Shown: piece by piece, positions 1 to 64,000 of the stretch
Layout of the letters: each line of letters begins with the position of its first letter
Position numbering within the stretch: the stretch's first letter is position 1
Source of the DNA: Planktothrix tepida PCC 9214
GTDB taxonomy: Bacteria > Cyanobacteriota > Cyanobacteriia > Cyanobacteriales > Microcoleaceae
Assembly (NCBI RefSeq): GCF_900009145.1
Contig: NZ_LN889796.1
Coordinates: forward strand, 68,204-132,203
Direction of reading: 5' to 3'
DNA length: 64,000 nt
Notes under the pieces: generated by a model
What the model was told of the DNA's origin: nothing
The model's input: the letters and a program-made list of their open reading frames with translations, nothing else
The model's database searches: none
Program-made: the position numbers and the translations under genes

Positions 1-1491
1 ACTGCTTTGTTCTGGCGGAGAAAGTAAATATTCTTCTAATTGAGATTCTGAGGTTGATGAGCTTTTCCCTTCTATTTCAGTAGCAATGCTAGTATCACTA
101 GATTGCTCAACGGGTGAAGTTTCTTCGGTTTTTGCTTCTGCATCGGAAGGTTCTACTGTTGAGTCATATCCCTCTTCTAAAGGTTGTTCTGTGGAACGTT
201 CCGCCGCGACTTCCTTGGGATTTTGAGTTTCAACAGAAGGATTTTCAAACATCGGTTCTGTGGAATCTAAATTATTAAAGGGATGATTCAATTGAATATT
301 GGTTTTCTGACTAATAATGTAGCCATAACGACGGGTAAGATCAAATCCAACCCAACCAAAAAATAAGGATGTAATTAAGAATAAAATCGGCAGTAAAAAA
401 CCCAGGGAAGGTATCGTTTCTTCCGGTTCCCAAGTCGGAATCGCAACAGGAACAGGTTGAATTTGTGGGGGTGGGGAATTGAGGGGAAAACTGGGTAATG
501 TCGCAACGGAAGTTAAAGGTTTTTCCTGAACAGAAACGGGGGTTTCAACAACTGCTTTTACCGCTACAGATTTGGGGGGAACAAGTTCAACAACACTAGA
601 ATTTTGAGGTTGAATCACAGTATTAGGAGATTGAATCGTTGTCGCAATGTCTTCAATGGGTAAAAAAGCAATCCATTGGTCAACACTTTGAGGACGTCGG
701 GAGGGTTCAATTTCTAATCCCCAGTAAATTAATCGTTCTACAACGGGACTCAAGGTAGGTTGAATTTGTCTTAAAGTCGGTTTAGACGCGCTGAGTAACT
801 GTTGTGTGGCTTCATTCACTCGCAATGGAGCTTCTAAGGGAGGTTCACCCGTTAACAAACAATAGAACGTCGCTGCCAAACTATAGATATCCGTGGCGGG
901 AGTTAGGTGTTGATGGGGGAGATAATGTTCTAGGGACGCATAACCGACGGATAAAACCCGGTTACGGATGGGAAACTTGACACTCGGTTCAATAAAGCCA
1001 CTGGTTAAGCCAAAATCAACTAACGTGAGGATGTCTGTCCCTTGATGGCGCAGGATATTCCTCGGTTGCAGGTTACAGTGAAGTAAACCGTGTTGATGTA
1101 GGGTTCTCATGGCCGAAGAAATCTGGCGGATATATTGCAGCGCCTGATGAACCGATAACGGAGAATGCGCGCGTAAGGTTTCTTCTAGGGTTTGACCCGC
1201 AATATAATTCATCACCAAATACGGTAAACCCTTTTCTTCAAAGATGTCCAGCACACGGGCAATATTAGGATGCTGACACTGGCTTAAACGCTTGGCAACT
1301 GTTGCAAATTGCTGTTTGATTTGGGGAAAATCAACGGAGGTGATGAATTTAGGATGCAGCGTTTTAATCACAACCGTTTGATGAGTGAGAGGGTGCATGG
1401 CTTGGTAGGTCACACCAAACTCCCCTTGACCCAGAACAGCATCAATCCGATATTTGCCGTTCTGGAGAACGATTTCCTGCGTTAGATTCAT
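1..1491 (-). CDS. Ser/Thr protein kinase-like protein, probable pseudokinase (C-terminus outside window)
   Basis: Reads leftward from an ATG at 1491 and stays open to the window edge, so the C-terminus is missing. The first ~270 residues form a bacterial Hanks-type kinase fold: glycine loop GQGEFGVTY, a VVIK lysine strand and an intact DFG near residue 158. The catalytic loop reads HCNLQPRN (about residues 137-145) instead of HRDxKxxN, so the catalytic Asp and the Lys are Asn and Gln. A Pro-rich linker follows, then one membrane segment near residues 360-385 and an acidic, Ser/Glu-rich tail. The family normally phosphorylates proteins on Ser/Thr at the membrane. Loss of the catalytic Asp suggests a scaffold or nucleotide-sensing role; this is inference. 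Confidence 0.85.
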   Translation of the reverse strand, partial: MNLTQEIVLQNGKYRIDAVLGQGEFGVTYQAMHPLTHQTVVIKTLHPKFITSVDFPQIKQQFATVAKRLSQCQHPNIARVLDIFEEKGLPYLVMNYIAGQTLEETLRAHSPLSVHQALQYIRQISSAMRTLHQHGLLHCNLQPRNILRHQGTDILTLVDFGLTSGFIEPSVKFPIRNRVLSVGYASLEHYLPHQHLTPATDIYSLAATFYCLLTGEPPLEAPLRVNEATQQLLSASKPTLRQIQPTLSPVVERLIYWGLEIEPSRRPQSVDQWIAFLPIEDIATTIQSPNTVIQPQNSSVVELVPPKSVAVKAVVETPVSVQEKPLTSVATLPSFPLNSPPPQIQPVPVAIPTWEPEETIPSLGFLLPILFLITSLFFGWVGFDLTRRYGYIISQKTNIQLNHPFNNLDSTEPMFENPSVETQNPKEVAAERSTEQPLEEGYDSTVEPSDAEAKTEETSPVEQSSDTSIATEIEGKSSSTSESQLEEYLLSPPEQSS

Positions 1492-1629
1492 TGTGTGATT
1501 GCTAACTCCCCACCATATACTATCGCCCATACTATAACGATCAAATCGTTTTAGCATAGTCTACCTTTGGTTCTGGGATTGTAGCGCATCTGTGGAAATT
1601 AGCCAACTATATAGGGAAGAGGGAACGGG

Positions 1630-1687
1630 GAAGGGGAGATGGGGAGAGGGGGAGATGGGGAGATGGGGAGATGGGGAGATGGGGAGG
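1630..1687. repeat. Short tandem repeat, GGGGAGAT-type units
   Basis: An 8-base unit (agatgggg) is repeated about five times with one imperfect copy, in the intergenic space between the divergent kinase and response-regulator genes. It is strongly purine-biased on one strand. The remainder of the 1492-1788 gap shows no gene; it holds the promoters of both divergent genes by position. Confidence 0.8.
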
Positions 1688-1788
1688 TACTGGAAGAAGA
1701 TGTTAATATGGTTATTAAAAGTAATAAGCATATAAAATTCAGAAAATCAAATCAATTGCCAACATTCCTGTTATAAACTGGGGGAAAA

Positions 1789-2880
1789 ATGGGAGACATC
1801 AGAATTTTGATCGTGGAAGATGAGTTGCTAATTGCCAAGGGATTAGCAAAAAAATTAGAAAAATTAGAATATGTTGTCGTTGGAATTGCGTCTTCGAGTG
1901 AATCAGCATTACAAAAAGTGGAAGAAACTCAACCAGATATAATTTTAATGGATATTGTCATCAAGGGAGATTTAGATGGAATTGAAACGGCAAAACTCAT
2001 TCAGGAAAAATTTAATATTCCCGTTATTTATGTAACCGCTTATGCCGATGATGAAACCTTAGAACGAGCCGAAGAAACAGAATCCTATGGATATATTCTA
2101 AAACCGTTTAAAGAGCGAGAAGTTCATGCCGCTATTAAAATTGCATTAAAAAAACATCAATCTACATTAAAAATGCAGGAATCTTTAAAAGAGGCGCAAG
2201 CTGTTACCGATGAAAAATCTCGGTTTTTATCCATTGCTTCCCATGATTTAAAAACTCCTTTAACCGCCATTCAAATGTCTGCCGGAATGTTAAAAGATTA
2301 TAGTGATAAATGGACGGAAGATAAAAAACAAAAACATTTAGATCGGATTCAAACGTCGGTCAGCAATATGAACAATCTTTTAGAAGAGTTGTTAATTTTA
2401 AGTCGGGCTGAATCTGGAAAACTAATCTTTAACCCAGAACCGACTCAAGTTGTGACATTTTGTCAATCTATTATCGAAGAAATAAAACCGCTTTCTCAGG
2501 CTGAACATCGAGTTTTATTCATGAGTTCTCAAGAAGTCATACACGGAAATTTAGATAAACCTTTACTGCGCCATATTTTGATGAATTTGTTATCGAATGC
2601 GATTAAATATTCCCCTAATGGGGGTACAGTCAGCTTAAAAATTCATCAAGATGGTCAATTTATCTGGTTTGAAGTCGCAGATGAAGGCATTGGTTTACCG
2701 ATGGATTATCAAGCTAAACTCTTTCAACAATTTGAACGGGCTTCTAACGTGGGTAATATTAAGGGGACGGGGTTAGGATTATCCATTGTGAAACAAGCTG
2801 TTGATTTACACCAAGGTCAAATTAAAGTTGAAAGTGAAGTCGGAAAAGGAACAATATTTACCGTCACACTACCGTTATAA
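1789..2880 (+). CDS. Response regulator-histidine kinase (REC-HisKA-HATPase)
   Basis: A soluble two-component protein of 363 residues with the receiver domain first. REC spans residues 4-118 with phospho-acceptor Asp55 in ILMDIVIKG and the Lys in ILKPFKE. HisKA follows with phospho-His152 in SIASHDLKTPLTA. The ATPase part has the N box (LMNLLSNAIKYSPNGG, about 260-280), DEGIGLP and GTGLGLSIVKQA. No membrane segment is seen, so it receives phosphate from another kinase through REC and relays it, a layout common in cyanobacteria. The input partner is not in the neighbourhood. It stands alone between a divergent kinase-like gene and a convergent pseudouridine synthase. Confidence 0.93.
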   Translation: MGDIRILIVEDELLIAKGLAKKLEKLEYVVVGIASSSESALQKVEETQPDIILMDIVIKGDLDGIETAKLIQEKFNIPVIYVTAYADDETLERAEETESYGYILKPFKEREVHAAIKIALKKHQSTLKMQESLKEAQAVTDEKSRFLSIASHDLKTPLTAIQMSAGMLKDYSDKWTEDKKQKHLDRIQTSVSNMNNLLEELLILSRAESGKLIFNPEPTQVVTFCQSIIEEIKPLSQAEHRVLFMSSQEVIHGNLDKPLLRHILMNLLSNAIKYSPNGGTVSLKIHQDGQFIWFEVADEGIGLPMDYQAKLFQQFERASNVGNIKGTGLGLSIVKQAVDLHQGQIKVESEVGKGTIFTVTLPL

Positions 2881-2902
2881 ATTATCATGATCTTTTCGGA
2901 TT

Positions 2903-3853
2903 CTAACGACGGCGTAAGACCTCTAAAAGTGTAGTTAACGGATGAGGGATAGGGGCGATCGCTTCAATTTTTTCTCCCGAAATCGGATGATTTAACGTTA
3001 ATTTCCAAGCATGAAGAGCTTGTCCAGGTAAATTCACCTTGATTGCTTTTCCTCGACTATATTCAGGATCACCGACAATGGGATTTCCCATAAACGCACT
3101 ATGCACCCGAATTTGATGGGTACGTCCCGTTTCTAAGGTAAATAACATTAACGTATAGTTCCCGATGCGCTCTTGAATTTGCCAATGGGTAATGGCTTCT
3201 CGCCCTCCTTTTTCGAGGGGAACAATTGCCATTTTTTTGCGATCAATCGGATGACGACCAATGGGTTGATTAATGGTTCCTGATTCGGTTTTTGGAACGC
3301 CATAAACCACCCCTAAATATTGACGACGGGCAGTTTTTTCTTTAATTTGAGCTTGTAAACTTTGCAAAGCAAAATCCGTTTTGGCCACCACCATCGCCCC
3401 GGTGGTATCCTTATCTAAACGATGTACAATTCCAGGACGTTGTACCCCGCCAATTCCTGCTAATTGATCACAATGAGCTAATAACGCATTAACTAAAGTA
3501 TCATTCTGATGTCCCGGTGCGGGATGAACCACTAACCCCGCAGGTTTATTCAAGATTAATAGACAATCATCTTCATATAAAATATCCAAGGGAATATCTA
3601 CAGCTTCCAGTTCTAAAGGTTGGGGTGGGGGAAGAATAATTTCTAAGCGATCGCCCGTTTGCACAGACAGTTTTTTAGTGGTACAAACTTGTTCATTAAC
3701 TTTCACCCATCCCTGACTAATTAAGGTTTGAATCCGAGAACGAGACAGATCAGAAATTTGTTGAGATAACCACAAATCTAACCGTCGATTTTGTTGATCG
3801 GGAGGTAAATTTTCCGCATCTACCATTAACTGAATTAAAGTGGAATCATTCAT
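2903..3853 (-). CDS. RluA/RluD-family RNA pseudouridine synthase
   Basis: Converts uridine to pseudouridine in rRNA. An N-terminal S4 RNA-binding domain lies at about residues 24-70, followed by the RluA catalytic domain with the signature GIVHRLDKDTTG, where Asp147 is the catalytic residue. Length (316 aa) and the S4 domain fit RluD-type enzymes acting on 23S rRNA; the exact target site cannot be read from sequence. It is followed 22 bp away, convergently, by the response-regulator kinase. Its start lies 13 bp from the end of the TolC-like gene read in the same direction, so the two may be co-transcribed. Confidence 0.93.
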   Translation of the reverse strand: MNDSTLIQLMVDAENLPPDQQNRRLDLWLSQQISDLSRSRIQTLISQGWVKVNEQVCTTKKLSVQTGDRLEIILPPPQPLELEAVDIPLDILYEDDCLLILNKPAGLVVHPAPGHQNDTLVNALLAHCDQLAGIGGVQRPGIVHRLDKDTTGAMVVAKTDFALQSLQAQIKEKTARRQYLGVVYGVPKTESGTINQPIGRHPIDRKKMAIVPLEKGGREAITHWQIQERIGNYTLMLFTLETGRTHQIRVHSAFMGNPIVGDPEYSRGKAIKVNLPGQALHAWKLTLNHPISGEKIEAIAPIPHPLTTLLEVLRRR

Positions 3854-3866
3854 TATTTTGCAAAGG

Positions 3867-5825
3867 TTATTTTTCCAGAGTAATCTCTAATTTATCTAAG
3901 GTTATACCCAAACTTTGGTATAAATTGGTTAAGGCGTTTAGATAGTCTATTTTAGCATTTAATTCATCATTTTGAGCTTGGGTTAAATCCGATTGAAATC
4001 GAACTAAATCGACAAGGGAAGATCCAGGTACGCCTAACTCAACTTTATCTTTCTCGTTGCGAAGTTGTTCTTCAGCTAACTGGGTTGCACGTTTAGATAA
4101 CTCAACTTTTTTCCAAGTAGCTTCAATATCTTGTAACCTCTGACTCACATCAATCTCAATTTTTTGAGTCGCTTCTGTTAAGTTATTTTGGGCTTGTAAA
4201 ACATCGATACGACTGCGTTGAAAATCACGTTCTAAGGTTTGATCACCCAAGGTTTTACTAAAAACTAATCCGGCTCTTAAATCCGTTTGATTGTCAATAA
4301 TATCCGGTGCTGGTTCATGTCTTACCTCCGTTCTAAAATCGATATTCCATCGACGGTTATTTTCAGCAACAACTAATTGGGTTTTAAATTTTTCTAAATC
4401 TAATCTGGCTTGTAAATAATTGGGCTGGTTCTCAAAGCCTAACTGTTTAACTTCACTAGGCTCCAAGGTTTGGGGTTGAATTTCTAAATTTTCAGACGCT
4501 ATAATATTAACATTCTCATCAATATCTAATAATTCCAATAAATTCAGTCGTTGCTGGTTTAAATTATTTTGGGCATTTAACAAAGAAATTTCTTGATTAG
4601 CAACGCGAGTTTGTACAGTAATTAAGTCGGCTCTCGGTCTGCGTCCAGCCTCAATAAAAACTTGGGTATTTTCGACTTGCTGTTGTGCAATAATTAAAGA
4701 TTGTTGCTCAATTTTAAGTTGTTCTTGCGCTTGTAGTAAATTGCGATAAGCTAAAATTGTTTCGGTAATTTTATCAATTAAAATTGATTTTAATTTAAGT
4801 AAATTAATTGTTTCTTGAATTCGAGCAATTTCAACGGAAGCTCGATTAACTTTTTCACCTGCACCTCTTAATAAAGGTTGATTAAAAACGACTGCTAAAT
4901 TTTGTCTTAAAACATCTTGATCAGAAAACCCTGAACCTTGATAATTTCTCTGTTGTCTTTGTCCAGTCCACTCCAAATTAAGTGCTCCTCCGGTGGGAAT
5001 TCTAACAAAGACTTTCGCTGATAATATTAAACCACGAGTCATTGTTGTTAGATTTCCCTGAGTAATATTATCCCATCCAATCGCTAAACTGGGTGTAAAA
5101 TCAGGATTAAATTTATCTTCAGCAACGGCTAAATCTTGACGTTCTACCACTCGTTCTAAATATTGATTTTTAATCGTGCGGTTATTTTCTAACGCTAAAA
5201 TAATCACATCCTGCAATGTTAATTCAACTCCATCTTGTTCAGAAACAACCGGAACCGGGGAAGCAGGTTGAAGATTAGACGGCTGTTGGGTCAACATTTG
5301 GTATTGAGGACGACTAGCCGTTAAATTTAAAGGGGTCATACTATTCTCAATACTTTCAATAGTCGTCTCAACTTCAGAAACATTATTGTTGCTAGTTAAA
5401 GCTTGAGGACTCGGATTTAAAATATTAATATTCTCATCTAATAAATTAGGAGGTATGGAGGAATATTGATTAAGGCTAAGTTCTTCTAATAATGGAAGAG
5501 AAGGGTTAGATTGAACGTTAGGTGCAGGGATTAAATTTCCCCTAAAATAGGGTAGAAGATCCCCCGAAATCGGTTTAGAAATTGGATTAAGAGTGGGTAG
5601 AGATTGGGAAGTGGAAATTGGGGGAGAAAACCATTCTAGCTTTGAGGAAAGACCAGAAGATTCAGGATTTTCAGGTTTAGAAGGAAGTGCCATTACTACA
5701 ATTCCCCCTAAACCTGATATTAAAGTTAGAATAATCCCCAAAGGTAACAAATTTAAGAGTTCAGATTCTTCCCCAGGTTCAGGGTTAGGTGATGATTCTA
5801 ACTCTAAATTTTCCGGTTCCTTCAT
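3867..5825 (-). CDS. TolC-family outer-membrane efflux protein with N-terminal extension
   Basis: The C-terminal ~430 residues are a TolC/OEP domain: two long alpha-helical coiled-coil repeats with beta strands, containing VELTLQDVIILALENN at the start and paired helices such as QAQEQLKIEQQSLIIAQQQ. It would form a trimeric outer-membrane channel for efflux or secretion. Unusually, about 200 residues precede it, including one hydrophobic segment (LLPLGIILTLISGLGGIVV) that resembles an uncleaved anchor rather than a signal peptide, and a Pro/Ser-rich linker. I start at ATG 5825, which has GAGGG upstream; a longer reading begins at a TTG nine bases earlier. It lies downstream of a MacB-like permease in the same direction. 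Confidence 0.9.
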   Translation of the reverse strand: MKEPENLELESSPNPEPGEESELLNLLPLGIILTLISGLGGIVVMALPSKPENPESSGLSSKLEWFSPPISTSQSLPTLNPISKPISGDLLPYFRGNLIPAPNVQSNPSLPLLEELSLNQYSSIPPNLLDENINILNPSPQALTSNNNVSEVETTIESIENSMTPLNLTASRPQYQMLTQQPSNLQPASPVPVVSEQDGVELTLQDVIILALENNRTIKNQYLERVVERQDLAVAEDKFNPDFTPSLAIGWDNITQGNLTTMTRGLILSAKVFVRIPTGGALNLEWTGQRQQRNYQGSGFSDQDVLRQNLAVVFNQPLLRGAGEKVNRASVEIARIQETINLLKLKSILIDKITETILAYRNLLQAQEQLKIEQQSLIIAQQQVENTQVFIEAGRRPRADLITVQTRVANQEISLLNAQNNLNQQRLNLLELLDIDENVNIIASENLEIQPQTLEPSEVKQLGFENQPNYLQARLDLEKFKTQLVVAENNRRWNIDFRTEVRHEPAPDIIDNQTDLRAGLVFSKTLGDQTLERDFQRSRIDVLQAQNNLTEATQKIEIDVSQRLQDIEATWKKVELSKRATQLAEEQLRNEKDKVELGVPGSSLVDLVRFQSDLTQAQNDELNAKIDYLNALTNLYQSLGITLDKLEITLEK

Positions 5826-5870
5826 AACCCTCAAACCCTCGTTTTGTTAAGAATTTATATTCTTTCTGCC

Positions 5871-7055
5871 CTATTCTCCTCTTAAAGCCTTTACTGGGTC
5901 AAGTTGACTGGCGCGTAAAGCGGGGAAAAATCCGGCTCCCACTCCCACTAATATAGCTGAACTTAGGGAAAATATAGCGGTTTGGCGTTCAAATTTATAG
6001 GGTAACTTAAATTGTTCTGCGATAACAACCGTCGCCCCATGAACCGTGACAATGGCAGTTGTTCCTCCGATTAAACTTAAAATAGCGGCTTCTAAAATAA
6101 ATTGCAACATAATATCTAATTGGGTTGCTCCTATCGCACGTCGTAGTCCGATTTCTGGAGTCCGTTCTATGACTGAAGCAATGGTAATATTAGCAATACC
6201 AACCCCTCCGACAATTAACGCGATCACACCGACAACTAATAACGCTTTAGAAACAGAATCTAAGGTTTTTTGCTGTTCTAAAATATCCTCAATTGTATTC
6301 CACGTTCTAAACTTATACCCAATAAACCGTTGTTCTAATATTTTTTTAGCTTGTTCCTCTAAAGTTTCTAAATCTTCAATTTCATAGGGACGTAACCACA
6401 TCATTCTAATATTTTTTCTGCCTGTAATTGCACTATAAATTGCCATCGGAACATACAGAGAACCCGTTGGTTCTTCCTCCTGGCTTTGTTGAGTAGCAAC
6501 AATCCCAATCACAGTATAAGGTCTAAAATTAAGATAAATACTTTTTCCTAAAGGATTTATTTTTTCAAAGAGTTTATCAGCCAAAAATTGATCAATAATT
6601 AGCACTGGTTGATAGGTTTCAAAATCATTAGACGTAAAATCACGTCCAGCCACTAACTTACGTCCTGATGTGTTTAAAAAATCGATTGTTGTAGCTATAG
6701 CAGAAGGATTAGCTTGCTGATTTTGAAAAACAACCTGTTGATCTCTCATCCAATTTATGCCACTAATAGAGCGTAAAGATTTCAACTGTTGTTTTAATAT
6801 TTTTAGATCTTCTAAAGTCAGTTGTGCAGACTCTTTTGTAAGAGGATTCCAATCTGGAAATATACGAATTTGTGGTGCATCTCGTTCAGCTAATTGTTGC
6901 TCAATGACCCCACGGCTAATATTACCGACTTGCAAAGTTGCATTCACCGCAGCGACTCCCATAAATACCCCGATTCCTGATAAGAAAGAACGGACGGGAT
7001 TGCCTAATAAAGAACGACAACTTAATTGAACTAAACTCAGAATAGAAAGACCCAT
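5871..7055 (-). CDS. MacB/FtsX-like ABC transporter permease
   Basis: 394-residue permease with the MacB topology: an N-terminal membrane helix (residues ~10-35), a large periplasmic MacB_PCD domain (~40-265) and three C-terminal helices in an FtsX domain. The stretch SVIERTPEIGLRRAIGA is the conserved FtsX/MacB cytoplasmic loop that contacts the ATPase. Such permeases work with a separate ATPase and an HlyD-type adaptor to push substrates through TolC. The gene is directly upstream of the TolC-like gene, which fits. Neither ATPase nor adaptor is in the window, so the transporter is completed elsewhere. Substrate unknown. Confidence 0.9.
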   Translation of the reverse strand: MGLSILSLVQLSCRSLLGNPVRSFLSGIGVFMGVAAVNATLQVGNISRGVIEQQLAERDAPQIRIFPDWNPLTKESAQLTLEDLKILKQQLKSLRSISGINWMRDQQVVFQNQQANPSAIATTIDFLNTSGRKLVAGRDFTSNDFETYQPVLIIDQFLADKLFEKINPLGKSIYLNFRPYTVIGIVATQQSQEEEPTGSLYVPMAIYSAITGRKNIRMMWLRPYEIEDLETLEEQAKKILEQRFIGYKFRTWNTIEDILEQQKTLDSVSKALLVVGVIALIVGGVGIANITIASVIERTPEIGLRRAIGATQLDIMLQFILEAAILSLIGGTTAIVTVHGATVVIAEQFKLPYKFERQTAIFSLSSAILVGVGAGFFPALRASQLDPVKALRGE

Positions 7056-7143
7056 AATCCTGTTGACTCAATCTGACATCTAGCAATCTACGCCGAGGTT
7101 GTAATATTTTATCGTAGGGGTTGGGCCTGCCAACCCTCTAATT

Positions 7144-7851
7144 TTAAAGAGAGATTAATTCATTTAATTTATCACGAACTGCTTGAATATCTTGCCACAT
7201 TAACCATTTCGGTGATCCGGTTTCACGGGAAGGATTTCTTAATAAATAAGCAGGGTGAAAAATCGGCATACATAATCGCCCTTCCCATTCCATCCATTGC
7301 CCCCTAATTTTAGTAATTCCCCGTTTATCGCCTAAAATAGATTTTACCGCCGTTGCTCCCGTTAATAAAATAATTTTGGGATTCACTAAACGAATTTGTT
7401 CTAATAAATAAGGTTTACAAGCTTCCATTTCTTGAGGCGTTGGGGTGCGATTATTGGGAGGACGACAGCGAATTGCATTAGAAATATAAACCTCTTGATC
7501 GGTACTTAAACCAACGGATTCTAAAATTTTTTCTAACAGTTGTCCTGAACGTCCGACAAAGGGTAAACCCTGTTCATCTTCATTTTGACCGGGTGCTTCC
7601 CCCACAATCATAATCGGTGCTTGCAGATGACCTCGACCGATGACCGCATGGGTGCGATTTTGTCCTAATTCACACCGATAACAATGATTACAATGGTTAG
7701 AAATTTCTTCTAAAGTTTGATAAGTTCCTACAGGAATTTCAATTTTAGCATCAGTCGGAATTAAATCTCGATTAAAATTCGATGACACAGACGGAGGGGA
7801 AGGTTCAGAATTGTTGAAATCGAATAAACTCAATTGTTCGTGATTAGACAT
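7144..7851 (-). CDS. Family 4 uracil-DNA glycosylase (4Fe-4S)
   Basis: Removes uracil from DNA to start base-excision repair. Family 4 marks are visible: Cys54, Cys57 and Cys60 in CNHCYRC and Cys129/Cys145 further on as candidate iron-sulfur ligands, the active-site motif GEAPGQNE (84-91), and HPAYLLR near the C-terminus. The first ~40 residues are variable and polar. It is transcribed away from the phosphoribosyltransferase gene; short repeats of the tgttgacggt type lie between the two genes near 7860-7890. Confidence 0.93.
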   Translation of the reverse strand: MSNHEQLSLFDFNNSEPSPPSVSSNFNRDLIPTDAKIEIPVGTYQTLEEISNHCNHCYRCELGQNRTHAVIGRGHLQAPIMIVGEAPGQNEDEQGLPFVGRSGQLLEKILESVGLSTDQEVYISNAIRCRPPNNRTPTPQEMEACKPYLLEQIRLVNPKIILLTGATAVKSILGDKRGITKIRGQWMEWEGRLCMPIFHPAYLLRNPSRETGSPKWLMWQDIQAVRDKLNELISL

Positions 7852-7995
7852 AGTAGGGGTGTTGACGGTTGACTGTTGACGGTTGGTTTTTCACCGACAA
7901 CCAACACTATTTTAATGGCAGGCGGAATTTCTGATGTTGCAACTCTTGACTGTAACCGTCATTATAGAGGTGATGCGATTGCCGAGGGCAAGCAG

Positions 7996-8661
7996 ATGAT
8001 GTTATCCACACCCCTATTTCGAGATCGAACTCATGCTGGTGAGGAACTCGCAAAAGAGATTGTGTTACAGATGAGTTTTGATAGCCCCCAGGAGGAGCAG
8101 AAAATTGTTGTTTATGCCTTACCTCGTGGGGGTGTACCCGTTGCGGTTCCCATTGCTCAACGTTTACAATGTCCGTTGAGTGTGATTGTTGCTAAAAAAA
8201 TTACCCTCCCCGATAACCCAGAATTGGCTTTGGGTGCAGTTACATCCGATGGTCAGGTTCTGTGGTCAAAACGAAAACCCCTGAATTTGAGTTTGCAACA
8301 GAGGATGTTACAGGAGGCTCAAACAAAAGCGCAGCAAGCCTGGGAACAGTTATCTCCCAGTTGTCCCCCGGTGACACCTCACGGAGCTTTGGCGCTGGTG
8401 GTCGATGATGGTATTGCCACTGGAATGACAATGGCCGTCACGGTGAAAGCCTTAAAAGCTCATCAACCCCTGGCAATTTGGATTTGTGTTCCCGTCGCGC
8501 CCTTGGAATTAATGCCTTATATGCAGGAATGGTGCGATCGCGTGATTGTGTTAGAAACTCCCCATCCGTTTTTTAATGTCAGTCGGTTTTATGAAGAGTT
8601 TGAGCAAGTCGAAACCCAAACCGCCTTATCGCAACTGCAACACCAAATCTGGCTACAATGA
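7996..8661 (+). CDS. Phosphoribosyltransferase-domain protein
   Basis: Type I phosphoribosyltransferase fold, about 220 residues. The PRPP-binding loop is VVDDGIATGMTMAV, and ALPRGGVPVAVPIA is the N-terminal loop typical of the group of stand-alone phosphoribosyltransferases often annotated as predicted PRTases. A nucleobase substrate cannot be assigned. The reading frame is open from 7876, but those 40 extra residues do not resemble the family, and ATG 7996 has GAGG at a suitable distance; ATG 7915 is the alternative. It is followed closely by a small membrane protein gene in the same direction. Confidence 0.85.
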   Translation: MMLSTPLFRDRTHAGEELAKEIVLQMSFDSPQEEQKIVVYALPRGGVPVAVPIAQRLQCPLSVIVAKKITLPDNPELALGAVTSDGQVLWSKRKPLNLSLQQRMLQEAQTKAQQAWEQLSPSCPPVTPHGALALVVDDGIATGMTMAVTVKALKAHQPLAIWICVPVAPLELMPYMQEWCDRVIVLETPHPFFNVSRFYEEFEQVETQTALSQLQHQIWLQ

Positions 8662-8691
8662 ATAACAATTTATAGTTCTCGATTAACCATC

Positions 8692-8982
8692 ATGAGAAGT
8701 TGGCGTTTTTGGTGGCAAACTTTTGTCTTTTCAACCCAATATAATCCCCCTCAGTTTGTAGAGCTCTTGATGTTACTCTTAGGAATTCTTTTACTGTTCC
8801 TTTGGAGTTTAACCGCACAGTGGCCTTATTTGGTTTTGTCTCTGAGTTATGTTGCGGGATCATCCACATCAATGTTAATTCGAGAAGCTCTGACTCCTTC
8901 CCCTCATCTGCAACTGACCCAAGGTTTAGCTATCGTATTATTAATTCTGAGTGCTTACACCTTAATTGATTTAGTCGGATGA
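8692..8982 (+). CDS. Small membrane protein, unknown
   Basis: 96 residues with about three hydrophobic segments (FVELLMLLLGILLLFLWSL, WPYLVLSLSYVAGSS and LAIVLLILSAYTLIDLV) and no recognised domain. It starts 30 bp after the phosphoribosyltransferase stop in the same direction and overlaps the end of the convergent glyoxalase-like gene by 12 bp. Function not recognised. Codon use and hydrophobic pattern make it a credible gene. Confidence 0.7.
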   Translation: MRSWRFWWQTFVFSTQYNPPQFVELLMLLLGILLLFLWSLTAQWPYLVLSLSYVAGSSTSMLIREALTPSPHLQLTQGLAIVLLILSAYTLIDLVG

Positions 8983-9384
8983 AAAATTGTCGGGAATTTC
9001 ATATAAAATTAAACGATTTCCCATCGGATCATAAGCATAAATTTCCCGACCATGAGAAGCGGTTATAATGTCTCCAGGTGGTGGATATCCAAGACGTTTT
9101 AAATGGGCGATCGCAGCTTCTAAATCCTGCACTTCCAAACACAAACTCATTCCGGTTTTCCCCCCCGAAGAAAATTCAGAAATATGGGTCGGTTTAGGTT
9201 GAAAAATTCCCAATCTTAAACTCGGTAACTGAAATTCTGCATAACGATGGGGAATATGCGAAACGGGTTCTATTCCCAACAAGTGGGTATAAAAGTTGAC
9301 CAGAATTTCGATTTTAGGGTCAGCAAGGGTGACAAAAGCCTCTTGGCAGTGTAAAACCATAAAGGGAAGTAAAAATTTAATCAC
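8971..9384 (-). CDS. Glyoxalase/bleomycin-resistance (VOC) family protein
   Basis: 137-residue single-domain VOC protein: EAFVTLADPKIEILVNFYTHLLG at the start and the closing strand YAYDPMGNRLILYEIP. VOC proteins are metal-dependent lyases, dioxygenases or binding proteins; the substrate cannot be told from this sequence. The GTG start at 9384 has GAGGG about eight bases upstream; an internal ATG at 9360 gives a shorter product that begins nearer the domain and is also possible. It reads toward the small membrane protein gene and overlaps it by 12 bp at the 3' ends. Confidence 0.85.
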   Translation of the reverse strand: MIKFLLPFMVLHCQEAFVTLADPKIEILVNFYTHLLGIEPVSHIPHRYAEFQLPSLRLGIFQPKPTHISEFSSGGKTGMSLCLEVQDLEAAIAHLKRLGYPPPGDIITASHGREIYAYDPMGNRLILYEIPDNFSSD

Positions 9385-9427
9385 GCAATTGCCCTCAATA
9401 TTAAACTTAAAGTCGAGAGCTTAAACA

Positions 9428-10792
9428 ATGGGACGAATTTTTTTATCCGCAGGTCATGGAGGATTTGAAAATGGTGTAAGAGATCCGGGTACCGTTGCAG
9501 GCGGGACAACGGAAGCCCAAGAAATGATTCGCATTCGGGATTTAGTCGTTAGCGAATTGCGATCAAGGGGGTTTCAAGTGATTGTGGTTCCTGATGATCT
9601 CAGCCAAACTCAAACGATTGATTGGATTAATGCTCATTCTCAATTTGGAGATGTAGCTTTAGAACTGCAAATGGGTGGATCATCTAACCCTTCAATTCGG
9701 GGAGTAACCGCTTTTTATATTGCGGGAAATTCCCAACGAAAAAAACAAGCGGAATCCATTTTATTATCCCTTTTGCAACAAGTTCCTCAACTTCCCAATC
9801 GAGGCGCAAAACCCGACACTGAAACGGGATTAGGAAGCTTAATTTTTATTCGTTGGATTGCGATTCCTTCCCTCTACTTAGAATTAGGATTTCTAACCAA
9901 TCCCACTGATCGGGCTTTAATTCAAACCCGACGACGAGATATTGCCATTGGAATTACCAATGGATTAATCAGTTGGTTAAATCAGGACTCTACAAATCCG
10001 ATTCCAACCGTTCCTCCCGGTACACCAGTTTATGGTTCTATTGGGATTAATATTAATGGTCGTCGCTATGGAGAAAATGGAATTTTAGTAAATGGAAATG
10101 CCTTTATTCCCATTGATTTAGTCGATAAATTAGGATTAAATTTATCTCAAATTTCTAATAGAGTCAGAAGAATTCGATACAATAATATTGTTTATATTCG
10201 TGCGATAGATTTAAGAAATTGTGGTATTTCCGTGAGTTGGGATAATCCCAATCGTAGTGTTGTGTTGCGTTCTAATATTCGTCCCTATAATAGTCAAATG
10301 GATCAAATTATGGGTAATGGGTTAACTACAGAAGTTCAACTCATTATGTTTATTAAAACCCATGATTCTAATCTAATCAATAGCGTTCCTCAAATTGCCA
10401 AAATCTATCGAGAAGAAGCCAGTATTGAAGGAGTTAATCATGATATTGCCTTTTGTCAAATGTGTTTAGAAACCAACTTTTTACAATTTGGGGGAATTCT
10501 CAAACCTGAACAACATAATTTCGGCGGTTTAGGAAGTTTAGGAGGCGCTTCGGAAAGTGCGTCTTTCCCCACAGCAGAAATTGGAATCAGAGCCCATATT
10601 CAACATTTAAAAGCCTACGCCAGTCATGAACCTTTAGTTCAAGATATTGTCGATCCTCGGTTTGAATTTGTCACCAGAGGAATCGCCCCCTATCTACAAC
10701 AATTAAGCGGTCGCTGGTCAGACGATCCCACCTACGGTGAGCAAATTTTAGCGTTAGTTAGAAGACTCTATGAACTATCAGGATTATTATAA
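9428..10792 (+). CDS. N-acetylmuramoyl-L-alanine amidase with C-terminal glucosaminidase domain
   Basis: Two cell-wall hydrolase domains in one 454-residue protein. Residues 1-190 are an Amidase_3 zinc amidase (metal-binding LSAGHGG at the start; YLELGFLTNPTD near 160). Residues ~200-285 resemble a copper-amine-oxidase-N-like beta domain. Residues ~300-454 look like a glucosaminidase domain (DIAFCQMCLETNFLQFGG, HNFGGLGSLGG). The first would cut the stem peptide from muramic acid, the second the glycan strand. No signal peptide is visible: catalytic sequence begins at residue 4. Export route is unclear; similar unsignalled amidases are known in cyanobacteria. Confidence 0.88.
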   Translation: MGRIFLSAGHGGFENGVRDPGTVAGGTTEAQEMIRIRDLVVSELRSRGFQVIVVPDDLSQTQTIDWINAHSQFGDVALELQMGGSSNPSIRGVTAFYIAGNSQRKKQAESILLSLLQQVPQLPNRGAKPDTETGLGSLIFIRWIAIPSLYLELGFLTNPTDRALIQTRRRDIAIGITNGLISWLNQDSTNPIPTVPPGTPVYGSIGININGRRYGENGILVNGNAFIPIDLVDKLGLNLSQISNRVRRIRYNNIVYIRAIDLRNCGISVSWDNPNRSVVLRSNIRPYNSQMDQIMGNGLTTEVQLIMFIKTHDSNLINSVPQIAKIYREEASIEGVNHDIAFCQMCLETNFLQFGGILKPEQHNFGGLGSLGGASESASFPTAEIGIRAHIQHLKAYASHEPLVQDIVDPRFEFVTRGIAPYLQQLSGRWSDDPTYGEQILALVRRLYELSGLL

Positions 10793-10895
10793 TGGGATGG
10801 GAAATATAGCGATGTGCGATTATTAGCCTAAAGTTTAAATACATATTTATATTCCATCCTTCAATATCTGGGATATAATCTCTATTGATTATCAA

Positions 10896-11273
10896 TCATT
10901 CCCATTTCGCTTGAACATAATTCGCTAAAATTATGTTGTCTTTTGTCAGTAAAATATTTCCATTTACCCCTGCATGAGCAACAATAAGGCGATCAAAGGG
11001 GTCACGAGTCCAATCTAATCCCAGACTATAACCAATCACTTTATTAAAATCTTGCTCACAAATTCTCAAACCGATAAGATTGCCCAAATCAGCAATAATG
11101 GGATCTGGCTGTTCTGAAATTCGTCCAATTTCGTAGAGATATTTCAACTCCAAACGTACCATCGGTGAAATGTAGAGATCATGAGTATTCATCAAAGACC
11201 TCGCTAAATCACTCAATTTGTCCGTTAATCCTGCATACAGCCAAACTACAATATGAGTATCAAGGTAGATCAA
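10896..11273 (-). CDS. PIN-domain toxin (VapC-like), TTG start
   Basis: A 125-residue PIN RNase domain: YLDTHIVVWL near the N-terminus with the first acidic residue, LELKYL with the conserved Glu, and DWTRDPFDRLIVAHA with further acidic residues. It would cleave RNA and be held inactive by the product of the overlapping upstream gene. The start is a TTG at 11273 with a perfect AGGAGG six bases upstream, inside the last codons of the antitoxin gene; this couples translation of the two. A longer frame to 11303 lacks such a site. Confidence 0.87.
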   Translation of the reverse strand: MIYLDTHIVVWLYAGLTDKLSDLARSLMNTHDLYISPMVRLELKYLYEIGRISEQPDPIIADLGNLIGLRICEQDFNKVIGYSLGLDWTRDPFDRLIVAHAGVNGNILLTKDNIILANYVQAKWE

Positions 11274-11496
11274 GATTGACCTCCTGCTCCCAATTAAGAT
11301 CAATCAAATCGTCCGGTTCTCCTAAAATAACATGAGGACGATATACCAAGTTCTGTAACTTCTCTAACTTTTCTACGGGGACAATGCGAAGACGTTTCCC
11401 CCCCCGATCAATTTCCAAAGGTATCCCTGTTCTTAAAATCTCGTCGAGCAAATTGTCAAGATTACCTTGTAATTCCTTTGGTGTAACACTTTTCAT
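11260..11496 (-). CDS. Antitoxin, Phd/YefM-like
   Basis: 78 residues: an N-terminal Phd/YefM-type DNA-binding fold (MKSVTPKELQGNLDNLLDEI, then GIPLEIDRGGKRLRIVPVEK) and an acidic C-terminus expected to wrap the PIN toxin (EPDDLIDLNWEQEV). The stop overlaps the toxin gene by 14 bp. A GGAG sits just upstream of the ATG. Such antitoxins usually repress their own promoter; the AT-rich 11497-11550 stretch is the likely site. Confidence 0.87.
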   Translation of the reverse strand: MKSVTPKELQGNLDNLLDEILRTGIPLEIDRGGKRLRIVPVEKLEKLQNLVYRPHVILGEPDDLIDLNWEQEVNLDLP

Positions 11497-11550
11497 TTTT
11501 TTCTCCTTGTATAGATTATATTATATGAAATCTAATTATAAATGCTATAG

Positions 11551-11597
11551 ATGATTCCCCCTAACCCCTTTAACAAAAGGAGTTTTTGGGGGATCAT
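11551..11597. repeat. Imperfect inverted repeat (hairpin element)
   Basis: A stem with outer arms ATGATTCCCCC and GGGGGATCAT and an inner CCCCTTT/AAAGGAG pairing, lying between the antitoxin promoter side and the 3' end of the next leftward gene. This type of CCCCC/GGGGG hairpin is a dispersed element in many cyanobacterial genomes. It may also act as a terminator, though no clear T-run follows. Confidence 0.6.
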
Positions 11598-11632
11598 GAA
11601 GGGATGGAATATTACTATCAACAACCAACCCA

Positions 11633-12409
11633 TTACGCCTCTTTGACAAATCGAATAATTTCTCGAACATGATTAAGAAATTGCCCATCAGCACTTAATT
11701 GAGCGATCGCATTTTCTGCCTCTTTTTGTAAGCGATGATGTTCCGATTGATTCGTCGCTTTCAAGGTTTCTAAATTAGCCGTTAAATGAGTTAACTCTTC
11801 ACGAATAGCTTGCCATTTTTGTTCTTGTTGAGTTGCCCAAGAATCAGGATATTTTAGGTTCAATTTTCGCTCTAACTCTTTTAAGGTTGTTTCCAAAATT
11901 TCAAAGCGATTTCGCAATTCTACAACATCCTCACGGGGATAGGAAAATTGACGACGAACCATTGCTAATCGAGTGGCTAAATATTGATAAGCACGCACCG
12001 AAGGCCGTAAAATCGTTAACAGTAAAGCCGCACCTGCACCCCAATAACCCACCACACTAATTCCTAACCAAGCTAACCCATAAAGTCCGATAGTGGATAA
12101 CAAATGTAAACCCAAAGCAACCCAAAGAGAACGTTGAGCTAACTGAGTGACATATTGCACTTGTTGTTCTTCAACAAAAATCCCCTTTTTTCTCGATTCT
12201 TCGGCTTCGGCTAAAACTTCTTTCGCCTCAAAATGAATATTCCAAGGAACCGTTACAATTAACAATAACCACCAAAAAACGGCACAACCAATGACCCAAT
12301 CTAAAAAGCTTCCCGCCGGAATATGTAACCAGTGCAAAACACTAAAGGTGAGTAAGAGAACTACGGTTAATCCTAAACCGAAATCACCATAATTAAACTG
12401 TATTTTCAT
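11633..12409 (-). CDS. Membrane protein with C-terminal coiled coil, unknown
   Basis: 258 residues. Four hydrophobic segments fall in the N-terminal 140 residues (FGLGLTVVLLLTFSVLHWL; VIGCAVFWWLLLIVTVPW; LWVALGLHLLSTIGLYGLAWL; GYWGAGAALLLTI). The C-terminal ~110 residues are a heptad-rich coiled coil (VELRNRFEILETTLKELERKL and onward). No enzyme motif is seen. Start ATG 12409 has GAGGAG about twelve bases upstream, rather far. The gene stands alone; function not recognised. Confidence 0.75.
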   Translation of the reverse strand: MKIQFNYGDFGLGLTVVLLLTFSVLHWLHIPAGSFLDWVIGCAVFWWLLLIVTVPWNIHFEAKEVLAEAEESRKKGIFVEEQQVQYVTQLAQRSLWVALGLHLLSTIGLYGLAWLGISVVGYWGAGAALLLTILRPSVRAYQYLATRLAMVRRQFSYPREDVVELRNRFEILETTLKELERKLNLKYPDSWATQQEQKWQAIREELTHLTANLETLKATNQSEHHRLQKEAENAIAQLSADGQFLNHVREIIRFVKEA

Positions 12410-12435
12410 AAAGATTCAACTCTCCTCAATAATTA

Positions 12436-12466
12436 GTAGGGTGCGTAAGCTCCGCGCACACACCAC
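12436..12466. repeat. Dispersed repeat, GTAGGGTGCGT family, copy 1
   Basis: Contains GTAGGGTGCGTAAGC followed by GC-rich sequence ending GCACACACCAC. The same family occurs at 15689-15717 and, as a full inverted pair, at 37552-37637. Intergenic position in every case. The rest of the 12410-12651 gap shows no gene. Confidence 0.7.
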
Positions 12467-12651
12467 AAACCCTAAATGTTTTAAAGGTCATGACCATTGA
12501 CCATCACAAAGTCAATCCACCCCACTTCTGTTCCCCGATTATGAAGAAAAATAATAATATTTTGATATCCACTGTGACACTTCTTAAAGCTTCATACCCT
12601 TGAGTTAGGATAAAATTAAATTCAAACCTTCACTTCTCTAAAATTCTACCA

Positions 12652-14262
12652 ATGATTGGGCAAAAAGGAAAAGTTTATTTAATGGGAGCAGGGTTAGGAG
12701 AAATTGCTTATCTAACCTTACAAGCTCAAGCATTACTCTCCCAAGCAGAAGTCATAATTTATGATGCTTTAGTTGATGACTCTATTTTAACATTAATTCC
12801 AGCAAATTGTTTAAAAATTAATGTCGGAAAACGAGGCGGACAGCCTAGCACTCCCCAAGCAGAAATTAATCAATTATTAGTCGAATATTGCCTGAGAGGA
12901 AAACAAGTCATTCGTTTAAAAGGAGGTGACCCGTTTATTTTTGGACGTACCACTTCCGAAATTCAAGCCTTAATTGAATCTCAATGTAACTTTGAAGTCA
13001 TCCCCGGACTTTCATCCGCTTTAGCTGCACCAACTCTCGCTTCTATTCCCCTAACAGACCCGGTGATGAGTCGTTGCTTTGCAGTCATGACCGCCCATGA
13101 TTTAGAAGCCTTAGATTGGCAAATTGTTTCGCAAATTGAAACCTTAGTCATTTTAATGGGAGGACGAAATTTAGCTGAAATTGTCCATCAACTGCTACGC
13201 CATGAACGACTACCCCAAACCCCCATTGCTATTATTAAATCTGGGGGTTGTCCTCAACAAAAAGTCTGGATCGGTACATTAAATGATATTGTAGAAATAA
13301 CAGCCCATGAATCTTTATCTCCCTGTGTAATTGTAGTAGGTGAAGTCGTGCGCTTGCGAGATTTCCTTAACCCTACCCAACACTCTTGGCAACCAAATCA
13401 ACCCCTAGAAAATTCTATTTTAAATCTGGATACTATGAATCTACTTTTATTCGGAAAAACCATATTAATCACTCGTTCTGCTGAACAATCCAGTCAATTT
13501 AGCGACTTATTAAAAGCACAGGGCGCAACGGTGATAGAAATGCCTGCTTTAGTGATTACTCCTCCCTCCAGTTGGGATAGTTTAGATCAAGCCATTGAAC
13601 AGTTAGAAAAAGGTTCTGAAAATCATTTTGATTGGTTAATTTTCACCTCTTCTAATGGCGTTGAATACTTTTTTAATCGCTTAATAAACCTGGGAAAAGA
13701 TATTCGCAGTTTAGGTCAAACTAAAATAGCCGTTGTCGGGAAAAAAACCGCAGCCAGTTTGCAAGAACGTTGTTTAAAACCAGATTTTATTCCCCCAGAT
13801 TTTGTGGCAGATTCCCTCGTTGAACATTTCCCCGAATCTTTAGAAGGTAAACGAATTTTATTCCCCAGAGTAGAAACGGGAGGACGAGAGGTTTTAGTTC
13901 AGGAATTAACCACAAAAGGAGCAACGGTTGTGGAAGTAGCAGCTTATGAATCTGGCTGTCCTGAGAGTATTTCTCCTGACGTTTTAGAGGCGTTACAAAG
14001 TCAAAAAATTGATGTGATTACCTTTGCGAGTTCTAAAACCGTTAAAAATTATTACCAGTTAATTCAATCCCTCCCTGAACACACTTTACCCCCCAATTAT
14101 TTAGACTCGATTTGTATTGCTTCCATTGGCCCCCAAACCTCTAAAAGTTGTATCAATTTATTAGGACGGGTAGATGTTGAACCTCAAGAATATACCTTAG
14201 AAGGATTAACGCAAGCCATTATTAATTATTTGATTTGTGCAGCAGATGTTTCTGCCTGCTAA
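12652..14262 (+). CDS. Fused uroporphyrinogen-III C-methyltransferase / uroporphyrinogen-III synthase
   Basis: Two tetrapyrrole enzymes in one 536-residue chain. Residues 6-245 are the SAM-dependent CobA/SUMT domain (GKVYLMGAGLGE; GKRGGQPSTPQAEIN; RLKGGDPFIFGRTTSE), which adds two methyl groups to uroporphyrinogen III to make precorrin-2. Residues ~265-530 are a HemD domain (TILITRSAEQSSQFSDLL; WLIFTSSNGVEYFF; VTFASSKTVKNYY), which closes the macrocycle to give uroporphyrinogen III. The order CobA-HemD lets product and substrate be handed over at the branch between haem/chlorophyll and sirohaem/cobalamin. The window also holds a CbiG-CobJ fusion at 17.8 kb. Confidence 0.93.
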   Translation: MIGQKGKVYLMGAGLGEIAYLTLQAQALLSQAEVIIYDALVDDSILTLIPANCLKINVGKRGGQPSTPQAEINQLLVEYCLRGKQVIRLKGGDPFIFGRTTSEIQALIESQCNFEVIPGLSSALAAPTLASIPLTDPVMSRCFAVMTAHDLEALDWQIVSQIETLVILMGGRNLAEIVHQLLRHERLPQTPIAIIKSGGCPQQKVWIGTLNDIVEITAHESLSPCVIVVGEVVRLRDFLNPTQHSWQPNQPLENSILNLDTMNLLLFGKTILITRSAEQSSQFSDLLKAQGATVIEMPALVITPPSSWDSLDQAIEQLEKGSENHFDWLIFTSSNGVEYFFNRLINLGKDIRSLGQTKIAVVGKKTAASLQERCLKPDFIPPDFVADSLVEHFPESLEGKRILFPRVETGGREVLVQELTTKGATVVEVAAYESGCPESISPDVLEALQSQKIDVITFASSKTVKNYYQLIQSLPEHTLPPNYLDSICIASIGPQTSKSCINLLGRVDVEPQEYTLEGLTQAIINYLICAADVSAC

Positions 14263-14490
14263 TTGTTTGTTAAATAACTTTAAAATTGATGGTTTGCTAA
14301 TATTAGAGTACAACATCACCCCCTCATTGATATTAGCTTAAAATAGAAGTTACAAAAAGGATGAACAAAATCTCGTGAAATTACGTCTATTGATCAAATT
14401 GTCGTTTTATGAATTTCAGCCGAGTTTTTAATGGGTAGTAGGTAACGGATGATGGCAAATCAAGTGGCTTTATTATCGAGGATTTGAATT

Positions 14491-15678
14491 ATGGGTTTAG
14501 GGTGGTTTGCGTCGGACTCTTTTCTTTATCTCGTAACCGGAACAGCAACGGTGGCGGCTATCGTTGTCAGTCAATCAACAATTGTGATGGCAAAAACAGC
14601 GCAACAGGTAGCAGAAATTGCCGAACCGATTACCGTACAAATTAATAGTCAATTAGGAGATGGTTCTGGGGTGATTATTGCTAAAAATGGTAATATTTAC
14701 ACGGTGTTGACTGTTAATCATGTTGTCGAAGATCCAACTGTGGAATATAGTGTGCGAACTTCTGATGGAAAAAATCATCCGAGTCAGAAGATTATTCGTT
14801 TACAAAATGATGATCAAGAACCGGATTTAGCGATTATTAAATTTGAGAGTTCTCAACAGTATCCGGTGGCAACATTAGGTAATTCTGAACAAGCCGTAAT
14901 TGGTGCTCAAATTTATGTTTATGGATACCCAGCAACGGGGGGATTAACAGGTGTTGAACGGGAACCGGAATTATCCCCTGGATTAGTCACCAGTCGCCCG
15001 AAAAATCGTCCAGAAGGCTATAATTTACGCTATCAAGCGGTGACTTGGAGTGGGATGAGTGGGGGGCCGGTTTTTGATTCGGAAGCCCGTGTTGTTGGCT
15101 TACATGGACAGGGAGAATTTGGCTTTGCTCAAACCAGTTCCGGTGATGTGGCTCCGATTAAAACAGGATTTAATGCGGCAATTCCGATTAATTTATTTAT
15201 GGCAAAATTATTAGAAACGGGTTTAAAATCATCGGATTTAGTCATTGATGAAAAACCGCCAGAAGTTAATCCGCTTTCCTGGGATCATCCCCAAAGTTAT
15301 CAAGCGTTTTATTTTCAAGGATTAACCTTATTAGATCAGGGAGAAACTTGGGATGCGATTGGTGCGTTTAATCAAGCGATTGAATTAAACCCGAATACTC
15401 CAGAAGCTTATTTTAATCGAGGCATTGCCCGCACTCTTTTAGCTACTCGAATTATTGAACCGACTCGCGCTCCTAATCCGATAGAAGATTACACCGAAGC
15501 GATTCGTTTAAATCCGGGTTTTGCTGATGCTTATTATAATCGAGCTTTAGCTTATTTGCAATTAAATAATAAAGAAAAAGCGATCGCTGATTTCCAAAAA
15601 GCTGCTGAACTTTATGATAAATTAGGTCGAAAAGCTTCTTATGAAGATGCGTTAGAGCGTCTTAAAGAGTTACGATAA
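14491..15678 (+). CDS. Trypsin-like serine protease with TPR repeats, membrane-anchored or secreted
   Basis: 395 residues. A hydrophobic N-terminal segment (FLYLVTGTATVAAIVV) acts as a signal or anchor. The protease domain has the triad His77 (VNHVVED), Asp112 (EPDLAIIKF) and Ser190 (WSGMSGGPVFD). From about residue 268 there are TPR units (AFYFQGLTLLDQGETWDAIGAF; AYFNRGIA; AYYNRALAYLQLNNKEKAI). This serine protease plus TPR layout is frequent in cyanobacteria; substrates are unknown. The gene is preceded by a 228-bp gap without a gene. A GTAGGGTGCGT-family repeat follows its stop. Confidence 0.9.
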   Translation: MGLGWFASDSFLYLVTGTATVAAIVVSQSTIVMAKTAQQVAEIAEPITVQINSQLGDGSGVIIAKNGNIYTVLTVNHVVEDPTVEYSVRTSDGKNHPSQKIIRLQNDDQEPDLAIIKFESSQQYPVATLGNSEQAVIGAQIYVYGYPATGGLTGVEREPELSPGLVTSRPKNRPEGYNLRYQAVTWSGMSGGPVFDSEARVVGLHGQGEFGFAQTSSGDVAPIKTGFNAAIPINLFMAKLLETGLKSSDLVIDEKPPEVNPLSWDHPQSYQAFYFQGLTLLDQGETWDAIGAFNQAIELNPNTPEAYFNRGIARTLLATRIIEPTRAPNPIEDYTEAIRLNPGFADAYYNRALAYLQLNNKEKAIADFQKAAELYDKLGRKASYEDALERLKELR

Positions 15679-15688
15679 ATTTAAGGGT

Positions 15689-15717
15689 GGTGCGTGCGCT
15701 TTGCTTACGCACCCTAC
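15689..15717. repeat. Dispersed repeat, GTAGGGTGCGT family, copy 2
   Basis: Reads GGTGCGTGCGC, a short spacer, then GCTTACGCACCCTAC, nearly the same as the right half of the 37552-37637 element. It fills the 35-bp space between two convergent genes and overlaps the stop codon region of the leftward gene by four bases. Confidence 0.7.
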
Positions 15718-16799
15718 GAGGTTTGAATGTTAATGCCTCGGTTGTTCATGGCGGCTTCAAATAAGGGAGTTGATAATACTTGTTCAACGGGCCAAACACC
15801 GGGTTTTTGCAGTTCTCCGTTTAAGCATAATTCTGCAATTGTTCCGGTTCCTATTCCCGCAATGGTAGCGGTATTTTCATGAACAATTGTTGAACAATAA
15901 TCAACGGTTTTTCCTTGTTTAATTCCGGTGACACAAGACCGAACTGCTACTCCAATTCCACTCCAAATATCCGTAACATTGGTCATGCGATAACTGACTT
16001 GGGATAGAAACTCAATTACGGCTGGATTTTGTAACCAACTCGCCGGCCACCAATGGGCAACACTCCAGGTTAAATAATTATAAAAATCGGGAACTGTACC
16101 GAATTTTGTGATAACTGTTTTAGCTGGAAAAGAGTCTACTAAAGTGAAACATTCCGGCATATCAAACCAATAAACTCCTGTTTTTCCGTAGGGGGGAGGA
16201 AATTCAATGGTTTCTCGTTCACTATAGGGTTTAATGGTTTTCCATTCTCCATTTATCCACACTTCAAACGGACGTTGTAACCCGATAAATGTGGTTCGCA
16301 TCACCGTCATTCCTGCACCGCCAGACCCCCCAACAACATAACTCAAATGGATTTTTTCAACTTGATCAAATTGTTCAACGCCTTGACGAACCATGCTATT
16401 AGAAATACCAGGGAAAATACCGGTATTAATAATAGCAGTAACTCCAGCTTTTTTAGCAGCTTCCGAATGCTCTAAAATCCGACTTGTAAAGCCACGATTA
16501 TCGCTCACATCAATATAATTAACATTCTGTTGGATACAAGCTTGCAACACCCCAGTATCTCGATAATGAAATGGCCCTGCACAGTGGATGACTAAATCGG
16601 AATTTGCGATCGCAGTTTCTAATTTTTGTTGATCTTCTAAATCCAATTCTAAAACCTTAAACCGAGGATTAATCGCTCTATTTCCCGTCAGTTTCCGTCC
16701 AGTAATGGTAATTTCAGCAGAAGTATGTTGAGCTAAATCCTCAGCAACACTGTTGCCAATCCGTCCTCGACCTCCTAGAATTAAAACTCGCTTGTTCAT
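15714..16799 (-). CDS. Saccharopine dehydrogenase-family NAD(P)-binding protein
   Basis: 361 residues with an N-terminal Rossmann fold (VLILGGRGRIGNSVAEDLA) and the stretch SDLVIHCAGPFHYRDTGVLQAC typical of the saccharopine dehydrogenase NADP-binding family. Members range from true amino-acid dehydrogenases to membrane-associated oxidoreductases; the reaction here cannot be named. No signal peptide or clear membrane segment is visible. It lies 15 bp downstream of the cyclic-nucleotide-binding-domain gene in the same direction, suggesting a two-gene unit. Confidence 0.85.
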   Translation of the reverse strand: MNKRVLILGGRGRIGNSVAEDLAQHTSAEITITGRKLTGNRAINPRFKVLELDLEDQQKLETAIANSDLVIHCAGPFHYRDTGVLQACIQQNVNYIDVSDNRGFTSRILEHSEAAKKAGVTAIINTGIFPGISNSMVRQGVEQFDQVEKIHLSYVVGGSGGAGMTVMRTTFIGLQRPFEVWINGEWKTIKPYSERETIEFPPPYGKTGVYWFDMPECFTLVDSFPAKTVITKFGTVPDFYNYLTWSVAHWWPASWLQNPAVIEFLSQVSYRMTNVTDIWSGIGVAVRSCVTGIKQGKTVDYCSTIVHENTATIAGIGTGTIAELCLNGELQKPGVWPVEQVLSTPLFEAAMNNRGINIQTS

Positions 16800-16814
16800 A
16801 AGGGTTAATGTCCT

Positions 16815-17603
16815 TTATTCTAAATATTGAAAAACTGCATTAGCCGTTAATAAATTGGTAGCAAACAAAACTTGCTGCAAGTCACATAACCTCGATAAAG
16901 CTTCAATAGCTGGGGGATTAGATTCGCTTGTTGTCGGATCGCGTAGATACACAATCGCTTTAACCTGATCTAATAAAATTCGGGAACCAATGGCTGTTTC
17001 TCCTAAAATTAAATAATGAGATTCAATGACTTCGCTAACGGTTAAATTTGTTGTATCCTCTAAAAAAATCTTGAATTTATCAGAGGTAATAATCGAAAAT
17101 TTTTCAATAATATGAAGATGATCCTTGACTAAATTAATCAAATCGGAAAATAAATTATTATCCGCTAATAATAGTATGATTTCTGTTGTATTTTCGGGGG
17201 GATTTTTGCGTAATTTATTCACCAGATTCCGAGTTGCCAAACTGATTAATTTAACGGCGACATAGGGTTGTTTTAATTTTAACTTTTCAATATCATCAAA
17301 AGTCATAATCGCGATCGCTCCATCACTGGCCGCAATAAAATCTGAGCGACGACCTTGGATAAATGCCATTTCCCCTAAAATATCTCCTGGGGTGCGACTG
17401 GTATTTTCCATCTGATCTCCCATAACGCTGACTTCCCCAGAGAGAATAATCCCAAAGGAGGAATCCTGACCTGTTTGGGGCAGAATCACTTGTAAATCAA
17501 AGAACTTGTGAATCGAAAAATACTCACTAATCAGTTCGACTTCTTCTGTATAAAATTCTCTAAAAATATCTAACTTTAATAATAATTCCGTTTTCTGATC
17601 CAT
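16815..17603 (-). CDS. Cyclic nucleotide-binding-domain protein
   Basis: 262 residues. The N-terminal ~125 residues are a CNB/CAP-type effector domain with the strand-turn pattern DSSFGIILSGEVSVM and PGDILGEMAFIQGRRSDFIAA (phosphate-binding cassette-like, with the Arg). The C-terminal half resembles no DNA-binding helix-turn-helix I can see; it contains ESHYLILGETAIGSRILLDQ and may be a methylglyoxal synthase-like or Rossmann-like fold, which I cannot settle. It may sense cAMP or a related ligand without being a transcription factor. First gene of a pair with the saccharopine dehydrogenase-like gene. Confidence 0.8.
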   Translation of the reverse strand: MDQKTELLLKLDIFREFYTEEVELISEYFSIHKFFDLQVILPQTGQDSSFGIILSGEVSVMGDQMENTSRTPGDILGEMAFIQGRRSDFIAASDGAIAIMTFDDIEKLKLKQPYVAVKLISLATRNLVNKLRKNPPENTTEIILLLADNNLFSDLINLVKDHLHIIEKFSIITSDKFKIFLEDTTNLTVSEVIESHYLILGETAIGSRILLDQVKAIVYLRDPTTSESNPPAIEALSRLCDLQQVLFATNLLTANAVFQYLE

Positions 17604-17777
17604 TACAGATGCTCCGCCTTTTTACCTAAAATAAAATATTGATAACTTGATCCTAGGCTTTGTCCCGTTCAACACTTGATCAAGACTTAACTTTTTGTGA
17701 ATCAATCAGAGTCTTCCCAATTTACAATCAAAAAGAAACAAGTTCTTTATTCTAATCTATAGTTGTCACCCCAACCG

Positions 17778-19628
17778 ATGAGTTTTTCCCAATTTCAATC
17801 GTTTCAACCCATTGCTGCTATTGCCACCACCCCCCAGGCTGTACAACAACTTCAACCCCTTTGTCAAGGTTTAAATGCCATTTTGTGGATACCCAACACA
17901 CTCCACCCCTTACCTGGAACACAAGTCTATTCCGGCTCTCTATCGGAACACCTAGCAACGCTTTGGTCAAGTCACCGAGGGTTTATTTTTGGTTTAGCCG
18001 CTGGTGCTGTGGTGCGATTAATCGCTCCTTTATTACAGCATAAATCCAGTGATCCTGCGGTTGTAGTGCTGGATCAAACCGGAAAATTTGTCATCAGTCT
18101 CTGTAGTGGACATCAAGGCGGCGCTGATCAACTAACTCGTTTAGTTGCCCGACAATTGAACGCCACACCTATTATTACAGGGGCAACTAACGCTTTAGGA
18201 TTACCAGCGCTAGATTTATTAGGGCTTCCCTTTGGTTGGCGACAGGGGCCAGGAGATTGGACAGCCGTAAGTGGGGCGATCGCCAGGGGAGAACAAGTTA
18301 ACGTGTTTCAGGAGGTGGGTTCAACGTTATGGCAAACAACTTTACCCCCCGCTCATCCTTTTGATTTTACCCCGAATTCAGAGGCGAAATTTCACATCTG
18401 TATTAGTTCTCAACGTCGAGTATCAGATACAATTCAAGTTCAGTGGTTTCCCAGGGTGTTATGGGTGGGAATAGGCTGTGAACGCAACACCCCTAGAGCA
18501 TTGATTGAGAAGGCTATTGAGCAAACTTTACAACAGTATAATTTAGCGGAAGAAGCGATCGCAGGAATCGCCACTCTGGATATTAAAGGAGATGAACCGG
18601 GGTTAGTGGAGTTGTGTCAAGCCAAGCATTGGCCGTTACGCACCTTTCCCTCGGAAGTTCTGCGGGAGATAAAAGTGCCTAACCCGTCTAAGGTTGTTGA
18701 AGCCGAAGTGGGAACCCCTAGCGTCGCTGAAGCCTCCGCATTACAAGCCGCAGGAGTAAAAACGTTATTCGTTTCTAAGCAAATTTACCGAGATCAGTTA
18801 CCAAGTGCTTCAACTTCCAACCGCATCGGACAGGCGGTAACGGTGGCTATTGCCCAAGCTGAACAGGAATATACTGGACGCACGGGACAGTTATTATTAG
18901 TTGGAATTGGCCCTGGTGAATTGGATCAAATCACTCCTGCGGCTCAAACAGCCATTGTCCAAGCGGATGTGGTCATTGGATATTCCTTGTATTTAGACTT
19001 AATTCGGCCTTTATTTCGTCCCGGTCAGATTGTTGAATCCTATCCCATTACCCAAGAACGTCAACGGGGAGAACGGGCGATTGATTTGGCTCAATGGGGG
19101 TTAACGGTGGCGGTGGTATCATCGGGGGACTGTGGCATTTATGGTATGGCGGGGTTAGTGTTTGAACAGTTACGCGCTAGGAGTTGGGATGGCAAAACTC
19201 CGATGGTGCAAGTGTTTCCGGGGATTAGTGCGTTACAGGCGGCAGCAAGTCGGGTGGGAGCTCCCTTAATGCACGATTTCTGTGCGATTAGTTTGAGTGA
19301 TTTATTAACCCCTTGGGAGGTCATTCAAAACCGATTAAAAGCGGCAGCCCAAGCAGATTTTGTGTGTATTTTATATAATCCGAGATCGCGCACCCGCACA
19401 GAGCAATTACACACTGCTAAACGCATTTTTTTAGAAGCTCGTTCTGGCAATACTCCTGTCGCAATGGTTCGTTCTGCCTATCGTTGTGATGAGGAAATTA
19501 CTATAACTACTTTAGAACAGTTTAATCCTGATGCGGTGGATATGTTAACAACAGTATTAATCGGAAATCAAAGCACGGGTATTTATGAAAATTGGATGAT
19601 TACACCGAGGGGATATTTGGGGAAATAG
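17778..19628 (+). CDS. Fused CbiG / precorrin-3B C17-methyltransferase (CobJ/CbiH)
   Basis: Cobalamin-pathway fusion of about 616 residues. The first ~345 residues are CbiG (cobalt-precorrin-5A hydrolase): GLAAGAVVRLIAPLL, LCSGHQGGADQLTR, and the C-terminal CbiG part VGIGCERNTP...IATLDIKGDEPGL. Residues ~365-610 are a SAM-dependent tetrapyrrole methylase of the CobJ type (LLVGIGPGELDQITPAA; AVVSSGDCGIYGMAGL; CILYNPRSRTRTEQL). The fused protein would perform C17 methylation/ring contraction and the following delta-lactone opening. ATG 17778 is preferred; a TTG 15 bases upstream merely extends it. No other cob/cbi gene is adjacent. Confidence 0.93.
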   Translation: MSFSQFQSFQPIAAIATTPQAVQQLQPLCQGLNAILWIPNTLHPLPGTQVYSGSLSEHLATLWSSHRGFIFGLAAGAVVRLIAPLLQHKSSDPAVVVLDQTGKFVISLCSGHQGGADQLTRLVARQLNATPIITGATNALGLPALDLLGLPFGWRQGPGDWTAVSGAIARGEQVNVFQEVGSTLWQTTLPPAHPFDFTPNSEAKFHICISSQRRVSDTIQVQWFPRVLWVGIGCERNTPRALIEKAIEQTLQQYNLAEEAIAGIATLDIKGDEPGLVELCQAKHWPLRTFPSEVLREIKVPNPSKVVEAEVGTPSVAEASALQAAGVKTLFVSKQIYRDQLPSASTSNRIGQAVTVAIAQAEQEYTGRTGQLLLVGIGPGELDQITPAAQTAIVQADVVIGYSLYLDLIRPLFRPGQIVESYPITQERQRGERAIDLAQWGLTVAVVSSGDCGIYGMAGLVFEQLRARSWDGKTPMVQVFPGISALQAAASRVGAPLMHDFCAISLSDLLTPWEVIQNRLKAAAQADFVCILYNPRSRTRTEQLHTAKRIFLEARSGNTPVAMVRSAYRCDEEITITTLEQFNPDAVDMLTTVLIGNQSTGIYENWMITPRGYLGK

Positions 19629-19711
19629 AATAGAAATTGGGTTTGTGAATTCCTATTTTTTGAGGGTTTATAATTCTAGGGTTCGTAATGGAGCGCCCTA
19701 CAATTATCCTA

Positions 19712-20377
19712 TCAACGTAACAGAACCATCCAAGTTTCCGACCCAACAACGCCATCGGATTTGAGTTTAAATTCCGTTTGGGCGGCTTTAACCGCTAATT
19801 GGGTTTCCGGGCCAAATACCCCATCAACGTCACCTTTGAGAAATCCCTTCGCTTTCAAACGTTCTTGTAACCCTGTGACTGCTATTCCTTGCATTCCCAG
19901 ACGCAATATCGGAAAACTAGGGTTATCGGGTGTAGTCGCTGCTGTTGCTGTATCCGTAGAATTACTGACAACAGGTTGCTGACAAACGGTATTATTTGTA
20001 ACTGATGTAGCGGTGGAAGTTACAGGGGGAAATAAACGGTTCCAGGTTGTACTATCCGTAATGCCATCTGCGGTTAACCCGGCGAAGGTTTGAAACTCAG
20101 AAACGGCTTTTGCTGTTGCTTCCGAATAAATGCCATCAACAGCCCCCTGATAATATCCCAATAATTTTAGGGTCGCTTGCAGTTCAGAAACGTCCTTTCC
20201 CCGACTCCCCATTTGCAATACCGGGCGACTGACTTCTACGGCAATTTTTACCGGAGATAGATTCGGGGTTTGGGCAATTGCTGACGGTATCAAATTTAAC
20301 CCGATAACAAATACGGAGGCTATGGGTAAATAACGGTGAATCTTGAACTTAAACCCTTGATGATTCTGTTGCTGCAT
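19712..20377 (-). CDS. Secreted protein with two peptidoglycan-binding domains
   Basis: 221 residues. An N-terminal signal peptide (hydrophobic core SVFVIGLNLIPSAIAQ) precedes two PG_binding_1 domains, one around residues 55-112 (LQMGSRGKDVSELQATLKLLG...GAVDGIYSEATAKAVSEFQ) and one around 157-218 (LRLGMQGIAVTGLQERLKAKG...DGVFGPETQLAVKAAQ). They are linked by a Thr/Ser-rich spacer. No catalytic domain is present, so it may be a wall-binding adaptor. GGAGGAGG stands ahead of the ATG. Confidence 0.9.
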   Translation of the reverse strand: MQQQNHQGFKFKIHRYLPIASVFVIGLNLIPSAIAQTPNLSPVKIAVEVSRPVLQMGSRGKDVSELQATLKLLGYYQGAVDGIYSEATAKAVSEFQTFAGLTADGITDSTTWNRLFPPVTSTATSVTNNTVCQQPVVSNSTDTATAATTPDNPSFPILRLGMQGIAVTGLQERLKAKGFLKGDVDGVFGPETQLAVKAAQTEFKLKSDGVVGSETWMVLLR

Positions 20378-20461
20378 AACAATCCTCCTCCCACCTTAAC
20401 TTTAAGATTTCTGCCTGGTTATTGTACCAGCCAGAGGAAGGAGTTGAAAGCCGGAAAAAGC

Positions 20462-21742
20462 CTAGGACTGGGAACTTACAAAGGCTTCGGGGCCAACGAC
20501 GGAAAGATAAGGTTCAATGAAATAGTGGTTAGCGACTCGTAAAGCTTCTGCTGAAGTCACCCCCGCAATATTAGTCTGAAATTCCGTATCAAATTCTATC
20601 CCTAACCCTAAACATTCGTACCAGCCATAGATTTGCGCCAGTTGGGAGTTGGTTTGTTTTCCTAAAGCATATTGACCCAAGAGTTTATTTTTAGCCACTT
20701 GCAAATCATCTGGCGTTAAGGGAATATTGACGAGACGTTCAACTTCTGTGCGTAACCCCTCAATGGCAATATCGGTATTTTCGGGTGCGGTTCCCATGTA
20801 CACGACAAATTGAGACTGGTCGAGGCGAGTGGGAAAAAAGGCAGATACATCGTAAGCTAATCCTCGTTTTTCCCGCAATTCCACAAATAACCGACTCGAT
20901 AAGCCATTTCCCAGATAGGTATTTAAGACTTTTAAGGCTGAATAGTCTTCATGGTTGACAGAACTGGTTAAATAGCCCAACATGACAACGGACTGTTGGG
21001 TTTCTTGAGGGGTAATGGCGCTTTGAGGATGGGGGGTTAAGGTGGGTAAGGATAATGTCGGTAAAGAAGTTTGAGGCGCTATCCAGTCGCCAAATACCCG
21101 TTCAATTTGTTCCATCGCGGCTTCTGGGGTAATGCGTCCGGCGATGGAAATAATTAAATTATCAGGACGAAAATAGGTTTGATGGAATTCTTGCAGGTCG
21201 GCGCGGCTGAGTTGGGAAACGCTGGCTTCGGTTCCCAGGGTCGATAAAGCGTAGGGGTGATGTTGGTACATCTGGTGTCGCAGTTGTTCAAAAGCGACAG
21301 AAAAGGGTTGTTCCCGTTGTGAGCGAATTCCCTGAATGGTGATGCGGCGTTCGAGTTCGATTTCGTCTTCGGGAAAAGAGGGAAACCGTAATAATTGCGC
21401 GGTTAAATTTAAAATATTTTCAAAATCGGAAGCAACAGTTTTTAGACTGATTAAAAAATAATCCGTTGACGTGTCTGCATTCAATTTAGCTCCAACGGAT
21501 TCAATTTGTTCGGCAATTTCCAAGGAGGAAAGTTGGTTGGTTCCTTTGGTTAATACAGTGGCTAATAGATGGGAAAGTCCTGATTTTTCCTGGGGTTCCC
21601 AGCGGCTTCCCGTTCGCAAAAATAAACGAGTTGCAATAATATCAGCCGCCGGATTTTCGGTGACAAGCAGCACAATTCCGTTATCGAGAACGGTGCGATG
21701 GACATTACGAATGGTGGTGGATGGAATTAAAGTTTGGGTCAC
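20462..21742 (-). CDS. M16-family peptidase-like protein, non-catalytic type
   Basis: 426 residues with the two-domain M16B fold (VLDNGIVLLVTENPAADIIATRLFLRTGSR; later EKRGLAYDVSAFF, a conserved substrate-domain motif). The zinc site that should read HxxEH is HLLAT at residues 58-62, so both the Glu and the second His are missing. M16B enzymes often work as a pair of one catalytic and one non-catalytic subunit; this would be the latter. The partner gene is not next to it in this window. Start is a GTG at 21742 with AGAGGAA upstream. Confidence 0.87.
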   Translation of the reverse strand: MTQTLIPSTTIRNVHRTVLDNGIVLLVTENPAADIIATRLFLRTGSRWEPQEKSGLSHLLATVLTKGTNQLSSLEIAEQIESVGAKLNADTSTDYFLISLKTVASDFENILNLTAQLLRFPSFPEDEIELERRITIQGIRSQREQPFSVAFEQLRHQMYQHHPYALSTLGTEASVSQLSRADLQEFHQTYFRPDNLIISIAGRITPEAAMEQIERVFGDWIAPQTSLPTLSLPTLTPHPQSAITPQETQQSVVMLGYLTSSVNHEDYSALKVLNTYLGNGLSSRLFVELREKRGLAYDVSAFFPTRLDQSQFVVYMGTAPENTDIAIEGLRTEVERLVNIPLTPDDLQVAKNKLLGQYALGKQTNSQLAQIYGWYECLGLGIEFDTEFQTNIAGVTSAEALRVANHYFIEPYLSVVGPEAFVSSQS

Positions 21743-22022
21743 AGTTCCTCTGTTTTCCTTTGTGGTTGGGGATTAAGATCGGCGTTACTGCACTTTTTAG
21801 CACAAATAGACCCCTATTTGTAATCCGTGATTTTTTGGAATTATGTTTTGATGTTGAGCATCGGTATCAGTGAACCCAGTAAAATCCTATGTAATCTTAC
21901 AGTTGTTTAGGATACAATTTTTTAAATTGCTCCGTACTCTTACGCAAGGAATCAGTTTTGCTGTTATTTCTCAACATCTTAAAAGGGTTAAATTGAATTC
22001 AATTTAACCCTCTAGGTAAAAC

Positions 22023-23111
22023 TTATTTTTGCTGTTCAATAATTCCCCCTCCTAAGACTAAATCTCCGTCATACCAAACGGCGGCTTGACCCGGAGTAAT
22101 CCCAAAGATAGGTTCATCAAAAATGAGTTTAACGCAAGACCCAATATTGGGATCAAGTTCTTCTGCTTCTGGGGAATTAAGGGGAACAACGGTAACGGGT
22201 TGAGGTTGTGACCGATAACGAATTTGCACTTCGGCGCGAATGGGGGTATCGGGTGGTGAAATCGACACCCAATTGACTCGTTTAATCAGACATTCTGTTT
22301 GAACAGCACTATCTCTATCCCCAACAATGACTTGATTTCGACCTGCATCAATTCCCACAACATATAACGGATTGGGGGCAGAAATTCCTAATCCTTTTCG
22401 TTGTCCAATGGTATAATGATGAATGCCTTCATGGTGTCCTAAAACTTTCCCCGTTGTATCAACAATATCGCCTTTTTTCCCGGTAATATATTTATCCAAG
22501 AACGCTTGCATGGAACCATTGGCTTCCACTAAACATAAATCTTGGCTTTCGGGTTTATCGGCGGTTTTTAAGTTATATTGACTGGCAATTTTACGGGTTT
22601 CAGTTTTGAGGACTTCTCCCAAGGGAAATAGCGTTCCAGCGAGTAAATCTTGGGTGAGGTCGTATAAAAAATAAGATTGATCTTTATTGCGGTCTACGGC
22701 TCGTTTTAATTGATAGCGATCGCGAGTTTCATCATAGTTAATTCTAGCATAATGACCCGTTGCAATCCGATCAATTCCTAACTGTTCACGGGCATAATTT
22801 AACATCGGCCCAAACTTCACCGCGCGGTTACATTGAGAACAAGGTAAGGGTGTAATTCCGTCTCGATATCCATCCACCAGATAGTCTACAATATAGGTTT
22901 GAAATAACTCTCGACTATCAACAATATGATGGGGAATTCCTAATTGTTCACAAATAGACGCTGCATCCACCATTCCTTCAGAACAGCATTGTCCTTTTCC
23001 CTTCATTAGCCACAGGGTTAACCCCACCACCTCATAGCCTTGGTTGTGTAACAAGGCGGCGGCGGCGGAACTATCGACTCCACCGGAAAGACCAACAACA
23101 ACTTTGCTCAT
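22023..23111 (-). CDS. mnmA: tRNA-specific 2-thiouridylase MnmA
   Basis: Installs the 2-thio group on uridine 34 of tRNA-Lys, -Glu and -Gln. The ATP pyrophosphatase loop is [18 protein letters not shown] at residues 4-21. Cys94 in [14 protein letters not shown] and Cys193 in ESQDLCLVE match the catalytic cysteine pair; [12 protein letters not shown] and [14 protein letters not shown] are family-conserved C-terminal motifs. About 362 residues, normal for the family. I use the ATG at 23111, directly before the loop; a GTG 39 bases upstream extends the frame but adds nothing conserved. Single gene, with a 281-bp gap lacking a gene on its 3' side. Confidence 0.95.
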
Positions 23112-23253
23112 GATCCCATCAGAATAACTTGCCAATTTCAAGAAACTCACTTAACTTTAATTTTAATGTTGACTGATCTGTCAGTTCTGATTACTCTGGA
23201 TTCACTAACTTGCCAACATCAATCGAACTCACTCAAACCGGGAGGACGTTAAA

Positions 23254-24222
23254 ATGTCAGTCTATTCTATTGTAATACAGAAAAAAACAAATGGGTTGAT
23301 CAATTTTTTATTGAAAATTCCCCTATTTTCTACCCTAATGCTATTGGGGGGATATGGATGGATAGCCAACCCCGTTTTAGCCGAACAACGCTATGGGGTT
23401 TATGTCAATGGGGAGAGTCCTTTATTATTAGAAGTGGTGCAACAAGTTCAACCCGGAGCGATGATGCAACGCTATAATAATCGTAGCATTATTGATCTAG
23501 GAATTTATTTTAATCAAAGTGAAGCTCAACAACTGATTGAAACCTTAAAACAACAAGGCGTTCAAGGAAATATTATTAACTTTAAAACCGGAGAAGATTT
23601 TAATAATCCGGTAACGGTAAATCCGATGATTATTCCCCTAGACCAAACAGATGTAAAAGTGATTACCACTTCTATTCCTCCCGGTCAAGTTCCCGTGACA
23701 ACAGACTTGGGATTATATCAAGTTTTTGTGAGTCCAACAACTACTTCTTTAAGTGCTGTGCGCCGACTTTCTCCGAATGCCAGAACTTTAACTTATCAAG
23801 GGCAATCTGTGATTCAAGCGGGAAGTTTTGTTAATTTGTCGAATGCCAATCAACTCCAACAAAATTTGGCTTTAGCTGGAATTTCTTCGACTATTATTAA
23901 TAGTACAGCGCAATTACAAGCGTTTTTAGCGAGTATTCCGACTGTTCCCAATGTTGTACCAACTCAGCCTAATTTTAATTTGGGTTTAGGCAATACCAAC
24001 GGTTATTTTATTTTAATTCCTAGTCAACGGAATCAACTGGTTGCTATGGCTCAAAATATTGTGGCGTTGGGAGTTCCTTCTCAAAGTGTTCAGATGCAAC
24101 AAGCCGCTTCTAATCCTTTCGTTGCTGTTGGCCCCTTTGCTAATCAACAGTTAGCACAACAATGGGAAAATTACCTCAAAAGTTCAGGATTACCTCGTGC
24201 TACGATTTATTTTGGGAGATAA
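23254..24222 (+). CDS. Exported protein with SPOR-like repeats, unknown
   Basis: 322 residues. A long N-terminal region with a hydrophobic core (FLLKIPLFSTLMLLGGYGW) ends at PVLAEQ, a plausible cleavage site. The mature part repeats a SPOR-like pattern three times: GVYVNGESPLLLEVVQQVQPG with LGIYFNQSEAQQLIETLKQQG; LYQVFVSPTTTSLSAVRRL with AGSFVNLSNANQLQQNL; YFILIPSQRNQLVAMAQ with VGPFANQQLAQQWENYL. SPOR-like domains bind denuded glycan, but these lack a clear signature, so the role is inference. AGGACG precedes the ATG. Confidence 0.8.
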   Translation: MSVYSIVIQKKTNGLINFLLKIPLFSTLMLLGGYGWIANPVLAEQRYGVYVNGESPLLLEVVQQVQPGAMMQRYNNRSIIDLGIYFNQSEAQQLIETLKQQGVQGNIINFKTGEDFNNPVTVNPMIIPLDQTDVKVITTSIPPGQVPVTTDLGLYQVFVSPTTTSLSAVRRLSPNARTLTYQGQSVIQAGSFVNLSNANQLQQNLALAGISSTIINSTAQLQAFLASIPTVPNVVPTQPNFNLGLGNTNGYFILIPSQRNQLVAMAQNIVALGVPSQSVQMQQAASNPFVAVGPFANQQLAQQWENYLKSSGLPRATIYFGR

Positions 24223-24291
24223 TTTTGGGCGGGAAGGGGCACAAGCCCCTACGATATTATAATAGGGTGATATTACATAGTTTATGATTTT

Positions 24292-25863
24292 ATGAATTCT
24301 GAAATAAGATCCGAAAAAATTCAACAAATTGTTGTTACCGCAGAACAAATGCGAACTATTGAAAATCGGATTTTTTCTGCGGGAATGCCTGTGGCTGCGT
24401 TAATGGAAAAAGTGGCTCTTAAAATTACCCAACGCTTACAGAAGTTTTTATCGGAAAACTCAATAACCTCCTCAAATAAAATCGGGATATTAGTAGGGCC
24501 AGGACATAACGGTGGTGATGGGTTAGTTGTCGCTAGAGAATTATATTTTCTAGGGTATCCTATTATTATTTATAGCCCTTTTTCTAAACGAAAAGAATTA
24601 ACCGAGGCTCATGCTAACTATGCCGTTAGTTTAGGAATTCCAGTTTCTTCTAATATTGAAGAATTACAAACCTGTGATGTTTTAATCGATGGCTTATTTG
24701 GATTTGGTTTAGAACGACCTATCGCTGGAGAACTTGCTAACGCTATTGATACCATTAACACTGGGAATAAATGGGTTATTAGTATTGATTTACCATCGGG
24801 AATTCATACCGATACGGGAGAAATATTAGGAACCGCAATTCGCGCTGATTTAACTCTCTGTTTGGGTTTATGGAAACAAGCCTTTTTACAAGAGGTCGGA
24901 TTAGATTATATTGGAATAGCAGAACTGATTGATTTTGATATTCCCTTAACAGATATTCAAGAAATTTTAGGGAAATCTCCCTTTTTAAATCGTATCACTT
25001 CCTCAACAGCAATTCAGACTTTACCCCTCCCCCGTTCTGCCAATTCCCATAAATATAAAAATGGTCATTTATTAATCATAGCAGGTTCAAAACAATATAC
25101 CGGAGCCGCTATTTTAGCCGGACTGGGAGCCAGAGCAAGCGGGATTGGAATGTTATCCATTGCTGTTCCGAATTCGATTAAATCCTTACTCAGTTCGACA
25201 TTACCCGAAGCCTTAATTATCGGTTGTCCTGAAACGGAAAATGGAGCCATTCTCAAACTTCCAGAAGATATCGATTTAAGGCGGTATCAAACTATTGCCT
25301 GTGGCCCTGGATTAACCCCAGAAGCTCACCTTATTGTTGAAACGATTTTAACAGCAAATTGTCCGATTATTTTAGATGCAGATGCTCTTAATATTTTATC
25401 TAAACTCAATCCCTTTTTTACCCTATCTTCTCGTCAATCTACCACGATTATAACCCCCCATTTAGGAGAATTTAAACGTTTGTTCCCTGAATTAATAGAA
25501 TTAGAAAAAAATAAAATTAATTTAGCGAAACAAGCTGCTGAATTAACCCAAACCATTATTGTCTTAAAAGGGGCAAGAACCTGTATTGCTACCCCAAATC
25601 AAGTTTGGATTAATCCTGATAGTACCCCGGCTTTAGGTCGAGGGGGAAGCGGTGACGTTTTAACGGGATTATTAGGAGGGCTGTTACCCCCTATTATTTT
25701 AGCGGAAAAACCTGTAGAATCAATTGTTAATAGTGCAGTTTGGTGGCATTCTCAAGCTGGAATTTTAGCAGCAAAAGAACGCACGGAATTAGGGGTTGAT
25801 GCCTATACCTTAACGCAATATTTAATTCCCGCTTTAAGGCAATTTATAAAAACAAACTCATAG
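24292..25863 (+). CDS. Bifunctional NAD(P)HX epimerase / dehydratase
   Basis: Repairs hydrated NAD(P)H. Residues ~20-230 are the YjeF-N epimerase domain (KIGILVGPGHNGGDGLVVARELY; VISIDLPSGIHTDTGE). Residues ~245-520 are the ADP/ATP-dependent dehydratase with a ribokinase-like fold (GHLLIIAGSKQYTGAAILAGLGARASG; ILDADALNIL; ALGRGGSGDVLTGLLGGLL, which carries the catalytic Asp). The order and length (523 aa) match NnrE-NnrD fusions. The M23 peptidase gene starts 13 bp after its stop in the same direction. Confidence 0.95.
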   Translation: MNSEIRSEKIQQIVVTAEQMRTIENRIFSAGMPVAALMEKVALKITQRLQKFLSENSITSSNKIGILVGPGHNGGDGLVVARELYFLGYPIIIYSPFSKRKELTEAHANYAVSLGIPVSSNIEELQTCDVLIDGLFGFGLERPIAGELANAIDTINTGNKWVISIDLPSGIHTDTGEILGTAIRADLTLCLGLWKQAFLQEVGLDYIGIAELIDFDIPLTDIQEILGKSPFLNRITSSTAIQTLPLPRSANSHKYKNGHLLIIAGSKQYTGAAILAGLGARASGIGMLSIAVPNSIKSLLSSTLPEALIIGCPETENGAILKLPEDIDLRRYQTIACGPGLTPEAHLIVETILTANCPIILDADALNILSKLNPFFTLSSRQSTTIITPHLGEFKRLFPELIELEKNKINLAKQAAELTQTIIVLKGARTCIATPNQVWINPDSTPALGRGGSGDVLTGLLGGLLPPIILAEKPVESIVNSAVWWHSQAGILAAKERTELGVDAYTLTQYLIPALRQFIKTNS

Positions 25864-25876
25864 GGAATAATTTACC

Positions 25877-26599
25877 ATGAAATTACAAATTATAGAACAT
25901 ACGGTTTTTAAACTTCATCCCGTTACTGCTGAAGCTATCTCTTATAACGAAAAAATAGGGGTTCATTGTGATACAATCTTTGAAATCGAAAGTTATTCTG
26001 AAGCAGAAGAAAACCATTTAAAGGTTAATTTCTTATCTCCAAAACCCAAAAATATGACCACTTGGTTTGTTCTTTCTCATCAAGTTAAACTTTTAGAAAA
26101 TGATGAAGAATTAACCACCTCTCGTTCAGTTTCTTCGGCTTCCTTTGCTGCTTCTAATTCCGAGTGGATATGGCCGATGACAGGAACCAGTATGGGGTCA
26201 AGGGCAGAATTTGGTTATGCGAGAGGCAGACTTCATGCAGGAGTTGATATTGGCGGATATACACCCGATGAATGTTATGCTGCCAGTGATGGTGTTGTGG
26301 ATTATATTAAAAATGATTGCAGTGGTGCAGAAGGTCGGGCAATTTATATTAAACGTTCCGATGGTTGGGAACACGTTTATTTTCATTTACAATCGATTCG
26401 GGTTAAAGTGGGTCAAAATATTACCAAAGGTCAATGGATAGGGGTGCGAGGAGGTTCAGGGTTTGGTTATGAAGGATTAGAAATTGATGGCGGAGGCTAT
26501 TCCATTCATCTGCATTTTGAAGTCCGTCAACCTAATGGCGAATCTATTAATCCTCGTTCTATTTTACCCAATGATGGCAGTGTTCCGATTGTAGGTTAA
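25877..26599 (+). CDS. M23-family metallopeptidase
   Basis: 240 residues. The C-terminal ~120 residues are an LytM/peptidase_M23 domain: GRLHAGVDIGG supplies the first His and Asp, and SIHLHFEVRQPNGESINP supplies the His-x-His end of the zinc site. Such enzymes cut peptide bridges in peptidoglycan. The N-terminal part is a small beta domain (HTVFKLHPVTAEAISYNEK). No signal peptide is apparent, which is odd for a wall hydrolase. It follows the NAD(P)HX repair gene at 13 bp and overlaps the convergent Nudix gene by 4 bp. Confidence 0.9.
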   Translation: MKLQIIEHTVFKLHPVTAEAISYNEKIGVHCDTIFEIESYSEAEENHLKVNFLSPKPKNMTTWFVLSHQVKLLENDEELTTSRSVSSASFAASNSEWIWPMTGTSMGSRAEFGYARGRLHAGVDIGGYTPDECYAASDGVVDYIKNDCSGAEGRAIYIKRSDGWEHVYFHLQSIRVKVGQNITKGQWIGVRGGSGFGYEGLEIDGGGYSIHLHFEVRQPNGESINPRSILPNDGSVPIVG

Positions 26600-27018
26600 A
26601 TTAACTTCTGAGTGATAAAATCTAACAAAATCCTTTGATGAGGAGTTCCAATTAACCTCACCATTCCTGCTTTGTGAGAATAACATTCTCCAGCTTTAAT
26701 ATTCTCGGTGGTTAACAAACCCATATCCCATCCTTCATTTAAGACTAATTGGCTTAAATCAACCGTTAAAGGAGCATAAAAAACAAAACGATTAACCAGA
26801 GAATCACCATACTCTTTAAACAGAACTAAATCAGAAACTTGATAACCAATTTCTTCAATTAATTCTCGTTTCAAGCACAATTCTGGCGTTTCTTCCCCTT
26901 CCAAATGTCCGCCAAATAATCCCCAAACCCCCGGATGAATAATTCCAGGAATATTATCTCGCAATTGAAATAAAAACTTTCCTTCTCGATAAAGAATTGC
27001 CAAAGAAACTTGAATCAT
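26596..27018 (-). CDS. Nudix hydrolase
   Basis: 140 residues with a good Nudix box: GGHLEGEETPELCLKRELIEEIGY in parts (Gly, then REL.EE.G), starting near residue 37. It hydrolyses nucleoside-diphosphate-linked compounds; the substrate is not predictable. Its start is preceded by the TTATCAG tandem repeats, and the lipoprotein-like gene further upstream reads in the same direction. Confidence 0.9.
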   Translation of the reverse strand: MIQVSLAILYREGKFLFQLRDNIPGIIHPGVWGLFGGHLEGEETPELCLKRELIEEIGYQVSDLVLFKEYGDSLVNRFVFYAPLTVDLSQLVLNEGWDMGLLTTENIKAGECYSHKAGMVRLIGTPHQRILLDFITQKLI

Positions 27019-27020
27019 AA

Positions 27021-27066
27021 TTATCAGTTATCAGTTATCAGTTATCAGTTATCAGTTATCAGTTAT
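27021..27066. repeat. Heptamer tandem repeat (TTATCAG)x6
   Basis: Six exact copies of TTATCAG plus a partial seventh, filling the whole space between two leftward genes; the last bases supply the stop codon of the upstream gene. This matches the short tandemly repeated heptamers known from filamentous cyanobacteria. Confidence 0.9.
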
Positions 27067-27461
27067 TCTCGTTTAATTTCTTTAAGATAAACTTCTCCAA
27101 TATCTTTGCCTTTCATATCTTTAAGTAAAATACTTTTATATTCGACTTTACCCTGAATTAATAAGTCTTGGTTAAGGGGGGGTAAGGGTTGAGTTGTGAA
27201 TACCCAAATAGAACCTGTATTATCTTGGAGTTGATAAGCACCTGCACCTAAAAATGGTGCATGGCTTTCCACTTTACCTCGTAGATAAACTTTAGCACCG
27301 ATTTTCTGCCTTTGTTGAAGTTGATCAATTTTAGCAGTGTTCAAATTAATCCAAGTTTCCGAAGGAGTAATACTCCCACAACCGACTAATCCGGTCACAA
27401 ATAGTAATACAATACTCAGGGGCAACCTTGGGGTGAACTTCACTGGAAATGCAAGGGTCAT
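27063..27461 (-). CDS. Small lipoprotein with OB-fold-like domain
   Basis: 132 residues. Hydrophobic N-terminal segment (LSIVLLFVTGLVGCGS) ends in a lipobox with Cys at VGC, so it is probably lipid-anchored. The rest (VYLRGKVESHAPFLGAGAYQLQDNTGSIWVFTT...LLIQGKVEYKS) has the five-strand pattern of an OB-fold/tRNA-anticodon-like domain as found in small cyanobacterial hypothetical proteins. Function unknown. Its stop codon lies inside the heptamer repeat array. Confidence 0.8.
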   Translation of the reverse strand: MTLAFPVKFTPRLPLSIVLLFVTGLVGCGSITPSETWINLNTAKIDQLQQRQKIGAKVYLRGKVESHAPFLGAGAYQLQDNTGSIWVFTTQPLPPLNQDLLIQGKVEYKSILLKDMKGKDIGEVYLKEIKRE

Positions 27462-27612
27462 AGAGTCTGGAATCTCAAATAAAATTCTTTTCTCAAGCCT
27501 ATAACCTTTCGTGAGAAAAAGATTAAATTTATAGGTAAAATTATCTCCAATCCTAGCTTAACTGCTAAAAATAGAGACGATTGCAATAGAGTGAACGACG
27601 AGACAACGAATT

Positions 27613-28479
27613 ATGGATAATCTATTAGACGGTAAATCTACAGCGAAAAAAATCCAAGCTGAACTTCAAGAACAAGTCCAAACGTGGGAAGCGAAAGTAG
27701 GGCGTCCTCCCGGTTTGGCGGTAATTATGGTGGGAGATAACCCAGCCAGTGCGGTGTATGTTCGCAATAAAGAACAAGCTTGTGCTAAGGTCGGTATTGC
27801 TTCCTTTGGTCAACATTTTCCCGCAGAAACTACTCAAGAAGAACTTACCCAAACGATTCATACCTTGAATCAAAATCAACAGGTCGATGGAATTTTAGTG
27901 CAGTTACCTTTACCTCCCCATTTAGATGCTGTTGGGTTATTGTATGAAATTGATCCCCAAAAAGATGCTGATGGTTTACACCCAGAAAATTTAGGACGGT
28001 TAGCTAGGGGGGAAAAGGGGTTAAGAAGTTGTACTCCCGCCGGAGTTATGCGACTATTTGAAGAGTATAATATTGAGTTAAAAGGCAAACACGCCGTTGT
28101 TTTGGGTCGTAGTATTTTAGTGGGAAAACCGATGGCGTTGATGCTCTTAGAAGCAGATTGTACCGTAACAATTGCCCATTCAAAAACGAAAGATTTAGCA
28201 AAAGTTACCCGTGATGCTGATATTGTAGTGGGAGCCGTTGGACGTCCGCAAATGATCACGGCGGATTTTGTGAAACCGGGTGCTATTGTTATCGATGTTG
28301 GGATTAATAAAATAACCGATGCTAACGGTAAATCTCGCCTGGTCGGGGATGTGGATTTTAATAGTGTTCAACCCATCGCCCAATATATTACCCCAGTTCC
28401 CGGCGGTATTGGCCCCATGACCGTTGCGATGTTATTACAAAATACCTTCTGGAGTTATTTGGAAACAGTCAGGGGTTGA
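27613..28479 (+). CDS. folD: Bifunctional methylenetetrahydrofolate dehydrogenase / methenyltetrahydrofolate cyclohydrolase
   Basis: One-carbon metabolism: interconverts 5,10-methylene-, methenyl- and 10-formyl-tetrahydrofolate using NADP. Tyr49 and Lys53 in [17 protein letters not shown] match the catalytic pair; [28 protein letters not shown] and [19 protein letters not shown] are FolD signatures. 288 residues, the family's normal length. Stand-alone gene. Confidence 0.96.
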
Positions 28480-28550
28480 CCTTGATGGTTAACGGGTAGG
28501 GGGCGGGATATGGGTCTAAAAGTAGGCTCTCAAACCCCTATTCCCCTGTC

Positions 28551-30083
28551 CTACTGTTTCCGGGTGTAACGATGTTTTACTCCTAGGGGAAAATATTCAG
28601 GATCTCCGGTTAATTTGAGGGTAATTTGAGGGGTTTGATATTCAGGGGGTACATAATTAGCAAATTCGCTATTGAGGCGCTTTAATTGAGTTAAAATAGA
28701 AGTGGCGATCGCTTCTTTTTTATCCTCTGTTTCTTCAACACCGGGAGCTAATTCTACCACCACTGATAGAAATCGATTTTGATCAGAATCTTCTATCACA
28801 GACATGACAAATTTACCCGTTACCCACTCTTTTATTAAAGGTTGTTCTAACCCTACAGTAACATTTTCAGGATAAATATTTGCACCAAAATAGGATATTA
28901 CAAATTGCGATCGCCCAAACACAAATACAAACGGTAATTGATGAATACCTCGATTTCCTAATTTCTGTAATTCTGAAATAGGGTCAAAATTATATTGTTT
29001 TAAAAAGTCTAACATCTCCTGAAATTGAATAATTCCACCTTGATCCGCAATATGATAACGGATTAAAGGAATGCCATTATCTCCTGAAAATAATAAGGTT
29101 CCCGTTGTCGAATCTTCCTGCTTTTGGACTTCAAAAAATCGACTTTTGGGGTCATATTGCACTAAAGTCGGTAATCGAGATTCTCCAAATAATTGTTTAG
29201 CAATGTCTGGATGTTCTGCTAAAAACCGACGAATACAAATACTTAACGGGGTTTCATTTCCTAAAACGCCTGCATCTGCTGTTCCATATAAGCTTGCTGA
29301 ATCATAATAGGGTTGTGTTGAGCCAACTCGTTCCCCCAATAAACTGCGCCATTCTTCACTAAAAACCTCTCCTGCAAAAACCAATTTAACGTGATACTTT
29401 TGCCATTCTATGCCTTCAGCAATTCCCGTATCAATAACATCTTTAATAAACGGAGGATAGCCTAATAAAACCACCTGCTCAAACTGTTCCCCTAATTCTC
29501 GAATCACTCGAAAAATTTCGGTTTTTTGGTTTCCAGGGGTAATAACCGTAATGGGATAGCCTTTTGTGGCTAAATGACGACAACAAGCCGTTGTATACAG
29601 TCCGCCAACCCAGGTTCCCAAGGTAAAACAAATAACTGCTAAAGTCCGACATTGATCCCCTTGAAAACTATCATAAAAAATCTGTTCAAACCGAGTGGCA
29701 ATTTGCAATTCATCACTAATAAACCGGGGCTAAAATGTCGGGTTTCCAGTGGAACCAGAAGAAACAGCAATTAAATCACAGGTTTCTAATTGTCCGTTAC
29801 GGCACAATTGGGATAATGAATATTGGCGTAAATAATTTTCTTTAGTAATTAAAGGAAGAGTTTGGAAATCTTCAAGGGTTTTAATGTTAGGAATAGACTG
29901 ATAATATTCTGCTAAAAATCGTTGATAGGCGGGAACAGTTGTGACAACCTGTTGAAATAATTGTAAAACAGAAGTAACCCCTCTATCTGGCGAGGGTTGA
30001 ATTAAATCAGATAAGGGTGTAGATAAAAAGCCGTTTAACGCTGAAATTGCCCGTTGGCGTTGTTCGTCTCTGAGTTGACCCAT
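28551..30083 (-). pseudogene. Phenylacetate-CoA ligase-like AMP-forming enzyme, interrupted by one in-frame amber codon
   Basis: Two open pieces, 29730-30083 and 28551-29708, lie in the same reading frame, separated only by a TAG at 29730-29732. The first ends in the AMP-binding loop SSGSTGNPTF; translation past TAG resumes PRFISDELQIATRF. Reading the amber as Trp gives one ~510-residue protein of the phenylacetate-CoA ligase/F390 synthetase-like family (later DAGVLGNETP, LVQYDPKSRFFEVQ, and a C-terminal domain with VKHRYTRKQ). Such enzymes adenylate a carboxylate and transfer it to CoA. The 22-bp space has no ribosome site for the second piece. Either a recent nonsense mutation, a sequencing error, or readthrough. 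Confidence 0.85.
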
Positions 30084-30162
30084 GTTACAGTCCTAATAAA
30101 TTGCTACTCTCAATTTAGACAGATTTGAACCGTTCAGCATTCCTTTTTTACCCTAACACCGA

Positions 30163-32022
30163 ATGAGTCAATTAATTTACCCCGGTATTGTTCTGAGAAA
30201 CCATTACACCATTGTCCGTGAGTTAGGACATGGAGGTTTTGGACGCACCTATTTAGCACAAGACCAACATCGGTTTGATGAACTTTGCGTTTTAAAAGAA
30301 TTTGCCCCCCAGGTACAAGGAAGTTTTGCCTTAAAAAAATCTCAGGAATTATTTGAACGGGAAGCAGAAATTCTTTATAAATTAAAACATCCTCAAATTC
30401 CTCAGTTTCGAGAGTTATTTCGAGAAACCATTGATAATAAAGGCTATTTATTTTTAGTCCAAGATTATGTGGAAGGATTGAATTATCGGAGTTTATTGAA
30501 TCAACGCTTACGCCAATGCTTGCCCTTTACTGAAGCAGAAATGATTCAATTTTTACTCCAACTGTTACCCGTTTTAGATTATATTCACAGCTATGGTGTG
30601 ATTCATCGAGATATTTCCCCCGACAATATTATTCAACGTCAATTAGACGGTTTACCCATATTAATTGATTTCGGGGGTGTTAAATTAATTCAAGCTAAAG
30701 TTGAATCAGAATTAGCTGCACAACAAGGTCAAAATCCGACCCCCACTCGCTTAGGAAAAGTTGGGTATGCTCCCGATGAACAAATGCGTTTAGGAAAAGT
30801 TTATCCCCACAGTGATTTATATGGGTTAGCCGCTACAATATTGGTGTTATTAACGGGAAAAGAACCTCAACAATTAATTGATCCCCAAACGTTAATTTGG
30901 AATTGGAAAAAATACACAAATTTAAGTCCAGAATTTGGGGCTATTTTAGAGAAAATGTTAGCTTATCATCAAAGCGATCGCTTTCCATCGGCTCAGGATG
31001 TTCTAACAGCACTTTCAACCCTAAATTCTCCCCTAACTCAGTCTTTTCCAAAACCCTCGACTCCCCTGACTCAGGGAACAGTTTCCTTAACCCAAAACCA
31101 AAGTTTATCTTCCCCAGTTTCTCCAACTCCAGGAAGAATATCTGCGAGTCTTAAAATGCCTTTATTAATGTTTATTTCAATTTTAATCCTGGGAGGGTTC
31201 GGGTGGTTAGGAGGACGCTATTGGTTAAACCATTATGCAGATTTACATCAAATTCCGGGGACAGAACAAGAACGACAAGAAGCCTTAAGGGATGAAAGAC
31301 GTTTATTAGGGATTAATTTTAACTTTTTTGTTGATTTAGTAAATGAAGAATTTTATACTCGCTATCCTGAACAACAAGGAAGAACCTTGACAGATAGTTC
31401 CTCCGATGCCATTTGGCGACAACGATGGCATCAAATTGCCGATGAATTCTTGCAACGTCTCGGACAATTAAGTGAGGAATCTCGGCTGAAATTAGGAACC
31501 TATAGCTTGGATGATCTTGATCACTGGAAAGCAACGGTTAATCAATTACAGTTAAGTCATCAATCCTTGTATGATTTAGCAGATGCCAAATTTTTCTATT
31601 TATTTCCTGAACAATCAAGAACAGCAAATTTATTAGGGTTGCCCATAGGACAAGTTTGGCAAGCTTTTACCGATGATGTTGTTCATCAATTACAAGCGGG
31701 ATTAAATTGGGAACGAGTGGAATTTGCCTCGCAAAAAACTCGAAAAAAGTTAAAAGAAACCCTAAAACCCGGAGAAGGAAAAGCCTATATTGCTCGCTTT
31801 AATAAAAATCAAGTTTTGCAAGTCCATCTCAAGTCTCCAAAACCCTCAACGTTACTTTCAATTTATACCCCTGGTATAACACAACAATCCCAATCTTTAT
31901 TAGAAGATTCTCCTAGGACTCGTTGGTCAGGTCGCTTACAAGATTCGGGTGATTATGAATTTGTAGTTGTGTCTAACTCTTCTCAACCTTTTGAGTATGA
32001 GTTAACCCTAGAAACTCGTTAA
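30163..32022 (+). CDS. Ser/Thr protein kinase with membrane segment
   Basis: 619 residues. Complete Hanks-type kinase: glycine loop LGHGGFGRTY (21-30), Lys45, HRDISPDN with catalytic Asp150, DFG at 169-171. A polar Ser/Thr/Pro linker follows, then one membrane helix (MPLLMFISILILGGFGWLGG, about 332-351). The ~270 residues beyond it include two similar helical blocks (LGINFNFFVDLVNEEFYTRYPEQ and LYDLADAKFFYLFPEQ) and a C-terminal beta domain resembling a pre-peptidase C-terminal domain (WSGRLQDSGDYEFVVVSNSS). Contrast with the kinase at 1-1491, whose catalytic Asp is missing. Substrate and signal are unknown. Confidence 0.92.
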   Translation: MSQLIYPGIVLRNHYTIVRELGHGGFGRTYLAQDQHRFDELCVLKEFAPQVQGSFALKKSQELFEREAEILYKLKHPQIPQFRELFRETIDNKGYLFLVQDYVEGLNYRSLLNQRLRQCLPFTEAEMIQFLLQLLPVLDYIHSYGVIHRDISPDNIIQRQLDGLPILIDFGGVKLIQAKVESELAAQQGQNPTPTRLGKVGYAPDEQMRLGKVYPHSDLYGLAATILVLLTGKEPQQLIDPQTLIWNWKKYTNLSPEFGAILEKMLAYHQSDRFPSAQDVLTALSTLNSPLTQSFPKPSTPLTQGTVSLTQNQSLSSPVSPTPGRISASLKMPLLMFISILILGGFGWLGGRYWLNHYADLHQIPGTEQERQEALRDERRLLGINFNFFVDLVNEEFYTRYPEQQGRTLTDSSSDAIWRQRWHQIADEFLQRLGQLSEESRLKLGTYSLDDLDHWKATVNQLQLSHQSLYDLADAKFFYLFPEQSRTANLLGLPIGQVWQAFTDDVVHQLQAGLNWERVEFASQKTRKKLKETLKPGEGKAYIARFNKNQVLQVHLKSPKPSTLLSIYTPGITQQSQSLLEDSPRTRWSGRLQDSGDYEFVVVSNSSQPFEYELTLETR

Positions 32023-32163
32023 CACCTTTTCCCTCCTGAGTAAGGGTATTCAAACGAACTAAAAATTGATCCGCTTTCTGTCAAAATTAAACCGATGTAA
32101 TGATTGATGTTCAGATTCTCAGTAACACCAGACTCTATGAGATTCTAAAGGATATTAAAACCT

Positions 32164-33993
32164 ATGAAAAAAATAAAAGTTGGTATTTTATATTCCTTAA
32201 GCGGAACAATGGCAATGAGTGCAACACCATTGTTAGAATCAACCTTAATGGCAATTACAGAAATTAATGCCCAAGGAGGAATTTTAGGACATGAAATTGA
32301 ACCCGTAATTGAAGATGGTGCGTCTGATATTTTAGTGTTTGAAAAGAAAGCCAAAAAATTACTAGAAATCGATCAAGTCAGCACAATATTTGGCTGTTGG
32401 ACATCGGCTTCTCGAAAAGCAGTGAAACCTTTAATGGAAGAATATAATGTTTTACTTTGGTATCCCATTCAATATGAAGGGTTAGAATCTTCTCCTAATA
32501 TTTTTTATACCGGTTCCTGTTTAAATCAACAAATTCAACCTGCGGTGAGTTGGGTACTCCAAAACCTAGGAAAACGATTTTATTTATTAGGTGCAGATTA
32601 TGTATTTCCTCGGACAGCCCATAAATTAATTAAGTCCCTCCTGAAACAAGAAGGCGGAACTGTTGTTGGAGAACACTATTTTCCTTTGGGAGATAAAAGA
32701 TTTTTCGATATTATTGATGAAATCAAAAATTTAAAACCCGATGTCATTTTTAATACTTTAAATGGGGATAGTAATTTTTATTTTTATCAAGCTTATTATG
32801 AAGCTGGAATTTCACCCTCAGAGATGCCAATTGTAGCAGTGAGTGTTTCAGAATCAGAGGTTCAGACTATGGGTAAAGCGAGTGTGGGTCATTATGCTTG
32901 TTGGAGTTATTTTCAAAGCTTAAATAGTCCCCACAATCAAGAATTTGTGAATAATTTTAAAGCTTTATATGGAACCGAGAGAGTTACTTCTGACCCCATT
33001 GAAGCTGCTTATTTTCAAGTTTATCTTTGGAAAAATGCTGTAGAAAAAGCCAATAGTTTTGAAACAAATTTCGTTAAAAAAGCCGCTTATGATCAAACCT
33101 TTGAAGCACCGGGAGGACTGGTTAAAATTGAATCTAATCATCATTTATGGAAACATTGTTATATAGGTCGAGTAACCGAATCTAAACAGTTTGAAATTAT
33201 TTGGAAAAGTCCCGATTTAATTAAACCTTTACCTTGGTTAGGAGTGGAGGAGTTAAAAAATTTTCCGCAAGCGGATTTAGTGATTGATATGTTAGCAGAA
33301 GTTTCTCAAGGGATTCAATATAGTTGTTTATTAGAAGCCAATAGCCGACGCTTAGAATTGACTATGCAACAATTAAAAACCGAAATTGAAGAACGTCAAC
33401 GGATTGAAATTACGTTACAAGAGGTCAATAAAGAATTAAAACACATGGCAATTACAGATAGTTTAACTAAATTAGCAAATCGATATTGGTTTAATGAATG
33501 TCTGAAATCTGTATGGAATCAACATTTAATAACTGAAACCACTTTAGCATTAATTTTATGCGATATTGATTACTTTAAAAACTATAACGACACCTACGGC
33601 CATCAAAAAGGAGATGACTGTTTACAACAAGTAGCTCAAGCGATTAAAACAGCCGTCAGAAATGGGTTTGACGTGGTGGCGCGTTATGGTGGAGAAGAAT
33701 TTGCGGTTATTTTACCCCACACCGCCTTATTTGATGCCTCACAAGTAGCAACTCGAATTAATATGGAAGTGCAACAACTTCAGATCCCTCATAAGACTTC
33801 TTTAGTCGAGAAATATGTTACAGTGAGTTTAGGCGTTGCTAGTCAAATTCCTGAGTTACACTCTTCTCCTGAAGTGTTAATTTATGAAGCGGATAAAGCC
33901 CTTTATAAAGCTAAAAATAATGGCAAAAACCAATGGTGTTTACATTATATTAGTGAACAGGGAACAGGAGGGAAAAGAGGAACACAAGTCTAG
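32164..33993 (+). CDS. UrtA-like urea/amide-binding domain fused to GGDEF diguanylate cyclase
   Basis: 609 residues. Residues 1-385 are a type I periplasmic-binding fold closely resembling the urea transporter binding protein UrtA (VGILYSLSGTMAMSATPLLES; IFGCWTSASRKAVKPLMEEYN; YPIQYEGLESSPNIFYTG; YVFPRTAHKLIKSLL). A coiled-coil linker (~395-425) joins a GGDEF domain (ITDSLTKLANRYWFNECL; CDIDYFKNYNDTYGH; ARYGGEEFAVI), so it should make cyclic di-GMP. There is no signal peptide or membrane helix: sequence begins MKKIKVGIL at the first strand. It would therefore sense ligand in the cytoplasm. The inhibitory RxxD site is imperfect. ureB and ureC lie 4-8 kb downstream. Confidence 0.92.
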   Translation: MKKIKVGILYSLSGTMAMSATPLLESTLMAITEINAQGGILGHEIEPVIEDGASDILVFEKKAKKLLEIDQVSTIFGCWTSASRKAVKPLMEEYNVLLWYPIQYEGLESSPNIFYTGSCLNQQIQPAVSWVLQNLGKRFYLLGADYVFPRTAHKLIKSLLKQEGGTVVGEHYFPLGDKRFFDIIDEIKNLKPDVIFNTLNGDSNFYFYQAYYEAGISPSEMPIVAVSVSESEVQTMGKASVGHYACWSYFQSLNSPHNQEFVNNFKALYGTERVTSDPIEAAYFQVYLWKNAVEKANSFETNFVKKAAYDQTFEAPGGLVKIESNHHLWKHCYIGRVTESKQFEIIWKSPDLIKPLPWLGVEELKNFPQADLVIDMLAEVSQGIQYSCLLEANSRRLELTMQQLKTEIEERQRIEITLQEVNKELKHMAITDSLTKLANRYWFNECLKSVWNQHLITETTLALILCDIDYFKNYNDTYGHQKGDDCLQQVAQAIKTAVRNGFDVVARYGGEEFAVILPHTALFDASQVATRINMEVQQLQIPHKTSLVEKYVTVSLGVASQIPELHSSPEVLIYEADKALYKAKNNGKNQWCLHYISEQGTGGKRGTQV

Positions 33994-34056
33994 GTTTGCT
34001 GTATTAGTTTTTGCCACCACTGCTATAACTAATAACTGATCTAATTTTATTTTAAA

Positions 34057-34788
34057 TTAAGCCGAGCGTCGTTCTAACAGCAAGTTTTGTTCTGGGTGAA
34101 TCGAATTTATCCAACTCGGAAGAAAGGTTTTTAACCATTTTTCCCCCTGAGTTCCATACAAATGATGTTTATGAAGTTGTTCCGTTAGAGATTGACTTCC
34201 GGGTAAGGTTAATTGTTCCCTTCCTCGCTCTATCCACCGTTTCATTAATTCTTCAGTCATTTCCGGGTGAAATTGCAGACCATAAGCCGTTTTTTCATAA
34301 CGAAATGCTTGGTTAGGAAAATAGTTTCCTGTTGCTAATAAGACTGCGCCAGACGGTAATTCAAACCCTTCTTGATGCCATTGATAAACGTATTGTAGAG
34401 CGTTAAAAGAACCTTGTCCTTCGACGGTTGGGGTAATGGGAAAATAGCCAATTTCTCGAATTTCTTCAGGATGAAACGAGACTTTTGCCCCTAACACTTT
34501 GGCTAATAGTTGAGCCCCTAAACAAATGCCTAAATAGGGTTTTTGGGACTCTAAAACCAGGGAAATCCAGTTCAGTTCAGTCCGAATATAAGGTAACGTA
34601 TTTTCATCATTGGCACTCATTGGCCCCCCAAAAACAATCACAGCTTCATGTTTTTCTAAATGATGGGGTAAAGCATCCCCCTGACTGGGAAGGCGAATAT
34701 CCAATTTATAACCATAGGATGTTAGAATTTGTCCCACCCGCCCTGTTTCGGTGGTAGGTTGATGAATAATAACCAGAATATTTTTCAT
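34057..34788 (-). CDS. Class I glutamine amidotransferase-like protein
   Basis: About 243 residues of the GATase1 fold: VIVFGGPMSANDENTLPYI, the nucleophile elbow PYLGICLGAQLLAKVLG with its Cys, and AYGLQFHPEMTEELM with the His-Pro-Glu pair. Stand-alone members of this group (GMP synthase-like GATase domains) act on glutamine or gamma-glutamyl compounds. ATG 34788 is preferred; a longer frame to 34818 adds ten non-conserved residues. Single gene, convergent with the UrtA-GGDEF gene. Confidence 0.87.
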   Translation of the reverse strand: MKNILVIIHQPTTETGRVGQILTSYGYKLDIRLPSQGDALPHHLEKHEAVIVFGGPMSANDENTLPYIRTELNWISLVLESQKPYLGICLGAQLLAKVLGAKVSFHPEEIREIGYFPITPTVEGQGSFNALQYVYQWHQEGFELPSGAVLLATGNYFPNQAFRYEKTAYGLQFHPEMTEELMKRWIERGREQLTLPGSQSLTEQLHKHHLYGTQGEKWLKTFLPSWINSIHPEQNLLLERRSA

Positions 34789-35243
34789 AGACCTTGTAAG
34801 CGCAATACACCATTCCAACTAACGACAAGTTGAGTCTGTTATTAAACCATAAAACGGAAAGAACCCTTAGTATAGAGGGCTACTAACTAGATGGATTGAT
34901 CATTCATTACTGTTGCCAGTATAGCTGTCTTCAGACCATAAGCCAATAGGTTTTTCCAAATCCTGTTGTATTTTTTAATACAATTTCTTAGAAATACATT
35001 TTTATTCACAAACATAATTTAACAACGTTGAGATTGTATTGTCTGAGAGTTTTTAAGATTCTAATCAGGAAGTGAAGGAAAATCTTTCCTAAGTTAGATG
35101 TGTATATCTGTGACAATTAGGAAGAATAGGAAAGCAAGATAAGAATTGTTTAGAAGTCTTTCTATTAGGAGAGAATGCTAACAGATTCATAGCCTAATTT
35201 TTATAGGAATCTGCCCTATAACTTTATAAATAGGAGATTAACT
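34789..35243. other. Intergenic region without recognised gene
   Basis: About 455 AT-rich bases. It holds by position the promoter of the leftward amidotransferase and a long leader for the small gene at 35244. A short palindrome TTGTATT-TTTT-AATACAA lies at 34966-34983 and could be a weak hairpin. AGGAG precedes the 35244 start. I see no tRNA or other RNA gene. Confidence 0.6.
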
Positions 35244-35471
35244 ATGTCACGTTTTATTCAAGTTAAAAATTTTGGATTTAGCCTTGATGCAGTGATTTGT
35301 TGGCAACGTTTAACTCATGAAATGGGCAGTCCGTTAGTTGTCAATTTTTTGGGTGATCAAACTCTAAAATTTACCGATGAAGAAGCTGAACAACTCCATC
35401 AAATTTTAAATAATCATTCCATGACTTTAACAACCCGAACTTTAACACCCCATCGTCTGGAAGTTGCTTAA
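35244..35471 (+). CDS. Small hypothetical protein
   Basis: 75 residues, soluble, no cysteine motif: SRFIQVKNFGFSLDAVICWQ, then LGDQTLKFTDEEAEQLHQIL. The helix-rich C-terminal half with DEEAEQLHQILN hints at a small regulatory or adaptor protein, but I do not recognise a family. AGGAGAT lies seven bases before the ATG. It has a long upstream leader and a 241-bp gap after it that contains no gene I can see. Confidence 0.65.
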   Translation: MSRFIQVKNFGFSLDAVICWQRLTHEMGSPLVVNFLGDQTLKFTDEEAEQLHQILNNHSMTLTTRTLTPHRLEVA

Positions 35472-35712
35472 TGATAGCAACTGTTATGGTGATAAGCTGT
35501 CCCAATTGCCAACACCTAAATCCAAGTTATAAGTGTTATGGTGGTGGTTTTTAAGGGGAGTTGGGGGTTTAAAATCTCCCTTCCCCCTAATCGGTAATCT
35601 TGTCTGTTGATTTTGATGAATTTCAATCCCTTTCAGGGATTAGTGGTTATTATAACCATTTTCTTAATAGAATAAATAGAGTACGGGGATAGAATTTGTA
35701 CTGCGGTTCAAT

Positions 35713-36063
35713 ATGTCAAATCAACGGTTAGGACAATTTTTAGGTGGTTTTGTCTTAGGTTCTGTCGTGGGTACGGTGGCTGGTTTGTTGGTAGCCCCTC
35801 GTTCTGGGAAAGAAACGAGAAAGTTACTCAAAAAATCAGCCGATGCCTTACCCGAACTTGCAGAAGATCTATCCACTAACGTTCAGTTACAGGCCAATCG
35901 ACTGTCTGAGTCTGCATTACGCAATTGGGATGAAACCTTAATTCGGCTTAAAGAATCCATTGCAGCCGGGTTAGAAGCCAGCCAACAACAGCGACAAACC
36001 CAACAGAACTTAGAAGTTGAAAACCATCTACCAGAGTCTCAAAAAATCATACGGGAACGTTAA
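35713..36063 (+). CDS. YtxH-domain small membrane-associated protein
   Basis: 116 residues. The N-terminal LGGFVLGSVVGTVAGLLVAPRSGKETRKLL is the YtxH signature: one glycine-zipper membrane helix followed by a basic APxSG(K)ET motif. An amphipathic helical region and a Gln/Glu-rich tail follow. YtxH proteins are small stress- or envelope-associated proteins of unclear role. It is followed 33 bp later by a DUF948-like gene, a pairing that occurs widely. Confidence 0.85.
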   Translation: MSNQRLGQFLGGFVLGSVVGTVAGLLVAPRSGKETRKLLKKSADALPELAEDLSTNVQLQANRLSESALRNWDETLIRLKESIAAGLEASQQQRQTQQNLEVENHLPESQKIIRER

Positions 36064-36096
36064 CAATGGGGGATTGCGCCTAAAAATCGCTATACT

Positions 36097-36681
36097 TTGA
36101 AGGCGAATAAACCCCAAACTGTTATTGATGGAAATCAAGTGACTGAACCTTTGTTTTGGCTTGCACTGTCACTATTTTTTGTGGCAGTCAGCCTTACTGC
36201 TGTTGTTGTTGTTGCCTTACCTGCCGTGCAAGCTATTGCACGGGCAGCCAGAAGTGTGGAAAAATTAGCCGATACCCTCTCGCGTGAATTTCCACCGACT
36301 TTGGAATCGATTCGTTTAACTGGATTAGAAATTACCGAACTGACGGAGGATGTTAGCGAAGGGGTACAAAGTGCCAGCCAAGTTGTTAAACAAGTGGATT
36401 TAGGCTTAGATAGTGCTAAACAACAAGCCAGAAAATTGCAATCTACCACAGGAAGTATTTTCACCGGAATCCGCGTGGCGTGGAAAACCTTTACCCGCAA
36501 AACGTCTCCCCCTGAGTCCCAACGCCGAGCAGGAAATCGTTTGTCAGGGAGTAGTAGAAATTCTCATCAGTTCAGAGAGCGAAATATTCAACGCTTGGAA
36601 CTTTATTCTGAGACAAATTTTGAGCTAGAAGATGAAGATCCTGAAGGAAATCATCATGCTTTTAAGAAAAAAGATTATTAA
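36097..36681 (+). CDS. DUF948-like membrane protein
   Basis: Up to 194 residues: an N-terminal membrane helix (LFWLALSLFFVAVSLTAVVVVALPAV) and then a methyl-accepting-like amphipathic helix (SVEKLADTLSREFPPTLESI...DLGLDSAKQQARKLQ) typical of DUF948. The tail is Arg/Ser rich then acidic. The start is not an ATG in frame: a TTG at 36097 or a GTG at 36139 are the candidates. Partner of the YtxH gene upstream. Confidence 0.78.
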   Translation: MKANKPQTVIDGNQVTEPLFWLALSLFFVAVSLTAVVVVALPAVQAIARAARSVEKLADTLSREFPPTLESIRLTGLEITELTEDVSEGVQSASQVVKQVDLGLDSAKQQARKLQSTTGSIFTGIRVAWKTFTRKTSPPESQRRAGNRLSGSSRNSHQFRERNIQRLELYSETNFELEDEDPEGNHHAFKKKDY

Positions 36682-36727
36682 CAAAGATCAAAAGCGGTTT
36701 GTATAGGCGATCGCATCCTTTAAATTT

Positions 36728-37555
36728 ATGGAAAATCAACAATTATCCCCATCTAACTTAGACTTTTGGGAAGAAAAACGCAAGAAAGTAGCTTTTTATT
36801 TAGAAGATATTGAAACGCCCCTGGGGAAAACTATAAATTTAACCTTAACGGGAATTATATTAATCTCCTTAGCCAGTTTCATTGCTCAAACCTATCCCCT
36901 TTCTCCCAATGTTCGTTCTCGTTTAGAATTATTAGATTTTATTATTTTAATTTTATTTACTATTGAGTATTTTATTCGATTTTGGGCGGCTGAAAATAAA
37001 AAAAAATTTGTATTAGATCCTTTATCATTAATTGATTTATTGATTATAATACAAGGATCTTTAAGGTTTTTAAATATTAGTTATTTAAGAATTTTTCGTT
37101 GGTTTAGAGTTCTCCGATTAATCCGATTTATTGATGTAAAAATATCTGTTTTCAGAATTCAAACTGAAGATGGGATTATTTTTGCTCGGATTATTTTTAC
37201 GCTATTAACGATTATTTTTATATTTTCTGGCTTGATTTATCAAGTTGAACATCCTGTTAATCCTGAAATCTTTAAAACTTTCTTAGATGCGGTGTATTTT
37301 TCCGTTGTCACCATGACAACTGTAGGTTTTGGAGATGTTACCCCCCTATCAGAAATGGGGCGATTTTTAACCATATTAATGATATTAACCGGAATTGCTT
37401 TAATTCCTTGGCAATTAGGAGATTTAATTAAACAATTAGTTAAAGCATCCAATCATATTGATACGATTTGTGTCGGTTGTGGGTGGTCAGTTCATGATCA
37501 AGATGCCCGTTTTTGTAAACGATGTGGAACTCCCTTAAATCCCTCCAACTCGTAG
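36728..37555 (+). CDS. Voltage-gated-type potassium channel with C-terminal zinc ribbon
   Basis: 275 residues with six membrane segments. S4 (about 119-137) carries repeated Arg (RIFRWFRVLRLIRFID). The pore loop and filter are FSVVTMTTVGFGDVTP (TVGFGD at 198-203), followed by S6 (FLTILMILTGIALIPWQLG). After S6 there is no cyclic-nucleotide or RCK domain; instead a short zinc ribbon with Cys248, Cys251, Cys263 and Cys266 (CVGCGWSVHDQDARFCKRCG). The stop codon TAG is formed by the first bases of the GTAGGGTGCGT repeat. The channel would carry K+ across the plasma or thylakoid membrane; the ribbon's role is unknown. Confidence 0.9.
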   Translation: MENQQLSPSNLDFWEEKRKKVAFYLEDIETPLGKTINLTLTGIILISLASFIAQTYPLSPNVRSRLELLDFIILILFTIEYFIRFWAAENKKKFVLDPLSLIDLLIIIQGSLRFLNISYLRIFRWFRVLRLIRFIDVKISVFRIQTEDGIIFARIIFTLLTIIFIFSGLIYQVEHPVNPEIFKTFLDAVYFSVVTMTTVGFGDVTPLSEMGRFLTILMILTGIALIPWQLGDLIKQLVKASNHIDTICVGCGWSVHDQDARFCKRCGTPLNPSNS

Positions 37556-37637
37556 GGTGCGTAAGGCGAAGCCACACGCACCGATTTTTTATTAATTAAT
37601 AACATTTTGGTGCGTGCGCTCCGCTTACGCACCCTAC
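37552..37637. repeat. Inverted-repeat element, GTAGGGTGCGT family, copy 3 (full length)
   Basis: 86 bp with terminal inverted repeats: GTAGGGTGCGTAAG at the left and CTTACGCACCCTAC at the right, plus inner CACGCACC/GGTGCGTG arms around an AT-rich centre. It looks like a small non-autonomous (MITE-like) or REP-type element. Partial copies are at 12436 and 15689. Its left end forms the stop codon of the channel gene. Confidence 0.8.
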
Positions 37638-37735
37638 AGAAACTATTATCGATAATACTATCCAGTAATACAACATAATTCTGCAAACATGGTATTCTGA
37701 TTGAGAATCCTAATCATCTTAAGAGGAAATAAGCA

Positions 37736-38119
37736 ATGATTCCAGGGGAACTGATTGTTAAACCAGGTGAAATAGAATTGAATGCGGGTCGTCCCACCTT
37801 AAAGGTTAAAGTAGCGAATACCGGCGATCGCCCGATTCAAATTGGATCACATTATCATTTTTATGAAGTTAATGAAGCCTTACAATTTAAACGGGAACAA
37901 ACCAAAGGAATGCGGTTAAATATTCCAGCAGGAACTGCGGTTAGATTTGAACCCGGAGATGAACGGGAAATCGAGTTAGTAACAATAGCCGGAAGTCGAG
38001 AAATTTATGGGTTTAATAAGTTAGTGGAAGGTCAACTCGAAAACATCCCATCAGAACCATCCGATAAAAAATCTAAGAAAGAGAAAGATAAAACCAAAAA
38101 AGGTAAAAAAAAGAAGTAG
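37736..38119 (+). CDS. ureB: Urease subunit beta
   Basis: Structural subunit of nickel urease, which splits urea to ammonia and carbamate. Residues 1-105 match the family: [55 protein letters not shown]. The last ~22 residues are an unusually Lys-rich, low-complexity tail ([17 protein letters not shown]). AGAGGAAATAAG precedes the ATG. No ureA lies upstream, and ureC follows only after an inserted ATPase-DUF4276 pair, so the usual ureABC order is broken here. Confidence 0.94.
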
Positions 38120-38165
38120 AATAGATGAGTTAAACTTTAATAATTGATTGTCTCTGGAAATTTTG

Positions 38166-39347
38166 ATGATGAGATTATTATCGATTGATATTAAAGGGTA
38201 TCGTCCTTTTAAAGACTTTAAAGCTGACTTTAAATCTTTAGAAGTGATTGTAGGTGCTAATGGGGCTGGAAAATCCAGTTTGTTTGAATTTTTGAAATTT
38301 CTCCGAGATGGTATGTATCGAGAGATCCCCACTGAAATTATAGAGGGATCAATCGGTCAACAAATTTTTCATCTGACCGGGCCAGAAAAGTTTACATGGA
38401 ATTTAGAAATTGATACCAATAGACCTGTTTCTATGCTCTATCAAGGTGAACTGGTCGGCCCTGTGGGGAAAACACAAATTACCCATGAAACAGTTGTTTC
38501 CTCTAAACCCTTTGACGATCAATATAAAAACCCTTATATTTTCATGGATATTCGAGGAAATCAAGGGCGAGTTCAAAATCCAGATACGGGGAGGTTTGAC
38601 ACTACAGAAATTGGGCAAGATATTCAATCTAAACGCAATCAATTAGCTTTAAGTACCATCACTAATCCACGTTTAGAATTATTATTTGAATTAAGAGAAT
38701 ATATTCAGAATTGGAGATTTTATAGCTCTTTTAATATTGCTAATCAAAAAATCCGTAAATCAGTGTTAATTGAGCAGGAACCGATTCTTCATGAAGATGC
38801 AGGAAATTTGAGTTCTGTTTTATTTTACTTACAAATGGAACATCAAGAAATTTTTAATGAATTGCAGTTGTTTTTAGGATTAATGATTCCAGGGTTTAAA
38901 AATTTAATGGTAAAAGCGCGAGGTGGCCCTGGCGAGGTCATTGCATTTTGGCAAGAAAAGGGAGTTGATGAAACTATTAGTTTAGCGGATTTATCCGATG
39001 GAATTTTACGTTTGATTTGTTGGGTTTGCCTTTGTTTACATCCTAAACCGCCCAGTTTAATCTGTATTGATGAACCGGATCAAGGGATACATCCTCGGAC
39101 ATTATCGATTTTAGCAGGACTATTTGAGAAAGCATCAGAACGGACTCAAATTTTGTTAGCAACCCATTCTTCCTATTTCCTAAGTCAGTTTGATTTATCT
39201 AAAATTGCCGTGATTCGTAAAGAACAGGGAGAAGCCAAATTTTTTAAACCCTGCGAATTTCCCGTATTAATTGATATGTTAGAAGATTTTGGAGCAGATG
39301 AAATTGAAAAATTGCATCGTTCTGATGAATTGGAGCAATTGATATGA
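38166..39347 (+). CDS. AAA/ABC-type ATPase (RecF/OLD-like), partner of DUF4276 protein
   Basis: About 393 residues of an SMC/RecF-type ATPase: N-terminal strands LLSIDIKGYRPFKDF, Walker A GANGAGKS (30-37), an ABC-like signature DLSDGILRL (about 277), Walker B LICIDEPDQGIHP (about 298-310) and an H-loop LLATHSSYFL. The middle third is helical and poorly conserved. ATG 38166 is chosen; the frame opens at a TTG 18 bases upstream. It overlaps the following DUF4276 gene by 4 bp (ATGA). Such ATPase-TOPRIM pairs occur in OLD- and PARIS-like phage-defence systems, so a defence role is a reasonable inference, but its place within the urease operon is unexpected. Confidence 0.88.
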   Translation: MMRLLSIDIKGYRPFKDFKADFKSLEVIVGANGAGKSSLFEFLKFLRDGMYREIPTEIIEGSIGQQIFHLTGPEKFTWNLEIDTNRPVSMLYQGELVGPVGKTQITHETVVSSKPFDDQYKNPYIFMDIRGNQGRVQNPDTGRFDTTEIGQDIQSKRNQLALSTITNPRLELLFELREYIQNWRFYSSFNIANQKIRKSVLIEQEPILHEDAGNLSSVLFYLQMEHQEIFNELQLFLGLMIPGFKNLMVKARGGPGEVIAFWQEKGVDETISLADLSDGILRLICWVCLCLHPKPPSLICIDEPDQGIHPRTLSILAGLFEKASERTQILLATHSSYFLSQFDLSKIAVIRKEQGEAKFFKPCEFPVLIDMLEDFGADEIEKLHRSDELEQLI

Positions 39348-40030
39348 AGGTAATAGTTTATGTAGAAGGAAAATCAGATAAGTTAGCAATGGAATCCCTG
39401 TTAAAAGATTTAATTGAAAATCAGCAATTTCAAGGAATTACAATTCAATTCTTTGCAGCCAAAGGAAGCGATAATCAAAGAGGCGGAGATGCTAAAAAAG
39501 AATTATTAGAAGTAATTCCTAAAAAAGCAATTAATGTTTTAAAAAATAATCCTGATTCAATTGTTGCCGTTATTCCTGACTTATACCCTCCCAATAAAGG
39601 GTTTCCTCATAAAACTTATCAAGAATTAAAAGCAGGGATAATAGCTAAGTTTAATCAAGAACTAACTCAAAAAGGACTTAATGATCAGCGATTAATAGAA
39701 CGATTTAAGGTTTTTTGCTTTAAATATGACTTAGAGACCTTAGTTTTAGCCTCGGAGACTCAACTTAAAACTCGTCTAGGCTTAAGAAAAGATCAGAACT
39801 TCCCTATTTCTTGGACAATTCCTGTAGAAGATCAAAATCATGATCAGCCACCGAGTAGAATTGTAGAAAGATTATTTAAAGAGTATAATAAAACTTATCA
39901 AAAAACAGTAGATTCAACGTTGATTTTAGGGAAAGCTAATTATCAGGATCTTGCTGAAAGATGTCCTCAATGCTTTAAACCCTTCGTTGAATTCTTAGAA
40001 AACTTATCATTACCCCAGGAAGATTTATGA
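39344..40030 (+). CDS. DUF4276 (TOPRIM-like) protein
   Basis: 228 residues. N-terminal [22 protein letters not shown] matches the TOPRIM-like opening with conserved Glu8; [13 protein letters not shown] is the second acidic strand; the C-terminal part ([35 protein letters not shown]) fits DUF4276. In ATPase-TOPRIM pairs this subunit is the likely nuclease effector released or activated by the ATPase. Its ATG overlaps the ATPase stop and its own stop overlaps the ureC start, each by 4 bp, so translation of all three is coupled. Confidence 0.85.
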
Positions 40031-41745
40031 GTTATAAAATGGATCGGCAGGCTTATGCAGAAACCTTTGGGCCTACGGTGGGCGATCGCATTCGATTAGC
40101 GGATACAGAATTAATCATTGAAGTAGAAAGAGACTATACAACCTATGGAGATGAGGTAAAATTTGGGGGCGGAAAAGTGATTCGAGATGGCATGGGACAG
40201 TCACCCATTACCCGTGAAAATGGTGCAGTTGATTTAGTAATTACTAATGCTTTAATCGTTGATTGGTGGGGCATTGTTAAAGCGGATGTAGGGATAAAAG
40301 ATGGGAAAATTTATAAAATTGGTAAAGCTGGAAATCCCTATATTCAAGATCATATTGATATTATTATCGGCCCTGCAACGGAAGCGATCGCAGGAGAAGG
40401 AATGATCCTCACGGCTGGAGGAATTGATAGCCATATTCACTTTATTTGTCCTCAACAAATCGAGACCGCCATTGCATCAGGAATTACCACGATGATCGGC
40501 GGTGGAACTGGCCCCGCAACGGGAACAAATGCCACCACTTGCACTCCGGGTGCGTGGAATATTTATCGAATGTTAGAAGCGGCGGAAGCCTTTCCCATGA
40601 ATTTAGGATTTTTAGGGAAAGGAAATAGTAGTCAACCCCAAGGTTTAGTTGAACAAATTGTTGCGGGGGCGATGGGTTTAAAACTCCATGAAGATTGGGG
40701 AACTACACCTGCTGCAATTGATACTTGTTTAAATATTGCGGATGAATATGATGTTCAAGTTGCCATTCATACGGATACATTAAACGAAGCAGGATTCGTA
40801 GAAACCACCATTGAAGCGTTTAAAAATCGGGTGATTCATACCTATCATACGGAAGGGGCAGGAGGCGGTCATGCGCCAGATATTATTAAAGTTTGTGGTC
40901 TTGAAAATGTCTTACCTTCTTCTACGAATCCCACTCGTCCCTATACGATGAATACTTTAGAAGAGCATCTGGATATGTTAATGGTTTGCCACCATTTAGA
41001 TCGAAATATTCCAGAGGATGTCGCGTTTGCAGAATCTCGAATCCGTCGAGAAACCATTGCGGCTGAAGATATTTTGCATGATTTAGGGGCATTTAGTATG
41101 ATTTCTTCTGATTCCCAAGCCATGGGACGGGTGGGAGAAAGTATTATTAGAACGTGGCAAACCGCCCATAAAATGAAAGTGCAACGGGGGCTTTTACCTG
41201 AATCTAAAAACTCTCAAGAAACCCATGATAATTTTCGCGTAAAACGCTATATTGCTAAATATACAATTAATCCAGCAATTACTCATGGAATTTCTGATTA
41301 TGTCGGATCAATTGCGGAAGGAAAATTAGCCGATTTATGTTTATGGAAACCCGCTTTTTTTGGGGTTAAACCGGAATTAGTGATTAAAGGGGGGTTAATT
41401 GCTTGGGCGCAAATGGGAGATGCGAATGCAAGTATTCCTACACCCCAACCTGTCCATAGTCGCCCCATGTTTGGAAGTTTTGGAAAAGCGATCGCCTCGA
41501 CATCTTTAACCTTTGTTTCTCAAGCCGCTTTAGACGCTAAAATTCCTGAACAATTGGGGTTACAAAAACAATGCGTAGCGGTTTCAGGAACTCGAAATAT
41601 TAGTAAAGCGGATCTGAAATTAAATAATGCCTTACCGAAAATTGACGTAGATCCTGAAACCTATCAAGTCAAAGCAGACGGGCAATTATTAACCTGTGAA
41701 CCTGCAACTATATTACCGATGGCACAGCGTTATTTCTTATTTTAA
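40027..41745 (+). CDS. ureC: Urease subunit alpha (catalytic)
   Basis: 572 residues, full length. Nickel ligands and catalytic residues are all present: His136 and His138 (SHIHF), Lys219 to be carbamylated (KLHEDWG), His248, His274, the flap Cys321-His322 (CHHLDR) and Asp362 (SDSQAMGR). It hydrolyses urea in the cytoplasm with UreA and UreB. The ATG overlaps the DUF4276 stop (ATGA), so it depends on the cassette for translation coupling. No accessory genes (ureD-G) are in the window. The product should be active if the accessories exist elsewhere. Confidence 0.96.
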
Positions 41746-41753
41746 TACAGTCT

Positions 41754-41784
41754 AGGGTTGGGTATTCTTGCTAAACCCAACCCT
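41754..41784. terminator. Hairpin after ureC (possible bidirectional terminator)
   Basis: Perfect 10-bp stem AGGGTTGGGT / ACCCAACCCT with an 11-base loop, 9 bp after the ureC stop. There is no T-run on either side, so termination strength is uncertain. It also lies just beyond the 3' end of the leftward 6S RNA candidate and may end both transcripts. Confidence 0.55.
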
Positions 41785-41809
41785 CTGATCAAGGCTATAA
41801 AATTCTGAT

Positions 41810-42000
41810 AAGGTTAACCGCAACGCCGTGTCGCCTCAGCTTTTGACCTGGTTAAAACCAGGTGGGCACCTCGACCAGACTTAAAGTTTCCGAGTACAAG
41901 CTCGGTTTACTGCCGTCTGTAACTTTCTTAGTTCCCGTATTCTTAAAGCTATAGATCAAAAAAACATATCGGCAAGCCACCAACGTCGCAGCACAACCTT
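41810..42000 (-). ncRNA. Probable 6S RNA
   Basis: A ~190-nt leftward transcript. The ends pair (AAGGTT at the 5' side with AACCTT at the 3' side), as does CTGCGACG with GGCGTTGCGG, giving the long closing stem; a hairpin ACCTGGTTTTAACCAGGT and the segment GAGGCGACACGG resemble the 3' half of known 6S RNAs. A perfect -10 box lies at the right distance upstream. 6S RNA mimics an open promoter and binds sigma70-type RNA polymerase. Assignment rests on size, fold and remembered sequence resemblance; no covariance model was run. Confidence 0.6.
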
Positions 42001-42007
42001 ACAAGTT

Positions 42008-42013
42008 ATTATA
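42008..42013 (-). promoter_or_regulatory. -10 box of the 6S RNA promoter
   Basis: On the minus strand this reads TATAAT, placing the transcription start at about 42000-42001, exactly where the closing stem of the RNA begins. No convincing -35 box is seen upstream. Confidence 0.6.
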
Positions 42014-42193
42014 ACGGATTTTTTCAGGATGGGAAGGGGGATCCCAAAGCAGAAGAGAAAGGGTTATACATAATAGACATCAAATTAAGACATCAATCTA
42101 TCCCTACAGCAAAGGATTCTCCATCAACTGAAAACCCCTGCACTGTATATAGCGTAGGGGTTAGAGGGAATGAATAGATATAGTGTTTGGGAA

Positions 42194-42236
42194 AGCGGGT
42201 GGCGGGAATCGAACCCGCATTAATAGCTTGGAAGGC
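42194..42236 (-). other. tRNA-Gly(UCC) 3' fragment: attachment-site half
   Basis: On the minus strand it reads AGCCTTCCAAGCTAT, then the T-arm with GGTTCGATTCC and the acceptor end CACCCGCT: the 3' half of tRNA-Gly with anticodon UCC. The 5' half is absent: bases upstream cannot form the D-arm, and the anticodon stem loses pairing beyond AGC. This is what integration into a tRNA gene leaves at the end opposite the reconstituted tRNA. The integrase gene is next to it. The intact tRNA-Gly is expected past 64000. Confidence 0.85.
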
Positions 42237-42310
42237 TGACGTTGTAAATCGGGAGAAACCCTTAAAAATAGTCGTTTGAGTTTAAATAGTTTGTTAGAGT
42301 GTTTGCCATT

Positions 42311-42332
42311 ACGAGTCAAATACGAGTCAAAT
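42311..42332. repeat. Tandem 11-bp repeat between att fragment and integrase
   Basis: Two exact copies of ACGAGTCAAAT, directly before the integrase start and about 75 bp from the tRNA fragment. Position and spacing fit arm-type binding sites for the recombinase or an excision factor, but this is inference. Confidence 0.6.
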
Positions 42333-42335
42333 GCC

Positions 42336-43529
42336 ATGTATAACAACTCTCAACGACGCAAGGGTCAAGTCGGAATTACAAGTGATCGGGGACGGTTAAA
42401 GTTATCTCTCCCTAGAGTTCTGTTTGACGGACAGCAAAAATACATTCATCTGCGATGTCCTGACACCCCAGAATATCGGGGTAAAGCTGAAAACGTAGTC
42501 AAACAAATTGAGATAGATGTTGCAAATGGAAGTTTTGATTTTACTTTTAAGAAATATCTGACAATGGTTAATGTTCAACAACCCCAATTAACCGTTATTC
42601 AATCCATTCAGCCTAAACCTGAGTTGTCGCTACAGCAGTGCTGGGACTTATATTTTGACTATAAAAAAACGAGTTGGAAGAAGGGAGAGGACGGGACTAA
42701 ATCAACGATGGATTATATGAAAACGTTGGAAAAATATATTCATAAATGTGGTGTTACTGATTTTGATGCTTTAGCTGTTCGGAAATGGTTTTTAGACAAC
42801 ACCACAGAGTCTATGACTAAGCGGTGTTTAACTCACCTTAACGCTGCGGTGAGGTTTGCAATTAAACATAGAAAGATTAGTTTAGTTAGTAGTCCCTTTG
42901 AGGGAATGCCTCAAGAATTTACCCATCGTTACGAGATTGAATCAGAACCGATGGCGTTATCTTTAGAGGAAAAACAGAAAATATTTGAAGCGTTCCAAAA
43001 CCAAAGAGGCAACTGGAATGGGCGGGGTTATACGGGTTATTCCTATAGTTTTTATTACCCGTTTGTTAAAGGGTTATTCCTCATCGGGAGACGACCGGAA
43101 GAAATTTGTCAGTACCGATGGGGTATGGTGAAATCTGGTCTTTTACACATCCCTGGACGGATTACAAAAACAAGTCGTGATGGCAAGTTCCCACTGTACC
43201 CTGAATTAGAGGAATTATTAAACAGTATTAAACCGGAAAACCCAGACCCTAACGCTTGGCTGTTTCCTAGTCCAAAAGGGTTAAAAATTAGCTATGGAAA
43301 CTTTAGCAATAAAGCCTGGAATAAGGTTGTTGATCCTTTATTCCCAGACCGCAACTTAACGCCCCGGTGTGGACGGGATACCTTTATCACTGAACAGATT
43401 ATTCTACATAATCGCTCTGAGAGTGTTGTTGCTAAATGGTGTGATACATCCCCTGATGAAATCCGAAGACGTTATCTAGGGGATGCTGCAATTTACGAGT
43501 TACGACCTGGATCTTCAGATTCCCATTGA
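42336..43529 (+). CDS. Tyrosine recombinase/integrase
   Basis: About 397 residues. It has an N-terminal DNA-binding region, a SAM-like core-binding domain (residues ~95-185; SLQQCWDLYFDYKKTSWKKG) and a C-terminal catalytic domain. Catalytic candidates: Arg in FLIGRRPEEICQYRW (about 250), Lys in ITKTSRDGKFP, Arg in PRCGRDTF (about 342), Trp in VAKWCD, and Tyr in RRRYLGDA (about 378). The usual His of HxxR is Arg here. It should catalyse integration at the adjacent tRNA-Gly. I start at ATG 42336; the frame also runs back to 42276, into the att region. Confidence 0.92.
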   Translation: MYNNSQRRKGQVGITSDRGRLKLSLPRVLFDGQQKYIHLRCPDTPEYRGKAENVVKQIEIDVANGSFDFTFKKYLTMVNVQQPQLTVIQSIQPKPELSLQQCWDLYFDYKKTSWKKGEDGTKSTMDYMKTLEKYIHKCGVTDFDALAVRKWFLDNTTESMTKRCLTHLNAAVRFAIKHRKISLVSSPFEGMPQEFTHRYEIESEPMALSLEEKQKIFEAFQNQRGNWNGRGYTGYSYSFYYPFVKGLFLIGRRPEEICQYRWGMVKSGLLHIPGRITKTSRDGKFPLYPELEELLNSIKPENPDPNAWLFPSPKGLKISYGNFSNKAWNKVVDPLFPDRNLTPRCGRDTFITEQIILHNRSESVVAKWCDTSPDEIRRRYLGDAAIYELRPGSSDSH

Positions 43530-43657
43530 CGCGCAAGTTCAATCAAGCGATCAGCATATTTTTCAGGAACCCTTATTGCTTTTGTTGGACTTCCCCATTT
43601 ACTTTTTCGACCTTGATGTTTGGAGATCGCTTTATGATTTTGTACAGAATCGTTCAC
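43493..43657 (-). CDS. Small basic protein, possible RHH-type regulator or excisionase
   Basis: 54 residues from a GTG start that overlaps the primase stop by 4 bp (GTGA), so it is the translationally coupled last gene of the leftward operon. The core GRKSKWGSPTKAIRVPEKYADR followed by a helix LIELARQW suggests a beta strand then helices, as in ribbon-helix-helix proteins; I recognise similar short proteins in cyanobacterial mobile DNA but no named family. Its 3' end overlaps the end of the integrase gene antisense by 37 bp, which fits a regulator of integration or excision. Confidence 0.65.
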   Translation of the reverse strand: MNDSVQNHKAISKHQGRKSKWGSPTKAIRVPEKYADRLIELARQWESEDPGRNS

Positions 43658-46323
43658 GGCTGTACCCCCCAAGAATCGTATTCACAGATTTTTTCAAGGG
43701 ATGGATTTTTCTCAAGAGCATCAATGATCAGTTGCGTGAAACTCCCGCCGCCAAAATTCTCGGATTCCATAAGCCAGATGGCTTTTTCTTTATTTCGTTC
43801 TGCAATGGTTTCTTTGATTAAGCGAGTTACGTCTTTAATAGTCGGTAAATGATACTGACCCTCACGAATGTCGTTGAGGGAAACTAAACACCCTCTGTGT
43901 GTTTCCCACATTCCCCTTACTGCTTTTGTTAACTGCTGCGGTTTACCATCAACACCAAAGAGGATGTCGCCAGTTTTAAGCGTATGGAAATCAATAGGCT
44001 GCTGTGAGACTTCTGAGGAAGGAACGCGAACCACATCTACAGGAACGGGCTGTACGGGTTGAGTTTCTACACATTCCGAATTATTCGGAATCGCATTTTT
44101 TGTCGGTTCAAGTTCGGGGGCGACAACGGCGGGAGAACGATACCCCCTTGGTCTACCCTCGGTACTTAAACGGCATCGCTCCCATTTTAATTTTGTCATC
44201 GCCGCTTTAATCTGGGTTTCAACAATTTTGAGGGTTTGGGGATTGTCAACAGCAAACCCCAACTTTTCAACCGCCGCGAGTAATTCCTTGGTAGAAACTT
44301 GGGTTTTATCAACCAAGTAGTCTTCAATCTCTTCCTGTAAGAAGTTACCCGCTTGGAAATTCTCGTTAGCTGTATCGGATTGTTGTTGCTCATCAGAATT
44401 CAGCCACCAGTTTTCCCCAGCTTTGTAGAGTGCAACGGCGGCACCCCAAATGGCATCTCTTTCTTCTCTGAGGAGATTTAGAGGGATGCTTTGAGACACC
44501 GGAATAACCCAGTAACGGCGGCTACCTGTGTTGTCGTAGAGTAATTCTTTGGGGTTTGCCGTGCCAACGATGACGGATTGGCGCTTCATCTTCAAGTTTT
44601 TACGGGCATAGGGGGGACGGATTTGATCTTCACGGGTTGAGAGGAAATTTTTGATGGTTCCCGCCCCTTTCTTAGTCGTAATCCGTTCTAATTCTCCCCA
44701 TTCAATGATCCAGTTTTGGTGAAGTTTTAGCCGTTCATCTTTTTCTTTGAAGTCCCCCATATCGTCACAAAAATAGGTTTCACCGGATAACACTTTAAAA
44801 AAGCTACTCTTAAAAAGTCCCTGGTGATTAGATTGAAGAATTAAGGTGTTTTCCTGTTGACAACCTGGGTCATAGATTCGGGCGACGGCAGCTATAAGAA
44901 ATTTCTTGAAATAAGTTTGATAAATTTCATCAGATACACCGAAGTATCGCTGTGCAATACCGTCCAGAATTTTTGTATCGGAGTGTTTTTGATAGCACGT
45001 TTCTAAATAATCATGAATGGGGTTGTAAGCATTGTCTTTGGCAATTTTAAATATAATCGCCTCAAGTTGGCTACTTCCTATTCTCCTACCCCCAACTTTT
45101 AGCTCTAAACCAAGTTCTAGGGCTAGTTCTAATTCAAGGCATTCCAAGTCTAACTCGTTACCATCAAGCTCAATATTATTGTTCATCAAGTTAAGTCTAA
45201 TTCTATCGCCTATAATGTCTTGTGCCTTCTCAAATGCCTTGATTAAAGCAGGTTTCTTAAGATATTGCGGTTCTGTTCCGTTGTCATTACTGCCATTACT
45301 GCCATTACTGTTGTTATTAACTATGTGGGGATAGAATTTAGTGCCGTTATCGTTGCCGTTACTGTTACGTTTCCAGGCTTTGATACAGTTTTTTATGGCA
45401 TCAGAAGGTAAAGAAGCTGTAGGGCTATCTGCCTTTTCTCCAAATTTCCAAAGGTTTTCTCTCTCTTTACCAGAAAGGGGAGGATTGCAGCGATCGCAAA
45501 AATCATCATACAGTTGTCGTGCCGTTCCACTAAACCGAATATCTGAATTTCTTAGATAGGTTTCACACCCAATTAATCCTAAAACTAATTTCTTAGCGGT
45601 TTCGTTTCGGGTTCCTTGATTCGCTCCGTGATCAATCAAATCTCGCTCGTTTAAACTGAGGCATTGATAAAGGGGGATTTCATCATAAAATTCAGTCGTA
45701 AAACTGGGGGATACTGGTTCCTCTAAAGTTTTTTCAATGGGGCTCGGTTTCGTTTTCTCTACGACTAACATTTGCTCAATCACCCAATTTGGTGCTTGAG
45801 CAATGGCTGTATTTTCTATTGAGTTAATCCATTTGTAAATTTTAGTTTCTGGGTGAACACTGGGAGGTAAAACCGACTGACAACCATTCCAACGTAGTTC
45901 TAATAAAACCTCTTTACCGTTACCCCCAATTTCTCCGGTATTCAGTTTTTTAGTAGTGATTGCATCCCAGTATTCTGAGGGGATTTGATAAAGGTATTGA
46001 GCGCGACCTTCAAGCCCACTGGAGAAACTGACGGTGTGGGGTAAACCGCCTAAATTTTTAGCAAAATCGTGGGCTGCTTTTCCATCACAATCTACGGCTA
46101 CAATTCCTCCGTTAATTTTCCCAGTTAGTAGCCCATATCCTTTTGCTTTTCCTGATTTAATCTCTTTGACTAAAAGGGGACTATCTGGAAAAAAACCGCT
46201 TTTAGTCCAATCTTTTTGATATGGCTGTTTATTGCCATTAACGGGGCATAAACAAAAATTGTGGGGTAATATTGTTAGCCCATCAATTAATAAGTCAATT
46301 AAGCTTGTTTTTGTAGAGGTCAT
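43654..46323 (-). CDS. Primase-polymerase / VirE-type ATPase replication protein
   Basis: 889 residues. Residues ~15-190 are an archaeo-eukaryotic-like prim-pol domain (bifunctional DNA primase/polymerase): LLTGKINGGIVAVDCDG with Asp78 and Asp80, and LLELRWNGCQSVLPPSVHP. A helical middle with Asn-rich low complexity (near 325-350) follows. Residues ~450-680 are a VirE/D5-like SF3-related ATPase: a degenerate Walker A QGLFKSSFFKVLSG (about 495), Walker B IIEWGELERI, then SVIVGTANPKELL and GSRRYWVIPV. It should prime and unwind the element's DNA. Residues after ~700 are a helical/winged region. Upstream DUF3102-like and ASCH genes are in the same operon. Confidence 0.88.
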   Translation of the reverse strand: MTSTKTSLIDLLIDGLTILPHNFCLCPVNGNKQPYQKDWTKSGFFPDSPLLVKEIKSGKAKGYGLLTGKINGGIVAVDCDGKAAHDFAKNLGGLPHTVSFSSGLEGRAQYLYQIPSEYWDAITTKKLNTGEIGGNGKEVLLELRWNGCQSVLPPSVHPETKIYKWINSIENTAIAQAPNWVIEQMLVVEKTKPSPIEKTLEEPVSPSFTTEFYDEIPLYQCLSLNERDLIDHGANQGTRNETAKKLVLGLIGCETYLRNSDIRFSGTARQLYDDFCDRCNPPLSGKERENLWKFGEKADSPTASLPSDAIKNCIKAWKRNSNGNDNGTKFYPHIVNNNSNGSNGSNDNGTEPQYLKKPALIKAFEKAQDIIGDRIRLNLMNNNIELDGNELDLECLELELALELGLELKVGGRRIGSSQLEAIIFKIAKDNAYNPIHDYLETCYQKHSDTKILDGIAQRYFGVSDEIYQTYFKKFLIAAVARIYDPGCQQENTLILQSNHQGLFKSSFFKVLSGETYFCDDMGDFKEKDERLKLHQNWIIEWGELERITTKKGAGTIKNFLSTREDQIRPPYARKNLKMKRQSVIVGTANPKELLYDNTGSRRYWVIPVSQSIPLNLLREERDAIWGAAVALYKAGENWWLNSDEQQQSDTANENFQAGNFLQEEIEDYLVDKTQVSTKELLAAVEKLGFAVDNPQTLKIVETQIKAAMTKLKWERCRLSTEGRPRGYRSPAVVAPELEPTKNAIPNNSECVETQPVQPVPVDVVRVPSSEVSQQPIDFHTLKTGDILFGVDGKPQQLTKAVRGMWETHRGCLVSLNDIREGQYHLPTIKDVTRLIKETIAERNKEKAIWLMESENFGGGSFTQLIIDALEKNPSLEKICEYDSWGVQP
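44073..44100 (+). terminator. Hairpin with T-run inside the primase gene, reading antisense
   Basis: Palindrome ATTCCGAATTATTCGGAAT followed by gc and ATTTTTT on the plus strand. It lies in the primase coding region and would stop plus-strand transcripts running on from the integrase. The 22 bases beginning here recur exactly at 54490-54511 as the terminator of the small membrane-protein operon. Confidence 0.55.
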
Positions 46324-46375
46324 AATGTTAGAATGAGTGAAATGAACGGATTATGAAATAGCACCCTGGTTAACT

Positions 46376-46404
46376 CCCCCTCTTTTGAGGGGGATTCTTT
46401 TTTT
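46376..46404 (+). terminator. Intrinsic terminator reading against the replication operon
   Basis: CCCCCTC-TTTT-GAGGGGG, then ATTC and seven T on the plus strand, between the DUF3102-like and primase genes, which are on the minus strand. No plus-strand gene ends here. It could block antisense transcription; on the minus strand the same hairpin has only an A-run before it and should be a weak stop. Confidence 0.65.
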
Positions 46405-47581
46405 AGCTGAAACATTTGTTAACTAAAGCAAGCGAAAACTGGGCGCGTTGATTTTGTGAGCCGCCTGTAATTTCATCGAGTTCAGTTAAGGTTTTTTCAA
46501 CTAGATTGTCTAGTTGAACGTCAACATCATCATCAGGTGATGAACCTCCCCACATTTCATTCAACAATTCTTTTAGTAGTTGGCGTTTCTCACACCAACT
46601 TAAATTTTTGACATCAAAAATGGGTTGAGCTTCTGGTAATGAAAGAGGTGAAGCATCCTTAACTTCTTGTGCCTCAACGTCAATAAAGTTTTTAGAATCC
46701 TTATTGTCATCAACATCAGTTGACTCTTCTTCCTCTGTAGGAAGGGGGGTTGGTTCTTCTTTTAAGAGTTTTAATTCTTCCCAGAAAAACTCTCGTACTT
46801 TGTCCCCCATGTCAATAGTAAAAGTGCGGCGTTGCGGGTAGCGTACCATCACAGTTCCTATTCGTCCTGCAAAACTTTGGGTATCCGATGAGTAAGGGGA
46901 AACAATAACTTTTTGACCCAAATTTAACACTAAAGCTTGTGTGTCGGAGATACCTTCGTGTTGCTTCTGGACAGGGCAAAGGGTTAATTGTTTAGTGGCT
47001 TTTTCCCCTAAGTTTTTGCCGTCTAGGGATTCGATTCTACAAACGATTCCATCTGTAGACTTGCTGCGTACCCGCCCAAAGGTGTACCCCTTTACACTCA
47101 ATTGCCATTCGACAATATCACCCTTTTTGATGGTGATAACAGTTTTTTTAGCTTCTGCTATTTTGGCTTTAACCTCCTTAACCTTCATCTCTTGATGTTG
47201 ATTTGTTTCGGCTAAAGCTGTCATTTCCTCAACAATTTCGGGAGGAGTGGAACGCCGGGAAAGTTCAAATAGAATCGTTGGGTTGTATTTAGCTAAGGAT
47301 GGACGTTCATTAATGATAGAAGCCAACCGCATTAAACCTTCAATGGTGTCTTGGGAACAGTTAAGAGGAAGTTCATATTTGCAGAAGTACATGAACTTAT
47401 TTTTAAAGCTTTTCTTGGCTTGAATTAAAGCGTCTCCTGCTTCCTTGATTGCCTCAACGCTTCTACGGGAACTACTGAAGAAAGCTTCTCCTAAGTTCTT
47501 GCTCAGTTCTCGCTGTTTTGGGGTGAGCAGAGCATAATAATCGTCTTTTGTTTGAGGTTCAATAATAAGTGCGGTAGTCAT
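46403..47581 (-). CDS. DUF3102-like protein of the replication operon
   Basis: 392 residues. The N-terminal ~130 residues resemble DUF3102/ParB-like plasmid proteins (SVEAIKEAGDALIQAKKSFKNKFMYFCKYELPLNCSQDTIEGLM). Two beta-rich segments follow: KKGDIVEWQLSVKGYTFGRV and GQKVIVSPYSSDTQSFAGRIGTV, the second KOW-like. An acidic linker (TEEEESTDVDDN) leads to a helical C-terminus. It may help initiate replication or partition the element. Its ATG overlaps the ASCH gene stop by 4 bp, and the primase gene follows after 79 bp containing a hairpin. Confidence 0.75.
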   Translation of the reverse strand: MTTALIIEPQTKDDYYALLTPKQRELSKNLGEAFFSSSRRSVEAIKEAGDALIQAKKSFKNKFMYFCKYELPLNCSQDTIEGLMRLASIINERPSLAKYNPTILFELSRRSTPPEIVEEMTALAETNQHQEMKVKEVKAKIAEAKKTVITIKKGDIVEWQLSVKGYTFGRVRSKSTDGIVCRIESLDGKNLGEKATKQLTLCPVQKQHEGISDTQALVLNLGQKVIVSPYSSDTQSFAGRIGTVMVRYPQRRTFTIDMGDKVREFFWEELKLLKEEPTPLPTEEEESTDVDDNKDSKNFIDVEAQEVKDASPLSLPEAQPIFDVKNLSWCEKRQLLKELLNEMWGGSSPDDDVDVQLDNLVEKTLTELDEITGGSQNQRAQFSLALVNKCFS

Positions 47582-48030
47582 GAATTTGCTCCCACAAAAT
47601 GTGCGTTTTCTGAATATTTCAAAACCTCTTCATCTGGGAATTTCCATAAGCCTTGTTTACCTAAGACTTGAGGAATAAATAATGGCTGAACTTCCTCAAG
47701 TTTCCAGGCGTAAGATTGTTCCCACCACCCCGTCATTCGTTCTAAGTTGTTAGGGGTAAAGGATGTTGTCGGAATACAGTCAACGAGTTCGCATTTGCAG
47801 ACGATCGCAGCTATTGGGTATTCGGTGATGGGTAGAAGTAAGTTACCAATCGGGCGAAATTTTTCAGAAAGCTGTTTGATCAGGATTTTTCCCTGACGTT
47901 TAACGGGAGTTACCCCGGCGTGAATTAATAACGGCCCCCGATAATGGGTGTACCAATTGCGGGTTTCAAATTCCTTGATTCCGAGGGCAACGAAAGTTGC
48001 GAAAGGCTGCTGTAAAGTTAGGGCGTACAT
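47578..48030 (-). CDS. ASCH-domain protein
   Basis: 150 residues. The ASCH/PUA-like pattern is clear: YALTLQQPFATFVALGIKEFETRNWYTHYRGPLLIHAG, with the RNW strand, and PIAAIVCKCELVDCI. ASCH domains bind RNA or modified nucleotides and some hydrolyse acylated nucleosides; they are frequent in phages and mobile elements. First gene of the leftward operon, 4-bp overlap with the DUF3102-like gene. A GGGGGGTGGATCAT motif lies about 40 bases before its start, as in front of the HNH gene. Confidence 0.85.
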   Translation of the reverse strand: MYALTLQQPFATFVALGIKEFETRNWYTHYRGPLLIHAGVTPVKRQGKILIKQLSEKFRPIGNLLLPITEYPIAAIVCKCELVDCIPTTSFTPNNLERMTGWWEQSYAWKLEEVQPLFIPQVLGKQGLWKFPDEEVLKYSENAHFVGANS

Positions 48031-48161
48031 TTTGTTACCTGGTTAGTTTTTTGATGATCCACCCCCCTCCACTGATTCACCAAGGGTGAAAAGAGGGCAT
48101 CGAGGAGAATTTGCTAGAATCCCTTCTGTGCAAGGTTTTGGGAGAAATGAGCAAATTCGTC

Positions 48162-48307
48162 AAAAATGAAAATGTGTAAAATCCAAATTTTTTCATTTTT
48201 AGGTGGATCAGTGGATCATGATGGCTAGAGTGTCGTCTGCGTAAGGGAAAAGTTATGATCCACCCCCCCTGGGGACTACCCCTTAACGAGAGGGGGGTGG
48301 ATCATTT
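48162..48307. repeat. Long inverted duplication, copy A (promoter/terminator module)
   Basis: 146 bp, nearly identical to the reverse complement of 51481-51627. Block 1 (48162-48221, AT-rich) and block 2 (48241-48307) match; the ~19 bases between them differ, and one C-run differs by one base. Block 2 is a hairpin with arms ATGATCCACCCCCC and GGGGGGTGGATCAT. In the leftward direction it stands between the end of the 48319-48654 gene and the ASCH operon, so it can end one unit and start the next. Confidence 0.9.
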
Positions 48308-48318
48308 TGTGGGGATTT

Positions 48319-48654
48319 TTATCCGTCCTCTCCCGTTGGCTGTCTAACTGGATAAACGGCCAAGTAACCTTTTTCGTAAAAGTTGATCTTTTGCTGTTCA
48401 CGCAGGAAGAACAGGGCATACCAGAATTCAAGGGTTGTCAATCCTAGTTCGTGTTGAAGTTCTGACGGGTAAATATGGAACATTTTCAGCCGTTCCTTTC
48501 TGTCGCCTTCCTTAGAAAGCCAAACTTCTAATTTCTTAACTGCGGTTTCAAAGTTTTTAGGCATTGTTTCGTCTGTTGCCTCTGCAAGCAAGGCGTTTAC
48601 ATCTGCTTTGTCTAAAGTGATCGCTAATTTCTCAAGTTCATTTAGATTGGTCAT
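48319..48654 (-). CDS. Small helical protein, unknown
   Basis: 111 residues, soluble and largely helical (NELEKLAITLDKADVNALLAEA; FETAVKKLEVWLSKEGDRKE). The second half, YPSELQHELGLTTLEFWYALFFLREQQKINFYEKGYLAVYP, looks like a winged helix-turn-helix, so it may bind DNA. No family recognised. Its ATG overlaps the stop of a small membrane-protein gene upstream (ATGA). Confidence 0.7.
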   Translation of the reverse strand: MTNLNELEKLAITLDKADVNALLAEATDETMPKNFETAVKKLEVWLSKEGDRKERLKMFHIYPSELQHELGLTTLEFWYALFFLREQQKINFYEKGYLAVYPVRQPTGEDG

Positions 48655-48830
48655 GTTCGTCTCCCGTCGCCTGGTTTAACTTGTTCATCAGCCGGGGGAG
48701 TGTGGTCAGCAATTGCACGGCCACTCCCCCGATTGGGTAAGTAACTAATAAATAGAAGCAGTATTAGCAGGAACCATAGGGTTAAGCCCCAAGCTCCAAT
48801 CAAGATGGGCAAATAGTATTGATGTTGCAT
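48651..48830 (-). CDS. 59-residue single-pass membrane protein
   Basis: Translates as MQHQYYLPILIGAWG followed by a hydrophobic stretch (LTLWFLLILLLFISYLP) and a polar tail ending DGRRT. One membrane helix near the N-terminus. It overlaps the next gene by 4 bp (ATGA), which supports its reality. First gene of a short leftward unit of two. Function unknown; too short for most gene finders. Confidence 0.65.
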   Translation of the reverse strand: MQHQYYLPILIGAWGLTLWFLLILLLFISYLPNRGSGRAIADHTPPADEQVKPGDGRRT

Positions 48831-48923
48831 GGCACAAAACGAGGGTATGACCCCCGATGGGTGTTGGGTGTTAGTAGGAAGAAGATAGTGGCGGGTATGG
48901 TGTGGGTATCTTTTTGAAGGAAG

Positions 48924-48953
48924 CGGGGGGAAATATTCACCCCCGTTTTTTTT
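48924..48953 (+). terminator. Strong plus-strand terminator with no upstream gene
   Basis: CGGGGG-GAAATATTCA-CCCCCG followed by eight T. It lies between the leftward small membrane-protein gene and the rightward repressor gene. No plus-strand coding gene ends here, so it may end a short untranslated RNA starting somewhere in 48831-48920, or shield the leftward genes. The rest of 48831-49170 holds the repressor promoter and another small hairpin, CCCCTCGTAAAAAGGGG at 49026-49042. Confidence 0.65.
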
Positions 48954-49115
48954 GGCAATTTGGAAAACTTTCAGTTGACAAACAAATCCGCATTTTCTCT
49001 ACATCGCTAAACCTCCTGTTACAACCCCTCGTAAAAAGGGGAAAATCTTGATTACACCAACTCAGCAAATCCTTAACGCGGCATGGCTGAGGGGGGTAAT
49101 TGTCGTCTACGGAGT

Positions 49116-49158
49116 CTAGTAAACCTTACTCGTTATTTTTACTCGTAAGGTTTACTAG
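49116..49158. promoter_or_regulatory. Operator palindrome of the XRE repressor gene
   Basis: Perfect 14-bp arms CTAGTAAACCTTAC and GTAAGGTTTACTAG separated by 15 bases, ending 12 bp before the repressor ATG and overlapping its likely promoter. Classic autoregulatory operator geometry. Its half-site GTTTACTA recurs at 52771 and as AGTAAAC/GTTTAC at 56323-56343. Confidence 0.75.
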
Positions 49159-49170
49159 ATTTATGCTACT

Positions 49171-49449
49171 ATGGTTTCAAGAAAAAAACAAGCAATTCAA
49201 CGGGAGGGTACTAAAACGAACTTAAGACAGTTGCGGGAAGCCCTGGAGATGACTCAAGTGGAGTTTGCTGTAGCGATTGGCATTTCTCCTAGCACTGTAG
49301 GCAAGTGCGAACAAGGAATAACTGAGCTTTCTTTAGAGGCGGGTTCCATCAAACGACTGCATCTATTAATGCTCAATAAATTGGGGTACGGCGTTGAACG
49401 GTTGCCTGAATCCCTTAAAGCTGTATCTCAAGAGGAAATTTTCGTTTAA
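49171..49449 (+). CDS. XRE/Cro-CI-family transcriptional regulator
   Basis: 92 residues. Helix-turn-helix core: LRQLREALEMTQVEFAVAIGISPSTVGKCEQGITELS (about residues 17-55), in which TQVEFAVAIGISPSTVGKCE contains the recognition helix. The C-terminal part is short and basic then acidic, with no peptidase domain. It probably represses itself through the palindrome just upstream and, by half-site sharing, other operons of the element. First gene of the rightward operon of small proteins. Confidence 0.9.
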   Translation: MVSRKKQAIQREGTKTNLRQLREALEMTQVEFAVAIGISPSTVGKCEQGITELSLEAGSIKRLHLLMLNKLGYGVERLPESLKAVSQEEIFV

Positions 49450-49528
49450 TGGCTAATCAATGAGGGGAATTGAATTATTTAGTTTAATTCCCCTTTATCA
49501 ACAATCAAATCGGAGTTAAAGTTAAAGA

Positions 49529-50068
49529 ATGAAAGCTAAAATCATTTCAATTAGTTACACTTTTCAAAAGAATGATAAACAGTTTTCTATTTCCTATCAA
49601 GCTGAATTAGAGGACTGGGAGAACGAGAAAGAAAGCATTGATTTCTTAAAACAGAAATGTTTACAGGCTGCCGAAGAAGCGGGATTTAATACTAAAACCG
49701 ATAGCGGGGAAGAACTGGAGGGATTGATAAACCGCAATCAGGAATTAGCAGAAAAAATTGAATCTGCCCAAGATACTTTCAGAAAAATAGCTAATGAGCT
49801 TAACGTTTACGAAGAAGACATAGCAAGTGTGACAGCAATTCATAAAGCTATCAACAATTTTAATTTGTACGAGGTTGGGATAGCTGCAAATGATTTTAAA
49901 AATTCTTATGAACATTTGGCTGATCATCGTCAAAACCTGCAAGAGCAAATTAATGATTTCATTAATGCAATGAATCAGTTTTTGCAAGAGAACCAACTGG
50001 CTATTCCGGTTGAGTATCAATTTAAACAAGCCCTGGTTGAGTTGAAGAAAATCAATGAGTGTTTATAA
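49529..50068 (+). CDS. Helical protein with beta N-terminus, unknown
   Basis: 179 residues. The first ~30 residues look like beta strands (AKIISISYTFQKNDKQFSISYQAEL), the rest long charged helices (LEGLINRNQELAEKIESAQDTF; DHRQNLQEQINDFINAMNQFL). The ending EENQLAIPVEYQFKQALVELKKI is echoed in the 61-residue protein at 50391 (EEEQLDIPNKYKLEEVMELL), so the two share a C-terminal module. Not recognised. In the repressor operon. Confidence 0.7.
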   Translation: MKAKIISISYTFQKNDKQFSISYQAELEDWENEKESIDFLKQKCLQAAEEAGFNTKTDSGEELEGLINRNQELAEKIESAQDTFRKIANELNVYEEDIASVTAIHKAINNFNLYEVGIAANDFKNSYEHLADHRQNLQEQINDFINAMNQFLQENQLAIPVEYQFKQALVELKKINECL

Positions 50069-50107
50069 AAGATGTTGCGATAGTTCAAATTATTGAGGAG
50101 GAGAGAA

Positions 50108-50398
50108 ATGAACTCAGTTTTAAAGCCACAAGCAATGGCACTTCTAATTACTTTGAAAGATGTTTTGAAGGAGATGGAACAGAAAGAAATTCAAGATTTG
50201 ACAGGTTTACTTGCAGGAATTAGACATTTCATTAAAACAATAGAAACAGGAGAAGTAAAGTTTTCCATTCCAGAATTAATCTATCTGATAGACAACATGA
50301 TCGGAAGTTGTGAACGGTTAAAAAACAAACTTCTTGATATTCGATGGGCTATCACAAATCAACGCCAAGAAATTTATCGTGAAAACGAAAATGAATAA
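50108..50398 (+). CDS. Small helical protein, unknown
   Basis: 96 residues, helical and charged (MALLITLKDVLKEMEQKEIQDL; LIYLIDNMIGSCERLKNKLLD). The ATG at 50108 has GAGGAGAG eight bases upstream, which decides the start over an alternative at 50093. Overlaps the next gene by 8 bp. Not recognised. Confidence 0.65.
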   Translation: MNSVLKPQAMALLITLKDVLKEMEQKEIQDLTGLLAGIRHFIKTIETGEVKFSIPELIYLIDNMIGSCERLKNKLLDIRWAITNQRQEIYRENENE

Positions 50399-50576
50399 TC
50401 CTATTGAGTGTAACACTGATTCAGAGGGAGTTAACCCTAAAGATTTCAAAGAGGAAACCAGTGATTATATTGACGCTCTAACCCAATATCTGGAAGAGGA
50501 ACAGTTAGATATTCCGAATAAGTACAAATTGGAAGAAGTTATGGAATTGTTAACCGATGTTGTTGATTATTTGTAA
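50391..50576 (+). CDS. 61-residue acidic protein, unknown
   Basis: Acidic and helical. Its C-terminal TQYLEEEQLDIPNKYKLEEVMELL resembles the end of the 179-residue protein at 49529. ATG 50391 overlaps the preceding stop by 8 bp; the open frame upstream of it reads through another gene and is not used. Small acidic proteins of this sort in phage-like operons can be anti-host or regulatory factors, but nothing here shows that. Confidence 0.6.
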   Translation: MNNPIECNTDSEGVNPKDFKEETSDYIDALTQYLEEEQLDIPNKYKLEEVMELLTDVVDYL

Positions 50577-50586
50577 GGGGGTTTAG

Positions 50587-50859
50587 ATGCTGACAGACCG
50601 ACAAAGAGTCGCCTTAGAACTTTTTAAATTTGCAGTTGACACACCTCTTGGGCTTAGTTACATGGCGAGAAACATTGAAGGAACCAAAAAGCTTATTAAA
50701 GACGCTTTAACCGTTACTGATTTGTTTCTGGATAATTCTAGTTCCGAAGAGAAAACCAATGAAATTATCAGCCAGTTCCAAGCTAATAACCAACGGTTAC
50801 AAGAGATAAACGATGCGTTATTGGATACCCAATATTCAGAACCAACAACAGGAAACTAA
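50587..50859 (+). CDS. Small helical protein, unknown
   Basis: 90 residues: LTDRQRVALELFKFAVDTPL, then SSEEKTNEIISQFQANNQRLQEINDALL. Helical throughout, no motif recognised. AGGGGG lies ahead of the ATG, 10 bp after the previous stop. Confidence 0.6.
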   Translation: MLTDRQRVALELFKFAVDTPLGLSYMARNIEGTKKLIKDALTVTDLFLDNSSSEEKTNEIISQFQANNQRLQEINDALLDTQYSEPTTGN

Positions 50860-50866
50860 AGGCAAC

Positions 50867-51115
50867 ATGAACGATGAAGACTACCTAGGCATTACAGCCC
50901 TCGCACTTTCTACCCTTGCAGAATTAATGGTTGATAGTATTGACCCCAAAGATGTTCGTCCTGTTTTGATGGAGGTTTTAGTAAACGCATCTCTTAAATG
51001 GGGTACTGATACAAATTCGACTAAAGAAGACTTTCTGATTGAGGTTAAAAAGTCAATTGATGAAGTCCGGGCCTGGAGAGAAAAATACAAATCAATTTGT
51101 GCCGACTCAAACTAA
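50867..51115 (+). CDS. Small helical protein, unknown
   Basis: 82 residues from ATG 50867, 7 bp after the previous stop: NDEDYLGITALALSTLAELMV, then VRPVLMEVLVNASLKWG and a C-terminal amphipathic helix (DEVRAWREKYKSICADSN). Not recognised. The longer frame from 50813 overlaps the preceding gene and is not preferred. Confidence 0.6.
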   Translation: MNDEDYLGITALALSTLAELMVDSIDPKDVRPVLMEVLVNASLKWGTDTNSTKEDFLIEVKKSIDEVRAWREKYKSICADSN

Positions 51116-51125
51116 CGAGGTAAAT

Positions 51126-51479
51126 ATGAACACTGACCAAATGACATTAGAACAGCAACATGATGAATCGGAGAATGTATGGGAAATTAAGTACAAGTTG
51201 TTAAAGAGCAACTACGATTACATCTCCAAAGAAATTGACCAGAAAAGAGACAGAATTCTTGAGCTATCTCAACAACTTAAGGATCGGGAAGCACAGATTA
51301 AAAAGCTTACAGAAACGGTAGCTGAGTCAGAAATCAAGATTAAAGCCGTTCACAGTATTAGTCAAGTAACCGGGAAAACCAGCCTAACCCACGCCCAACG
51401 GAGAGCTATTGCCTGGGTTCAGGAAAGTATCTTGGCTGGAGAGAAGGTAGCCAACCCCAGTTTTTACGACGAGTTCTAA
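51126..51479 (+). CDS. Coiled-coil protein, unknown
   Basis: 117 residues. A long coiled coil (YISKEIDQKRDRILELSQQL through DREAQIKKLTETVAESEIKI) precedes a small globular end THAQRRAIAWVQESILAGEK. GAGGTAAAT lies ahead of the ATG. Last gene of the repressor operon; the terminator hairpin of the duplicated module begins one base after its stop. Not recognised. Confidence 0.65.
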   Translation: MNTDQMTLEQQHDESENVWEIKYKLLKSNYDYISKEIDQKRDRILELSQQLKDREAQIKKLTETVAESEIKIKAVHSISQVTGKTSLTHAQRRAIAWVQESILAGEKVANPSFYDEF

Positions 51480-51480
51480 A

Positions 51481-51627
51481 AAATGATCCACCCCCCTCTC
51501 GTTAAGGGGTAGTCCCCAGGGGGGGGTGGATCATAACTTTTCCCTTACACAGTAGTTGATTCAGCGTTCATGATCCACTGATCCACCTAAAAATGAAAAA
51601 ATTTGGATTTTACACATTTTCATTTTT
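51481..51627. repeat. Long inverted duplication, copy B (promoter/terminator module)
   Basis: Reverse complement of the module at 48162-48307. In the rightward direction, the hairpin block (51481-51548) comes right after the stop at 51479 and the AT-rich block (51568-51627) lies ahead of the HNH gene. Another GGGGGGTGGATCATGG motif occurs at 51746-51761, about 30 bases before the HNH start, matching the one before the ASCH gene. The rest of 51628-51788 shows no gene. Confidence 0.9.
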
Positions 51628-51788
51628 ACTCTGGTTCCCCTAAGAATGATTAATACACCTCTAACCCTTACCCCTTCTCTGTTAGAGGTGTTTTAGCAAA
51701 AAGCACTTTATTTTCGCGTTGTGCATTTTCCAAGTTTTTTGAGTGGGGGGTGGATCATGGATCATTTTCAAATCTGAGGAGCTAAATC

Positions 51789-52184
51789 ATGCCAATGGAT
51801 TTAAACCGATACCCGAAAAATTGGAGAGCGATCGCACTCCAGGTTAAAGAAGCCGCCGATTGGACTTGCCAGAATTGCGATCGCCCTTGCCGTCACCCCG
51901 GTGAAACATGGGATGAGTTAGAGAAACGGGTTGAGAATAATTGGGAGGTTTATGTGGAAATCGATACAAAGGAATTTGGAGTTGTGGAGGTTTCCAAATT
52001 CAATCGTTTCACCCTCACCGTCAGTCATCTCAACCACAATCCGATGGATTGCCGCCCTGAAAATCTCCGGGCATTGTGCAGCGTTTGCCATCTTAAATAT
52101 GATGCCCGCCATCATGCCCGTTCTCGTTCTGGTAATAAATTACGGCGGCGGGAAGCTGTCGGGCAACTACAGTTATTTTCTTAA
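51789..52184 (+). CDS. HNH endonuclease
   Basis: 131 residues. Zinc-type HNH: CQNCDRPCRHPGETW gives the first Cys pair, VSHLNHNPMDCRPENLRALC the central His/Asn, and SVCHLKYDARHHARSR the last Cys and His. It should nick or cut DNA. In phages HNH enzymes often sit beside packaging genes or act as homing nucleases. AGGAGCTAAATC precedes the ATG. It is followed by a terminator. Confidence 0.88.
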   Translation: MPMDLNRYPKNWRAIALQVKEAADWTCQNCDRPCRHPGETWDELEKRVENNWEVYVEIDTKEFGVVEVSKFNRFTLTVSHLNHNPMDCRPENLRALCSVCHLKYDARHHARSRSGNKLRRREAVGQLQLFS

Positions 52185-52189
52185 TTGAA

Positions 52190-52231
52190 AAGCGGCTAGT
52201 CCCACTCGTAAAAACTAGCCGCTTATTTCTT
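52190..52231 (+). terminator. Terminator after the HNH gene
   Basis: 11-bp stem AAGCGGCTAGT / ACTAGCCGCTT with a 13-base loop, followed by ATTTCTT. Three bases after the HNH stop region. Confidence 0.7.
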
Positions 52232-52255
52232 ACCCCACTGTCATGAGGTATTTCT

Positions 52256-52498
52256 ATGTTGACACAACAACTGGAAACTTTAATAGAAAACTTAATGCGT
52301 CGTCATAATGTCCCCATTCTTTATCCTGGGGAATTTGGTTACAAAATGTTAGCGGCACGACTGATCAAGAAGGAAGTAAACCACTGGCTTAAATCAAATG
52401 GAGCGACACCCGATGTAACGGTTGAAATAGTCCGGTGTTGGTTTTATCGTAAGTTTCCCAGTTGGGTGATAGCAGTCTTAAATTCAGGAGACAAATAA
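52256..52498 (+). CDS. Small protein, unknown
   Basis: 80 residues, basic: LTQQLETLIENLMRRHNVPIL, FGYKMLAARLIKKEVNHWLKS and IVRCWFYRKFPSWVIAVLN. No recognised domain; it may bind nucleic acid given its charge. AGGTATTTCT precedes the ATG. The next gene overlaps its stop by one base. Confidence 0.6.
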   Translation: MLTQQLETLIENLMRRHNVPILYPGEFGYKMLAARLIKKEVNHWLKSNGATPDVTVEIVRCWFYRKFPSWVIAVLNSGDK

Positions 52499-52677
52499 TG
52501 GATAATTTCTGGAATCCTCAAGAATATCGTCAAAACCTAATCAGAGTCATGATTAAACTCCTGACAGAAAAACCTGAAACGTTACATACGGTAAATGTAG
52601 AAAATGCTTATGCAGAATTAATAGTAAACAGAGATGAAGAAGGCAACGTAATAGAAGACGATTTTCTGGAAATGTAA
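52498..52677 (+). CDS. 59-residue acidic protein, unknown
   Basis: Starts at the ATG in taATG, sharing one base with the preceding stop; CAGGAG lies upstream. DNFWNPQEYRQNLIRVMIKL, then an acidic end EEGNVIEDDFLEM. Followed by a terminator. Not recognised. Confidence 0.6.
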   Translation: MDNFWNPQEYRQNLIRVMIKLLTEKPETLHTVNVENAYAELIVNRDEEGNVIEDDFLEM

Positions 52678-52713
52678 TTTTAAAATCTTGTGCAATTTAA
52701 ACAACTTTGTAGA

Positions 52714-52739
52714 CCCTCCAGTACGGAGGGTTTTATATT
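52714..52739 (+). terminator. Intrinsic terminator
   Basis: CCCTCC-AGTAC-GGAGGG then TTTTATATT. It separates the two small genes upstream from the 52812 operon. Confidence 0.75.
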
Positions 52740-52771
52740 CAGTACGGAACCCAATTTTTTAGTACGCGACG

Positions 52772-52812
52772 TTTACTAAACCTTTACTGAACCTTTACGG
52801 AGCCTTACGGAA
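52772..52812. promoter_or_regulatory. Array of four 11-bp direct repeats before the late operon
   Basis: TTTACTAAACC, TTTACTGAACC, TTTACGGAGCC and TTACGGAA follow one another at exactly 11-bp spacing, ending at the ATG of the 52812 gene. The first copy carries GTTTACTA, the half-site of the repressor operator. One helical turn per repeat is typical of operator or iteron arrays bound by several protein molecules. Confidence 0.7.
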
Positions 52813-53333
52813 TGAACGAAACCGTTTACTCACCCCAAGATTTAAGCGACATTGTGGGGATGAGTGTAGCTCATCTCACCCGAACAAAAGATGGGCCGAT
52901 CGCACGAATTTTAGAAACTCATTATTGGGAAACAGACCGTATTTCACCCGATGGAAAATCACTCACCGAATATGGGCTTGATATCCTAGAAAATTATCTT
53001 TCTGAAGTTGGGAAAAGTGGTAAGGGGATAAATTACGAAACTTGGCAAAAAAGCCGACAAGAAAAGTTTGCTCCTAATGAATCCACAGCGTTAACAACTG
53101 CGGATCAACTACCCTTAATTCCCGTTTCTTCTTACACTCCTCAAGCTGGGGAATTTCACTTAATGCCCTTTAATTTGACTCAAGAGTTAGAAGTTTGGGC
53201 TACTCAACAAGCTAACGTTACCAAACAGAAAACCCTTGACTTTTTCAGACAAGCCGTGACAATTCCTGCGGTTCAAGGGATTGCTGAAGGTCAAGCCGAA
53301 CTCAAAGAAATTCTTAGCAAATTAGGAGTATAA
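52812..53333 (+). CDS. Possible DNA-binding protein, unknown
   Basis: 173 residues. The N-terminal YSPQDLSDIVGMSVAHLTRTKDGPIARILE resembles a helix-turn-helix and wing as found in small phage regulators; a helical linker and a C-terminal helix (PAVQGIAEGQAELKEILSKLGV) follow. Because its start is fused to the 11-bp repeat array, it may regulate its own operon. Not recognised as a family. It stands 2 bp from the next gene. Confidence 0.65.
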   Translation: MNETVYSPQDLSDIVGMSVAHLTRTKDGPIARILETHYWETDRISPDGKSLTEYGLDILENYLSEVGKSGKGINYETWQKSRQEKFAPNESTALTTADQLPLIPVSSYTPQAGEFHLMPFNLTQELEVWATQQANVTKQKTLDFFRQAVTIPAVQGIAEGQAELKEILSKLGV

Positions 53334-53335
53334 AA

Positions 53336-53839
53336 ATGGGCTTACTCGGACGTTTTATGGGTGGCGGTTCAAAATCTAAATCTTCAACTGAGGGTTTTGA
53401 CTTTACTCCTGGCTCTACTCAATCCATCTCAGGTCAGGAGTACAACTGGAGTTCTTACTATCAAGGAAACTTTGATAACTTTCAACGGATTACACCGGAA
53501 GAAGTGGAAGCGGCAGAAGAAACCGCCAAGGAAATGGAACAACAGGTTGGGCTGTACGGCCGGAAGTTTCAGGCAGATACCAGTAGCGTTGGGTCGGTTC
53601 GACGGATTCACAACAGCGAACAGGTTCATACTCGCAACCGGATTACTCAGATAGTCGGCGCTCGTGATCAGGCGATCAAAACTCAGGAGCATTTAGCTGA
53701 AAAGATTGCACCTCAAATTCATGAGCAGAACGAACGGCTCGGACTATCTCAAGAAAAGGGTCAAAGAAAAATTGCACAAATTTCTGAGCAATTCTCTAAA
53801 CGGCGGGAAGCACTCGCTAATTTACGGGGGGGAATGTAA
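53336..53839 (+). CDS. Ser/Gly-rich and coiled-coil protein, unknown
   Basis: 167 residues. N-terminus GLLGRFMGGGSKSKSSTEGFDF is Gly/Ser rich; the rest is helical with Glu, Gln and Arg (EEVEAAEETAKEMEQQVGLYGRKF; EHLAEKIAPQIHEQNERLGLSQEKG). GGAGTATAAAA precedes the ATG. It leads two small membrane-protein genes, each overlapping the one before it. A structural role is plausible but not shown. Confidence 0.65.
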   Translation: MGLLGRFMGGGSKSKSSTEGFDFTPGSTQSISGQEYNWSSYYQGNFDNFQRITPEEVEAAEETAKEMEQQVGLYGRKFQADTSSVGSVRRIHNSEQVHTRNRITQIVGARDQAIKTQEHLAEKIAPQIHEQNERLGLSQEKGQRKIAQISEQFSKRREALANLRGGM

Positions 53840-54090
53840 TGAAACAGGCACGAATTTCTGATCTATTTTGCTTAGGTTTAATTGCGTTTAATCTGGCCCT
53901 TGCCATTCACTTTGCGGTTAACAACTGGATATTTACCCTGTTAATTATTGGGGTGAGTGTTCCAATATCTATCATCTTTCTGGTAGGGGCTGAGAATAAA
54001 GAAAAAACCACTGATGATGAACAGACAAAAATAATCTTTACCAGTGCGACATCAATAGTGGGGGGATTGGTGGCATGGCTCTTAATTTAA
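53839..54090 (+). CDS. Small membrane protein with three hydrophobic segments, unknown
   Basis: 83 residues: LFCLGLIAFNLALAIHFAV, WIFTLLIIGVSVPISIIFLV, a short polar loop (ENKEKTTDDEQTK) and SIVGGLVAWLLI. Its ATG shares a base with the previous stop, and the next gene starts inside its last codons. Tightly packed small membrane proteins of this type are seen in membrane-containing phages and in plasmid lysis or transfer modules. Confidence 0.68.
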   Translation: MKQARISDLFCLGLIAFNLALAIHFAVNNWIFTLLIIGVSVPISIIFLVGAENKEKTTDDEQTKIIFTSATSIVGGLVAWLLI

Positions 54091-54437
54091 AATCTGATCC
54101 GATGATCTTCTGGATCATCATTGGGGGAATTGTTTGTACAGGAATAGGTATAAGCAAATGGGTTAAAATTTCCCCCTATAAAGATGCTCTAATCCCAGTT
54201 TTCTCGGTTTCAAGTGCAGCGTTGGGAGTTTGGGGATATCGCAGAAACCAACGGAATAAAGATGTTGAAATTTATCTCCAGTTAGCCCGTTCTGCTACCG
54301 ATAATCAAGTTGCTGATGAAATCACCACGATTGAGGTGATTAACCAGAAACAACAGGAAATCAACCTAGGAGTTGAATTAGCCAAGTTAGAGGAAATCCA
54401 GTTAAACGTCAAAGCACGGTTAGAGGAATTCCAGTAG
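54075..54437 (+). CDS. Small membrane protein with helical tail, unknown
   Basis: 120 residues: two hydrophobic segments (MIFWIIIGGIVCTGIGIS; ALIPVFSVSSAALGVWGY) and then a cytoplasmic-type charged helix (EIYLQLARSATDNQVADEIT; LGVELAKLEEIQLNVKARLEE). Overlaps the previous gene by 16 bp. Last gene before a terminator. Not recognised. Confidence 0.68.
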   Translation: MALNLKSDPMIFWIIIGGIVCTGIGISKWVKISPYKDALIPVFSVSSAALGVWGYRRNQRNKDVEIYLQLARSATDNQVADEITTIEVINQKQQEINLGVELAKLEEIQLNVKARLEEFQ

Positions 54438-54488
54438 TTACGGCGGTGAACGATATTGTACAAAATCAAATAACTGTCAATCCTTAAC

Positions 54489-54520
54489 GATTCCGAATTA
54501 TTCGGAATCGCTCTTTTTTA
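54489..54520 (+). terminator. Intrinsic terminator, shares its hairpin with 44073
   Basis: GATTCCGAA-TTA-TTCGGAATC, then GCTC and six T. 51 bp after the 54437 stop. Twenty-two bases are identical to a site inside the primase gene. Confidence 0.8.
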
Positions 54521-54688
54521 ATCCACATTTAGCGAATTACTCAACGCCTCCTGAAAGTCCTTGTCAATGAATGAGAGTTTGACATCGTAATACAGTGGAA
54601 TTTTTTTAATCAGTTTTTTAGGGTCTGGAACTGAGATAGCGCCACCTAACCTTTTAAATTCTTCATATACAATTGAATTAATAGATAC
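54518..54688 (-). pseudogene. Possible gene remnant without start codon
   Basis: A leftward open stretch of 56 codons ends in TAA at 54518. It has protein-like content (YEEFKRLGGAISVPDPKKLI, then YYDVKLSFIDKDFQEALSN) but no ATG or convincing start, and a TGA lies just upstream in frame. It may be the tail of a decayed gene. Beyond it, the 54437-54757 gap holds the terminators described and no other gene. Confidence 0.35.
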
Positions 54689-54721
54689 TCATCAAGTTGG
54701 GTCAATTAAGCGATCGCTAAT

Positions 54722-54753
54722 AAGCTTTAACTAAAAAAATTTAGTTAAAGCTT
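54722..54753 (-). terminator. Perfect 14-bp hairpin after the 54758 gene
   Basis: AAGCTTTAACTAAA, four-base loop, TTTAGTTAAAGCTT. It is 4 bp beyond the stop of the leftward gene. There is no T-run after it, but the stem is exact and well placed. Confidence 0.6.
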
Positions 54754-54757
54754 AAAG

Positions 54758-55039
54758 TTATCTTTTATCGCCGTCGAAATCATCCATAGTAGGGGGCTGG
54801 TAGTCAGTAGTTTTTTCGAGATATTTAATCAGGGTATTTACTTTGATAGCCCAAAATTTATCGCGTTGACGTATTTCTTGCCGGACAGATTCGAGCCCCC
54901 CATTAATATCTTTATGGTTTTGCGTAATCTGGGATTGTAATCTTTCTTCCCACTGTGAAGCCTTCCAGACTGCAACCAGAATTACCATAATATTTGAGGC
55001 TAAAAGAAAGATTAAGTTAAAATCAGAAATTTTCATCAT
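54758..55039 (-). CDS. Small membrane-anchored coiled-coil protein, unknown
   Basis: 93 residues: an N-terminal membrane helix (FNLIFLLASNIMVILVAVW) and a coiled-coil outer part (ASQWEERLQSQITQNHKDI; LESVRQEIRQRDKFWAIKV). The size and layout resemble small phage lysis-associated or superinfection-type membrane proteins, but nothing specific is shared. It is transcribed away from the 55101 gene with 61 bp between the starts and has its own hairpin terminator. Confidence 0.68.
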   Translation of the reverse strand: MMKISDFNLIFLLASNIMVILVAVWKASQWEERLQSQITQNHKDINGGLESVRQEIRQRDKFWAIKVNTLIKYLEKTTDYQPPTMDDFDGDKR

Positions 55040-55100
55040 AGTTTGGGGTTTTGAATTTAAATGTTAAAATTGGCACATTACTATTCTAATTTTAGCAATA

Positions 55101-56294
55101 ATGACGGATTTAGATTGGCAGCTATTCTTGGCAAACAGTATTAAGCAAGCCAAAAAAGTCACCAAAACCCGCGATCCCAAAGGAAGAAAATGGGCTTTCG
55201 CGGAATCGCCTAATTATCGGGTTTTTGAGACCTCCCCGTCGCAAAAACTCGACAAAGGCAAAACCTACCTAATTAGTGGCAGTGAAGCCACAATTATGCT
55301 CCAAGCTTCACTGATAAAGGCAAGTCACGATATCTTGGGGCAACGATTGGGTTACACCATTGATTTTGATCAGTGGTTTGAGGATTTTTCCCTAGAATTT
55401 AAGAAAAATCCGATAACTGGAGAGTACAGAGAAGGAATTATTATTACAGACGATACAGATTTAGCAGCTTTAAAATATTGGGGGGTTCCTTATGCAGAGC
55501 GCCCCAAATTTACATGGATTGAGCCATCACCAACAGCAACCGATAAACAATTAGAAGATTTTAATAAATTAGGCTATTCAGTTATTAAGTTTTGGAAAAA
55601 TAGAAGTTTAGATGATAAATGGAGATTTGTTAGTGGAACGTTAACGGAAATCAGACAGCAATTAATAGATTTAATGAGAGTTGTTAGTGTTGGCTCTAGT
55701 AGCGAATCGGGCTACAGAGCAGAAACCATTAGTTTTGTCGGGCTTCCTAAAGTAGTTTTATATTTTAAAGAATTATCTTCTGATGTTGAGCCAGGTTATC
55801 TTGCTTTAGAATCAAGAATGAGTTTTAGGATTGTTGACAAAACCGACAATCCTAATTCTCCATTGCCAAAAATAACTAAGCAAGATGTAAGAAATCTTGC
55901 AATAAAAATTAGAGACCTTTTTGTTCTTCCAACCCCTTATAAAATTCATAGGGGGAAAGAAACAGTAAGTGTGAAAGACAAGAATAGGGGGTATGATGGA
56001 TATATTTATGTTTATTCTCAAAATGACGGAATACAACTTTTTACAAAAATGTATGAAGCGCAAAATTTAATAATTGATTTAACAAAAATATTTCATAGAA
56101 TAACTATTGACTCAATTAACGCTTATCCAATAACTCAACCAGATATTACGGTATTAGGAAAAAACATAAAGCCTAGCCGAACTCGTCCAGTAGGATATGT
56201 TCAATTTCATGAGGCTAAACTTTTTCTGAGTCGGCTAGACGCCCCAATTAGATTATGTGACGATATAGGGTATTTGTACAATGAATCAGATTAG
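55101..56294 (+). CDS. Large protein of late cluster, unknown
   Basis: 397 residues, soluble, mixed alpha/beta. Notable stretches: YRVFETSPSQKLDKGKTYLI near the start, LMRVVSVGSSSESGYRAETI in the middle, VGYVQFHEAKLFLSRLDAPI near the end. No signal peptide, membrane helix or metal motif. I do not recognise it. It begins the rightward cluster and is followed, after an operator-like region, by the paralogue pair. Candidate structural or attachment protein by position only. Confidence 0.75.
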   Translation: MTDLDWQLFLANSIKQAKKVTKTRDPKGRKWAFAESPNYRVFETSPSQKLDKGKTYLISGSEATIMLQASLIKASHDILGQRLGYTIDFDQWFEDFSLEFKKNPITGEYREGIIITDDTDLAALKYWGVPYAERPKFTWIEPSPTATDKQLEDFNKLGYSVIKFWKNRSLDDKWRFVSGTLTEIRQQLIDLMRVVSVGSSSESGYRAETISFVGLPKVVLYFKELSSDVEPGYLALESRMSFRIVDKTDNPNSPLPKITKQDVRNLAIKIRDLFVLPTPYKIHRGKETVSVKDKNRGYDGYIYVYSQNDGIQLFTKMYEAQNLIIDLTKIFHRITIDSINAYPITQPDITVLGKNIKPSRTRPVGYVQFHEAKLFLSRLDAPIRLCDDIGYLYNESD

Positions 56295-56314
56295 AATCTT
56301 GAAAAAACCGTTTT

Positions 56315-56343
56315 GTAAACTAAGTAAACTGGTACAAGTTTAC
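56315..56343. promoter_or_regulatory. Operator-like repeats before the paralogue genes
   Basis: Direct repeat GTAAACTAA-GTAAACTGG overlapping an inverted repeat GTAAACT-GGTACA-AGTTTAC. The half-site AGTAAAC matches that of the repressor operator at 49116. It lies 70 bp before the 56413 start, with AT-rich promoter-like sequence in between. Confidence 0.6.
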
Positions 56344-56412
56344 ATAAAGTTGATAGGTATATTTTTTAGATGCTAGGGTAAAAGAGTAAACAACCCCAGA
56401 AGAGGCGCGAAA

Positions 56413-56781
56413 ATGCCAACACTAGCAAATACTTCACTATTTACTTTTAAAGCAGGGGGAACGGGAAGCGCAACGGACTATGTTGTCCGATTATCCAATC
56501 GTTACAGCGACGCAATCGCAGCCATTTTAGGATTAACAAAAGTTGCATCTGGAAGTGCAGCTACAGGAATGCCAGTAACAGTAAATCAAGCTATTAGTGC
56601 CGGATTACTTATCAAGCTACGAATGAATTATCGAAAAAGTGGTGGGAAAAAAAGGGGAGCAGTTAACCTGGTTTGTGACTTAGAAAAAGTTCAAAATGCA
56701 GTCAGTTCTTTAACTGATATGGATTATGACGGCGGGAAAATTATTAGCGTTAAGGGGGTTCCCAGAGTTAAATATCGGTAA
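56413..56781 (+). CDS. Small late protein, paralogue 1 (possible coat-type protein)
   Basis: 122 residues, beta-rich, with Gly/Ala/Ser-rich start (LFTFKAGGTGSATDYVVRLS), YSDAIAAILGLTKVASGSAA, then basic GLLIKLRMNYRKSGGKKRGA. It aligns in layout with the next gene product: Y..(A)xAA..GxT..AS, then a strand GLxxxLxxxx, then a closing strand pair ending KY. Isolated behind its own regulatory region and without membrane helices. Small repeated structural proteins with this build are typical of capsid or sheath subunits, but the fold is not verifiable here. Confidence 0.7.
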   Translation: MPTLANTSLFTFKAGGTGSATDYVVRLSNRYSDAIAAILGLTKVASGSAATGMPVTVNQAISAGLLIKLRMNYRKSGGKKRGAVNLVCDLEKVQNAVSSLTDMDYDGGKIISVKGVPRVKYR

Positions 56782-56822
56782 TTTTTTTAATTTCACACTT
56801 TGAATTAATAATAGGAGACAAA

Positions 56823-57176
56823 ATGGCGAAAAAAAGTCAAATCATGTACGCAGAATCAGGGACCGAAAAATTTTATTTTAAAGCCAGTATTGCCGACTAT
56901 ACGACGGAAGTTGCGGCAGCCTGCGGATTCACTTTAGCTCCTGCGAGTCTATTGCCACGTCCTTTGGTTGACCAATCTGAATTAGTCCGATGTGGACTGT
57001 GTACACGTCTTCAGGTTCGACTAGCTAATGGAGAAAACCCACCGACTACGGCCAGCCTTTTAGTAGCAGTAACAGATGCTAGTGCAGCAATGGCTTATTT
57101 TAATGCTGGAGGGAAAACCTTGCATAGTAAAACTGTTTTAAGTGCTAATTTCAAACGCGACAAATTCTACGTTTAA
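56823..57176 (+). CDS. Small late protein, paralogue 2 (possible coat-type protein)
   Basis: 117 residues. YTTEVAAACGFTLAPASLLP parallels YSDAIAAILGLTKVASGSAA of the preceding protein; CGLCTRLQVRLANGENPPT parallels its AGLLIKLRMNYRKSGGKKR; both end in a strand with basic residues (KRDKFYV here). Identity is low, so divergence is old. AATAGGAGACAAA gives a strong ribosome site. Function unknown; candidate structural protein. Confidence 0.7.
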   Translation: MAKKSQIMYAESGTEKFYFKASIADYTTEVAAACGFTLAPASLLPRPLVDQSELVRCGLCTRLQVRLANGENPPTTASLLVAVTDASAAMAYFNAGGKTLHSKTVLSANFKRDKFYV

Positions 57177-57183
57177 TTAATTA

Positions 57184-57603
57184 ATGCCATTTACCGATGC
57201 CTACGGAACTTGGCTAGAAGTAGCCACAAATCACGAACCGAGTACAACTTGGGCAATTTTTGACGAACCCACCCAAGATCACAAATTATTTAGGTTTAAA
57301 TTTTCAACGGATTGGGATAGATGGAAAAATCCTGATATTGGGTATCGGTCCTTTGGCATCTTTAGGCATCACTATCATGATGATGGAGGCAATTTCAATT
57401 TAATTGGTGACACTCGCAAAATTTACCCAACGCAAGAACCACAACTCATTGAACTCCCCATCTTAACTTCGATTGTTGATAACCCTTGGTTTATCCGAAA
57501 AGCCGGATTTGTTCGCAAATTTTATGCAAATCATCATTGGATCGAAAACAATCCTACATGGGATTTAAAATGGAGCGTTACAATTGAATTATTCTTGAAT
57601 TAA
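57184..57603 (+). CDS. Aromatic-rich late protein, unknown
   Basis: 139 residues, unusually rich in Trp, Tyr, His and Phe (FDEPTQDHKLFRFKFSTDWD; IFRHHYHDDGGNFNLIGDT; ANHHWIENNPTWDLKWSV). It looks beta-rich. Starts 7 bp after the preceding stop with no ribosome site, so it is probably translated by coupling. Not recognised; a virion or adsorption protein is one reading. Confidence 0.65.
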   Translation: MPFTDAYGTWLEVATNHEPSTTWAIFDEPTQDHKLFRFKFSTDWDRWKNPDIGYRSFGIFRHHYHDDGGNFNLIGDTRKIYPTQEPQLIELPILTSIVDNPWFIRKAGFVRKFYANHHWIENNPTWDLKWSVTIELFLN

Positions 57604-57617
57604 AAAAAGGAAAAACG

Positions 57618-57926
57618 ATGGATTTAGACCCGCAAGATATTATTTTAGCCCTACCTGATGCCAGTATTATTAAATCTGGACTAGAGGCAATTGGTACAAA
57701 TGTAGATGCAATGCAGCCTACAGATGAATTGCTGTATTTTGTTAAGGCTTACGAAGAATGTCAAACGGCTTACAATACCGGAACATTACCAGACATGACA
57801 ACTGTACTACCAATGACCACAATTAATACTACTGTTGTCGGAGACGGAATCGAACGAACCGTAAAACAAACATTACAGTTTAAGCAAAACTTTACGGTTA
57901 ATTCAATTGACCCCATCATCCTCTAA
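57618..57926 (+). CDS. Small late protein, unknown
   Basis: 102 residues: LDPQDIILALPDASIIKSGL, then a Thr-rich beta end (TTVLPMTTINTTVVGDGIE, TVKQTLQFKQNFTVNSID). AAAAGGAAAAACG precedes the ATG. Its general build, an acidic helix first and Thr-rich strands last, is like the next protein at 58067. Followed by a hairpin. Not recognised. Confidence 0.65.
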   Translation: MDLDPQDIILALPDASIIKSGLEAIGTNVDAMQPTDELLYFVKAYEECQTAYNTGTLPDMTTVLPMTTINTTVVGDGIERTVKQTLQFKQNFTVNSIDPIIL

Positions 57927-57927
57927 A

Positions 57928-57956
57928 ATAGTAGGGGTAATCGTTGCCCCTACTAT
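57928..57956. terminator. Perfect 10-bp hairpin
   Basis: ATAGTAGGGG and CCCCTACTAT around a 9-base loop, one base after the 57926 stop. No T-run, so strength is uncertain. The 57957-58066 stretch after it has no gene and may hold the next promoter. Confidence 0.55.
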
Positions 57957-58066
57957 CCAATAAAGCAAAAAACCATCCCATCCCCGTCCACCCAGAAAAA
58001 CATTAACAGCAAGTATATTAAAAATAGTTTCAAACGGCAGCTTTTCACCACCATTTCTTTAGAAAT

Positions 58067-58570
58067 ATGCTTATTACCCCATCTCAATATCCTCAATTTG
58101 CTGACACAAGCCTAGAATCTTTAACATTAAGTTTAGCGCGTAAAACTTTAGAAATTCAGAAAAACCCGGCGCTAAACTTAACGAATGACACAATTATTGA
58201 CATTAAAGAAGATTTAACCAAAGAAGTAACAACCGTCACTCTTAAGGATTTACAAGCGACAATTGATAATGGGACTTTCTTAATTAAAAATTATTTTAAT
58301 TATGATTTTACGGACGGGACTGGGATTTATCCTTTTAATCGGACAAGCTTAGTTGACGCTTTAATTCATGTTTTAATGTTTCAGCAAAAACAAGAATTAA
58401 TTATTGCCCAAAACCCCGGTAGTTTGATGTGCATTGATTTTGATTTTGCGAATGTAACCGAGATGAATATGGCACAACAGCTACTCGTTAACGCAACCCT
58501 AACCGATTATCCGATTACCGTAACCAATGGTACGACTAATGTTACCGCCGCCAAACCTTATTTGATATAA
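58067..58570 (+). CDS. Late protein, unknown
   Basis: 167 residues, mixed helix and strand: SLESLTLSLARKTLEIQKNP, TTVTLKDLQATIDNGTFLIK, and a Thr/Val-rich end (DYPITVTNGTTNVTAAKPYL). No motif recognised. Ends before a bidirectional terminator shared with the leftward gene at 58628. Confidence 0.68.
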   Translation: MLITPSQYPQFADTSLESLTLSLARKTLEIQKNPALNLTNDTIIDIKEDLTKEVTTVTLKDLQATIDNGTFLIKNYFNYDFTDGTGIYPFNRTSLVDALIHVLMFQQKQELIIAQNPGSLMCIDFDFANVTEMNMAQQLLVNATLTDYPITVTNGTTNVTAAKPYLI

Positions 58571-58594
58571 TATAAAAAGCATTTCTAAGATTCT

Positions 58595-58624
58595 AACCTC
58601 TAGGAGCCTAGGGGTTTTCGTTTT
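58595..58624. terminator. Bidirectional terminator between convergent genes
   Basis: AACCTCTAGG-AG-CCTAGGGGTT with one G-T pair, then TTCGTTTTC. It sits between the stops of the rightward 58067 gene and the leftward 58628 gene. Confidence 0.7.
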
Positions 58625-58627
58625 CAA

Positions 58628-59686
58628 TTAGGCGTAACGGAACTCGAAATACTCCTCAACATCGTCCTCTATTACGTCTTTCATCCCGTCCAACATTCCC
58701 TCCACAAAGGATTTAATTCGAGGATCGGCAATACTGTCAACTTTAGATTCAACCCAGGTACTAATCTTCCAGTCTTTAATCTCGTTCTCTTTAGTATTTG
58801 GGTTCTCCTCGTCCCCCCATCCTTCAATTAAGCGTACAAAATCAGGATTGATTTCTTTTAAACCGGGCATAGATGCCACAGCTAATTTAACCGCACTTCT
58901 ACCCTTCAAAAATGAAAATAAAAATCCAATCCGTTTCGCTGCATTTAGCCCTACCCAAGAAAAATTGGTTATTCCTTGTAAAAGTTCCTTGCGCTTATCA
59001 TCGGCATATTCAGAATAAGCCAGCGCCAAGCCATTAATGTCGATTGTTACTTTCGGCGGCGACATAATACCCGTCAATACAAACCGCATAAAACTAGAGC
59101 CCAAAAACTGACCTGCTTGACCATAAAGCGAATCAATTATTGCCGTGATCTGCTTCCAAATTTCACTATCTGGGATATCAAAATTGAAGTCATAGATAAT
59201 ATCTCCAAAATTTAATAGACCCGACACCATTTGAGGAATTGTAACCCCCGTAACTTGCTGAATTGCGAATGAAGCTGCAAGAGCACTTCCAGCTAAAGCA
59301 AGATTTTTTGTTGCATTTAAAGCATTGTAAATAGGGGCAATAGGGTTGCCATTTTGAAGAACATACCCCGCGAAAACAGTGCCAGCCGCAGCAAAACCTC
59401 CTCCTACCGCCGCACCGATAACTATGCCAGGAAATCCTGCGAACGAACCTATCAAAGCCCCCGAAAAAGCTCCTCCTGCAATGTTGCTGACCAAAGTTGC
59501 TGTTTTGACTAACTTTGCCCACCAGCTATCCGAATTAGCGATGGCTTTGACGGCATCCTTAAAAAATTGGCTAATGCCAGCGAAAAAATTTTCATCCGGC
59601 GCTCTTTCCTTATCTGTCAAAGAAGTGCTCAGGGTTTCCCCTCTGATTTTGCTAATGTCTTCCGGTTTTAGTTCTGCTGCTGTCAT
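58628..59686 (-). CDS. Hydrophobic Gly/Ala-rich protein in opposite orientation, unknown
   Basis: 352 residues. Residues ~60-165 are strongly hydrophobic and Gly/Ala-rich (GGAFSGALIGSFAGFPGIVIGA, in part AAVGGGFAAAGTVFAGYVL; LALAGSALAASFAIQQVTG), like glycine-zipper membrane-penetrating regions of pore-forming or membrane-delivery proteins. The rest is mixed, with an acidic C-terminus (GMKDVIEDDVEEYFEF). It is the only leftward gene in the late cluster after 55 kb, with 28 bp between its start and the next rightward start. Could be an effector/toxin-like or virion-internal protein; not recognised. Confidence 0.72.
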   Translation of the reverse strand: MTAAELKPEDISKIRGETLSTSLTDKERAPDENFFAGISQFFKDAVKAIANSDSWWAKLVKTATLVSNIAGGAFSGALIGSFAGFPGIVIGAAVGGGFAAAGTVFAGYVLQNGNPIAPIYNALNATKNLALAGSALAASFAIQQVTGVTIPQMVSGLLNFGDIIYDFNFDIPDSEIWKQITAIIDSLYGQAGQFLGSSFMRFVLTGIMSPPKVTIDINGLALAYSEYADDKRKELLQGITNFSWVGLNAAKRIGFLFSFLKGRSAVKLAVASMPGLKEINPDFVRLIEGWGDEENPNTKENEIKDWKISTWVESKVDSIADPRIKSFVEGMLDGMKDVIEDDVEEYFEFRYA

Positions 59687-59714
59687 AATAGTTATATTGC
59701 TTTATTTATTAATT

Positions 59715-60653
59715 ATGCCAATAATTCCTGCTGGTTGGTCAGGATTGCAAACAGTGAATGCTATAGATACAGGAGGAGCAGGAAGCGGTAGCCCTATCTA
59801 TCAATTTGCTAAAAGTGTCAGTTTGACAATTTTAGAGCTTGACACTTTTATTGATTTAGTAGGGACAAGCACAGAGCCAATAAATAGAGAATTATCCTTA
59901 GATATTGTATCGGGTGGGATTAGGCTTTATTGGAAGAATCTTGATGATACCTACGCATTAATTGATCAAAGTGAATTAATTTCTGAAGATCGCTTTACAG
60001 ATACTTCTCTAGGGAAATTAGGGCTAGCTATTAAAGCGATTGAACCTAGTGAATTATTTTTTGCGATAAAATGGGATACTGATTTAGATTTTTATATTTA
60101 CACAAGCACATTACTAGAGGATCTGATGATTAATCCACAAGTACGTCTTCTGCTAGGAACAGGAAACAATTACATCCCTAGAAACGTTAATGATTTTGAT
60201 AGTGATCCAACACAGTATTTAATAAATCTTAACAAAATAAAAAATAGTGACACTAACACTACAGGATTTAAAATGTTCGATATTTATTGCTTTTATCCTG
60301 GAAAACCCATCACCTTTAACATTGTTAGTGATTCTAGTGTTGATGGCCTGGCTATGCAATTATTTGATCCTGTTAATGTTGCTGAAGCAATATTTGATGT
60401 TGCCAATGATGTAATTAATGCAGAACTAAATGATCTATCTAGCTCTTTTGTCGGTAATGTTACTCGAAGCGCCTATTTTATACCTGTAATAAATGATCAG
60501 ATAACTGTTACACCTAATTTTTCGATACACTTAGGACGGTTTATAGGAAAAAGTCAAGTTACACATCAAAAAGATACTGTAATTATTCGAGATTATCTCC
60601 CCAATTCTGACCCGTCGATTGGCGGGGCGTTTGTTCTTACAGGGGAATTTTAA
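59715..60653 (+). CDS. Large beta-rich late protein, unknown
   Basis: 312 residues from ATG 59715 (the frame opens further upstream but that part is antisense to the leftward gene). Beta-rich with many Asp/Asn/Thr: IPAGWSGLQTVNAIDTGGAG at the start, FVGNVTRSAYFIPVINDQI and a C-terminal DPSIGGAFVLTGEF. No ribosome site is evident. The acetyltransferase gene begins two bases after its stop. Probably a structural or adhesion protein by neighbourhood; not recognised. Confidence 0.72.
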   Translation: MPIIPAGWSGLQTVNAIDTGGAGSGSPIYQFAKSVSLTILELDTFIDLVGTSTEPINRELSLDIVSGGIRLYWKNLDDTYALIDQSELISEDRFTDTSLGKLGLAIKAIEPSELFFAIKWDTDLDFYIYTSTLLEDLMINPQVRLLLGTGNNYIPRNVNDFDSDPTQYLINLNKIKNSDTNTTGFKMFDIYCFYPGKPITFNIVSDSSVDGLAMQLFDPVNVAEAIFDVANDVINAELNDLSSSFVGNVTRSAYFIPVINDQITVTPNFSIHLGRFIGKSQVTHQKDTVIIRDYLPNSDPSIGGAFVLTGEF

Positions 60654-60654
60654 A

Positions 60655-61089
60655 ATGTTAAAAAACATAATTAAATCAATAATCAATAGATTTAATAATA
60701 AACTTAAAAATATATCTATTGATTATCCTAAAAAGACACAAATTAGTAATAATGTTTTTATTGGCAAGAATACGGTAATCAGAAGCAGGGGGGGCGTAAC
60801 AATTGGCAAGAATACTGTTATAGCTTGCAATGTAACAATCCTTTCGGCGAATCACGATTATAATCATGGATTACCTTTTTCTGATGATTACATTCTTAAG
60901 CCTGTAATTGTTGGTGATAATGTTTGGATAGGCACGGGTGTAATTATTTTACCTGGAATAACAATTGGTAGTAATGTCGTTATTGGTGCGGGTACTATTG
61001 TAAACAATAATATTCCCGATAATTACATTATTTGTAATGAGACAAAAATAAAAATTATTGGTACTAGAGAGAGTAAAAACAATGGATAA
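60655..61089 (+). CDS. Hexapeptide-repeat acetyltransferase
   Basis: 144 residues of left-handed beta-helix: repeats such as NNVFIGKNTVIRSRGGVTIG, and VIVGDNVWIGTGVIILPGI, TIGSNVVIGAGTIV. The catalytic-type His lies in SANHDYNHGLPF, matching maltose/WbbJ-like O-acetyltransferases. It would move an acetyl group from acetyl-CoA to a sugar. Its start is 2 bp after the preceding stop and it overlaps the next gene by 8 bp, so it belongs to the operon. Such an enzyme in this cluster could modify a glycan of the host surface or of the element's own particles. Confidence 0.88.
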   Translation: MLKNIIKSIINRFNNKLKNISIDYPKKTQISNNVFIGKNTVIRSRGGVTIGKNTVIACNVTILSANHDYNHGLPFSDDYILKPVIVGDNVWIGTGVIILPGITIGSNVVIGAGTIVNNNIPDNYIICNETKIKIIGTRESKNNG

Positions 61090-62290
61090 ATTAGAGTTTT
61101 TAGGTGAAATTAAGTCATTGTGTATTCACGGGGGAATGCAAGGGGAATCCTTACCATCACCAATTTCAGATGATACAGCAGACGGAGGAAGATTATGGGT
61201 AACAGCACAAATCTATGATCCCAGACAATTATTGTTAGAATCAATTCCATTAGAACATATTGATCTAAAAACTTTAGTAGCAAGTTTAAAAATCGAATAT
61301 CTACAAATACATTATGACTTTCCTGGCTTACCACAAATACCTTCTTCAAAGTTGGAGGCACTTGGTAATAAACGGGATTCTATAATAACTCAGCAAGCGA
61401 AAACTGTTAATTTCAAAAGAGAATATAACCCATTAACAGGATATGCTGTAGAGATTAAATTAGTTAAAGGATTTGTGTTTTCAGCGAGTAATAGATTTCC
61501 TTACGGCAGCGATAGATCATCAGAAGCATTCCAGTATTTACTGAAATTAATTAATTATAATAATGATTATCTTAGGGAGATGTACCCTTTTGATTCAAAA
61601 TATTATAATCCACACCGAAAATGGGAAGACGAAAGATTATCAAAAGGATCGCAATTTTTTCAGACTGAATTTGCAGAAAATTTTGATACAGCATATCGCA
61701 ATCACCCGATCAATGAATATTTATACAATGGTGGATTAGCTGGATTTTTAGATTTAATTCCCTATATAATGCCTAATGGAAATCTGATATTCAACAATCT
61801 AAATGAAGCCTATTATATTTCTACTGATATCTGCAAGTTAGGTACTACACCTAACCCTACCTATGGTTCACCCGTAGAGAATCAAATTATTATAAACGGG
61901 GGATTCAGTGGAACAGCACAATATAAAGAAAGAGAAAAAAAAATAGTACATGATCAATTAAAATCGATTAATATTCCTTTGACTCCGACTCCAGTTAGGA
62001 TATTAGAAGAAACAGACAAAAGAGCATTAATTTATCTAACAAATAATACTGATAAAAAATTATTTTTTTCATTTGGGAGTAGTTATTTTACTACACCATT
62101 ATCGCCATATCTGAATCCGGGAGATAGTTTTACATGGGAGCATGGTGAAATTATTTCACTAGGCGGCGGATCGCTAGGGTATTTAAAAACTTACGACAAA
62201 AGGGCATTCTTTACACTACCTTTATACGTTTTAGGAGAAGCACTCGCAAAAGGAACCGTGAACTGCGATCAATATGTATTCGATTATTAA
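61082..62290 (+). CDS. Large late protein, unknown
   Basis: 402 residues from ATG 61082, overlapping the acetyltransferase gene by 8 bp. Mixed alpha/beta N-terminal two thirds (DPRQLLLESIPLEHIDLKTL; YNPLTGYAVEIKLVKGFVF). The last ~85 residues look like a compact beta domain (VRILEETDKRALIYLTNNTD; SPYLNPGDSFTWEHGE). Asn/Tyr-rich composition fits a surface or receptor-binding protein, which is inference. No domain recognised. Confidence 0.72.
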   Translation: MDKLEFLGEIKSLCIHGGMQGESLPSPISDDTADGGRLWVTAQIYDPRQLLLESIPLEHIDLKTLVASLKIEYLQIHYDFPGLPQIPSSKLEALGNKRDSIITQQAKTVNFKREYNPLTGYAVEIKLVKGFVFSASNRFPYGSDRSSEAFQYLLKLINYNNDYLREMYPFDSKYYNPHRKWEDERLSKGSQFFQTEFAENFDTAYRNHPINEYLYNGGLAGFLDLIPYIMPNGNLIFNNLNEAYYISTDICKLGTTPNPTYGSPVENQIIINGGFSGTAQYKEREKKIVHDQLKSINIPLTPTPVRILEETDKRALIYLTNNTDKKLFFSFGSSYFTTPLSPYLNPGDSFTWEHGEIISLGGGSLGYLKTYDKRAFFTLPLYVLGEALAKGTVNCDQYVFDY

Positions 62291-62299
62291 TTAAAAACT

Positions 62300-64000
62300 A
62301 TGGTAATAACATCGCCGAAACTATCAGCAACCCCCCCGCCTAGTTCTAGTAATAATCTAGGATCAGGAAGAACAGCATCACAAGCTAAAAATTTAGCATC
62401 AGGAAAAGGTTTTAGCGCAAGTAATTTACAGCCTAAAACGGCAAGTCAAGCTAAAAACAATATTGCACCTTTTAAACGCCCACCGTCTGGCAATAGTGGC
62501 GGGAGTAGTAGATCATCTTCGTCATCCCTTAGTTCAAGTGCCAAATCCTCATCAGGATTATCAGGAGTATCTAAAGCAGTAGGAGCAACTCGTTTAGGGG
62601 TAAATGCTAAGGGTGATATAAGTTTGGGGTTAGGCTTTGGTAGCGTAGGATTAGGTGTTTCTGCAAAAGGCGATATCTCTCTAGGTTTAGGGGTTGTTTC
62701 TGTCACGATTGATCCCCGCGATGCTAATAATAGCGCGATAGGTTTTGGCTTCAATACAATGACAATTACAGGCACAAAAGAAGGATGTACTACTACACTT
62801 TTTTATAAAATTTTAGGACAAGTTGTTAATACAGAAACACGAGTAGATCCGGCTTGTAAAAACAGCGAGCCCATTACAGAACCCGATCCAAAAACTAAGG
62901 AAGATATTAAAAAAAATGATAAAAATCAACCTGATCCGCCTAATGATTCTGGGTTGTCTGGGTTATCTGATCCGATAGAAATTCCTGTATTTCCTGGTAA
63001 AACTTATGCAATTATGTATGAGGGTTCGGGAGAGACGGATTATTATAAAATGCTATCAGGAGATAGTACATATTGGTTTTTACCAATTGATGGAGGTGAT
63101 AGCGCGCATACTGATGTAGGCGATAAAATTATTCCTATTTTTAATAAATTATCGCCTGAGACAAAAGTAGCATTTTATGAAGCTTTGGGAACAAGTTATA
63201 CTTTTGCACCCTGGACAACACAGATCCACCAAGGACAAGAAACCTTTGTCCCTGAAGGGCAAAACAACGAGCATCAACGATATTGGTATGGTGAAGGAAT
63301 CACTCATTGGCTGAGTGATTATGGGGGAAATACAAGGGAACCTAATTTTATTACCCCTTCATGGAATACTAGAGTATTTATGGTTTATGATAATCAGAAT
63401 ATGCAATGGTTTCTCAAAATAGACAATTATGACGGAATACCGAATAGGGTGAAATGGCTACCCGGAACACCAAATTTAAAAATAGTTGAGATACCATCAA
63501 TCAAACCAAGGCAAAAATCTAATACACCTACAAGGACACCTGTTATGGATGAATGCTGCGAAGAAACTAAAGAAATGATTAATGATATCTATGAAATGTT
63601 GGGTGGGGATGATTTCCTTGAAAAAGGAATAGAAATCCCTAATCATCTATTTATCCCAGGGGGAAAAGATGATACGCAAGCATTGACTTACAATGCAATC
63701 CTAAATATTTTATTCAGAACATTAGATCATCGTACTTGTGGAGAGGTAGAAGTCTCCATCGCCGATAACAACATCATGAAAGAAGGCGATCAGCCTTTAA
63801 CAATGAAATTTATCAATAATACGGCAGCAACAGGTAAAATAATAGAATTAAGCCAAAAACAAAATTCTGATTTAGTTGCTGTGCTAAATTTGTTAATGCG
63901 ATTAAGTTGGATTAGTGTCCAGTTACTGAAGTTAATAAATTTAATTAATGGAACGGTTAACGCTATTACTAAATTTTTAGATGTTCCTATTCGGGAGAAA
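62300..64000 (+). CDS. Very large late protein, C-terminus outside window, unknown
   Basis: Open from ATG 62300 to the window edge, 567 codons, so partial. Residues 1-90 are a Ser/Ala/Gly/Asn low-complexity region. Next comes a glycine-patterned repeat with AKGDISLGLG seen twice about 18 residues apart. Then a Pro/Asp/Lys linker, a beta-rich region with Trp and Tyr (YWFLPIDGGDSAHTDVGDKI), a CC pair in MDECCEETKEMINDIYEMLG, and a hydrophobic helical stretch near the edge (NLLMRLSWISVQLLKLINLI). Starts 9 bp after the preceding stop. Not recognised; likely the largest structural or adhesion protein of the element. Confidence 0.75.
   Translation, partial: MVITSPKLSATPPPSSSNNLGSGRTASQAKNLASGKGFSASNLQPKTASQAKNNIAPFKRPPSGNSGGSSRSSSSSLSSSAKSSSGLSGVSKAVGATRLGVNAKGDISLGLGFGSVGLGVSAKGDISLGLGVVSVTIDPRDANNSAIGFGFNTMTITGTKEGCTTTLFYKILGQVVNTETRVDPACKNSEPITEPDPKTKEDIKKNDKNQPDPPNDSGLSGLSDPIEIPVFPGKTYAIMYEGSGETDYYKMLSGDSTYWFLPIDGGDSAHTDVGDKIIPIFNKLSPETKVAFYEALGTSYTFAPWTTQIHQGQETFVPEGQNNEHQRYWYGEGITHWLSDYGGNTREPNFITPSWNTRVFMVYDNQNMQWFLKIDNYDGIPNRVKWLPGTPNLKIVEIPSIKPRQKSNTPTRTPVMDECCEETKEMINDIYEMLGGDDFLEKGIEIPNHLFIPGGKDDTQALTYNAILNILFRTLDHRTCGEVEVSIADNNIMKEGDQPLTMKFINNTAATGKIIELSQKQNSDLVAVLNLLMRLSWISVQLLKLINLINGTVNAITKFLDVPIREK

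Follow-up and report, generated by a model that had tools for sequence, protein, structure and literature searches.

The urease locus of the window (the whole stretch of 64,000 nucleotides analysed here) carries, between ureB and ureC, a pair of genes for an ABC ATPase and a DUF4276 protein. We consider it fairly probable that this pair is an operon-borne, abortive-infection-type cassette of the HEC-01 kind, exchanged between genomes via its urease flanks.

Layout of the locus and the start of ureC

The four genes lie on the forward strand in the order ureB, ATPase, DUF4276, ureC, with all frames open and in a single direction (Table 1). The source genome measures 6.78 Mb, and the pair-bearing locus is part of a cyanobacterial genome. 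For the ATPase, ATG 38166 or 38169 is the likely start in preference to TTG 38148. Walker A, signature, Walker B and the H-loop His are all kept in an alignment of 30 homologues (30 rows, made without L110 and L111–L114). The Walker A, signature and Walker B motifs and the co-directional arrangement with two ATGA overlaps are as the sequence-only reading had described. The same reading had placed ureA elsewhere, and it is indeed on a different contig (G000:C26); throughout the genus (ten genomes), ureA is either on a separate contig from ureB or megabases away. Passages of PMC6737895 already describe cyanobacterial urease genes as often scattered.

Table 1. Coordinates of genes and motifs at the ureB–ureC locus, in positions of the window
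Feature	Position	Strand	Basis
ureB, urease beta subunit, lysine-rich C-terminal tail	37736..38119	+	TIGR00192 165.1 bits (cut-off 90), PF00699 156.6 bits
OLD/AriA/PtuA-like ABC ATPase, HEC-01A-like	38148/38166/38169..39347	+	AAA_21 107 bits (cut-off 27)
Walker A, GANGAGKS	38253..38276	+	sequence; conserved in 30 homologues
ABC signature stretch, LADLSDGILR (LSDG)	38982..39011	+	sequence; homologue alignment
Walker B, LICIDEP	39057..39077	+	sequence; homologue alignment
DUF4276 protein, predicted TOPRIM fold of OLD type, HEC-01B-like, putative effector nuclease	39344..40030	+	PF14103 63.8 bits (cut-off 30.2)
ATGA overlap, ATPase stop/DUF4276 start	39344..39347	+	read in sequence
E8 to D12, putative metal ligands, first TOPRIM motif	39365..39379	+	E8, D12 invariant in 31 sequences
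D79-L-Y81, DxD position, second Asp replaced by Tyr	39578..39586	+	invariant in 31 sequences
AGGA, Shine–Dalgarno-like, within DUF4276 3' end, upstream of ureC	40017..40020	+	sequence
ATGA overlap, DUF4276 stop/ureC start	40027..40030	+	read in sequence; identical in G002 and G008
ureC, urease alpha subunit, ORF whole	40027..41745	+	TIGR01792 990 bits (cut-off 680)

The ureC gene of the window shares 98% and 95% identity with those of G002 and G008, the other two pair-bearing genomes of the genus. An AAGGAG-type site precedes ureC in each of the pairless genomes that were read (six out of seven); in the pair-bearing genomes this leader is gone. There, DUF4276 is about 7 residues longer at its end than in Nostocales and runs into the ureC start, and the AGGA within its last codons lies 6 nt from the ureC ATG. 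The overlap with ureC, which had been offered as a feature of the captured pair, thus stands for all three pair-bearing genomes of the genus and does not extend beyond it: in five Microcoleus-type loci (L043–L047) the two genes are about 73 bp apart. Judged from these sequences, the apparent DUF4276/ureC coupling arrangement is specific to the genus among the loci examined. The 4-base ATPase/DUF4276 overlap, by comparison, is common to Microcoleus-type and Nostocales copies (e.g. L043 and L084). A promoter scan of the locus gave signals at background level, a result that leaves room for a promoter of the pair's own; probably the pair would have none and would be read from the urease transcript.

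Relation of the two proteins to known systems

Profile and structure comparisons placed both proteins near ATPase–TOPRIM families. The best PADLOC match of the ATPase was HEC-01A (PDLC04175, 2e-57, 192.9 bits, residues 9–386), with AriA profiles weaker at 1.2e-29. For the DUF4276 protein the best match was HEC-01B (PDLC04188, 3.5e-15, 54.3 bits, residues 2–221), a modest score; up to E 1 no AriB profile appeared among its PADLOC matches, which were HEC-01B and PDC-M38B only. By sequence, the likeness of this protein to TOPRIM domains is weak (OLD-like_TOPRIM, 14.8 bits, below the cut-off of 23.2). By predicted fold it is clear: the model (pLDDT 90) contains an OLD-type TOPRIM domain, and its seven top structural matches are OLD, PARIS and GajA chains. 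The earlier description of DUF4276 as TOPRIM-like is upheld on that footing. As to the OLD- and PARIS-type kinship that had been claimed for the pair, nearness to these families was confirmed, while the profile scores favour HEC-01 models over PARIS ones.

HEC-01 (Hma-embedded candidate 1 in PADLOC), a candidate defence system, likewise consists of two adjacent genes, an ATPase (HEC-01A) and a DUF4276-type protein (HEC-01B); both genes of the window pair, which overlap by 4 bases, have it as their top profile. Hma-embedded candidates were discovered embedded in defence systems, and several have antiviral activity, as parts of PMC12988326 report without stating this for HEC-01 itself; the window pair, in contrast, sits in urease, and its relatives occur in other housekeeping clusters also. 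PARIS (AriA–AriB) resembles the pair in the predicted fold of the DUF4276 partner, and in fold alone. AriA profiles match the window ATPase less well than HEC-01A does, and an AriB-type TOPRIM partner was not found among the PADLOC matches up to E 1. OLD classes 1–3 have ATPase and TOPRIM in one polypeptide; here they are on two ORFs (38148–39347 and 39344–40030).

OLD nucleases and GajA of Gabija nevertheless share the combination of ATPase and TOPRIM fold, in one polypeptide rather than two, and in the window no additional gene lies between the pair and ureC, unlike OLD/Gabija. The catalytic-type residues E8, D12, D79 and E131 are kept in the DUF4276 protein and resemble the ligands of BpOLD; unlike in OLD and GajA, the second Asp of the DxD motif is absent. 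Across an alignment of 31 rows (without L111–L114), the Glu (E8) and first Asp (D79) are invariant, with Tyr81 in the position of the second Asp in 31/31 sequences. According to the relevant portion of PMC6755086, cleavage by BpOLD was not discernibly affected by single substitutions, D457A among them.

In the proposed mechanism, the ATPase would sense infection and hold or recruit the separate TOPRIM-fold protein. Once activated, DUF4276 might cut nucleic acid, either DNA, like OLD and Gabija, or tRNA, like AriB, and cleavage would halt the infected cell. The model for this mechanism is PARIS, in which AriA is the detector of a phage protein and AriB the tRNA-cleaving component (sections of PMC12839542 and PMC12409363); it is borrowed from that system and is not a result of the present analysis.

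Distribution of the pair and turnover at the urease junctions

A search of relatives for ureB–ureC neighbours with and without the pair, as the sequence-only reading had proposed, revealed that the four-gene order is not universal. Among 98 relatives, ureC is present in 90 and the DUF4276 protein in 10, each time directly upstream of ureC (10/10). In G010 the contig ends at the pair and ureB is on another contig; in G027 a PIN-domain gene and a small partner lie between DUF4276 and ureC. Within the genus, 3/10 genomes carry the pair, and the remaining seven have a ureB–ureC spacer of 78–80 bp. Two further sets, both samples, gave the protein in 10 of 386 genomes of the phylum, all adjoining ureB, and in 9 of 118 genomes from the Nostocales-type family to which G139 belongs, all between ureA and ureB. 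A scan of a contig collection with two short peptide patterns, which pick up close relatives only, returned 35 loci (18 cyanobacterial and 17 non-cyanobacterial). Urease genes adjoin 17 of the 18 cyanobacterial loci, the exception being Cyanaurora (L112), where a damaged pair lies away from urease.

After removal of duplicates, the subfamily was found in 27 cyanobacterial genomes and was urease-linked in 26. Eleven of these copies are immediately before ureC, including one (L090) with no ureB in view, and 15 are immediately before ureB; ureA was seen upstream in 14 of the 15, and the other (G315) was checked on its ureB side only. The Nostocales order is ureD-ureA-ATPase-DUF4276-ureB, mostly followed by ureC; additional genes separate ureD from ureA in L092 and ureB from ureC in L093 and L094, and the L084 locus has no ureC. 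The earlier proposal that a defence pair had been captured inside a housekeeping operon therefore holds in so far as a defence-type ATPase with a TOPRIM-fold partner is there and is absent from most relatives; a single capture is not supported, given the recurrence beside urease genes at two junctions. The recurrence of the ureB–pair–ureC order in relatives, together with dN/dS below 1 for both genes, argues for more than a chance association.

Gene distances were compared in genomes with both genes in line on one contig. In family f1, gaps of at least 900 bp were found at ureB–ureC in 27/43 genomes, at ureA–ureB in 0/43 and at kaiB–kaiC in 2/52; for all relatives the figures are 32/59, 3/70 and 2/90 (59, 70 and 90 being the eligible genomes of the 98), counts that refer to related genomes rather than independent events and to only two control junctions. 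Besides the pair, the f1 cargo includes a GT61 glycosyltransferase, Coq4, urease accessory genes and a nuclease-like protein of 336 aa, which matches PDC-S11 at 1.4e-66 and Pfam NucS_C below its cut-off; outside f1, cupin/DUF1349 and PD-(D/E)XK genes were seen. GT61, which had no PADLOC match at E 0.01, Coq4, cupin/DUF1349 and the urease accessory genes are non-defence, and since so much of the cargo in and outside f1 is of this sort, occupancy of the slot is no proof of a defence role. On a ureC tree of the 43 f1 genomes (L084 dropped because its locus has no ureC; L088, L090 and L093, outside f1, pruned for the count), at least 14 changes of cargo state were required, as against a mean of 24.3 and a minimum of 18 in 500 label shuffles, and the pair state changes 7 times. 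The fit of cargo to the ureC tree is thus better than that of shuffled labels, and part of the pattern is plain descent.

The ureB–ureC junction is an exchangeable slot in family f1: gap table and cargo changes alike reveal the constant core flanks with changing cargo of an integration hotspot. Core-gene chromosomal hotspots, described in part of PMC5635113 as diversifying via rapid gene turnover, have the same conserved flanks and cargo turnover; the urease slot differs from them in lying between two subunit genes of a single enzyme and in often holding one or two genes, oriented with transcription. In the Nostocales-type family, ureA–ureB gaps of at least 900 bp occur in 18/100 genomes (100 of the 118 being eligible) and contain the pair in 9, a whole ATPase without a whole DUF4276 in 2 (G243 and G151) and other genes in 7. 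The pair would be kept and swapped as cargo of this slot, most likely by homologous recombination via the ureB and ureC (or ureA and ureB) flanks; no integrase or repeat could be tied to the cassette.

No ureB or ureC match was found at the 17 non-cyanobacterial loci in the available DNA (up to 6 kb per side). The pair of a KSB1 bacterium (L101) shares 4 bases with a BREX-1 pglX gene (901 bits, cut-off 500), and Schlafen AlbA_2, AbiEi and PglZ genes lie downstream of the pair; this is the only one of the 17 for which defence-gene surroundings can be demonstrated, the others being annotated partly or not at all. Elsewhere the pair lies between nuoF and nuoG, with a GxxExxY-like gene ahead of nuoG (L109), between nuoN and hrcA (L098), between carB and purF (L110) and ahead of adk (L104), four loci picked as recognisable, from which no rate can be derived.

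The near-universal urease adjacency of the cyanobacterial copies suggests that such systems can ride operons of everyday metabolism. More tentatively, and with rather less than even confidence, we propose that some immune systems are operon-borne by habit. This HEC-01 subfamily would sit co-directionally between core-enzyme genes (urease at two junctions, Nuo, carB–purF), borrow their transcript, be swapped with other cargo by flank recombination and, in one genus, provide the ribosome binding for the gene downstream; the cyanobacterial urease cluster would then be where such interchangeable cassettes, some of them defensive, dock. The usual places to look for defence genes are islands, prophages and plasmids. 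Should immune pairs inhabit core metabolic operons, island-based searches would miss them, and their expression and loss would be tied to host metabolism. The urease junctions offer ready natural presence/absence and swap pairs among close cyanobacteria, so that the idea is testable with existing strains and genomes.

History of the cassette and competing explanations

A FastTree phylogeny of both proteins (without L111, L113 and duplicate genomes) united the urease-linked copies in one clade (0.997) and placed Cyanaurora next to it as sister lineage (0.811); the Nostocales copies form a clade at 1.000, and the copies of the window's genus join those of Microcoleus type with weak support (0.041). 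Given this topology and the weak grouping, the history is either a single urease entry and a later switch of junction, or two entries. Among the three pair-bearing genomes of the genus, dS (Nei–Gojobori) is 0.12–0.15 for the ATPase, 0.22–0.41 for ureC and 0.20–0.39 for ureB, and block-wise values for DUF4276 alternate between 0.05 and 1.47. The corresponding dN/dS values are 0.21–0.26 (ATPase), 0.21–0.35 (DUF4276) and 0.04–0.06 (ureC), and five Microcoleus-type comparisons gave 0.13–0.20 for the ATPase and 0.24–0.72 for DUF4276. This pattern agrees with cassette transfer after divergence of the flanks, and likewise with recombination inside the putative effector and looser constraint upon it.

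A single insertion in an Oscillatoriales/Nostocales ancestor, with one shift of position, vertical descent and many losses, would make the place of the pair a matter of history rather than of selection or exchange. The one urease-linked clade with Nostocales apart, broadly matching the ureC tree, and the congruence of cargo with ureC beyond any of the shuffles speak for it. We regard it as unlikely, because the ATPase dS is lower than that of ureC for the same genomes, and because genomes with the pair, GT61, the nuclease or an empty slot intermingle among closely similar ureC genes, albeit with many weak nodes. The ureA–ureB spacing also stays at about 37 bp in most Microcoleus-type genomes regardless of cargo, so that a simple shift of genes is not in evidence.

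That the cyanobacterial copies are so strictly tied to urease could instead reflect a urease-related role, the pair having been recruited there to assemble, regulate or process something connected with urease or nitrogen metabolism. Its linkage in 26/27 genomes at two junctions and the single clade are what such a role would predict. Most relatives with ureC lack the pair, however, as do 7/10 genomes of the genus that have both ureB and ureC; the same slot accepts unrelated genes, the 17 non-cyanobacterial loci have no ureB/ureC match within reach, and one relative (L101) is found among BREX genes, all of which renders a urease role distinctly improbable.

Least probable, in our view, is a passenger or addiction module, in which a toxin-like nuclease and its ATPase keeper are stabilised inside a useful operon and confer no anti-phage benefit. 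Because DUF4276 and ureC overlap in the genus, a deletion there would have to leave the ureC start intact, and the PIN-domain gene with its small partner in G027 would suit such a module. Four cyanobacterial genomes (G243, G151, G232 and G027) have DUF4276 lost, broken or shortened beside a one-match long ATPase, an observation that can be taken in its favour as loss of the effector, yet a whole ATPase without effector is not expected of a pure addiction pair. Absence from 7/10 genomes of the genus also counts against it, and the BREX-embedded homologue and HEC-01 matches point to defence. The reverse state, a damaged ATPase with a whole DUF4276, was absent in 24 comparable urease-linked loci (single tblastn matches of at least 385 residues). 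Outside the urease-linked clade, ATPase damage next to DUF4276 was seen in L110, where the ATPase is shortened, and in L112, and DUF4276 is split into two pieces in L111 and L113.

Damaged pairs and other cargo

In the Nostocales-type loci L143 (genome G243) and L146 (genome G151), the ATPase is whole at the ureA|ureB junction, and DUF4276 is missing or reduced to a 77-aa remnant. For L048, the Microcoleus-type locus of genome G027, a PIN-domain gene and a small partner, both on the opposite strand, lie between the truncated DUF4276 gene and ureC, where they adjoin a second copy of a ureC N-terminal piece. The slot between ureB and ureC holds other cargo in genomes of the window's family f1 (e.g. 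loci L050, L058 and L061), namely a GT61 glycosyltransferase and a PDC-S11-like nuclease; the glycosyltransferase cargo of genome G048 is present as two similar ORFs.

UreB and UreC variation

UreB of the window's genus is 127 aa long including its tail; most of the Nostocales ureB ORFs read encode 101–104 aa. In Microcoleus-type ureC (L044, L048 and others), an in-frame insertion that differs in length lies close to window residues 392–398.

Flanks of the urease genes in the window

An inverted repeat just 5' of ureB, consisting of GTAGGGTGCGTAAGGCGAAGCC and its near complement, was spotted by eye and resembles a small mobile repeat. Downstream of ureC, the two genes spanning 42276–46323 probably constitute an integrated element. 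Among 10 further ORFs, extending up to 62290, a Pfam search gave weak, sub-threshold matches for two and no match for the other eight.

Features around the urease genes, in window coordinates
Feature	Coordinates	Remarks
Inverted repeat	37550-37640	
Lysine-rich tail	38050-38116	C-terminal end of UreB in the window's genus
Arm-DNA-binding integrase-like gene	42276-43529	Directly 3' of ureC
Primase/VapE-like protein	43654-46323	Strand opposite to the integrase-like gene
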